Made by a program: the position numbers and the translations under genes. The notes beneath the pieces are model-generated. The model searched no databases. It was not told where the DNA came from and saw only the letters and a list, made by a program, of their open reading frames with translations. Shown here in pieces: positions 1 through 33,565 of a stretch of 33,565 nt of DNA (its first letter is position 1; the number at the start of each line of letters is the position of its first letter). Origin of the DNA: Victivallales bacterium (GTDB taxonomy: Bacteria > Verrucomicrobiota > Lentisphaeria > Oligosphaerales > Oligosphaeraceae); contig JAGCSE010000241.1 of assembly GCA_017964325.1 (NCBI GenBank), positions 1-33,565 on the forward strand. Reading direction: 5' to 3'.

Positions 1-995
1 AATTCGACCACGCCTTTGTTCATCTTTTCACAGAGAAGAAGTCCGATAGACGGGTTTTCGTTTGGCTTGCGGACAAGTTCATCCAGTGCTGAAAGGTAGA
101 ATTCGAGCTGTCCGAGATATGATGGGCGAAATTTACCCATCTTAAGTTCCACTGCTACAAGCGCCTGCAATCCCCTGTGGAAAAAGAGAAGGTCTATAAA
201 GAACTCCTCATTGGAGTAAATCAACCGTTTTTCACGTCCCATGAAGCAAAATTCGTCACCGCCGAGAGCTTGGATCGTCTTCTCCACATCTGTGACAAGT
301 GCCTTGGAAAGAACGCATTCATCAATGTCTTCATCTTTTGCCGCATCGACATTGTCGAGATTGATGAGATCGAGAAGATACTCATCACGAAATGCGTGTA
401 CGGCGCGAGTGGCAAGTGCCATAGGTGAAAGTGTTTTCTCGAAGTTGTTGGGAAGTGCTCCGATGTGGTGGTAGTCGTCAGCACGGAGATGATGGAGAAG
501 TATTTCGACAGTCCATTTTTGACGAGCGCACTCCAATATGTAGTACCAACGCTCATCGAAATCATGACATTTATTGAGAATCTCCCTGTGATGGGTAAAG
601 CCTATGGATAAAAAAGCCTTGTACATTTCAGGTGTCAATTCGTCACTTGCCAAGTGACGAATTGGTGCAAGATCAATTCCGTCACTTGGCAAGTGACGAA
701 TCTCAAACCAATTCATCCATTCATCGAAGAATATACGCATATACTTCATACTTGCTGCGGAAAATCCCCTCAGTCCAGGCAGTTCTATTTGAAGCCGCTT
801 GGAAAGCGCGTCAATGGCGCCAGTGCCCCATTTGGCGGAGCGTGTCTTCTTCGAGATATAGCCGCCGACGTAGAAATAGAGTTTCAACGACTCGACATTT
901 GATAGTTGCGCAGCGCGAGCGCGGGCCTGTAGGATTGCAAGCTTGATATCCTTTACCGCTGTAGTGAAATCTTTGGGCATTATGTCTTCTTTCAT
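1..995 (-). CDS. DUF1016/YhcG-type PDDEXK nuclease domain protein (3' end beyond window)
   Basis: An open frame of 331 codons runs leftward from ATG 993-995 and is still open at the window start, so the C-terminus is missing. The start has a good ribosome site (AGGGAG, 8 nt away). The N-terminal half matches the DUF1016_N helical/winged-helix region (YFYVGGYISKK near residue 34). The C-terminal half carries the PDDEXK-like core, with FIDLLFFHRGLQALVAVELK holding the Asp and the E-x-K residues, followed by GQLEFYLSALDELVR. Family members are usually about 340-370 residues, so little is missing. The family is a predicted nuclease often found in variable or defence-associated DNA; its substrate is not established. 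The gene contains a 13-residue internal duplication (IRHLPSD/IRHLASD) made by two palindromic DNA repeats. It is divergent from the NAD/ADP-ribose cluster at 1314, which may or may not be functionally linked. Confidence 0.85.
   Translation of the reverse strand, partial: MKEDIMPKDFTTAVKDIKLAILQARARAAQLSNVESLKLYFYVGGYISKKTRSAKWGTGAIDALSKRLQIELPGLRGFSAASMKYMRIFFDEWMNWFEIRHLPSDGIDLAPIRHLASDELTPEMYKAFLSIGFTHHREILNKCHDFDERWYYILECARQKWTVEILLHHLRADDYHHIGALPNNFEKTLSPMALATRAVHAFRDEYLLDLINLDNVDAAKDEDIDECVLSKALVTDVEKTIQALGGDEFCFMGREKRLIYSNEEFFIDLLFFHRGLQALVAVELKMGKFRPSYLGQLEFYLSALDELVRKPNENPSIGLLLCEKMNKGVVE
637..701. repeat. Two palindromic repeats inside the DUF1016 gene
   Basis: Copy one (637-663) is a perfect 13-1-13 palindrome with arms AATTCGTCACTTG and CAAGTGACGAATT. 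Copy two (676-701) is the same core with arms CGTCACTTG/CAAGTGACG and near-symmetrical flanks. The copies start 39 bp apart, exactly 13 codons, so the reading frame is kept and the protein gains two similar segments, IRHLPSD and IRHLASD. Confidence 0.8.
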
Positions 996-1313
996 TCCAT
1001 CATCTCCCTGAATTTGACATTGCTTTTAAGACGAACGATATCACCCCGATATTCAAATTGAGCAAAAGTTGCATGAAAATCTTGTTGTATCCTATATTTT
1101 GAGTATGTACATATAATTTAATGTTTATCTAAATATTTTTCCATTATTAAATAATAAAAAAATTCATTAAAATGAGATGTCAAATACAAAAATTTTTGGA
1201 AAAACAAAGGGGCTGACGACATCTCAATGCCAATCAAATTCCATTCTCACTCGTTTTTGAGTTGTTATTCTGCTGAATGAAGGGTAGGAAGAATAGACGG
1301 AGGAGGTATTTTC
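996..1313. other. Divergent intergenic region, 318 bp
   Basis: No gene is seen. The middle part (about 1080-1200) is very AT-rich, unlike the flanking genes. The right edge carries the strong ribosome site GGAGGAGG before ATG 1314. A TTGACA hexamer lies at 1014-1019, but I see no convincing partner -10 box. Promoters for both divergent genes presumably lie here. Confidence 0.5.
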
Positions 1314-2381
1314 ATGTTAGGGTCAATAGGACGAATCGTTGTAATGGGCGGCAGTTTCAATCCGCCGACGATGGCACATTTCCATCTACTGAAGGCCGCC
1401 ATGGACGGAATACAGGCGCAGAAGGGAATCTTCGTACCGGTCAGCAAGGCGTATCTGAAGCGCAAGATGCGGAAGACAGGCGGAGTGCAGGTCTGTTTTA
1501 CCGAGGCTGATCGTGCAAAAATGCTGGAATGCATGGCGGCGGATGACAATCGTATGGAGGTCAGCACCATCGAGTTCGGAACTCATAAGCCAAGAACATT
1601 TGAGACGATGTGTGACTTGCATAGGCTCCATCCCAATGCGGAGCTGTATTTTCTGATCGGTACGGACAAATTCGGAATGATGTCGCGGATGAGGCCTGAC
1701 AATCCATTTCTGACCTCCCTTCAGTTTGTCGTATTCGGTCGTGATGGAGAAGACGTGGGAAAGCTGATTGCCGAGAATGAGGCACTGTCGCGACACCAAA
1801 ATCAGTTTGTCTGCCTGCCTGCGCCTAAAACGGTTGAGGGTGTCAGTTCAACCAATGTACGTGAATTGTATCTTAAAGGCGCATTGCCTGCCGATGCACT
1901 GCATCCAGGCGTCAAGAAGATTCTGGAAGGCATACCTGCAGGTCAGTTCCATTCGGAAATATCCAGATTTGAAGGAAAATACGGTTTTCTGTCGCCGTAC
2001 CATCCTTCGTCAATCACCGTGGATAATCTCACTTATCACGATGCGATTGCGGCTTTTCTGGCAATGCTCTGCGTGAAGCGGCAGGACAAGGAACGTCTGG
2101 CGAAGCTGCCAGGAGAGAAGGCGTTCCAATTCGGTTTGAATATGCTCAAGATAGAAGGATGGAAACAACGTCGTGAAGAAATAATGCTAACAGTGCAACG
2201 ATTGAAATTCCAGCAGCATCCAGCTTTGGCGACCAGGCTGGCAGCCACTGGAAAATCCACGTTGACATACGGTGGGCAAGACCTGTTCTGGGGAGAGGAA
2301 CTCTATCGTTGCGAAGGGGAGAATCGTCTCGGAAAGATTTTGATGGAAATACGTGATAAAACAAGGAGAGATGTGAAATGA
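1314..2381 (+). CDS. NMN adenylyltransferase-NADAR fusion protein
   Basis: This 355-residue protein joins two NAD-related domains. Residues 1 to about 205 are a nucleotidyltransferase of the NMNAT/NadD type. It has the signature GGSFNPPTMAH at 12-22, IGTDKFG at 115-121 and the C-terminal SSTNVRE at 178-184, which binds the ATP phosphates. The Thr-for-His form of the first motif resembles eukaryotic-type NMNATs. Residues about 222-355 are a NADAR (YbiA/DUF1768) domain: GFLSPYHPSSI, a central helical part, WGEELY, and the closing GENRLGKILMEIRD. NMNAT makes NAD from NMN and ATP. NADAR proteins were predicted to act on NAD/ADP-ribose N-glycosidic bonds, and members have been reported to remove ADP-ribose from guanine. 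A fusion suggests NAD resynthesis coupled to ADP-ribose removal (inference). The gene overlaps the next NADAR gene by ATGA, implying translational coupling. The start is supported by GGAGGAGG. Confidence 0.85.
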   Translation: MLGSIGRIVVMGGSFNPPTMAHFHLLKAAMDGIQAQKGIFVPVSKAYLKRKMRKTGGVQVCFTEADRAKMLECMAADDNRMEVSTIEFGTHKPRTFETMCDLHRLHPNAELYFLIGTDKFGMMSRMRPDNPFLTSLQFVVFGRDGEDVGKLIAENEALSRHQNQFVCLPAPKTVEGVSSTNVRELYLKGALPADALHPGVKKILEGIPAGQFHSEISRFEGKYGFLSPYHPSSITVDNLTYHDAIAAFLAMLCVKRQDKERLAKLPGEKAFQFGLNMLKIEGWKQRREEIMLTVQRLKFQQHPALATRLAATGKSTLTYGGQDLFWGEELYRCEGENRLGKILMEIRDKTRRDVK

Positions 2382-2929
2382 AATACAATTTGCAGACTAT
2401 AGTGCGACAATGCAACGGCGGGAAGCCGATGTCGTTCGTCTTCTTCTGGAGAGGATTGAAATCCTATGGGAGGATTGACAGCTCATGCCTGAGCCAGTGG
2501 TATCCCTGTGCCTTTATGGAAGATGGCGTGACCTACTCAACCGCCGAACAATACATGATGGCGCAGAAGGCGCGACTCTTCCATGACGAAGATACATACT
2601 CGCGGATAATGTCCGCGACACATCCGTCGGATTGCAAGAAACTTGGACGGATGGTTCGGAATTTCTCGCCGGAATTGTGGGACAGGAGCAAATATGGCAT
2701 TGTGCTCAAAGGCTCGCTGCTGAAGTTCTCGCAGAATCCAGATTGCCTGGATTTCCTGCTGAAGACGGGCGATGCCGTTCTTGCGGAGGCCAGTCCATAC
2801 GACCAGATATGGGGCGTTGGGCTGCCACAAGAAGACGAACGCATCCGCAATCCAAAGTTGTGGCGTGGTGAAAACCTCTTGGGATTCGCTCTGATGGAAG
2901 CGCGGGACATCCTTGCACAGGAAAAATGA
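2378..2929 (+). CDS. NADAR (YbiA/DUF1768) family protein
   Basis: This is a stand-alone NADAR protein of 183 residues, the usual family size plus a 20-residue N-terminal lead. Family landmarks are LSQWYPCAF (38-46), TYSTAEQYMMAQKA (52-65), the LKGSLLKFSQN segment (109-119), IWGVGL (144-149) and GENLLGFALMEARD (164-177). It is a more canonical copy than the NADAR half of the upstream fusion, so the operon encodes two different NADAR modules. The start overlaps the upstream stop (ATGA). Known family roles are hydrolysis of N-glycosidic bonds in ADP-ribose-like compounds or ADP-ribosylated guanine, and a riboflavin-intermediate role for some members. The macrodomain and NMNAT neighbours favour the ADP-ribose role here (inference). 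Confidence 0.88.
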   Translation: MKYNLQTIVRQCNGGKPMSFVFFWRGLKSYGRIDSSCLSQWYPCAFMEDGVTYSTAEQYMMAQKARLFHDEDTYSRIMSATHPSDCKKLGRMVRNFSPELWDRSKYGIVLKGSLLKFSQNPDCLDFLLKTGDAVLAEASPYDQIWGVGLPQEDERIRNPKLWRGENLLGFALMEARDILAQEK

Positions 2930-3042
2930 CAAGATGGAGCAAGACAGGAAATGAAAAATCCAAGGTGGATTAGTCTAGGATAATCTTTGTCATTCTTGTG
3001 AAAGGTGTAAGAAAATAATGGGCGAGGTGGATGGGGAAAACA

Positions 3043-3557
3043 ATGAAAATTGATGTGATAAGGGCAGACATAACTACCCTCAAGGTGGATGTCATCGTCA
3101 ATGCGGCAAATTGCAGTCTGCTTGGCGGTGGCGGAGTCGATGGAGCAATCCATAAAGCCGCGGGGAAGGATTGCTTAAGCAATGCAAGGCATTGGTCAAC
3201 CAATTGCCTGGTCATCGCGGCAAATCCGGCGAGGCATATTTGACTGGCGGATGCAAGCTCCACTGTAAATATGTCATACATACAGCCGGTCCAATATGGG
3301 AAGGCGGCAAACACAACGAAGCGACTATCCTTGCAAATTGCTACATCAACAGCCTTAGGCTGGCAGATGAAAAACAATGCGAAAGCATTGCATTTCCATG
3401 CATATCAACAGGCATCTATAAATACCCGCCCGATGCGGCGGCTAAAATCGCGTATGAAAGCGTAAGGAGTTTTGAGGCTGAATATGTCAAGAATGTGATA
3501 TTCTGCTGTTTCACTTCACGGGATGAAAAACTCTACCAACAGTTGATGGCCTCGTAA
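3043..3557 (+). pseudogene. Macrodomain ADP-ribose-binding protein, broken by a one-base frameshift
   Basis: The N-terminal part reads [20 protein letters not shown] and continues through AAN and [16 protein letters not shown], the classic macrodomain ADP-ribose loop. After codon 42 (near 3168) this frame degenerates and stops at 3241-3243. Homology resumes at 3168-3170, one base back, as [34 protein letters not shown] and FPCISTGIYKYP, to the stop at 3555-3557. One extra base near 3168-3172 would restore a full-length macrodomain of about 171 residues. No obvious slippery heptamer is present, so a real indel or a sequencing error is more likely than programmed frameshifting. ATG 3043 fits the family start better than ATG 3031, which abuts its GAGGTGG. 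Macrodomains bind or hydrolyse ADP-ribose, fitting the two NADAR genes upstream. Confidence 0.85.
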
Positions 3558-3588
3558 AATTAGGGAAAAAAGAGGAGCAGAGGAAAAA

Positions 3589-4128
3589 ATGAAGATAGAT
3601 GTCAAGCCATGGAGCTATTTCAACAAGACCAGCTACTCCAAGAAGGAGCAGAGATATCTGAATGACTGCCGTGTCATTTCCATATTGGATTCGGACGGTC
3701 CCTTCTCAATCTCGCCATTCCGGTCGGATGTATATATGCCATTTCATCTGCTGACACTTCGGTTCGACGACTATGACGACAGCGTCGAGAAACTTCCGGA
3801 AGGAGCCGTGCCCTGCACGGAAGATGACGTCGAGAAGATAGTCTCGTTTGTACAAGACGACGGGTTGCCATTGATTGTCCATTGTTCGGACGGCATTTCC
3901 CGTTCAGGGGCGGTGGCCGCCGCCCTGGATCAACATTTCAACGAATTCATGGTGGAGCCGAAAGACCATGCCTATTTTCTGAAGCGGAATCGGGGCTTGC
4001 GTCCTAACAAACTAGTTTTGAAGCTTCTGAAGGAGGCTCTGGAGCAACAATGGTTCTTTGAATCCTTTATGTTTTATCTGAAAAGCCAGGAGAAAAATGA
4101 TCATTTCTGGGGGGAGCAAGAGAATTGA
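3589..4128 (+). CDS. CX5R dual-specificity/tyrosine-type phosphatase-like protein
   Basis: A 179-residue protein carries the cysteine phosphatase signature HCSDGISRSG at residues 98-107, with Cys99 and Arg105 as predicted nucleophile and phosphate-binding residue. An upstream FDDYDD loop (59-64) could supply the general-acid Asp. The fold order (acid loop, then P-loop, then helices) agrees with the DSP/PTP superfamily, and an N-terminal part of about 50 residues precedes it. GAGGAGCAGAGG gives a strong ribosome site before ATG 3589. It lies 31 bp after the macrodomain gene in the NAD/ADP-ribose cluster. Its substrate is unknown: protein phosphotyrosine, an ADP-ribose phosphate or an RNA end are possible. 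The context link is an inference, while the family assignment is solid. Confidence 0.8.
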   Translation: MKIDVKPWSYFNKTSYSKKEQRYLNDCRVISILDSDGPFSISPFRSDVYMPFHLLTLRFDDYDDSVEKLPEGAVPCTEDDVEKIVSFVQDDGLPLIVHCSDGISRSGAVAAALDQHFNEFMVEPKDHAYFLKRNRGLRPNKLVLKLLKEALEQQWFFESFMFYLKSQEKNDHFWGEQEN

Positions 4129-4209
4129 TGACTTTGCCTTCCGCCACAACCTTTCGCTTATTCCATTGTGCTAGATTATCTGGAGAAAATCGCCCAACGG
4201 TTTGGCTGA
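4097..4209 (+). pseudogene. Possible small gene remnant overlapping the phosphatase 3' end
   Basis: ATG 4097 has AGGAG 4 nt upstream and opens a 25-codon frame (MIISGGSKRIDDFAFRHNLS and five more residues) ending at TAG 4172-4174. A different frame continues protein-like as IVLDYLEKIAQRFG to TGA 4207-4209. Together they look like the two ends of a short coding region with one frameshift. I do not recognise it. It may be chance reading of non-coding DNA. Confidence 0.3.
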
Positions 4210-4427
4210 GAATGTGAAGAAGAGTACTATGTTGTTAAAAATATGGGATTGATAACAAATTGATTAATATTCCCATATATTTAACAAAAGTTCAATTCAC
4301 AATTTGAAGAAACGATGTTGAAGCCATGCTTCTATGACACAAAGCTTGACATTGCTCAAGAAAAAAGCCGCATATTTCTAATAAGGGCGAGACGGCCTTG
4401 CCACCTCACATATTTTGCAAAACACCG
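4210..4427. other. Convergent intergenic region with a long AT-rich inverted repeat
   Basis: No gene is seen. The main structure is an imperfect inverted repeat at 4232-4248 and 4271-4287 (16 of 17 positions pair, 22-nt loop). It separates the rightward NAD/ADP-ribose cluster from the leftward glycosyltransferase group and could act as a bidirectional terminator, or mark the right edge of the accessory island. It is not GC-rich, so an ordinary intrinsic terminator is not certain. Confidence 0.5.
4232..4287. repeat. Imperfect inverted repeat, 17-bp arms
   Basis: The left arm TTGTTAAAAATATGGGA (4232-4248) pairs with TCCCATATATTTAACAA (4271-4287) at 16 of 17 positions across a 22-nt loop. It sits between convergent genes. 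Confidence 0.7.
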
Positions 4428-5933
4428 TCAATTACGGAGCTTGTAGAGCTTGCGGAGGGAATTGTTCGGCATGGCGTTGACGATTTCCAGTTTGGGAAGC
4501 AGTTCTTTGGCGTCACCAAGGCCGGCCTTTTGGAAAAAGTCCGCCGCTTGTTCAGGTGACTTGGCGAAGGCGCGAAGTTGCAAGTCTTGGAATGGCAGTT
4601 TCTTCCAAAAGTCTTCCGGCAGTTCGTTGATGCCCGCGACGGATTGCGACGATAGTTCTTGAAGACTCCAGTAGAAACGGAAGGACATGATGTCGTAGGC
4701 GTCCGTGACGATGAACATGGACTGTTTGTTTTCAATATTGGCACGGGCCATTTCGCGGAGTTCTGTGGAGCCGCGGTAATATTGTTGCAACAGATTGTCT
4801 GGCACGTGGTTGTGGGCAAGCTGGTAGTCGGTGATGCCCGTCGCGAAGCGTTCCCATAGGATGCCGTTGCAGAGGACGATGACGGTGAGAGTCGCGAACG
4901 TAAACGAGCGGTTGATTCCGCAGAATTTGGCGTAGGCGAGAACGGCGGCGGTAATCGGCAGAAGGAAAACGAGATAGACACGTGGGAACGGGGCGTGGCC
5001 TGAACGAGAGACAAGAAGCGAGAGGACAGTCAGCAAAGCACTTACGGCAATGATGGTAATGGCGAAGCAACGGAGATTCGGCTCGTTTTGCTCCGTTGTT
5101 TCATCATCCTGTGTTTTTTGTTTGGGGAAAAAGAACAACGGAAGAATGGCGGCATGGGCGACGACTGCGAGAAGAAAGTTGGCGGCGACCATCGTGGCGG
5201 ACGACCATCCGTCCGGTTCGGCGATGACACGCTTGAACTGCTCCCAGATGGTAAGGTAATATCCTGCGCCAAAAGCGGTTGCAATGGCAGATGGAATGCA
5301 GTCGTTGACAATGCTTTTCCAGTTGCGTTTGTTTTTCCAATGACAGAAAATGACGACGGTAAGGAGGGCGGGAGCCAGCATGGCGTTCGTCGGCATCACG
5401 AGCGGCAGCAAAAAGGAAGCGGCGGCAAAAAGCAACTGCCCTTTATGGCGGTTATCATAAAGGATTTCAAATACGCCAGATACGGCAACAGCGGCAAGGA
5501 GAAACGTCAGTGCATAGCCGCGGACTTGATAGGTGTAAGCTGTGAAGACGGGACTGATGGCAAGCATGAAGCCGCCGATGGTGGCGAGGCAGTCGCCGAT
5601 GTATTTCCGCCAATGCCGCATGACAATGGCAATGGCGGCAAGCCCCGCGATGATGGAAGGGAGGCGGAGGATGGCTTCGTCAGGCAGACCGACGAGATGC
5701 GTCCATATCCAATAAACGGCGGTTGACAGAATATGGTTATTGGCGATGGGATAGTCGCGGAAAACGTTGGTGAGCGAGCCGTCATGGCTGTTGAAGACGA
5801 ATCGCGTAAGCGTAAGGACTTCATCATACCATAGTTCCGCATTGAACCATGCGAAGCTGCGGAGGAGGAAAACGGCCGCGACGATGACGAACCAACTAAG
5901 GCCACGTTTATGGAAGAGCGGATCTGTCTGCAT
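4428..5933 (-). CDS. Membrane glycosyltransferase, GT39/GT83 (PMT/ArnT)-like
   Basis: A 501-residue polytopic membrane protein. An N-terminal transmembrane helix is followed by NAELWYDEVLTLTRF, where Asp37-Glu38 match the acidic pair in the first periplasmic loop of the PMT/ArnT GT-C family. NHILSTAVYWIWTHLVG and many further hydrophobic spans follow, and a soluble C-terminal tail of about 130 residues ends the protein. GT-C enzymes move sugars from polyprenyl-phosphate donors to lipid or protein acceptors outside the membrane; the acceptor here is unknown. A longer open frame reaches back to 6053 inside folE, but ATG 5933, 10 bp after the folE stop, is the sensible start although no clear ribosome site precedes it. 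It is the last gene of the leftward aldolase-folE group. Confidence 0.8.
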   Translation of the reverse strand: MQTDPLFHKRGLSWFVIVAAVFLLRSFAWFNAELWYDEVLTLTRFVFNSHDGSLTNVFRDYPIANNHILSTAVYWIWTHLVGLPDEAILRLPSIIAGLAAIAIVMRHWRKYIGDCLATIGGFMLAISPVFTAYTYQVRGYALTFLLAAVAVSGVFEILYDNRHKGQLLFAAASFLLPLVMPTNAMLAPALLTVVIFCHWKNKRNWKSIVNDCIPSAIATAFGAGYYLTIWEQFKRVIAEPDGWSSATMVAANFLLAVVAHAAILPLFFFPKQKTQDDETTEQNEPNLRCFAITIIAVSALLTVLSLLVSRSGHAPFPRVYLVFLLPITAAVLAYAKFCGINRSFTFATLTVIVLCNGILWERFATGITDYQLAHNHVPDNLLQQYYRGSTELREMARANIENKQSMFIVTDAYDIMSFRFYWSLQELSSQSVAGINELPEDFWKKLPFQDLQLRAFAKSPEQAADFFQKAGLGDAKELLPKLEIVNAMPNNSLRKLYKLRN

Positions 5934-5943
5934 GGTGAAAAAG

Positions 5944-6498
5944 TTATTCTGTACGGTGAATGAGTCTGAGGTATTCGTTACGGGTTGCGGCAGAACGCAG
6001 GAAGGAGCCCTGCATGGCGGAAGTAACCATGCAGCTGTTCTGCTTTTCGACACCGCGCATCATCATGCAGAGGTGGTGGCATTCCATGACGACACCGACG
6101 CCTTCTGCATCGACCTTCTGCTTGATGTATGTAGCAATCTGCTGCGTGAGCCGTTCCTGTATCTGAAGACGGCGTGCGAAGCAATCGACAAGACGCGCCA
6201 ACTTGCTGACGCCAAAGACCTTACCGCGCGGGATGTAGCCGATATGGCAACGGCCGTAGAACGGCAGCATGTGATGTTCGCAAAGGCTATAGACTTCGAT
6301 GTCTTTCACAATGATCATGTGGTTGCATTCTTCGTGGAAAATGGCGTCTCCGACGACATCATCGGGATTGATGCGGTAGCCAGAAAGGAGGAATTCGTAT
6401 GATTTGGCGACACGTTCGGGAGTTTTGCGGAGGCCTTCACGTTCGGGGTCTTCGCCGACGTTGATGAGAAGTTGATGAATCAGTTCAGAGGTTTCCAT
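5944..6498 (-). CDS. folE: GTP cyclohydrolase I (type IA)
   Basis: A 184-residue protein matching FolE over its whole length. It has [20 protein letters not shown] (16-35), the zinc/active-site stretch [12 protein letters not shown] (71-82) with Cys73 and His76, [15 protein letters not shown], and the second zinc Cys144 in [10 protein letters not shown]. Presence of both cysteines marks the zinc-dependent IA type rather than IB. The enzyme converts GTP to 7,8-dihydroneopterin triphosphate, the entry to folate (and to queuosine in many bacteria). The neighbours are a class II aldolase upstream (21 bp gap) and a glycosyltransferase 10 bp downstream. Since folD lies nearby on the other strand, two one-carbon/folate genes sit in this region without a shared operon. 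Confidence 0.95.
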
Positions 6499-6519
6499 AA
6501 CTAAATGTCTGTTAAAAGG

Positions 6520-7152
6520 TTACTTTCGTCCGACAAAACGGTCCAGTTCGGCAATCTGGTCTGGCGTGAGTCTTGAGACTTGTCCGAGCTGGGAGACAAT
6601 AAGCGAATGGCGTGCGGCGACTTCCAATACCTCCAGTCGGTCAAAAGCCTCCAACAAGGTTTTGCCGACGGTTATGACACCGTGGTTTTCCATGAGTCCA
6701 CAGGCAGCGTTCTGCATGGTGTCCGAGACGCGTTCCGCGAGTTTCGGCGTCCCCATAAGTTCGTATGGGATGAAGACAGGATCGCCGAGAATGGCGTATG
6801 CTTCCGCTGTAAGATGCGTGTCCAACGGGACTTTTGTTGCACAAAAAGCTGTAGCGGTGACAGGATGGGCATGGACGATGGCCATGATTTCGGGTCGTTT
6901 GCGGTAGATGTCCAGATGGATTCCGACTTCGATGCTCAGCGGGATGCCTGGCGTGAGGAGCTTCCTGTCCAGCGTGACGACGCCGACACCTTCGGCGGTC
7001 AGCTCACCTTTGTCGAATTTGCTTGCGGAAATGGCGACGTGGCCTTCCGGCGTGCGGCAGGAAATGTTGCCCCCAGAGGTCGTAGTCAAGCCATGTTGAT
7101 AGAGCCTTTTCATAAAATAGGCGACTTGTGATCGGCAGGATTCAAATTGCAT
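6520..7152 (-). CDS. Class II aldolase / L-fuculose-phosphate aldolase family protein
   Basis: A 210-residue class II aldolase/adducin-head protein. The zinc ligands His94 and His96 (IVHAHPVTAT) and His157 (ENHGVITVG) are present, as is Glu75 (SIEVGIHLD) where the catalytic acid is expected. The phosphate-binding start GLTTTSGGNIS lies at 21-31. These enzymes cleave sugar phosphates such as L-fuculose-1-phosphate, giving dihydroxyacetone phosphate and an aldehyde; the exact substrate cannot be read from sequence. The start ATG has GAGGAA 7 nt upstream. It is the first gene of a leftward trio with folE. Fuculose-type aldolases in folate neighbourhoods can act on dihydroneopterin-like or pentulose compounds, but that is speculation here. 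Confidence 0.85.
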   Translation of the reverse strand: MQFESCRSQVAYFMKRLYQHGLTTTSGGNISCRTPEGHVAISASKFDKGELTAEGVGVVTLDRKLLTPGIPLSIEVGIHLDIYRKRPEIMAIVHAHPVTATAFCATKVPLDTHLTAEAYAILGDPVFIPYELMGTPKLAERVSDTMQNAACGLMENHGVITVGKTLLEAFDRLEVLEVAARHSLIVSQLGQVSRLTPDQIAELDRFVGRK

Positions 7153-7310
7153 TGCAGTTCCTCAAGAGGTGATGAAATCCATTAAAAACGTCCTTTCCAT
7201 AATATAATCTATATAAAAGCAAAGAAAAACCGAGGGCAAAAGTTGGCAAGAATGAAAATACGTATGAAATTAATAATTTTGTCAAAAACAAGGAGTTTTT
7301 AAAGAAAAGA

Positions 7311-7973
7311 ATGATTAAAGACAGCAAATCATTGTTGATGTTCGACCTGGATGGAACGGTTGCGGACACGTGTGCGGATCTGGCTGGGGCGGTCAATCAC
7401 GTTCGTGCGGAACATGGGCTTGCACCATTGTCAGTCGCGACGGTGACCTCCTTGCTCGGCAACGGGCTGAAGGACTTGACGCAACGGACGTTTTCGGACG
7501 CGCCTCCATTCGATTTGGATGCCATGACAGACCGTGTAAGGGAGTACTACTGGTCGCACGTCGTAGTGAAAACATGCCTTTACGACGGTGTTTTGGAGAC
7601 ACTTGCGCATCTGAAGGAGGGAGGCTACAAGCTGTCGGTCGTCACGAACAAGCCGGAAGGCCCAGCAACGACGATCATGGACACGCTAGGAGTCAGCGCA
7701 TATTTGGACTGCCTGATTGGCGGAGGTCGCTGTGCGAACCTGAAGCCACATCCAGAGCCGCTGCTGCTGGCATTGGAGGAGACTGGTTGCGATGCCGCAT
7801 CATCGTGGATCATCGGCGACAATTGGACGGATTTAGGCGCGGCGGCCGCCGCCGGCGTGAAATCGTGCTTCTGTACGTATGGATATGGAATCAAAAGGGA
7901 CTACGCATTCGATGTGGAGATTGCGTCGTTCAGGGAATTGGAAAAAATATTGTTGACCACAGAACAAGCATGA
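7311..7973 (+). CDS. HAD-family phosphatase, phosphoglycolate phosphatase-like
   Basis: A 220-residue HAD hydrolase. Motif I is FDLDGTVADT with nucleophile Asp12 and acid Asp14, the C1-cap helices follow, motif II is SVVTNKPEG, a conserved KPHPEPLL carries the motif III Lys, and motif IV is IIGDNWTDLGAAAAAG with the metal-binding Asp residues. Length and cap type fit Gph/PGP-like enzymes, which dephosphorylate 2-phosphoglycolate or related sugar phosphates. HAD substrate prediction from sequence is weak, so no gene symbol is assigned. It starts the long rightward train; the FKBP gene begins 10 bp after its stop, implying one transcript. Confidence 0.85.
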   Translation: MIKDSKSLLMFDLDGTVADTCADLAGAVNHVRAEHGLAPLSVATVTSLLGNGLKDLTQRTFSDAPPFDLDAMTDRVREYYWSHVVVKTCLYDGVLETLAHLKEGGYKLSVVTNKPEGPATTIMDTLGVSAYLDCLIGGGRCANLKPHPEPLLLALEETGCDAASSWIIGDNWTDLGAAAAAGVKSCFCTYGYGIKRDYAFDVEIASFRELEKILLTTEQA

Positions 7974-7983
7974 GGAAGAGAAA

Positions 7984-8640
7984 ATGACGGACAAAGAATT
8001 GAAACTGAATTATTGCCTGGGCCTGAATTTCGCGATGCAGCTGCAGCAGTTGCCGATTGACTTTGACAAGGAGGAGTTCATGCGGGGCTTCATGGACATG
8101 CTGGAAAACAAAAAGCCTGCGGTGAGCCAGGAAGAGTTTTCGAAGGCGATGAGAGCTCTGCAGGAACGCATCAACGCGGAGAACGAACATGGATGTGATT
8201 GCGGTTGCGACCATTGCGGCGGCGAATGCGGTGACCATAATTGCGGCGAAAACGAACACAAAAAGGCAGGCGACGAATACCGTGCGGAAAACGCAAAGAA
8301 AACAGGAGTCGTCACCACCCCCAGCGGCCTGCAGATTGAAATGCTGAAGGAAGGCACGGGCAAGTCGCCGAAGGCGACGGACAAAGTGCGCGTCCATTAC
8401 ACGGGCAAACTGATTGATGGCAGCGTGTTCGATTCAAGCGTGCAGCGTGGAATGCCAGCGGAATTCCCATTGAACGGCGTGATTGCAGGCTGGACAGAAG
8501 GCTTGCAGCATTTGAAAGAAGGCGGCAAGGCCATTCTGACAATCGCCCCCGAACTCGGCTATGGTGCGCATGGCGCAGGCAATGTCATTCCGCCACACGC
8601 GACGCTAGTCTTCGAGGTCGAATTGCTTAAGGTACTTTGA
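7984..8640 (+). CDS. FKBP-type peptidyl-prolyl isomerase with Cys/His-rich linker
   Basis: A 218-residue protein with an FKBP_N-like helical dimerisation segment (about 1-65), a metal-binding-looking linker, the usual ENAKK connector and a C-terminal FKBP domain (about 112-218: KVRVHYTGKLIDGSVFDSS, IAGWTEGLQHLKEGGKAILT, GAGNVIPPHATLVFEVELL). The linker at 69-92 has six Cys (71, 73, 75, 78, 82, 87) and four His (69, 77, 85, 92). Such enzymes speed proline isomerisation and act as folding helpers. Mip/FkpA relatives are normally exported, but no signal peptide is visible here, so a cytoplasmic role is likely. The linker recalls the metal-binding tail of SlyD, although it lies between the domains. 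GAGGAAGAG precedes the ATG. Confidence 0.88.
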   Translation: MTDKELKLNYCLGLNFAMQLQQLPIDFDKEEFMRGFMDMLENKKPAVSQEEFSKAMRALQERINAENEHGCDCGCDHCGGECGDHNCGENEHKKAGDEYRAENAKKTGVVTTPSGLQIEMLKEGTGKSPKATDKVRVHYTGKLIDGSVFDSSVQRGMPAEFPLNGVIAGWTEGLQHLKEGGKAILTIAPELGYGAHGAGNVIPPHATLVFEVELLKVL

Positions 8641-8722
8641 TTGAAGATGTTGTGACGAAGGATACGGCAATATTGCCCGTAACTTTTGCCGAAGATTACA
8701 AGTTGTTGACAAAGAAAAAGAT

Positions 8723-9619
8723 ATGTCTGCAAAAATCATTGATGGAAAGCAGGTTGCGTGTGACATTCGCGCAGAATTGAAATCGGAAGTGGCCCAATTG
8801 CAGGCTGAGCACGGCGTGACGCCTGGGCTGGCTGTCATATTGGTCGGAGATGACCCTGCGTCAAAATCGTACGTAACGGCGAAGGAAAAGGCGTGCACGG
8901 AAATCGGAATCTATTCCAATGACAATCGTCTTCCTGCGGATTTTCCTGAATCCGAACTGCTTGCATTGATTGAAAAGCTGAACAACGATCCGCGAATCGA
9001 CGGCATTCTCGTGCAGTTGCCGTTGCCGAAGCACATCGACGAAGACAAAGTCCTGACGGCAATCCGCCCCGAAAAGGATGTTGACGGTTTCCATCCCATG
9101 AACGTGGGGCGGATGCTGATCGGCGAACCATGTTTCCTCCCCTGCACGCCGCATGGCATCATCCAGTTGCTGCTGCGCAGCGGCGTGAAGACAGACGGTG
9201 CGCATGCGGTCGTCATCGGCCGCAGCAACATCGTCGGCAAGCCTGTCGCCAACATGTTGGCGCGGAAGGCCGAAGGCGGCAACGCGACGGTCACGCTGTG
9301 CCATACGCGGACGGTGAATCTGGCGGATTTCACACGCCAGGCGGACATTCTGGTGGTGGCCTCCGGCCATCCAAAGACGGTGACGGGCGACATGGTGAAG
9401 CCTGGTGCGACGGTCATCGACGTCGGCGTGAACCGCGTTCCGGACACTACGGCGGCGAAAGGCTACCGTCTTGTCGGCGACGTGGATTTCGAGAGCGCAA
9501 AGGAAGTGGCGGGGCTGATCACGCCCGTTCCGGGCGGTGTCGGCCCGATGACGATCACGATGCTGTTGTACAACACCGTTCAAAGCGCCAAATGCCGTGC
9601 ACAAGTGGAAAAAAAATGA
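8723..9619 (+). CDS. folD: Bifunctional methylenetetrahydrofolate dehydrogenase/cyclohydrolase
   Basis: A 298-residue FolD of normal length. Conserved parts include VGDDPASKSYVTAKEKAC with catalytic Tyr50 and Lys54, DGILVQLPLPKHID, KDVDGFHP, the Rossmann motif VIGRSNIVGKPVANML, and the C-terminal PVPGGVGPMTITML. It oxidises 5,10-methylene-THF to methenyl-THF with NADP and hydrolyses that to 10-formyl-THF in the cytosol, supplying one-carbon units for purines and fMet-tRNA. The 82-bp gap upstream contains a GGCAATATTGCC palindrome of unclear role. The stop overlaps the start of the sialidase-like gene (ATGA), an unexpected pairing that suggests the operon is held together by expression level rather than pathway. 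Confidence 0.95.
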   Translation: MSAKIIDGKQVACDIRAELKSEVAQLQAEHGVTPGLAVILVGDDPASKSYVTAKEKACTEIGIYSNDNRLPADFPESELLALIEKLNNDPRIDGILVQLPLPKHIDEDKVLTAIRPEKDVDGFHPMNVGRMLIGEPCFLPCTPHGIIQLLLRSGVKTDGAHAVVIGRSNIVGKPVANMLARKAEGGNATVTLCHTRTVNLADFTRQADILVVASGHPKTVTGDMVKPGATVIDVGVNRVPDTTAAKGYRLVGDVDFESAKEVAGLITPVPGGVGPMTITMLLYNTVQSAKCRAQVEKK

Positions 9620-10617
9620 AAATCATCACGAACGAGCAGATATTCGAGCCGCCATGGAGCGGGCATGTTCATGCCTCGACGTTGGTCGAGTTGAAGGATG
9701 GCGGCATTCTGGCGGCTTGGTTCCAAGGCACGAAAGAGAGTGCTCCTGATGTATGCATCGTTGGAAGTCGCCGGATTGGAGGTGTTTGGGAGAAGCCCCG
9801 TGTTTTAGCGGATATACCGGACGTTCCGCAATGGAATCCCGTCCTGCGGCGCGGCGACGACGGCCGTATCGTGTTGTATTTCAAAGTTTCATCTACAATT
9901 CAGGATTGGAATACGTATATTGTCGAAAGCTATGATGAAGGCGCGACATGGGATTCACCGCGCGAGTTGGTTCCAGGCGATGAAGGCGGTGGTCGCGGCC
10001 CCGTGAAGAACAAATGCCTGAAACTGTCGGACGGGACATGGCTCGCTCCCGCGTCCGTCGAACGCGGGGCGTGGGAGGCGTTCATCGATGTCAGCACGGA
10101 TGATGGGCGGACATGGACGCGCCGTCCGTTTTTCGTGAAACCAGACGTAAATACGGGAGACAAGCTTGGCGACGGCGTGTTGTGCGTCATCCAGCCAAGT
10201 CTTTGGCAGAGCGGGCCTTCCGATGTCTCCTGCCTGATGCGTAGCAACAACAAGGCGTTGTACCGCAGTGATTCGCATGACGGTGGGAAGACATGGAGTC
10301 CGCTTTACGACTCTGGCGTGCCGAACAACAACAGCGGCATAGATTTGGTGCGCCGCCGCGATGGGCGTATCGTGTTGATTTGCAACCCGATTGCACGAAA
10401 CTGGGGTGGCCGCAACCAGTTGGACGCATGGGTGTCGGAAGACGACGGCAAAACGTGGAAGGCGGATCTGACGCTGGCGTTCGATCCGGAGCCGAAGCAG
10501 CCAGACGGTCGCGCCACGGAATTTTCCTATCCTGCGGTCATCGAACTGAACGACGGGCGGTTGGCAGTGACGCATACGTGGAACCGCCAACAGATAAAGT
10601 TTTTGATATTGGATTGA
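9616..10617 (+). CDS. BNR/Asp-box sialidase-family protein
   Basis: A 333-residue six-bladed-propeller type protein with four clear Asp boxes: SYDEGATW (105-112), STDDGRTW (160-167), SHDGGKTW (220-227) and SEDDGKTW (274-281). The spacing of 50-60 residues fits one box per blade. Such proteins include exo-alpha-sialidases (GH33) and other glycan-acting hydrolases. No signal peptide is visible, so an intracellular role on imported sugars, or a non-sialidase function, is possible. The longer frame back to 9130 lies over folD and is a shadow. ATG 9616 overlaps the folD stop by ATGA and gives the natural N-terminus MKIITNEQIFEPPWSGHVHA. The next gene starts 16 bp later. Confidence 0.85.
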   Translation: MKIITNEQIFEPPWSGHVHASTLVELKDGGILAAWFQGTKESAPDVCIVGSRRIGGVWEKPRVLADIPDVPQWNPVLRRGDDGRIVLYFKVSSTIQDWNTYIVESYDEGATWDSPRELVPGDEGGGRGPVKNKCLKLSDGTWLAPASVERGAWEAFIDVSTDDGRTWTRRPFFVKPDVNTGDKLGDGVLCVIQPSLWQSGPSDVSCLMRSNNKALYRSDSHDGGKTWSPLYDSGVPNNNSGIDLVRRRDGRIVLICNPIARNWGGRNQLDAWVSEDDGKTWKADLTLAFDPEPKQPDGRATEFSYPAVIELNDGRLAVTHTWNRQQIKFLILD

Positions 10618-10633
10618 TGTCACGGTATTTGCA

Positions 10634-11650
10634 ATGGGCAAGAAAGTCATCAGTTGGGGATTGAAAATCCTTGGAATCGCATTGGCGATCGGGCTGCTCG
10701 TCTGGACAGTCCGTCGGACAGATGCGGATCCGCTGCATGAAATCATGCAGGCGAATCGTCCTATACTAATTCTTGCGTTGTTATGTGTTGGTTTGACGCA
10801 TATTCTGGCAGCGTATCGTTGGGGGGCGTTGTTGGCCGTTCAGGACATTCATCTATCGTATTGGACGCTACTTAAGCTGACATGGGTGGGGACGTTTTTC
10901 TCGCAGTTGATTCCAGGAGCCGTGAGTGGTGATTTACTGAAACTGGCATACGTCGCGAAAAGCGAGAAAGGCCGTGGAACAGAGGCATTTCTGACGATTA
11001 TTATGGACCGGGTCGTCGGCGTAACGGGGCTGTTTCTCGTTGCCAGTTTGGGTGGCTTGCTATTTATGGCGGGCCATTGGGAATTGGCGACGAGCAATCG
11101 CGTCATCGGCCTTTCGCTTCTCGTCGTTTTCGGCGGTGGGGCGGCGTCATTGGTTGGACTATGCGTATTCGTTTATCATAAGATGTTTATGAATTGGAAT
11201 TGGCTATCGAGAATCGTGACATGGCTTGGAAACCACCTTCCAGCCGCTGTCACGGGCATAGTCAAGCGGCTGTGCGATGGTGCGGATTTGTACAAGAATG
11301 CAAAGAAGACACTGTTGTTTGCCGTCTTGATATCGATGGTGATTCACGCATCATTGGGCAATGGGCTGTTTTGTGTTGGCAGGGCATTGGGAGAACGTGA
11401 CTTAAGCTATACAGCGTATTTTCTAAGCACACAGATTGGCAATGCGGTGACACTGGTTCCTGCGACGCCTGGCGGGCTGGGGTTGCGCGATTCCGTATCC
11501 TCTGCGTTTTTTGCGGCTTTGGATGCCGCTCCGTCTGAGAAAACAGGAGCGATACCGGTTGTCAATTCAATGTTGGTCGTATTTTGGGCGCTGGTCGGGG
11601 CGGTGTGCCTTGGCTGGATGAATACAAATTCTTTACGTAAAGACAGTTAG
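10634..11650 (+). CDS. Polytopic membrane protein of the LPG synthase/flippase-like (UPF0104/AglD) family
   Basis: A 338-residue protein with about eight hydrophobic spans. It begins with a helix at about 8-25, and later has TWVGTFFSQLIPGAVSGDLLKL, IIMDRVVGVTGLF and the C-terminal PATPGGLGLRDSVSSAFF. The SGDLLK, MDR and PGGLGLRD motifs are hallmarks of the lysylphosphatidylglycerol-synthase transmembrane region family. Members without the synthase domain are thought to move or modify lipids, and some work in glycolipid or glycan assembly. There is no soluble synthase domain here, so lysinylation is unlikely. It sits between the sialidase-like gene and an unknown protein, 9 bp from the latter, so a role in envelope glycan or lipid traffic is plausible. 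Confidence 0.75.
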   Translation: MGKKVISWGLKILGIALAIGLLVWTVRRTDADPLHEIMQANRPILILALLCVGLTHILAAYRWGALLAVQDIHLSYWTLLKLTWVGTFFSQLIPGAVSGDLLKLAYVAKSEKGRGTEAFLTIIMDRVVGVTGLFLVASLGGLLFMAGHWELATSNRVIGLSLLVVFGGGAASLVGLCVFVYHKMFMNWNWLSRIVTWLGNHLPAAVTGIVKRLCDGADLYKNAKKTLLFAVLISMVIHASLGNGLFCVGRALGERDLSYTAYFLSTQIGNAVTLVPATPGGLGLRDSVSSAFFAALDAAPSEKTGAIPVVNSMLVVFWALVGAVCLGWMNTNSLRKDS

Positions 11651-11659
11651 GAGAACGAT

Positions 11660-12862
11660 ATGGGAAATCATGAGATAAAAGTTATCCATCCGACAGGGGG
11701 ATGGGAGATTGTGCATCGTGCGGACTGCTGCGGCGGGCCGCTACGCTTAAACGTTGATGGTCAATTGGTTGTAAGTGGATTTGATACGTCATTCGACGGA
11801 ATCGGAAGCGAAGCGATGACCGTGAAAAAGGCGCGTGTTTATCACAAAAGTGGAGTTGCAGTGTTCGAAGGGGAAGGCGTGTTTCCGTCTGGTCCTGAGA
11901 CAGGAGTGTGGACGGCGTGTCGCTATGCGGGAAACATTGCACGCATCACGACGGATTTGAGCATCAAAAAGGAGACGGCGGTCAAACAGGGCATCCAATG
12001 CGGATCGATGACATTGCACGGCAAGTGGGTGTCGCTGATAACGGTGCCTGATTTTGCGAAAACAGCATTATCTGAAGGGCAAGTTATTCATTACGATGAG
12101 CTTCCGCTTGCATGGGTGTTTGAGCGTGAGGATGGCTTCAAGCTGGAGATTGATACGGGTTTCGATTTATGGCGATGGAAGAACAGCGTGGAGCCTGGCC
12201 ATGCGGTCGCAGATGTGGAAATATTTGCGGATCATGTTGATTTCAAGCGACATCTACTAGTTGTGACAAATGATAGTGAAGAAGGCATCCAGCCGACTCC
12301 GCGCGACTACCGTTTCTATTCGCAGTTGGCATGGAGCACACCTGCGCTTTATGCAGATGTAACAAATATGCCCGAACTGACGCATTTGGAAGTCTTGCCA
12401 AAAGGAAAAGGCGTTGATGTAAAAGCATTAGGTGAAAAACCTGCGGTATCAATTGATTTTTCAGAACTTACAGCTTTGGATTCCATGCACGTAACCCGTG
12501 ATGACAAGTTGGAGAAAGAGCTTTGCTGGGAGTGCAATAATACGAAGCTCGCGGCAAAACGAATCATCCGCCAGTTGGCGGCGAAATCCGCAGAGGGATT
12601 TCTACAAATTGAAAACGGGATGACACCCTCTGTTTGTGACAATGGAAAGCATGTTGACCGCCCTGGCAAGACTGTGCCGCATTGGGACTTGAACGGTATC
12701 ACGTCGTTTGCGGTCTGGGCAAGGCAATGCCTTGGAGACGGTTGGCAAGTCGTCGTGAAGCAGCCTGAGCCATGGGCTGGATTACCGTCACTGCGTGGGT
12801 TGTTCGCGCCAAATGGCTTCTCGAAGGCCGATTTGTCTGTGGATGAGGAAAACACGAAATAA
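11660..12862 (+). CDS. Unrecognised 400-residue protein
   Basis: I do not recognise this protein. It is soluble-looking, has no signal peptide or transmembrane segment, and is rich in alternating hydrophobic residues typical of beta-sandwich proteins (for example PLRLNVDGQLVVSGFDTSFD and AVADVEIFADHVDFKRHLLV). Several Cys and Trp are spread through it, with a CWECNN motif in the C-terminal third. AGGAG precedes ATG 11660, and the gene is tightly placed between a flippase-like membrane protein and an alkaline-phosphatase-superfamily enzyme, so it very likely belongs to the same pathway. Alternating glycan-related neighbours suggest a carbohydrate- or lipid-linked role, but this is context only. 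Confidence 0.7.
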   Translation: MGNHEIKVIHPTGGWEIVHRADCCGGPLRLNVDGQLVVSGFDTSFDGIGSEAMTVKKARVYHKSGVAVFEGEGVFPSGPETGVWTACRYAGNIARITTDLSIKKETAVKQGIQCGSMTLHGKWVSLITVPDFAKTALSEGQVIHYDELPLAWVFEREDGFKLEIDTGFDLWRWKNSVEPGHAVADVEIFADHVDFKRHLLVVTNDSEEGIQPTPRDYRFYSQLAWSTPALYADVTNMPELTHLEVLPKGKGVDVKALGEKPAVSIDFSELTALDSMHVTRDDKLEKELCWECNNTKLAAKRIIRQLAAKSAEGFLQIENGMTPSVCDNGKHVDRPGKTVPHWDLNGITSFAVWARQCLGDGWQVVVKQPEPWAGLPSLRGLFAPNGFSKADLSVDEENTK

Positions 12863-12889
12863 TGCTGTAAATCGGAACAACAGCGAATC

Positions 12890-14041
12890 ATGAATAAACA
12901 TTGTGACATTTTCATGTTCATCGACGCCCTTGGATGGGATGTCGTGAGCCGCTATAACTTTCTGGCGGATTTTCCGCACAGGAAACCTGTGACCATGCAG
13001 TTCGGCTATTCTTCGACGGCGATTCCGACGATTTTGACAGGCGCCCAACCGTCGGAACACGGTCATTTGAGCCTATTTGCGTATTCGCCTGAACATTCTC
13101 CGTTCAAAGGACTTGCGCGTTTAGGGCGTTTTCTGCGACCAACCTCTTTTTGGGAACGTGGCCGAGTCCGCAACGTGTTGACACGGATAGCACGGAAATA
13201 TTACGGCTTCACAGGCTATTTCAATCTGTACAGCGTGCCATTTGATCGCATCGGTCTTTTGGACTATATGGAAAAAGATGACATCTTTGCGAAAGGCGGT
13301 CTTTTACCTTGCAAAAATTTACGTGACATATTGGAAGAGAAGAAGATACCATACCATATCTCCGACTGGCGCAAAAGCGAGGAAGAGAACCTTGCAGCGG
13401 CGACTACAGCGATAATCGAGGAAAGAGTCGAGTTCATGTTCATCTACACAGCGGCGTTGGATGCGCTTCGCCATGATCATTCGCTTGACGAGACGGTCGT
13501 TCGCGATAAGATACTATGGTACGAATCACGTATAAGAGAGCTGTTGGAGACGGCGAAATCCGCGTATGACAGTTTTACATTCACGGTCATCAGTGACCAT
13601 GGCATGACGGATTTGACGCAGGCGGTTGACATGATAAACGCCGTTGAATCAACAGGACTTGTGTTCAACGACGACTATGCGGCGTGTTATGATTCGACAA
13701 TGTTCCGAGTCCATTATCTGAAAGAAAGCTCGCGTGATGTCATTCATGGTGTCGTAAACGAAAAAACATTTCCTGGTCATTGGCTAAGTGACGATGACCT
13801 TGTGAAATATGGCATTGATTTCGCTGACCGCCGCTATGGAGATGATATCTTCCTCATGAAGCCAGGCGTGCAGATTGTGCCTTCGAACTTGTGTCGCAAG
13901 ACATTGCATGGGATGCATGGATACGAACCGTCTCATGAGAATTCATTGGCAGCGGTGATTTCGACAGCGGAAATTCCCAATTATGTCCATGAAGTAAAAG
14001 ATTATTTCAGGATGATGACGGAGAGGTATTTTAGACATTAA
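12890..14041 (+). CDS. Alkaline-phosphatase-superfamily phosphodiesterase/phosphotransferase-like enzyme
   Basis: A 383-residue protein of the type I phosphodiesterase/nucleotide pyrophosphatase branch. It shows metal-ligand Asp12 in MFIDALGWD, a Ser/Thr nucleophile stretch FGYSSTAIPTILTGAQPSEHG, TVISDHGMTD with paired Asp/His ligands in the middle, and the late GMHGYEPSHEN with a further His. The order matches two-metal enzymes of the family, which cleave phosphodiester or phosphomonoester bonds or transfer phospho-groups. No signal peptide is visible. Substrate is unknown: nucleotides, lipid head groups and sugar phosphates are all handled by relatives. It follows the unknown 400-residue protein by 27 bp. 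Confidence 0.8.
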   Translation: MNKHCDIFMFIDALGWDVVSRYNFLADFPHRKPVTMQFGYSSTAIPTILTGAQPSEHGHLSLFAYSPEHSPFKGLARLGRFLRPTSFWERGRVRNVLTRIARKYYGFTGYFNLYSVPFDRIGLLDYMEKDDIFAKGGLLPCKNLRDILEEKKIPYHISDWRKSEEENLAAATTAIIEERVEFMFIYTAALDALRHDHSLDETVVRDKILWYESRIRELLETAKSAYDSFTFTVISDHGMTDLTQAVDMINAVESTGLVFNDDYAACYDSTMFRVHYLKESSRDVIHGVVNEKTFPGHWLSDDDLVKYGIDFADRRYGDDIFLMKPGVQIVPSNLCRKTLHGMHGYEPSHENSLAAVISTAEIPNYVHEVKDYFRMMTERYFRH

Positions 14042-14094
14042 GATATTAGTAATAAATAAGTTATATAAAAGTCAAAAAAAATGGAAGGACACCC

Positions 14095-15024
14095 ATGGCG
14101 AAATTCCCTGTAATGGATGAAAGTTGGCGCATTGCGCGCCTGAATCCCGCGAAGCATGTTGCTCATTGCGTATTGGATACGGATACGTACAATGAAGTTG
14201 ATGACCAATTTGCGCTAACGTATGCCGTGCTCGCGAAAGAGTCCGTGCAACTGGAGGCTGTCTATGCGGCGCCGTTCCACAACAGCCGTTCGACGGGGCC
14301 TGAAGACGGCATGGTAAAGAGCTATGAAGAGATCCATCGCGTGTTGGAGCGCCTTGGCGGCGTGCCTGACGGATTCGTCTTCGAAGGCTCCCGCAAATGG
14401 CTGAAGGATTCTGATGGTCCTGTGGAAAGCCCTGCGGCGCAGGATCTGATCAAACGCGCTATGGCGCGGCCAGATGATGCGGAACCGCTGTATGTGCTGA
14501 CCATCGGAGCACCGACGAACGTGGCCTCCGCCCTGCTGATGGAACCTGAACTTGTGAAGAAAATCGTGGTCGTCTGGCTTGGCGGACAGCCGCTTGAATG
14601 GCCGACGGCGAAAGAGTTCAATCTTTTCCAGGATGTGAAGTCGTCGCAGGTTTTGTTTGATTCCGGTGTGCCGCTCATGCAGGTTCCCTGCACGAATGTA
14701 GCGGAACATCTGCGTGTCTCATTGCCGTTTTTGGACACTTATCTGAAAGGCAAGAGCGCCATCGGCGATTATCTGACGGAAATTGTCCATCACTATACAA
14801 ACGATCCATATTGCTGGTCCAAAGTGATTTGGGATATTTCGACGGTGGCGTGGATCGTAAACGCCGGCTGGTTCAACACGACGTTGACACAGAGCCCCGT
14901 GCTACATGACGATTTCCGCTACAGCCATGATGCGAACCGCCATCTGTTCCGCGTGGCAACACATCTTTCGAGAGATGTGATCTTCCGTGATTTGTTCAAC
15001 AAGATTGGAACCGCAGGAAAATAG
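14095..15024 (+). CDS. Nucleoside hydrolase-like protein (inosine-uridine hydrolase family)
   Basis: A 309-residue protein with the family's N-terminal calcium-binding motif in a variant form, DTDTYNEVDDQFALTYA (28-44), instead of the usual DTDPGxDD. The TIGAPTNVASALLMEPELVK segment matches the family's loop that carries a substrate-binding Asn and helix, and VVWLGGQPLEWPTAKEFNLF corresponds to the mid-domain Gly-rich and Asn region. Classical members split ribonucleosides into base and ribose. Variant-motif members like this are common in glycan-rich bacteria, and their true substrate may be another N-glycoside. AAGGA lies just upstream of ATG 14095. It is the eighth gene of the rightward train. 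Confidence 0.8.
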   Translation: MAKFPVMDESWRIARLNPAKHVAHCVLDTDTYNEVDDQFALTYAVLAKESVQLEAVYAAPFHNSRSTGPEDGMVKSYEEIHRVLERLGGVPDGFVFEGSRKWLKDSDGPVESPAAQDLIKRAMARPDDAEPLYVLTIGAPTNVASALLMEPELVKKIVVVWLGGQPLEWPTAKEFNLFQDVKSSQVLFDSGVPLMQVPCTNVAEHLRVSLPFLDTYLKGKSAIGDYLTEIVHHYTNDPYCWSKVIWDISTVAWIVNAGWFNTTLTQSPVLHDDFRYSHDANRHLFRVATHLSRDVIFRDLFNKIGTAGK

Positions 15025-15087
15025 GAAAACGGAAGTACCGTCCACGCAATATGTTGCATGGGGCAGGAGAGAGCTGGAGCTAATGGC

Positions 15088-17208
15088 ATGTCGTTTGAAA
15101 AATTGAAATCCCTGATATCTGAAGCCGCTGAAAAGGCAGACGATGCGGTTGTTGAAAAAAAACCTGAAAGACGTGAGTCGCAGGAAGAAATGGAGCCACG
15201 CAAGCCTGTGACAGTCCAGCAGATGATGCTTGGCATGACGGTAGTGTTAACCGTGCCCGCCAGCGTGCTGATTGTCTTTTTCATCATCCAGTTTTCAATG
15301 ACGATGGGACGGCTGGAGGCGTTGTTGCAAAGTCCATTTCTGGTGATGAGCAGCACGCTGTTATTTGCCGTCATCATCGGTGCGGTGATGTGGGGGCTCA
15401 TGACCATTTACTCTTACTGGACGGATTTCATCACGGCACGATTCAAGGTGTCAAAAATCATTGCGTGGTTGATGGTTGCTCCGATTGCACTGTTAGGGCC
15501 GTTCTACTATTTCGGTTTCACAGGCGTGCTTTCGTACAAACTGAAAATACGTCGTAGCCTCATCATGAGCATCCCTGGCTTTTTGGCTGGCTATGGACTA
15601 TTGATGGAGATTGACCAGATTCTGCTCGGTGAGTTTTCACCAAGCTGGGACCACGCCCTGATGACACCCGTCATTCTTGCCGTATCGTATGTTTCCGGGC
15701 TCGTGACCCTAAAGGAACTTTCGAAAGAAAATTTCAAGAAAAAGACATGGGTGTTGGCGGGAGTGCTTCTGGGCATTTGGATCGTCCTGCATGGCGGGCT
15801 GTGGATTCATACGGCCATTCTTGAACAACGGATCAAGATTTTAGAAACGTTTCTGAAGCCTGCTCATCCCATGGACGCCGCAGGAATGCGATCCGCCTAT
15901 TACCATGACGGGCAGATGGTTGCGACAAAAGACGGCTTGCTCGTGAAAGCCGCCGCCGCCGCAAAGGAGCAACTGGCCAAGGTGGATGAAACAAAATCTT
16001 CCAGCGTGAATGACGGCAAGGAACAGCCCGTGGCGGCGACGGTCGAGCAGAAGGAGGCTCCGCAAAAACAGGTAGACGTTCCCGTCATGCCTGACGCGGC
16101 GTTGCTGTTGGCTTTGGACGAAGGGCAGCCAGACGACAAGACGCAGACGGAACTGGTCGGCTGGCTCTCCGAAAACGAAAAGTATTTCGCGGACATGGAT
16201 TTGGCGACGACTGGAAGCCTGTTCAAGGCGGAAATCGTCGGCGGGCAGGAAACCGACAATCAGAACGAAGAGGTCTTCAAGACGCTGATCGCCTGGATGG
16301 GAATCTACAAGACGCGGATCCATCTGGCGTTGCAGAACAATGTTCCAGAGCAGGCATTGGACTGCCTGAAACGCATGACATGGCTGCGGGACGTCGCGTT
16401 GGACGATCCTTACATCATGGCTTGCGGAACATGCAATTATCTGGAACTGATGCGATTAGGATGCTATCCGGCCATCTTGGCCAGTGGTTTGCTGACGGAT
16501 GCGCAATTGGCGGAACTGGCGATGGAACTGGCTGAAGACGAAGCGAAATGGAACAAACGCGCGGGGCGGGGCGAATGGGCCACGATGGCGTGGTACATGT
16601 CCCATGTGCAGGAAGGCCAGAAGACTGTCGTGACCATAGGCAACGCGGCCGGTGAAATCGTCTTGGGGCTGTTGGGGACTGTTCGGCTGTGGTTGCTGCG
16701 GCGGGATGGCGCATGGATCATGAAATATCTGAACGAGAAGACGGATGCCGCCCGCCCCGCCAACGATTTCACGGAATTGGAGCGCATCAGCGGGATTATG
16801 CCGTCCATTCCAATTTACGTGACATATTCGAAGATGTTGCTGGGAACGCGACATCAGTTCATATCTGCCATCGCCAAGCAGCGTACGGTTCGCGCGGCGA
16901 TCGCCGTGGAACGATACAAGTTGGCGCATGACGGTCACAAGCCGTCGGCGCTGACGGAGCTCGTCCCGCAGTATCTATCTACCGTTCCAATAGATCCGTT
17001 TGACGGGGGTGAACTGAAATACCGCCGCGATGATTTCTTCGACGTGAAGCCGAATCCACAGGAGCCTGAAAAGACGGTCGAACAAATGTGGCGCGGCTAT
17101 CAGATTTATTCCGTCTCAATGGACAAGACCGACAACGAAGGCCGAATCTACGTCAAGAAAGATGACGAAGAACAAGGGGATTTGGGCATTTCCGTACGGG
17201 AGCAATAG
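15088..17208 (+). CDS. Large membrane protein with pseudopilin-like C-terminus, function unknown
   Basis: A 706-residue protein. An N-terminal acidic/basic soluble stretch (1-45) is followed by about six transmembrane helices (about 50-255), then an Ala/Glu-rich linker and a long helical soluble region. The last ~80 residues contain AIAVERYKLAHDGHKPSALT, LVPQYLSTVPIDPFDGG and GYQIYSVSMDKTDN. The YxxxxGxxPxxLxxLVPxYLxxxPxDPFxG signature resembles the C-terminal segment of type II secretion pseudopilin GspG, a module found fused to varied membrane proteins in PVC bacteria. I chose ATG 15088 because GGAG lies 9 nt upstream; ATG 15058 has no ribosome site. Function is unknown; an envelope role is likely. 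Confidence 0.65.
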   Translation: MSFEKLKSLISEAAEKADDAVVEKKPERRESQEEMEPRKPVTVQQMMLGMTVVLTVPASVLIVFFIIQFSMTMGRLEALLQSPFLVMSSTLLFAVIIGAVMWGLMTIYSYWTDFITARFKVSKIIAWLMVAPIALLGPFYYFGFTGVLSYKLKIRRSLIMSIPGFLAGYGLLMEIDQILLGEFSPSWDHALMTPVILAVSYVSGLVTLKELSKENFKKKTWVLAGVLLGIWIVLHGGLWIHTAILEQRIKILETFLKPAHPMDAAGMRSAYYHDGQMVATKDGLLVKAAAAAKEQLAKVDETKSSSVNDGKEQPVAATVEQKEAPQKQVDVPVMPDAALLLALDEGQPDDKTQTELVGWLSENEKYFADMDLATTGSLFKAEIVGGQETDNQNEEVFKTLIAWMGIYKTRIHLALQNNVPEQALDCLKRMTWLRDVALDDPYIMACGTCNYLELMRLGCYPAILASGLLTDAQLAELAMELAEDEAKWNKRAGRGEWATMAWYMSHVQEGQKTVVTIGNAAGEIVLGLLGTVRLWLLRRDGAWIMKYLNEKTDAARPANDFTELERISGIMPSIPIYVTYSKMLLGTRHQFISAIAKQRTVRAAIAVERYKLAHDGHKPSALTELVPQYLSTVPIDPFDGGELKYRRDDFFDVKPNPQEPEKTVEQMWRGYQIYSVSMDKTDNEGRIYVKKDDEEQGDLGISVREQ

Positions 17209-17217
17209 AGTCGTTGT

Positions 17218-17267
17218 AAACTTGAGCAAGTTTTACGCGTTGCACATACGGTCGCACAGAGTGCGGC
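17218..17267. terminator. Candidate weak terminators between convergent genes
   Basis: AACTTGAGCAAGTTTT (17218-17233) forms a small hairpin with a short T run reading rightward after the 706-residue gene. A second stem, arms GTCGCAC and GTGCGGC with loop AGA (17251-17267), follows, with one G-U pair. Neither is a textbook terminator. Confidence 0.35.
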
Positions 17268-17316
17268 TCCTTCTCCAGTCATTTAAAAACTAAAGTATAT
17301 CATCGCTTGCAACGCA

Positions 17317-19830
17317 TTAGACGATTGTTACTGGCGTTTTCTCAAACAACAGGCCGAATACTTCGTCAATCTGCTCGACATAGTGGACAACGAGGCCATC
17401 CCGCACTCGTTCGGGGATTTCCTCGTAGTCCTTTTCGTTGGCCTTCGGCATGATGATGTCATGGACGCCCGCCCGCTTGGCGGCGATGGTCTTCTCCTTG
17501 ATGCCACCGACGGGCAGGACGCGCCCCTTGAGCGTAAGCTCGCCCGTCATGGCCCAGTTCTGCGGCAGCTTCCTTCCCGTTGCAAGCGACAGCATGGCCA
17601 CGGCCATCGTGATGCCAGCAGACGGACCGTCCTTCGGCGTGGCGCCAGCCGGCACCTGGACGTGGATGTTGTTCTCCTTGAAATACTTGTCGGGAATCTT
17701 GAACTGGCCTGCATTGGCCTCCAGCACCGTGCGCGCGATGTGGATGGACTCCTTCATGACATCGCCAAGCTGCCCCGTCAACTGGAGTTCGCCCTTGCCA
17801 GGAACGGCGACGGCTTCGATGTAAAGCGTTGCGCCGCCGAGAGATGTCCATGCAAGTCCCATGGCGACGCCGACTTCGGTGTGTTTCATCAGCTCGTCGT
17901 CGGTAAAGCGCGGCTTGCCGAGATATTTGGAAAGGTTGTCCGGCGTGATGGTGATTTTTTCATCCGCAGGTTGCGTTCCTTCCGCTATTTCCATCGCCGC
18001 CTTGCGCATGATTGCCTTGATGGACTTTTCAAGGGCGCGGACGCCTGCCTCGCGAGCGTAGCTATTGGCGATTTCACGGATCGTGGCCTGTGTGAATGTG
18101 ATGTTCGATTTCTTAAGCCCATGCTTTGGAAGGAGTTTCGGAATAAGATGGCGTTTGGCTATTTCCAATTTTTCTTCGGTAATATAGCCTGAAAGCGTAA
18201 TCAGCTCCATGCGGTCAAGCAAGGGAGACGGAATGGAATCCGTCGTGTTCGCAGTGGCAATGAACATGACCTGCGAAAGGTCGAAGGGGATATCCAGATA
18301 ATGGTCGCGGAAATTGACATTCTGCTCGGGGTCAAGGACTTCCAGAAGCGCAGACGCAGGATCGCCTTGATAGGACTGACCGAGCTTGTCGATTTCGTCC
18401 AGCATGATGACGGGATTCTTGCTGCCGCAAATCTTGACGGCCTCGATGACCTTTCCGGGCAGGGCGCCGACATACGTACGGCGGTGTCCTTTGATTTCCG
18501 CCTCGTCGCGCATGCCGCCCAAAGAGAAGCGGAAGAACTTGCGGCCAAGCGCCTCTGCGATGCTATGGCCAAGCGACGTCTTGCCGACTCCGGGAGGCCC
18601 GACCAGACAGATGATCGAGCCGTCGATTTCGCCTTTAAGTTTGGAGACGCCGATGAATTCCAGAATCCGCTTCTTGACGTCTTCCAGACCATAGTGGTCG
18701 CGGTCCAGAATCCTGCGGGCGACTTTGACATCCAGCCTGTCCTTCGTAAAAACATTCCATGGCATACCTGTCAACCAGTCGAGATAGTTGCGAGCAACCG
18801 TATATTCAGGAGATTGTGGCGTCATCAGGTTGAGTTTGTCTATTTCGTCCTGAATCTTGTCTGCGACTTCATCGGTAATGCTGTCCTTCAGGTCTTCCAA
18901 ACGCTTGATGTAATAGTCTTCGTCCGACTTGCTGTTGCGACCGTAGCCGAGCTGCTCCTTGATGTAGCGCATCTGTTCGCGCAGGACGAATTCGCGTTGC
19001 TGTTTGGAAAGGCGTCCATCGACTTCCCGTGAAATCTCCTCTTTCGCCTTGAGGGCGATGAGCTCCTTCTTGAGCACGAGGAGCACCATCTTGATGCGCG
19101 CTTCGACGTCAAGCTCCTCCAAAACGAACTGTATCTCCAGAGCCGTGGCGGATGTCAGGACGATGGAAAAGTCCGCGAGCTTGGAAAGTTCATTCGGATC
19201 AGCCCGTTCCACAAGTGACTGCATCTCATCTGCATAGGAGGGGTTGAGCTTCAATATTTTGCGCATGATCGCCGTCATGGCCAAGTAGAGGCTCTTTTGA
19301 TGATTTTCAGGGACAGGAATTTCCTCCAGGTATTCGATTTCCCCCATTAGCTTGTCGCCATTGAGATGCACGGAAAGAAGACGGAAGCGTTTGAGGCCTT
19401 GGAAAAGACCATGGATGTTGCCGTCAGGAAGCTCCTCGAAGCGCATGATTCGTGCCGTCGTGCCAACGCTTGTGAGTCGTTTCACTTTCTTGGTAATGCG
19501 TGCTTCTTCTTGTTCGTTTTCATTCTTTTCTTCGCCTTCCTGCTCAGTTTTCCCTGAATTTGGAACATCCTTTTCGCTTAACGTATAGATGAAGCCGATG
19601 AGATGTTCGCCAGCATTGGCCTCACGCAACGTTTCGGCCTGGATGCCAGATGAGAATGGAAGCGGGAACATGAGCCCTGGAAGGACAGGCTTGCTGCCAT
19701 CGACCATTAGATGGATGGTGGCTTTGCCCGTTAACGGAGGCTGGTTGCGCTTTGTCTGGATGGAAGCCGTTTTCTTCCCATTTTTGCTGCCGACTGTTTT
19801 CTTCTTGTTTATTTCCTTCTCTTCAGCCAT
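17317..19830 (-). CDS. lon: ATP-dependent protease Lon
   Basis: An 837-residue Lon with all three domains. The N-terminal substrate-binding domain is preceded by a Lys-rich extension (1-35) and has an acidic insert (EQEGEEKNENEQEEARITKK). The AAA+ module has Walker A GPPGVGKTS, Walker B MLDEIDKLG and the GGMRDEAEIKGHRRTYVGA segment. The Ser-Lys protease domain has KDGPSAG with nucleophile about Ser737 and GGIKEK with about Lys778. It degrades misfolded and regulatory proteins in the cytosol. The start at 19830 has GAGG 10 nt upstream. It is the third gene of a leftward group behind rnr and a membrane protein, which fits stress and quality control. Confidence 0.95.
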   Translation of the reverse strand: MAEEKEINKKKTVGSKNGKKTASIQTKRNQPPLTGKATIHLMVDGSKPVLPGLMFPLPFSSGIQAETLREANAGEHLIGFIYTLSEKDVPNSGKTEQEGEEKNENEQEEARITKKVKRLTSVGTTARIMRFEELPDGNIHGLFQGLKRFRLLSVHLNGDKLMGEIEYLEEIPVPENHQKSLYLAMTAIMRKILKLNPSYADEMQSLVERADPNELSKLADFSIVLTSATALEIQFVLEELDVEARIKMVLLVLKKELIALKAKEEISREVDGRLSKQQREFVLREQMRYIKEQLGYGRNSKSDEDYYIKRLEDLKDSITDEVADKIQDEIDKLNLMTPQSPEYTVARNYLDWLTGMPWNVFTKDRLDVKVARRILDRDHYGLEDVKKRILEFIGVSKLKGEIDGSIICLVGPPGVGKTSLGHSIAEALGRKFFRFSLGGMRDEAEIKGHRRTYVGALPGKVIEAVKICGSKNPVIMLDEIDKLGQSYQGDPASALLEVLDPEQNVNFRDHYLDIPFDLSQVMFIATANTTDSIPSPLLDRMELITLSGYITEEKLEIAKRHLIPKLLPKHGLKKSNITFTQATIREIANSYAREAGVRALEKSIKAIMRKAAMEIAEGTQPADEKITITPDNLSKYLGKPRFTDDELMKHTEVGVAMGLAWTSLGGATLYIEAVAVPGKGELQLTGQLGDVMKESIHIARTVLEANAGQFKIPDKYFKENNIHVQVPAGATPKDGPSAGITMAVAMLSLATGRKLPQNWAMTGELTLKGRVLPVGGIKEKTIAAKRAGVHDIIMPKANEKDYEEIPERVRDGLVVHYVEQIDEVFGLLFEKTPVTIV

Positions 19831-19901
19831 AATGATGAACCTCTTTACCCTTCCCTATCTATGTGAATATTGACAACGAATTCGGATGCTTTCGCGGAAT
19901 G

Positions 19902-20726
19902 TCAGCGGATGTGCCTCATGGGGCCGCCGAACGGCATCTGCGCACGTTGCTTGACAGGCTTAACTTCTTCAAGTGCAAGGACATACCAATTATCGCCCAA
20001 GCCCGCATTGCTGAAACGCTTAATCCTGTTGTTTACCACATGCTCCCAATTTGTCTTCAAGACTTCGTTCTCCGTCTTGTTCTTTCCTTCGTCCAAGACG
20101 ACGACCGCTTCGTCCAGCTTGTTCTCTTTGACGAGTATCCACGAGTAGAGGGCGTAGATGAGCACCGTCTTGTCGCCTTTAAACCGTTTGATTCCTTTAT
20201 GATACATCTTTTCGACCTCCACCAGGTCGCCTTTTTTGTATTTGCGGACCATTTTCATCGCAAGAATGAGAGGGTCCATGACAAGGGCCTTTTCAAGATA
20301 CGGATCCGCCGCGTCGTATTCCTTAATTTGGTAAAGGAGCTGCGCACGGAGCGTGTCGGCCTGTTTTCCCGCAAGGAAATTCCACTTGCGCAAGGGATTG
20401 ACGGCATCGAGCATGTCGATGGCCTCATGGATGCTGGCGGCCTGCTTGGCTTCGATTTTCTCCTGCGTAGTCTTTCCCGCAATACCCTTGTTTTGATACA
20501 TGAGGGCTTCGCGTTTCAATTTTGTCTGGGATTCGACGATTTTGTCCTGTACTTCCTTGAAGATTGCTTCGAGCCTCTTTTTGATCCAGATGTTGAAAGG
20601 CAGCGAGCAGAGGATGAAACCGATGATACCGAATACGCTGCACCAGACCCAGTGGTTGGGCCAATTCAATCCAATGCCAAAACAAACGGCCAGACCGCAG
20701 ATTACGCTTAAAATCAAACTCAGCAC
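19902..20726 (-). CDS. Membrane-anchored helical-repeat (TPR-like) protein with GTG start
   Basis: A 274-residue protein with two N-terminal transmembrane helices (about 2-20 and 28-45, including VWCSVFGIIGFILCSLPFNI), a Lys/Glu-rich coiled segment, then TPR-like helical pairs (SIHEAIDMLDAVNPLRKWN, LLYQIKEYDAADPYLEKALV, VLIYALYSWILVKENKLDEA). I place the start at GTG 20724-20726 because AGGAG lies 8 nt upstream (20735-20739). The longer frame runs back over the rnr end and has no ribosome site. Such proteins are usually scaffolds in envelope or stress complexes; no specific function is assigned. It lies between rnr and lon on the same strand. Confidence 0.65.
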   Translation of the reverse strand: MLSLILSVICGLAVCFGIGLNWPNHWVWCSVFGIIGFILCSLPFNIWIKKRLEAIFKEVQDKIVESQTKLKREALMYQNKGIAGKTTQEKIEAKQAASIHEAIDMLDAVNPLRKWNFLAGKQADTLRAQLLYQIKEYDAADPYLEKALVMDPLILAMKMVRKYKKGDLVEVEKMYHKGIKRFKGDKTVLIYALYSWILVKENKLDEAVVVLDEGKNKTENEVLKTNWEHVVNNRIKRFSNAGLGDNWYVLALEEVKPVKQRAQMPFGGPMRHIR

Positions 20727-20766
20727 GACAATGACTCCTAATTTTTTCAGATATATAACAATGCGT

Positions 20767-20784
20767 GGGACGGACCGCCGTCCC
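20767..20784 (-). terminator. GC-rich hairpin between rnr and the next leftward gene
   Basis: Perfect 7-bp stem GGGACGG/CCGTCCC with a 4-nt loop, 14 bp past the rnr stop. No T run follows, so it may be a transcript-stabilising or pause hairpin rather than a terminator. Confidence 0.35.
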
Positions 20785-20797
20785 GTTCGCATGACGA

Positions 20798-22945
20798 CTA
20801 TTGGACTGGCTTCAGCTCCAACTCTCCCCGGACGGAGTCGATGGAACGGATTCTTACGTACAGCGTGTCGCCGCAACGGTAGCGTTGGCCACCTCCACGA
20901 CGGTTGACGAGTGCGAATGATTTCGGGTCGAACCGCCATTGACCATCGCGGAAGAACTGCCTGTCAATGAACCCTTTAAGACCATATTGAGGCAAATAGA
21001 CGACAAGTCCTGAAGGCGTGGCCTGCATGACAAGTGCCTCATGGAGCTCAGAGGGATTTTCGTCCCGTCGCGAATCAAGATAATGGAGCTTCAGCCTGTC
21101 GGAAGCCGCGAAGCACGCCTGGTCGATGTTCTGTTCGAGCGCATTGACGGTCGTTTCCACCATGAAGGCGAACTGCCCATCTCGTCCAGGCTGGCCAGAA
21201 TCAGCTGCTATAAGCTGTTGATGGACAAATAAATCTGGATATCGGCGAATAGGACTTGTGAAATGGCAATAGACAGGCTTGCCAAGTCCAAAATGCGGCG
21301 AACATTCGGTGCTGTACGCCGCACGCGGCAGGCAGTGCAGGAAATTGAAACACAGCAAATCGTAGAAATGCTGGCCTTTGATCTGCTCAAGAAAATCCAC
21401 AATGTTCTTTCTCGTGCGAAGTTTGGGCTTCTTCTTGCGCGGAACCAACGTCGATGACAAGCCGATAAAATCGTCCAGCATCTTGGCGTCAGGCTCGTCA
21501 TGCACACGATAAAGGCCTAGAATGCCGCGTGATAGCATTTCCTGACCAACGGCTACGTTGGCGAGGAGCATGAACTCCTCCACCAACTGATGGGCGGGGC
21601 TGGGCTCGATGCGGACGATGTCCGTCACTTTTGGCGGATTCCCGCCGCAAAGCACGCGTAGTTCCGCTACTTGCAACGGCAAGAACTCCTCCTCCTCCTG
21701 CCGCCGTCTGCGGATGGTCTGCGAAAGAGCACCGAGCCGTTGTAGCAATTCAGGCACTTTTTCCACAAGATGCGGGACGGCTTCGCCGTCAAGAAAACGC
21801 CCAACATCCTCAAACGTAAGTCGTTGTGTCACACAGATGATACTGTGGACACGTCGTGTCTGGAGAACCTCCCCCGTTTCTTCGTCAACCGTCAGAAGAA
21901 CACTGTGGGCCAGCCGTTTTTCATGTGCGCGGAGGCTGCAAAGATCAGACGAAAGAATGGCGGGAAGCATGGGAATCGTCTTGCCAGGCAGATAGGAAGT
22001 GAACCCGCGTTCGTATGCTTTTTTGTCCAGCGGCGAATCGGGCGTGACATAGCATGCCACATCCGCGATGTGGACGCCGACGACCACTTGACCGGGCTGG
22101 GGGCCTGGCATGCAGGAAAGAGCGTCGTCATAGTCTTTTGCATCGATGGGATCAATGGTGACGAGTGTCAAATCCGTCAAATCCTCCCTCGGCAGGTCGA
22201 TTGGCTGGATGCCCTCCAGCTTCTTTTCGTCCACGATGGTGTAGTTTTTCGGCAGTTCGTATTCTTTGATGACTGCATTCAAGTCACTTGTGACGGAACC
22301 GCTCTTGGCGATGCGTTTGACGATTTCCGCCCACAAGGGCGAACGCGGCGTCCTGCCAGGCACGATGTGTGCTAGAATCCAATCGCCTTCTTTCGCACCT
22401 TTGCATGGGTCGCCCTTCCCTTCCAGAATGACGGGCAGTCTGGCTGGCAGTTCGCGGCGGAGCGGATGGATTTCAAAACCATCGTCACCCATGACCAGAC
22501 AGCCGACAAAATTTTCGTGGGCGCGATTGGTGATTTTGCGGACGAGACCAGCCGGACCGCGCGGATCATCGCGACTCGTGATTTCTATGAGCACTTCATC
22601 CCCCGAAATAGCGCCGCACAGGCTGTTTGGCGGGATGAACACGTCCCCCGAAACGGCGCTACTCTGGGGCGTCACGAAGCCGAACCCTTTGGCGTTGATG
22701 CGGATGATGCCACGGACAAGCGACATCGACTCCCGCGTGACGAAACGACCGCCCTGCCCTTTCACAAGCGAGCCATCGTCCACAAGGGATTTAAACGCCT
22801 CCTTGAAAAAGGCCTCGTCAAGCTGCCCAAGATACTGTCTCACGTCGGTTCGCCTGAAACCTTCTTCAGGCGATGACGAGACAACATCCAAGATTGTCTT
22901 GCGTAGCTTTGCCAAGCCGTTTTGTTGTATGCCGTCGTTTTTCAT
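20798..22945 (-). CDS. rnr: Ribonuclease R
   Basis: A 715-residue exoribonuclease of the RNB family. It has an N-terminal winged-helix (about 15-75), cold-shock-like domains with RGIIRINAKGFGFVTPQ, the RNB catalytic core with TIDPIDAKDYDDALS (metal-binding Asp cluster) and GVHIADVACYV, HCLPRAAYSTE and HFTSPIRRYPDLFVHQQL, and an S1 domain ending SIDSVRGELELKPVQ. RNase R degrades structured RNA 3' to 5' in the cytosol and takes part in rRNA and mRNA quality control. It is shorter than the E. coli enzyme and lacks the long basic tail. ATG 22945 has GGGAGAGG 8 nt upstream. It leads the rnr/membrane-protein/lon group. Confidence 0.95.
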   Translation of the reverse strand: MKNDGIQQNGLAKLRKTILDVVSSSPEEGFRRTDVRQYLGQLDEAFFKEAFKSLVDDGSLVKGQGGRFVTRESMSLVRGIIRINAKGFGFVTPQSSAVSGDVFIPPNSLCGAISGDEVLIEITSRDDPRGPAGLVRKITNRAHENFVGCLVMGDDGFEIHPLRRELPARLPVILEGKGDPCKGAKEGDWILAHIVPGRTPRSPLWAEIVKRIAKSGSVTSDLNAVIKEYELPKNYTIVDEKKLEGIQPIDLPREDLTDLTLVTIDPIDAKDYDDALSCMPGPQPGQVVVGVHIADVACYVTPDSPLDKKAYERGFTSYLPGKTIPMLPAILSSDLCSLRAHEKRLAHSVLLTVDEETGEVLQTRRVHSIICVTQRLTFEDVGRFLDGEAVPHLVEKVPELLQRLGALSQTIRRRRQEEEEFLPLQVAELRVLCGGNPPKVTDIVRIEPSPAHQLVEEFMLLANVAVGQEMLSRGILGLYRVHDEPDAKMLDDFIGLSSTLVPRKKKPKLRTRKNIVDFLEQIKGQHFYDLLCFNFLHCLPRAAYSTECSPHFGLGKPVYCHFTSPIRRYPDLFVHQQLIAADSGQPGRDGQFAFMVETTVNALEQNIDQACFAASDRLKLHYLDSRRDENPSELHEALVMQATPSGLVVYLPQYGLKGFIDRQFFRDGQWRFDPKSFALVNRRGGGQRYRCGDTLYVRIRSIDSVRGELELKPVQ

Positions 22946-23162
22946 TGAATTGACCTCTCCCTGCTCGTTATTGATTTATTACCAAACTAATTAATGTACG
23001 CCATACGCCATTTTTTTCAATCTTTTCCAATGGACCACAAAAGGCGTTTCAGTGTCAAAAAACCAGAAAAGCTGGGGTAGAAGGAACAGATTGCGTGTTG
23101 CAGATTTTTTCTCTTCATGTAAATTTTCTATAAATGGCTAATCAATAGATGGAGCAACAATT

Positions 23163-25142
23163 GTGGATAATCAGCAGGTAAAAACCAAACTGTCGGACTT
23201 TCAGCCTTATCAGAAGGATACGGAAAATGCCCAAATTGTGTCGCTTGACTTTGAAAAAGGTCTGCCGGACGGCATGACGCTACCCAAAGGCTACCAATGC
23301 GGTTGGGGCTTCGGTGAAAACGGCAATGGAGGGTTGATTCTGCAACGGAAGCCCGGAGAGGACTATGTGTTCAGCTCGTTGCCTGTGAATGGTCTGAAGC
23401 AGGGATGCGTCTATCGCTTCAAGGCATCCGTCAAACTGTCGGGCATCCGTTCAAACGATGGGAAGCTATTGGAAGACAAAGATATACAGGTCATTGGACT
23501 GGATTTCCATGACAGTCAGAATAAATACCTTCGTTCCACCTATTTCACGGCGCATGTCAAAAACGGCAAATGCGACTGGACGCACATCGAAGGGACGTTC
23601 ACCATGGATGGCACGAACGCTTTATTGGTGTTCTTCCTGAAGGAGTACAACTGTGAAGCCTGCCAGTGGGACAACATTTCCATCAAATTGGCGAGCAAGG
23701 CCGATGTTGTTATCTATCCTGTTCTGCCTAAAATGCTTAGAGTTGACAATGATGGCATTGTCAAAATGCGTACGGCATTGTTGGACTGCGATCAAGGTGA
23801 AGAGGATTTCGTCCTGTTTGCCCTCCTGCCGGACGGAAGGGAGTTTGACGCGCCGTTGAATGACAGCTTCTCAATATTCCAATTTGGACAGCTTCCCGAA
23901 GGCGTGACAAATGTCCAGTTCAAATTGGGGGACAAAAAGAGCATGAAAATCGTCGCGGAGGCGGAATATCCATTCCAATACACGACTGCGGCGCCACCGG
24001 AAGGCGCGGTGTCGTTGGACGAATCCGGCAGAGTCTCAATTGACGGCAAGCCCTTCTTCCCGTTGGGCATGTTCTGGGAGGACGTCAGCATGATGCAGGC
24101 CGACATTGACCGCATGAAATCCATGGGCGTCAACTGCGTCCTGCCATATCTTTCCTTCCATTTTCGTCTGCCGCAGGAGACCGCTCCCGAAAACACGTCC
24201 ATCTCGGAAATCCGCCGTAGCATGGACATCCTCCATGAAAACGGCATCAAGTTGATTTTCTGCATGTTGGACGTCTATGGCCATCACGGAGACGTAAAGC
24301 GATTCGAAGGCGTCGAAGGAATGGACAACATCATCCGCGTGGTCGTCAATGGCTTGAAAGACCATCCTGCATTGCTTGGATGGTATATTTCAGATGAAAA
24401 TCCGCTGGACGAATTGCCGATGCTTCTCAAGATGCGACTGCTCATCAGCGAACTGGATCCGTTTCATCCAGTCTTCACGCTGACCTACATTCCGCTGCAT
24501 TTCGTCTTTTACGCGCCTACGGGCGATTTGTTCATGTCGGACAAATATCCAATTCGCGACGAAACGACACAATCCATGAAGGATATTCGCATCTGCCTGG
24601 AAACGGCGAATCAAGACGCGCGCATAGGCCTTTGGTGGCTGCCGCAGATTTTCAACTGGGGCATCTATCAATGTCCGCACACAGGCCAGCCATACAGCGA
24701 TACGCGTTATCCGACGGAAGAGGAGATGCGCTCACATAACTTGTTGGCGTTGAACCATCGCGCACGCGCTGTCATCCCATACGCCTACAATTCAATCGCT
24801 ACGCAGGAACGCTACGATCCGGGTTCGAGCAGCCATCGTTGGCCGACGATCGCCAATGTCTTGAGACTGACCAGAGAGTTGGAGCCGTTCTATGTCGCGA
24901 CGACGGAATCTGTTGGGCTTTTCAAGCAGATGGTCGGCGAATCGATTGTCGAAGCGCGTCTGCACACGGCCGACGATTCGAAACAGATTGTCGTCATCAC
25001 ATCGGACGGACCAGGCGATGTGAAAGCGATCATCCATGTCGGCAAGGCTGGCCTGAAATCGCGATTCGGTCATACAAAAGACTTGGGCGACGGAACATAC
25101 GAATTCACTGCCGTGAATACCGCTTCTGATATTCTGGAGTAA
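23163..25142 (+). CDS. Glycoside hydrolase with N-terminal carbohydrate-binding-like domain
   Basis: A 659-residue protein starting at GTG 23163 with GGAG 9 nt upstream. Residues about 1-180 form a CBM4/9-like jelly roll (SLDFEKGLPDGMTLPKGYQC, GCVYRFKASVKLSG, CDWTHIEGTFTMDG). Residues about 190-275 look like a linking beta-domain. From about 285 a TIM-barrel glycosidase of the beta-galactosidase/GH clan A type follows: IDGKPFFPLGMFWEDVS, DRMKSMGVNCVLPYL, GIKLIFCMLDVYGHHG and LLGWYISDENP, where Glu412 is the likely acid/base. No signal peptide is seen. The substrate is unknown. It is divergent from rnr and alone on the plus strand. The family is common in glycan-degrading PVC bacteria. Confidence 0.75.
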   Translation: MDNQQVKTKLSDFQPYQKDTENAQIVSLDFEKGLPDGMTLPKGYQCGWGFGENGNGGLILQRKPGEDYVFSSLPVNGLKQGCVYRFKASVKLSGIRSNDGKLLEDKDIQVIGLDFHDSQNKYLRSTYFTAHVKNGKCDWTHIEGTFTMDGTNALLVFFLKEYNCEACQWDNISIKLASKADVVIYPVLPKMLRVDNDGIVKMRTALLDCDQGEEDFVLFALLPDGREFDAPLNDSFSIFQFGQLPEGVTNVQFKLGDKKSMKIVAEAEYPFQYTTAAPPEGAVSLDESGRVSIDGKPFFPLGMFWEDVSMMQADIDRMKSMGVNCVLPYLSFHFRLPQETAPENTSISEIRRSMDILHENGIKLIFCMLDVYGHHGDVKRFEGVEGMDNIIRVVVNGLKDHPALLGWYISDENPLDELPMLLKMRLLISELDPFHPVFTLTYIPLHFVFYAPTGDLFMSDKYPIRDETTQSMKDIRICLETANQDARIGLWWLPQIFNWGIYQCPHTGQPYSDTRYPTEEEMRSHNLLALNHRARAVIPYAYNSIATQERYDPGSSSHRWPTIANVLRLTRELEPFYVATTESVGLFKQMVGESIVEARLHTADDSKQIVVITSDGPGDVKAIIHVGKAGLKSRFGHTKDLGDGTYEFTAVNTASDILE

Positions 25143-25443
25143 TTGGGTGGATATGATATTTGGTGGTGTTTTCCTGCTTGTTTGACAAAAGACCGCATGG
25201 TATAACCAAAAAAATCAACAAATCACAAGCTGTAGCTCGAGTAGTAAACAACAGTGTTCGGTCCGCTTTAGAATTTCCACCAAGAGCGTTTTGATTTCAG
25301 GTGTAGGGATGTATTCGAAATGTCGCACAATGGCTGTCGCGACACGTGCGTTATTAGGGGCGTTTTCATCTTCGAAAAAGCCTGCGGTGTAGTTATTCGA
25401 CTAATTCATTGAACAGTTCTGCAGTGCTGTTCATAGGTGGGTG
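25143..25443. other. Intergenic region holding a possible gene remnant
   Basis: About 300 bp between the glycoside hydrolase and the thioesterase. The right two-thirds (25215-25434) read protein-like on the minus strand but only with a frame change. The left part, just after the hydrolase stop, holds no visible gene or clear terminator. Confidence 0.4.
25215..25434 (-). pseudogene. Possible frameshifted small gene
   Basis: Leftward from ATG 25434 the frame reads MNSTAELFNELVE and then stops at 25393-25395. A shifted frame continues with NYTAGFFEDENAPNN, ARVATAIVRHFEYIPTPEI and KTLLVEILKRTE before a stop at 25215-25217. The second part has normal protein-like composition. No ribosome site precedes the ATG. 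I do not recognise the family. It may be an eroded gene downstream of the thioesterase, or chance. Confidence 0.35.
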
Positions 25444-25815
25444 TTATGACTGTTGTTTTAACGTAGGAAGCAATGCTTTGCTGCCATTTCCGTCTGTATT
25501 GCAGAAAGTTACATTTGTGTGGAAGACATCGCGGCGGATGCCCGTCGGCACGCCGAGAGCGGTGACATCGACGGAATAGGTGACGGAGGTGTGACCAGTC
25601 TTCAAGCGGTTGATCTCGAATGTGATGACATCGCCGTTCGAGACGCTTTCCGTGAAGGAGACTGAATCCATGGCGCGTGTGACGAAACGCGCACCCGGAT
25701 AGTCCTCCATGTCGGCGATGTAGGCATATTCATCAACCCACAGCAGCATGTAGCCGCCGAACAGATGGCCGTTGTGATTCAGATGTTCAGGGCGTATCAG
25801 TGTCTTAAATTGCAT
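25444..25815 (-). CDS. Acyl-CoA thioesterase, hotdog fold (YciA-like)
   Basis: A 123-residue single hotdog-domain protein. The active-site stretch HNGHLFGGYMLLWVDEYAYI (14-33) has the FGG turn and an Asp at about 28, as in YciA/acyl-CoA hydrolases. RAMDSVSFTESVSNGDVITF and a strand with GHTSVTYSVDVTA complete the fold. These hexameric enzymes hydrolyse acyl-CoA thioesters in the cytosol; chain length cannot be judged. It follows the multidomain CoA-disulfide-reductase-like gene by 15 bp on the same strand, so a shared CoA/thiol theme is possible. Confidence 0.85.
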   Translation of the reverse strand: MQFKTLIRPEHLNHNGHLFGGYMLLWVDEYAYIADMEDYPGARFVTRAMDSVSFTESVSNGDVITFEINRLKTGHTSVTYSVDVTALGVPTGIRRDVFHTNVTFCNTDGNGSKALLPTLKQQS

Positions 25816-25830
25816 GGTTTCTCCTTGACA

Positions 25831-28224
25831 CTAAATGAACAACGTGTTGTTGCTGTTCTTTGCCAATTCGGCGAATGCAGCCACGCCTGCGACTTCATCC
25901 ACATCAATCAGCTCGTCGCGAGTGATGCCCATGACGTTCATGGCCATTTCGCAGGCGATGAACTTGACACCCGCCGCCTTTGCGGACTGAAGCAGTTCAG
26001 GCAATGAGGCGATGTTCTGTTTTTGCATGACGGATTTCATGAGCGCGGTGCCCATGCCCATCATGTTCATTTTGGAAAGCGCAAGTTTCTTCGCGCCAGA
26101 TGGCAGCATCCAACCGAACATCTTGGAGATGAAATTCTTATGTGGTTTGATTTCTGGCGTCTTGCGCAGGACTGTCAACCCCCAGAACGTGAAGAAAATA
26201 CCGACTTTTGCACCGGAGGCGGCGAGTCCATTGGCGAGAATGAGAGCCGCCATCGCCTTGTCGAAATCATTGCTGAAGAGGACGATAGCGGCGGAATGCG
26301 GCATGGCCGCCGTTGCCGTTACGGATGGTTCAGCCGCTTCTTTGCGGATGACCGCTTCAAAATAATCCGCCAGGCGTTTGTTTTCAACGATTGTCCAGCC
26401 GTTGGAGCTGCACCAACGTGGAAGGTCGTTCTCAAAGGAGAATGCCGCGAGAATTTTCGCCTCCTCTCCAGCTGATGCGTCTTTTAGGACCTCCTTCAAT
26501 TTGATGACGGGGCCTGGACACGGCAAGGCGCGAACATCCAATGTCTGGATATCTGTTTGAGGAATGGAAGGTGTGGCTGGCGGCTTTTTAACTATCTTTG
26601 TTTCATCTGGATGGAACATCTTCCATGTCAGCCAGCCACCTGAGAGATTGGCCGCCTTGAAGCCGTTCTGCTTGAGGATGCGTTCGGCCAGATAGCCGCG
26701 CAGTCCGACTTGGCAATGGCAGACGATCAGTCTATTCTTGTCCAATTCATCCAATCGTTGGCGCAAGTCGCCGAGGCGGATGTTGATGGCGTTTGGAATG
26801 GCGCCAAGTGCATGTTCTTCCGGTTCACGGACATCCAGAATCTGCGCATCGTCGGGGATTGTGTCTGGATAGACGACGTCGCTGACGCCTATGAGGATGT
26901 TTTCCGCCACGAAGCCTGCGAAATTGACGGGATCCTTCGCAGAGCTGTATGGTGGCGCGTATGCGAGTTCGATTTCACCAAGCTCCGGGGCTTTCAGGCC
27001 ATCGCGCATGGCTTGTGCAATAGTGTCGATCCGTTTGTCAACTCCTTTACGACCAATGATTTGTGCACCGTATATGGTGCCGTCGTCACCGAACAGCAAC
27101 TTGACGTCCAACCGCACCGCGCCCGGATAATAGGAGGCTCCCGACGATGGATGGATGTACAGTTTGCGGAAAGGCTTGCCCATGTTTTTCAACCTGTCCT
27201 CCGTCAGGCCGACAGAACCTGCCGTCAGACCGCCGACTTTCACGACGCTGACGCCAAAAGTCCCTTTATAGACGGAATTTCCGCCTGCTATATTGTCTGC
27301 GGCTATGCGTCCTTGCTTGTTCGCGGGGCCCGCCAACGCGATGGCCGTCTTGCCGCCGAAAATAGGATCGACGACTTCCACGGCGTCACCGGCCGCATAG
27401 ATGTCGGGATTAGAGGTTTGCAGATGGTCGTTGACGATGATATGGCCGCGCGGGCCGCATTGCAAGTCCGCCTTCTGAGCCAACGCGGTATTCGGCTGGA
27501 CGCCTGTGGAGATGATGGCCATGTCTGCCGAAAGCGTTTCGCCATTGTCAAGCTGTACCTGCAAGCCGTCTTCCTTTTCGCCGTAGTCCTGCACGGTGCA
27601 TCCGAATTTGACATCAATGCCAAGGCTTGCCAATTCGGCGGCAAGTGGTTGCGCCATTTCCCTGTCCAGCGTTGGCAGGACATGCCCTCCCCGCTGGATG
27701 ACGGTGACATCCAGGCCTCTTTCTTTCAGATTTTCAGCGACTTCCAATCCAATAAAACCCGCACCGACGACGATGACGCTTTTCACGCCCTGTTCCAGTT
27801 TGCGAACGACGCGGTCCATGTCCGCCAGCGTCCACAGATGCATCAGACGTGGATGGGTTTCATCTGTAAAATGTTCACCTGCCGGCATGGCGCCCGTGGC
27901 GAGAAGCAACTTGTCATAGCTTTCCGAATATTGTCCGTTCGGCCCGTTGACAGTCACCGTCCGGCTGGCTGTGTCAATATCTGTAACTTCATGCTTGATA
28001 CGGACTTCTATATTGAACCAAGAAGCGAATTTTTCCGGCTTCATGACGAGCAGGTTGCCACGTTCCGCGATGACGTTGCCGATGCGGTACGGCAGCCCGC
28101 AATTGGCGTATGAGATCGCTTCGCCCTTTTCCATGAGAATGATTTCAGCCTTCTCGTCAAGTCTGCGAAGACGCGCGGCGGCACTGGCTCCTGCAGCCAC
28201 TCCTCCTACGATGATGATTTTCAT
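25831..28224 (-). CDS. CoA-disulfide reductase-like oxidoreductase fused to rhodanese, TusA and DsrE domains
   Basis: A 797-residue four-part protein. Residues 1 to about 450 form an FAD/NAD(P)H oxidoreductase: KIIIVGGVAAGASAAARLRR, redox Cys42 in ISYANCGLPYRIG, a second Rossmann motif VVGAGFIGLEVAENL, and AAGDAVEV. Residues about 455-550 are a rhodanese domain with the Cys loop VCHCQVGLRG. About 565-640 is a TusA domain with DVRALPCPGPVIKLKEVL. The last ~150 residues are DsrE-like (VLFSNDFDKAMAALILANGL, FIACEMAMNVMG). Rhodanese, TusA and DsrE pass persulfide sulfur, and the oxidoreductase reduces CoA disulfide or persulfide. ATG 28224 follows GGAGGGG 8 nt upstream; the longer frame to 28272 is not needed. 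The combination is known in anaerobes but is a complete all-in-one version. Confidence 0.9.
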   Translation of the reverse strand: MKIIIVGGVAAGASAAARLRRLDEKAEIILMEKGEAISYANCGLPYRIGNVIAERGNLLVMKPEKFASWFNIEVRIKHEVTDIDTASRTVTVNGPNGQYSESYDKLLLATGAMPAGEHFTDETHPRLMHLWTLADMDRVVRKLEQGVKSVIVVGAGFIGLEVAENLKERGLDVTVIQRGGHVLPTLDREMAQPLAAELASLGIDVKFGCTVQDYGEKEDGLQVQLDNGETLSADMAIISTGVQPNTALAQKADLQCGPRGHIIVNDHLQTSNPDIYAAGDAVEVVDPIFGGKTAIALAGPANKQGRIAADNIAGGNSVYKGTFGVSVVKVGGLTAGSVGLTEDRLKNMGKPFRKLYIHPSSGASYYPGAVRLDVKLLFGDDGTIYGAQIIGRKGVDKRIDTIAQAMRDGLKAPELGEIELAYAPPYSSAKDPVNFAGFVAENILIGVSDVVYPDTIPDDAQILDVREPEEHALGAIPNAINIRLGDLRQRLDELDKNRLIVCHCQVGLRGYLAERILKQNGFKAANLSGGWLTWKMFHPDETKIVKKPPATPSIPQTDIQTLDVRALPCPGPVIKLKEVLKDASAGEEAKILAAFSFENDLPRWCSSNGWTIVENKRLADYFEAVIRKEAAEPSVTATAAMPHSAAIVLFSNDFDKAMAALILANGLAASGAKVGIFFTFWGLTVLRKTPEIKPHKNFISKMFGWMLPSGAKKLALSKMNMMGMGTALMKSVMQKQNIASLPELLQSAKAAGVKFIACEMAMNVMGITRDELIDVDEVAGVAAFAELAKNSNNTLFI

Positions 28225-28443
28225 TATGTTTGCCCCTCCATGATGATTTATTGGAATTGAACAAGCGAACATCCGTGCTATGGCAAGGTCGCTGGCCTCT
28301 GATAATTAACGTAAGCACATCTTGACGGTTATGCAAATACACAGTGCAATTATGCTGTTTTCAAGATGCGTCCGGGCGTTTTGGACGGATGTCTGAGTCT
28401 GAAAACAAACCTGTGAACCTAATTGTATAATTTTGAACATAGC

Positions 28444-28860
28444 CTATAGAAGCAGAACAAACGTTCCCGCGACGATGAGCAGGCCGCCCATGACGGTCTG
28501 CCATGTCAGCGTCTCATGGAGAAGGACCGCTGAAAGAACAATGGTCAACGGGACGCTCAATTTGTCCAGCGGGGCGACTTTGGAGGCTTCGCCAAGTTGC
28601 AACGCTCTGAAATAGAAGAGCCAAGACAGTCCTGTGGCGATGCCGGACAAGGCGAGAAAAATCCATGTCCTGCCTTGCATTTGACGGATCTGCCCCGCGA
28701 TGCCTGTCCCGATGGCGATTCCCCAAGCGAATATCAGAATGACAGTCACACGGATGGCCGTGGCGAGATTTGAATTGACATCCTTCACGCCAAGCTTCCC
28801 GAAGATTGCCGTCAGCGCCGCGAATGCCGCCGACATCAACGCGCAGACTTTCCAGTTCAT
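28444..28860 (-). CDS. Small EamA/DMT-family transporter
   Basis: A 138-residue protein with about five hydrophobic spans, one EamA domain. Landmarks include AAFAALTAIFGKLGVKDVNS, AIRVTVILIFAWGIAIG, SGIATGLSWLFYFRALQLGE and PLTIVLSAVLLHETLTWQTV, the last with the family's Glu. Single-domain members dimerise to build the usual ten-helix transporter of the drug/metabolite class. The substrate is unknown. I chose ATG 28860 because GGAGG lies 6 nt upstream; the frame could also start 9 codons earlier. Eroded DNA follows on its upstream side. Confidence 0.75.
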   Translation of the reverse strand: MNWKVCALMSAAFAALTAIFGKLGVKDVNSNLATAIRVTVILIFAWGIAIGTGIAGQIRQMQGRTWIFLALSGIATGLSWLFYFRALQLGEASKVAPLDKLSVPLTIVLSAVLLHETLTWQTVMGGLLIVAGTFVLLL

Positions 28861-28985
28861 ATTATCCTCCATGGCTTTTTTGTTCAACTGCGATTGCGTT
28901 TTCTCTTCTAGCTATTTTAACAATATATACTCTCTGGAGAAGAGAAAAAGTATTGGAGGATTATTGATGACTTAAACTGAACCAT

Positions 28986-29193
28986 TCATTTTAGGGAGAC
29001 CATAAGCTTTTCCGACTCCTCCAGTTCGATCCCGAGCTCCTTACAGAGCTTCGCCGTGTGCCTTGTGATCATTAGTCAGCCTCCACCCGCTGTCGATCCG
29101 GTTCGCCCGGGCGAGGATATGGCGGTCTGTTTTGTCAGCAAGATTCATAATCATCATTTGTTTGTTTCGTGTTTGCATTTCCTTTTGATACAT
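28986..29193 (-). other. Two overlapping small ORFs, possible remnant of one gene
   Basis: ATG 29193 opens 50 codons (including LADKTDRHILARANRIDSGW) ending at TAA 29041-29043. Inside its end, ATG 29072 with GGAGG 7 nt upstream opens 28 codons (MITRHTAKLCKELGIELEES then EKLMVSLK) ending at TGA 28986-28988. They may be a coupled pair of tiny genes or one frameshifted gene. I do not recognise either. Confidence 0.35.
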
Positions 29194-29236
29194 CGGATCA
29201 AAAAAATGGATAAATGCAAGTTGTGGCAGGTTTTAT

Positions 29237-29271
29237 GTATCAATTACGCCTTTCGTACTCTTGATTGATAC
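29237..29271. repeat. Inverted repeat GTATCAAT/ATTGATAC
   Basis: Perfect 8-bp arms at 29237-29244 and 29264-29271 with a 19-nt spacer, just left of the 11-bp tandem repeats. The spacing suits a two-site protein-binding element. Confidence 0.6.
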
Positions 29272-29289
29272 ACCAACATAATCTCTTTT

Positions 29290-29394
29290 TAGACCTATTT
29301 TAGACCTATTTTAGACCTATTTTAGACCTATTTTAGACCCATTTTAGACTTTCTTTAGACCCTTTTAGGCCCTTTTTGGCCCTCTTTTAGACTC
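29290..29394. repeat. 11-bp tandem repeat, about ten units
   Basis: TAGAC or close variants start at 29290, 29301, 29312, 29323, 29334, 29345, 29356, 29366, 29377 and 29388, so the step is 11 bp with one 10-bp step. The first four units are identical (TAGACCTATTT) and later ones decay. The period is near one helical turn, so all units face the same side of the DNA. The array spans the 3' end of the winged-helix pseudogene. Confidence 0.85.
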
Positions 29395-29792
29395 TTTACG
29401 ACATATTGTGCAGAGTTTTTTACACCTTCCATCAGGAGTTCATTGTTCCGCACCATCCTTTTCAGCAGAGCAGAAGTCGACTTGGCATCCAGATGGCACA
29501 ATTCCATGACATCTTTCTGTCGGATTCTGCCTTATTGCCGAACAAGCTTCAGCACCATCTGTTCCTGTTCGATGCGGTTCAGCCCTATTTGCCGGACGTA
29601 TTCGGTATCCTTGCCAGCACGGCGATAAACGGAAGCACCAAATAGATAGACACGCGAAATGCCACGCCCCTGTGTTTCAACGAGGCCGCGTTCGACAAGA
29701 GACTCCACACAGGCGCGGGCGTCATCAGGAGGACGTTGCAGAGCTTTTGCTAGATCGCCGATGACGAGGCGTCGGCTATCGCGCTGTGTTTT
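29355..29792 (-). pseudogene. C-terminal remnant of a winged-helix (AlbA_2/AAA_4-type) transcriptional regulator
   Basis: The minus strand reads as a continuous two-winged-helix C-terminus: LVIGDLAKALQRPPDDARAC, VESLVERGLVETQGRGISR, then YRRAGKD and IGLNRIEQEQMVLKLVRQ. An in-frame TAA follows at 29532-29534, and then GRIRQKDVMELCHLDAKSTS and ALLKRMVRNNELL to the stop at 29355-29357. Upstream there is an in-frame TAG at 29793-29795, and no N-terminal ATPase or Schlafen-like domain is found. So the gene is truncated at its 5' side and interrupted once. The order HTH, YRR and EQMVL, HTH is typical of AlbA_2-domain regulators; the family name is my recognition and not certain. Confidence 0.65.
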
Positions 29793-29824
29793 CTACCTTT
29801 GTGCTGTTTTTTTTCACACCATAT

Positions 29825-29852
29825 TTGACATGACGTTTTTCATTGTTATATT
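29825..29852 (+). promoter_or_regulatory. Promoter of the ArsR-type regulator gene
   Basis: A perfect -35 TTGACA (29825-29830) and a -10 TATATT (29847-29852) with 16-bp spacing, immediately before the operator and the arsR-type gene. Confidence 0.7.
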
Positions 29853-29857
29853 TAAGA

Positions 29858-29875
29858 GTTGAACATTCATTCAAC
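29858..29875. promoter_or_regulatory. Operator O1 of the ArsR-type regulator
   Basis: GTTGAACATTCATTCAAC is an inverted repeat right after the -10 box, in the place expected for autoregulation. The left half equals the TTGAACA half-site of the downstream array; the right half differs at two positions. Confidence 0.65.
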
Positions 29876-29894
29876 CATTAAACACACGAAGACC

Positions 29895-30248
29895 ATGGCT
29901 GGCAGAGCAGATCACGACAACGAAACCGTCCACAAGGAGATTGTGGACGAAGTCCGCGCCAAGATGTCTCCCAAAGAGGAGTACATCCAGATGGCCGTGC
30001 TGTTCAAACTGTGCGGCGACGGAACGCGCGCGCAGTTGCTCCACGCCCTGCTATTCCGTGAACTTTGTGTGTGCGATTTGGCGGAACTGCTCGGCGTGAC
30101 GAAATCGGCGGTCTCCCACCAGCTCAAGGCGCTCCGCCTTGCGAATCTGATCAAGTTCAGACGGGACGGGCAGAACGTCTATTATTCGCTTGCGGACGAG
30201 CATGTCCGTGCCATTATTCGTACGGGATTCGACCACATCAAGGACTAG
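29895..30248 (+). CDS. ArsR/SmtB-family metal-sensing repressor
   Basis: A 117-residue winged-helix repressor. An N-terminal His/Glu-rich arm leads to LFKLCGDGTRAQLLHALLF, the CVC motif in RELCVCDLAELLGVTKSAVS (as in ArsR/CadC alpha-3 sites), the recognition helix SAVSHQLKALRLANLI, the wing FRRDGQNVYYSL, and a last helix DEHVRAIIRTGFDHIKD. The last helix fits the alpha-5 zinc-site pattern DxHx10HxxE/H except that Asp replaces the final ligand. So both an alpha-3 thiol site and an alpha-5 site are possible. Such repressors leave DNA when bound to Zn, Cd, Co, Ni or As. ATG 29895 is preferred over TTG 29859, which lies inside the operator. The gene precedes an operator array and feo genes, so control of iron uptake is likely but unusual for this family. 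Confidence 0.9.
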   Translation: MAGRADHDNETVHKEIVDEVRAKMSPKEEYIQMAVLFKLCGDGTRAQLLHALLFRELCVCDLAELLGVTKSAVSHQLKALRLANLIKFRRDGQNVYYSLADEHVRAIIRTGFDHIKD

Positions 30249-30265
30249 GAGTTTTTTATTCACCA

Positions 30266-30295
30266 AGGCGGGCTTTGGCCCGCCTGATGATTTTT
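30266..30295 (+). terminator. Intrinsic terminator H1 after the ArsR-type gene
   Basis: Stem AGGCGGGC/GCCCGCCT with loop TTTG (30266-30285), followed by TTTTT at 30290-30295. It ends the arsR-type transcript and begins the first array unit. Confidence 0.8.
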
Positions 30296-30304
30296 GTCAA
30301 ATGA

Positions 30305-30320
30305 TTGAACAGTTGTTCAA
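30305..30320. promoter_or_regulatory. Operator O2
   Basis: Perfect 7-2-7 palindrome TTGAACAGTTGTTCAA, the best match in the array to the SmtB/ArsR consensus. Confidence 0.75.
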
Positions 30321-30361
30321 CTAAACAATTAGGAGTGTCAAATAAAGGACTGAAGAAAAAG

Positions 30362-30400
30362 ATGTCAGGCAATACGGTTGCGGGTTCAGGCCCGCAATAA
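30362..30400 (+). other. Possible 12-residue leader peptide ORF
   Basis: ATG 30362 opens MSGNTVAGSGPQ and stops at TAA 30398-30400. The last seven codons and stop lie across hairpin H2, so translation would melt the hairpin. An AAGGA lies about 14 nt upstream, so start strength is doubtful. This could be an attenuation leader or chance. Confidence 0.3.
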
Positions 30401-30408
30401 TCTTTTTG
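30378..30408 (+). terminator. Hairpin H2 with T-rich tail
   Basis: Stem TTGCGGG/CCCGCAA with a 6-nt loop (30378-30397), then TAATCTTTTT. It looks like an intrinsic terminator inside the array. Confidence 0.7.
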
Positions 30409-30415
30409 CCATTAT

Positions 30416-30433
30416 GTTGAATAGATGTTCAAC
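30416..30433. promoter_or_regulatory. Operator O3
   Basis: GTTGAATAGATGTTCAAC, an 8-2-8 palindrome with one mismatched pair. Confidence 0.7.
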
Positions 30434-30525
30434 TATAAAATTATCTATATGTAATCTATCAGTGTAACCATGAGGCAAAGGCTTTGCTAACAAGGGCTTC
30501 AGCCTTCAAAATCAATATCATATAA

Positions 30526-30541
30526 TTGAATATATGTTCAA
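30526..30541. promoter_or_regulatory. Operator O4
   Basis: TTGAATATATGTTCAA, a 7-2-7 palindrome with one mismatched pair; its first base is the last base of a TATAAT hexamer (30521-30526). Confidence 0.7.
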
Positions 30542-30595
30542 ATATAAAATTTGAAAAATATCAATATAGGAGGAATTGATTACAGTTTCCGTAGG

Positions 30596-30625
30596 TTGCG
30601 GGCTCTGCCCGCAAAAATCTTTTTG
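30596..30625 (+). terminator. Hairpin H4 with T-rich tail
   Basis: Perfect 8-bp stem TTGCGGGC/GCCCGCAA with loop TCT (30596-30614), followed by AAATCTTTTT. It is the strongest stem in the array and sits upstream of the feo genes. Confidence 0.75.
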
Positions 30626-30633
30626 CCATATAA

Positions 30634-30649
30634 TTGAACTATTGTTCAA
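30634..30649. promoter_or_regulatory. Operator O5, nearest the feo genes
   Basis: TTGAACTATTGTTCAA with one mismatched pair, beginning at the last base of a perfect TATAAT (30629-30634). It is the most likely control site for the feo genes. Confidence 0.7.
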
Positions 30650-30748
30650 TCATTCAGATATAGATGCCTGTCGGGTGACAGGATAATCCATCAAGCTCCG
30701 GGGAAGTTTGTGATAGCTCCCTCAAAGACCAGAAAGGAACAGGATGAC

Positions 30749-30886
30749 ATGAAAACAAGTCAATGCCCGTATGGAAATCGCAGGATTTCCGCGAAAACAA
30801 ACGTGCGCAGGGTGGTTTGTCCGCCTGTCCGCAAAGTCCCATTACAGGATTTGGTTCATGGGATTTCGGGAGGTGGCCGAAAATGA
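30749..30886 (+). CDS. Small 45-residue ORF coupled to the first feoA
   Basis: ATG 30749 has an AGGA element about 5 nt upstream and opens 45 codons beginning MKTSQCPYGNRRISAKTNVR, with Cys6 and Cys24. Its TGA (30884-30886) overlaps ATG 30883 of the first feoA as ATGA, the usual sign of translational coupling. It is basic and has no transmembrane segment. Small Cys-containing proteins are common in feo operons, but I cannot match this one to a known family. It may instead be an upstream coupling ORF with no function of its own. Confidence 0.45.
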   Translation: MKTSQCPYGNRRISAKTNVRRVVCPPVRKVPLQDLVHGISGGGRK

Positions 30887-31095
30887 TGCCTTTGAATTTG
30901 GCAGAGCCTGGCGAGGAGCAGATGATCCGCAAGATAGGCGGCTCCCCTGAAGTTCGCAAACACTTGGCGGACTTGGGGTTCATCGCAGGGGGGACGGCGA
31001 CGGTGGTTTCAGCCCTGAACGGCAATCTGATTGTCAAGGTAAAGGAATCACGCGTCGCGCTCAGTGAAGAATTGGCCCGTAAAATAATGGTATAA
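30883..31095 (+). CDS. feoA: FeoA-type SH3 domain protein, first copy
   Basis: A 70-residue FeoA. The SH3-like fold shows LAEPGEEQMIRKIGG, HLADLGFIAGGTATVVSALN, NLIVKVKESRVALSEELAR and a C-terminal IMV. FeoA binds or regulates FeoB, the ferrous iron permease, on the cytoplasmic face. The start is ATG 30883, with GGGAGG 9 nt upstream. A longer frame from 30763 has no ribosome site and lies over the small ORF. A second, distinct FeoA follows 11 bp after the stop. Confidence 0.85.
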   Translation: MMPLNLAEPGEEQMIRKIGGSPEVRKHLADLGFIAGGTATVVSALNGNLIVKVKESRVALSEELARKIMV

Positions 31096-31106
31096 GGAGC
31101 ACGATC

Positions 31107-31334
31107 ATGAGAACATTGAAAGAAGTAAACATCGGTGAAACAGTGAAAGTCGCGAAAATCACAGGGGAAGGCCCCATCAAACGGCGCATCATGGACATGG
31201 GCATCACGAAAGGCACGGAAATCTACGTCCGCAAAGTCGCGCCGCTGGGCGATCCGATCGAAGTGACGATCCGCGGCTACGAGTTGAGTCTGCGCAAGGC
31301 GGACATCGATATCATTCAGGTGGAGGACAAGTAG
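31107..31334 (+). CDS. feoA: FeoA-type SH3 domain protein, second copy
   Basis: A 75-residue FeoA with TLKEVNIGETVKVAKITGEG, PIKRRIMDMGITKGTEIYV, VAPLGDPIEVTIRGYELSLR and IIQVEDK. It keeps the full Gly-Asp-Pro and RGYELSLRK features typical of the FeoA closest to FeoB. It differs clearly from the first copy, so the two are not recent duplicates. TAAGGAG lies upstream of ATG 31107, and the feoB start follows 26 bp after the stop. The pair probably has distinct contacts with FeoB (inference). Confidence 0.92.
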   Translation: MRTLKEVNIGETVKVAKITGEGPIKRRIMDMGITKGTEIYVRKVAPLGDPIEVTIRGYELSLRKADIDIIQVEDK

Positions 31335-31360
31335 TAAACCGCGCATCAGGAGGCATTAAT

Positions 31361-33565
31361 ATGAAAGACAACAAGACGATACGCATCGCCCTCGCGGGCA
31401 ATCCGAACAGCGGCAAGACGACTCTTTTCAATGCGTTGACCGGCTCCAACCAATTCGTCGGCAACTGGCCCGGCGTGACGGTTGAGAAGAAGGAAGGCAA
31501 GCTGAAGAAGCATGACAATGTCATCATCACGGACCTGCCAGGCATCTATTCGTTGTCGCCATACACGCTGGAGGAAGTCGTCGCTCGTAACTACCTGCTG
31601 GATGAAGCTCCAGAAGCCATTCTTAACATCATCGATGGCACGAACTTGGAGCGCAACCTCTACTTGACGACGCAATTGGCGGAACTCGGCATCCCGATGG
31701 TCATCGCCGTAAACATGATGGACATTGTCCGCAAGAACGGCGACAAGATCAATTTCGAAGAGCTTGCTCGCGAACTCGGCTGCAAGGTGTTGGAAGTCTC
31801 CGCATTGAACAACGACGGTGTCATGGAGGCCGCCGAAGCGGCCATCGAAGCCGCTGAAAAGTCGCATCCGCTTCCAATGCACACGTTTTCAGGCCCTGTC
31901 GAACATGCCATCGCGCACATTGAAGAGGCTGAATTGCACGACATGCCGTCGGAACGGCAACGGTGGTACGCCATCAAAATCTTCGAACGGGATGAAAAGG
32001 TTTTGGCCAAACTGAATATTCCCGCCGACAAGATGCATCATATCGAACAGGACATCACGGCGGCGGAAAAGGAACTGGACGACGACGCGGAGTCCATCAT
32101 CACGAGCGAACGCTATGTCTATATCGCCGAACTTCTTAAGGGCAGCTACCATAAGGCCAACAAAGGCGGCATGACGGTTTCGGACAAAATCGACAAGATC
32201 GTCACGAACCGCTGGCTGGGCCTCCCGATTCTGGCCGTCGTTATGTTCCTTGTATATTACATCGCAATGGTTACTGTCGGCCAGCAGGCGACCGACTGGG
32301 CCAATGACGGCCTCTTCGGCGACGGCTTCCATCTCTTCGGCATCGGTTCCGCCGCGGCTGAAGAGAAGGCGGAGGAGTTCGCGGATGCAAAGAACGCCGT
32401 CGATGCCTTCGTGACGGAGGAGAAGGCCGCCGACGTGTTGGCCAAGATCGATCCCGAGGCGGAGGATTTTGACGCGGAGGTCGCCAAGACGGCCTTGGCC
32501 GCCTACGCCGCCACCGTCCCGAAGGACGCGAAGGCAACGCTGGAAATTGAAAATGAAGAGGATCTGTCCGTTGAAGAAGCCGAATTCACAGGAGAGGATC
32601 TGGCGAACGCCATTCCCGTCATGGAGAAATACGGCTTCGCTGAGCCTGATCCCGCGGACGAAGGATGGTGGGTCCCCGGCGTTCCCGTCATCGTAGAAAA
32701 AGTTTTGGATAAAATGCACTGCGCGGATTGGCTGAAGGGGCTGATTCTCGACGGTATCGTGGCGGGTGTCGGCGCGGTCTTGGGCTTTGTGCCGCAGATG
32801 CTTGTGCTGTTCCTGCTGCTGGCCTTCCTGGAGGCGTGCGGCTACATGGCGCGTATCGCCTTCGTGCTCGACCGCGTGTTCCGCAGATTCGGCCTCTCCG
32901 GCAAGAGCTTCATTCCGATTCTCGTCGGCACGGGCTGCGGCGTCCCCGGCATCATGGCCTCCCGTACTATCGAAAGCGAACGCGACCGCCGCATGACGAT
33001 CATCACGACGACATTCATCCCCTGCGGTGCGAAGACCCCGTTCATCGCCTTGATCGCGGGCGCGATCTTCGGTGGTTCGCCGTGGATCTCCACGGGTGCC
33101 TATTTCCTCGGCATGGCCTCCATCATCGTTTCCGGCATCATCCTGAAGAAGACGAAAATGTTCGCAGGCGATCCCGCTCCGTTCGTCATGGAACTGCCCG
33201 CCTACCATCTGCCGACCGTCGGCAACGTCCTGCGCTCCATGTGGGAACGTGGCTGGAGCTTCATCAAAAAGGCTGGCACAATCATCCTGCTCTCCACCAT
33301 TTTCGTCTGGTTCACAACGTATTTCGGCTTCGCCGAAGACGGCTTCCGCATGCTTGAGGAAGAGGAAATCGACCATTCGCTGCTGGCGAAGATCGGCGCC
33401 GGCATCGCATGGATTTTCGCACCTCTCGGCTGGGGCAACTGGCAGGCGGCCGTGGCCTCCATCACGGGATTGGTCGCGAAGGAGAACATCGTCGGCACGC
33501 TGGGCATCCTCTACAAGAACGGCGCATCCGAAAGTGTTTACGGCAACTTGCATGCGGCCTTCACG
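31361..33565 (+). CDS. feoB: Ferrous iron permease FeoB (3' end beyond window)
   Basis: 735 codons are present without a stop, so the last part is missing. The N-terminal G domain has G1 GNPNSGKTTLF (13-23), the NQFVGNWPGVTVEKKEGKL switch segment, G3 DLPG, G4 NMMD and a G5-like SAL. A helical GDI-like region follows. The permease has TM1 LGLPILAVVMFLVYYIAMVT, then LDGIVAGVGAVLGFVPQMLV, the gate-like motifs LVGTGCGVPGIMASRTIESE and FIPCGAKTPFIALIAGAIFG, and a later LVAKENIVGT. It imports Fe2+ across the inner membrane. Between TM1 and TM2 lies an unusual acidic Ala/Glu-rich insert of about 115 residues (about 321-436). CAGGAGG lies before ATG 31361. Codons are strongly C-ending, unlike genes at the left end of the window. 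Confidence 0.95.
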   Translation, partial: MKDNKTIRIALAGNPNSGKTTLFNALTGSNQFVGNWPGVTVEKKEGKLKKHDNVIITDLPGIYSLSPYTLEEVVARNYLLDEAPEAILNIIDGTNLERNLYLTTQLAELGIPMVIAVNMMDIVRKNGDKINFEELARELGCKVLEVSALNNDGVMEAAEAAIEAAEKSHPLPMHTFSGPVEHAIAHIEEAELHDMPSERQRWYAIKIFERDEKVLAKLNIPADKMHHIEQDITAAEKELDDDAESIITSERYVYIAELLKGSYHKANKGGMTVSDKIDKIVTNRWLGLPILAVVMFLVYYIAMVTVGQQATDWANDGLFGDGFHLFGIGSAAAEEKAEEFADAKNAVDAFVTEEKAADVLAKIDPEAEDFDAEVAKTALAAYAATVPKDAKATLEIENEEDLSVEEAEFTGEDLANAIPVMEKYGFAEPDPADEGWWVPGVPVIVEKVLDKMHCADWLKGLILDGIVAGVGAVLGFVPQMLVLFLLLAFLEACGYMARIAFVLDRVFRRFGLSGKSFIPILVGTGCGVPGIMASRTIESERDRRMTIITTTFIPCGAKTPFIALIAGAIFGGSPWISTGAYFLGMASIIVSGIILKKTKMFAGDPAPFVMELPAYHLPTVGNVLRSMWERGWSFIKKAGTIILLSTIFVWFTTYFGFAEDGFRMLEEEEIDHSLLAKIGAGIAWIFAPLGWGNWQAAVASITGLVAKENIVGTLGILYKNGASESVYGNLHAAFT

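Follow-up and report, generated by a model that had tools for sequence, protein, structure and literature searches.

Between an ArsR-type repressor gene and the feo genes of a gut Victivallales bacterium lies a tandem array of four 16-bp palindromes, very probably ArsR operators, three of which lie at the same distance from a preceding GC-rich, T-tailed hairpin. Modules of this kind recur before feo in four relatives. The layout suggests, tentatively, that the array acts on transcripts already under way. The window analysed is a stretch of 33,565 nucleotides, and all features described below lie on its forward (+) strand.

Layout of the arsR-feo region

The arsR promoter (TTGACA, 16 nt, TATATT; 29825-29852) matches the consensus at 11 of 12 positions. 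Operator O0 (TTGAACATTCATTCAA; 29859-29874), which is presumed to be autoregulatory, lies upstream of arsR and 6 nt 3′ of the −10 box. The gene itself (29895-30248) encodes a 117-residue ArsR/SmtB repressor, whose winged-helix domain matches PF01022 at 55.9 bits (cut-off 22) and NF033788 at 91.8 bits (cut-off 55). An 11-bp tandem repeat, TTTTAGACCTA, is present upstream of arsR in 9.7 copies (29287-29392).

The intergenic region, about 0.5 kb long, contains in succession the 8-bp hairpin T1 (30266-30285), continued by GATGATTTTTG; palindrome O1 (30305-30320); hairpin T2 (30378-30397), continued by TAATCTTTTTG; O2 (30417-30432); T3, a degenerate hairpin lacking a T-run (30492-30506); O3 (30526-30541); T4 (30596-30614), continued by AAATCTTTTTG; and O4 (30634-30649). 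A TATAAT hexamer begins 5 nt upstream of O4 and overlaps its first base. Seventeen nt past O4 a structured leader begins (30666-30751), followed by a small ORF of 45 residues (30749-30886) whose stop overlaps the start of the first feoA gene (ATGATG). The first feoA (30883-31095; PF04023, on a longer ORF), the second (31107-31334; PF04023) and feoB (31361-33565; TIGR00437 above cut-off), inside which the window ends, complete the locus. The profile matches thus agree with the original prediction in placing an ArsR-type gene before the array and feo genes after it. Matches of FeoB to its family are split by an insertion of about 120 residues, at residues about 320-445.

The palindromes are of the form TTGAAYA-NN-TGTTCAA, with one deviation in O4, and follow each other at 112, 109 and 108 nt. 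In units 1, 2 and 4 a GC-rich hairpin and T-run precede the operator, with 19 nt between hairpin and operator in each case, and these three of the four units have the GC-rich stem and T-run of an intrinsic terminator. Unit 3 does not. A mechanical search found only weak hairpins there and picked one lying 38 nt from the operator; the gap is 19 nt only if the weak hairpin at 30492-30506, placed by eye and missed by mechanical terminator searches, is accepted. Four units of about 110 bp, each composed of hairpin, T-rich tail and palindrome, had been predicted; all four palindromes and the full units 1, 2 and 4 are present, but the hairpin of unit 3 is degenerate. With this correction the array stands as an observation. 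The T-rich tails of units 1, 2 and 4 do not directly adjoin the stem: the T-run begins about 5 nt past the end of Watson-Crick pairing (in unit 2 this becomes 2 nt once a G-T pair is counted). T-runs starting about 5 nt past the stem are unusual for strong terminators. In the relative G001, hairpins with a T-run were found at 13 of 189 predicted gene ends, with T offsets of 0-9, a sample too small for comparison.

The clustering exceeds what shuffled sequences produce. Allowing two mismatches, the palindrome gives 14 strand-matches in the window (10 at the arsR-feo locus, 4 elsewhere), against a mean of 0.59 and a maximum of 5 in shuffled sequence, and five operators (O0-O4) fall within 0.8 kb. 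The 500 nt after arsR hold four operators and three terminator-operator pairs; 3000 dinucleotide shuffles of this interval never yielded such a pair and never more than two operators.

The palindromes as operators of an ArsR subfamily

To identify the palindrome, arsR loci were sampled by taking the best 80 of 579 confirmed loci and two loci from viral contigs (68% identity to the query). In this sample, 77 loci outside Lentisphaeria had enough upstream DNA, and 23 of them have a TGAAY-N4-RTTCA match in the 160 nt preceding arsR, where 0.09 would be expected at the rate seen elsewhere in these loci. The sampled loci contain 24 such sites in 13,090 nt of upstream DNA versus 4 in 568,917 nt elsewhere, and the stricter TTGAA-N6-TTCAA precedes arsR in 16 of the 77. 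The motif thus has the character of an ArsR/SmtB operator, an imperfect TGAA..TTCA inverted repeat at arsR-family promoters. Because it is enriched upstream of other arsR genes, the palindrome can be read as the operator of this ArsR subfamily, and O1-O4 are, on this comparative evidence, very probably ArsR sites. The proposed match to the SmtB/ArsR operator was therefore borne out.

Genome-wide searches with one mismatch allowed, in which each site counts on both strands, gave 18 rows in G001 against 25 for a reversed-pattern control and 33 against 22 in G024; array and second feo operon aside, a palindrome regulon in these two genomes is near chance. Further operator sites may exist in G022 and G028, since there the one-mismatch palindromes exceed the control (26 versus 4 rows and 17 versus 3). 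Exact palindromes outside the arrays of G001 and G024 fall within one shared ORF, which we take to be threonine synthase.

Conservation of the module in relatives

Among 197 genomes of the class, six contain arsR matches at E up to 1e-35. In four of these, the draft genomes G001, G024, G028 and G022, arsR precedes feo, G022 having two arsR copies; in the other two the gene (54-56% identity) precedes P1B ATPases. Recurrence of the unit upstream of feo in other genomes, as anticipated, was thus observed: the four relatives keep one to three units, namely three each in G001, G024 and G028, one before feo in G022 and another at its second arsR, which with the four of the window makes 15.

The gap between hairpin and operator was determined mechanically, a script selecting, from the 70 nt that precede each operator, the best Watson-Crick hairpin. 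The chosen hairpin lies 19-20 nt before the operator for 11 of the 15 array operators versus none of eight promoter-type operators (see below), which have weak stems only. The exceptions are unit 3 of the window (38 nt), G028 units 2 (45 nt) and 3 (6 nt) and unit G022b, which yielded no Watson-Crick hairpin of 4 bp; read by eye, the four gaps become 19, 23, 7 and 17 nt. Operator spacing, nearly constant in the window, ranges across genomes from 85 to 164 nt. The suggestion that geometry is conserved while sequence diverges consequently applies to the hairpin-operator gap, kept while the spacers turn over, but not to the distance between operators. Matched changes on both palindrome arms (TTGAG..CTCAA) occur in G001 unit 2 and G028 unit 1. 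The sequence of the gap varies; in most array units of the window and of loci L103, L105, L106 and L104 it retains TTTTTGCC, or something close, with 6 nt separating this motif from the operator. Shared descent explains part of the geometry, since the feo module is present in only five genomes, the window included.

When the whole array was used to query 29 genomes of the family, its first and last modules matched G001 and G024 at 89-94% over 63-70 nt. No colinear match to the DNA between these modules was found in the 29 genomes; its matches were confined to an out-of-register stretch in G024 (69%, E 1.5e-7), 35 nt covering an operator in G028 (E 0.0037) and further weak hits. The spacer between modules 1 and 2 (L001:4425-4545) is 98% identical between G001 and G024 over 121 nt, above the 91.5% identity of their arsR genes, and has no counterpart in the window. 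A dispersed repeat or mobile element was considered and rejected: array DNA gives some match at E up to 1 in 23 of the 29 family genomes, but the non-orthologous matches are weak and strong ones occur at orthologous loci only. Downstream of the array, the 45-residue ORF (30749-30886) has a recognisable counterpart in G001 and, as read by eye, seems to be fused to feoA in G028 (L106:5054-5374).

Array operators lack the promoter layout of other ArsR sites

Eight operators could be assigned to promoters: those of six arsR genes (window, G001, G024, G028 and both G022 copies, the two G022 sites being imperfect palindromes picked by eye from their position) and those of the second feo operon of G001 and G024. 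This operon lies in trans (L192:1500-1900 on G001:C1; L193 on G024:C126) and its promoter-operator is laid out like the arsR promoter. In all eight cases the best sigma-70 match places the −10 box at exactly −12 relative to the operator start; at none of the 15 array operators is this position occupied by one. Best sigma-70 scores were 8.5-11.3 for the promoter-type class, the 8.5 of G028 being within background so that agreement there is by position, and 6.0-9.5 for the array operators, as compared with a mean of 7.91 and a 95th percentile of 9.50 in 500 base-shuffles. In G001, G024 and the window a TATAAT hexamer overlaps the final operator, and in the window another overlaps O3; these score 9.0-9.5. 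Inspection of the arrays by eye for other promoter types revealed nothing consistent. O1-O4 thus lie between arsR and feo on one strand and lack the arsR-type promoter layout. As all eight promoter-type sites have that layout, the array may act on polymerase coming from arsR.

The repressor and its probable iron targets

In ArsR/SmtB metalloregulators the CVC motif of helix alpha-3 and the D-H-H-D/E positions of helix alpha-5 provide metal ligands, and an N-terminal Cys pair forms part of the alpha-3N site of CadC, a Cd/Pb sensor of P1B-ATPase operons. The alpha-3 and alpha-5 positions are present here: C58, C60, D101, H103 and H114 are invariant in 22 aligned sequences, and the window protein has D117. 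The N-terminal pair is not; no Cys was found in residues 1-30 of the five feo-linked ArsR proteins. A C-x(0-4)-C pair was found at the N-terminus in 63 of 78 other loci. Within the sample of the best 80 of 579 loci plus the two viral ones, a P1B ATPase of Zn/Cd type starts within 2.5 kb downstream of arsR in 67 of 82 (nine of the ATPase ORFs were family-checked, five matching heavy-metal ATPase models and four E1-E2 ATPase). No P1B ATPase lies downstream of the five feo-linked arsR genes, which are followed by feo. The proteins linked to feo and hmuS form one clade (6 rows, support 100/99) nested with Oscillospiraceae-type proteins, in a midpoint-rooted tree of few columns whose bootstrap had not settled. 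They share with the CadC/SmtB-type repressors of P1B Zn/Cd ATPases the fold, the CVC and alpha-5 positions and the sequence and position of the operator at arsR; they differ in their target, feo (and hmuS), in the loss of the N-terminal Cys pair and in the extra operators behind downstream terminators. These comparisons suggest that the regulator derives from Zn/Cd-exporter repressors and now sits at feo, the second feo operon and hmuS.

The hmuS connection comes from G022, where L104 (G022:C25), positions 9100-17200, carries two arsR-operator-leader modules about 7 kb apart, the first before feo. The second is followed by ORFs for a pseudopilin-like protein and a protein without family assignment, then by an ExbB-like gene and a gene for a 1380-residue protein. 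To this protein PF02514 was assigned, with NCBIfam matches to CobN and BchH below cut-off; its best solved match is the heme dechelatase HmuS (1051 bits, versus 370 for ChlH and 344 for CobN). In G001, feoB is followed by a pseudopilin-like ORF and by a remnant of the C-terminal part of HmuS. HmuS is described as removing iron from heme in gut bacteria (PMC12583661). With arsR modules before feo and hmuS-like genes and a promoter-operator at a second feo operon, the targets seen belong to iron acquisition.

The DtxR C-terminal domain PF02742 was detected in 20 of the 29 family genomes but in none of the four arsR-feo genomes; five further family genomes also lacked it. Treating the genomes as independent, although they are not, the chance of such absence in four of four is 0.005. 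Eight of the 20, at 11 loci in total, have the DtxR domain upstream of feoB, on its strand and 369-845 nt from it. FUR-family proteins occur in G001, G024 and G028 and were not found in G022; genes may be missing from these draft assemblies. ArsR/SmtB repressors usually release DNA upon metal binding, and the regulatory sign is therefore a puzzle, as metal-triggered release is the wrong sign for an importer.

A candidate regulatory RNA before feo and hmuS

Copies of the leader were recognised in the window (30666-30751) and at L103:6866-6951, L105:2600-2685, L106:4971-5056, L104:9126-9214 and L104:16674-16748, the element being common to feo and hmuS modules. It consists of hairpins P1 (30667-30682) and P2 (30700-30723) and a 23-nt stretch, TCAAAGACCAGAAAGGAACAGGA (30722-30744), that ends just before the start codon and is kept in all six copies except for one deleted A in G028. 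In the alignment (six sequences, five of them distinct, from which the structure itself was drawn, with P1 of G022b misaligned), both sides have changed in 8 of 15 pairs and 94.4% of cells are paired, falling to 38-62% when the alignment is slid by 1-3 columns. Folds of single sequences were mostly no better than shuffles (z of 0.17, −1.14, −2.52, −0.87 and 0.42), so that the support consists of covariation on a structure derived from the same sequences. The leader is thus a candidate regulatory RNA.

The possibility of a more widespread element was rejected. Model R1, run over the 197 class genomes with stricter filters and 22 candidates scored per genome, matched at E up to 1 in 41 genomes, but only arsR modules scored well (five, at 64.7-104.7 bits); the next two matches, both at 30.2 bits (E 0.0016 and 0.0025), look like chance. 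A pattern match in G010 was weak. Rfam, searched over 29200-31400, gave only RF03027, at 20.5 bits (gathering threshold 46.7) and away from the leader (30264-30333).

Control of elongation or termination as a model for the array

We propose that transcription initiated at the autoregulated arsR promoter, which would continue into feoA-feoA-feoB if unhindered, is gated serially by the array. A complete module would comprise an intrinsic-terminator-like hairpin and, 19-20 nt on, an ArsR operator. With ArsR bound, polymerase leaving arsR would meet a terminator with a roadblock right behind it, and because of this combination the leaky arsR transcription needed for repressor supply would be kept from feo. 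Once ArsR leaves the DNA in response to its presumed ligand, the roadblocks would be gone and polymerase would pass the terminators, which would be of moderate strength. With modules in series the block would be multiplied, so that background would be low and the threshold steep. Bound ArsR would block polymerase that has passed the hairpin and may hold it near the T-run: a roadblocked polymerase has its RNA 3′ end about 14 nt short of the obstacle, and combining this figure with the 19-20 nt gap would put the stall close to the first T of the T-run. That the array controls transcription at elongation or termination is a reading to which we give not quite an even chance. The graded switch with stacked operators of the original prediction is possible in this form, as a graded or steep switch placed at elongation/termination. 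A fuller scenario, rather doubtful as a whole, would have an exporter-derived ArsR displacing DtxR in a rumen Victivallales lineage, its bound dimers, each 19-20 nt past one of as many as three or four terminators, keeping feo shut by stalling polymerase in the T-run and so aiding termination, and the number of modules setting threshold and steepness.

The main rival, and a live one, holds that feo is transcribed from a weak promoter at the last unit. The junction of an arsR terminator and a feo promoter-operator would have been duplicated in tandem, feo transcription would start at the last unit, the upstream copies would be redundant or raise repressor occupancy, and elongation would not be controlled. 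The TATAAT hexamers that overlap O4, the last operators of G001 and G024 and O3 of the window speak for this reading, the leader beginning 17 nt past O4 suits a start inside or just after that operator, and the single-module G022 shows just such a simple layout; but the hexamers have no −35 at the proper distance, score within background and are missing from G022a and G022b. The repressor's other sites, moreover, follow a different and rigid layout, and a promoter needs no hairpin at a kept distance. This rival is possible, though on balance we consider it rather unlikely. Short repressor-controlled RNAs, each running from an operator to the next hairpin, had also been suggested. Most intervals do end in a hairpin with a T-run, and the first spacer of G001 and G024 is better conserved than their arsR genes; however, the operators lack the arsR-type promoter layout, the window spacer has no colinear match in G001 and operator-to-operator length is not kept. 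The idea of a series of such metal-controlled transcripts was thus not sustained, and we regard short RNAs as very unlikely.

The remaining two readings make the hairpins, or the whole array, incidental. Operators could raise the local ArsR concentration, or dimers could bridge O0 and O1-O4 in a loop or filament, for which five closely placed operators and the 108-112 nt spacings of the window speak; the 85-164 nt spacings of the relatives show no fixed helical phase, we know of no bridging by ArsR/SmtB dimers, and this reading appears improbable. Neutral tandem duplication without a function of its own would fit a copy number ranging from one to four and the weak or decayed hairpins of unit 3 of the window and of units 2 and 3 of G028. 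Yet the operators remain palindromic, with both arms changed in match, while the spacers are lost, and neutrality is accordingly given little credence.

Relation to known systems

The nearest parallel to the proposed serial gate is synthetic. In engineered arsenic reporters (Stocker 2003, cited in PMC3918153), as in the array, an autoregulated arsR is followed by an extra ArsR operator and an output gene, and this second site downstream of arsR is reported to lower background in E. coli (PMC3918153), an effect referred to as roadblocking (PMC10310618). These constructs differ in being artificial, in having one extra site and no coupled terminator in the descriptions cited, and in responding to arsenic rather than driving iron uptake. 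ArsR is listed among repressors that roadblock elongating polymerase, and the natural examples PurR, GalR, CcpA and CodY likewise stop it when bound (PMC10310618). For LacI, roadblocking is reported to vary with how often the promoter fires and how fully the roadblock is occupied (PMC4132739). In Chlamydia trachomatis the trpR-YtgR operator-trpBA arrangement likewise consists of a repressor gene, an intergenic operator for a metal regulator and target genes, but YtgR represses an alternative promoter in an iron-dependent manner, and no repeated hairpin-operator module is described in the account cited (PMC7755916).

Neither a terminator-operator array of this kind nor direct ArsR control of feo was found in the open-licence PubMed Central literature, among the matches listed. 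The nearest report connecting the ArsR family with feo, among those matches, is a transcriptome remark on FeoA in work on Streptococcus suis CadX (PMC11430099). CadX is likewise an ArsR-family exporter repressor, of a cadmium-efflux operon; in the account given there it has no feo operator and no intergenic array, and the effect on FeoA is not described as direct (PMC11430099). A paper on Feo of H. pylori names only arsRS, and ArsR and Feo are treated separately in PMC11277574. The parts of the array are therefore of known kinds; what appears new, in the open-licence literature and among the matches listed, is that they are coupled in series at a conserved distance and that an exporter-type repressor is placed on an iron importer. 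To our knowledge, no natural roadblock repressor has serial sites at a fixed distance behind terminator hairpins.

If the proposed gate is real, it would be a natural and repeated version of the circuit by which engineers lower leakage, in which two known devices, the intrinsic terminator and the repressor roadblock, are coupled by a kept distance. The copy number of one to four among relatives would offer a ready series on how serial gates set a threshold. For these bacteria, it would mean that an ArsR-family protein regulates iron uptake, through feo, a second feo operon and hmuS, in genomes in which no DtxR domain was found.
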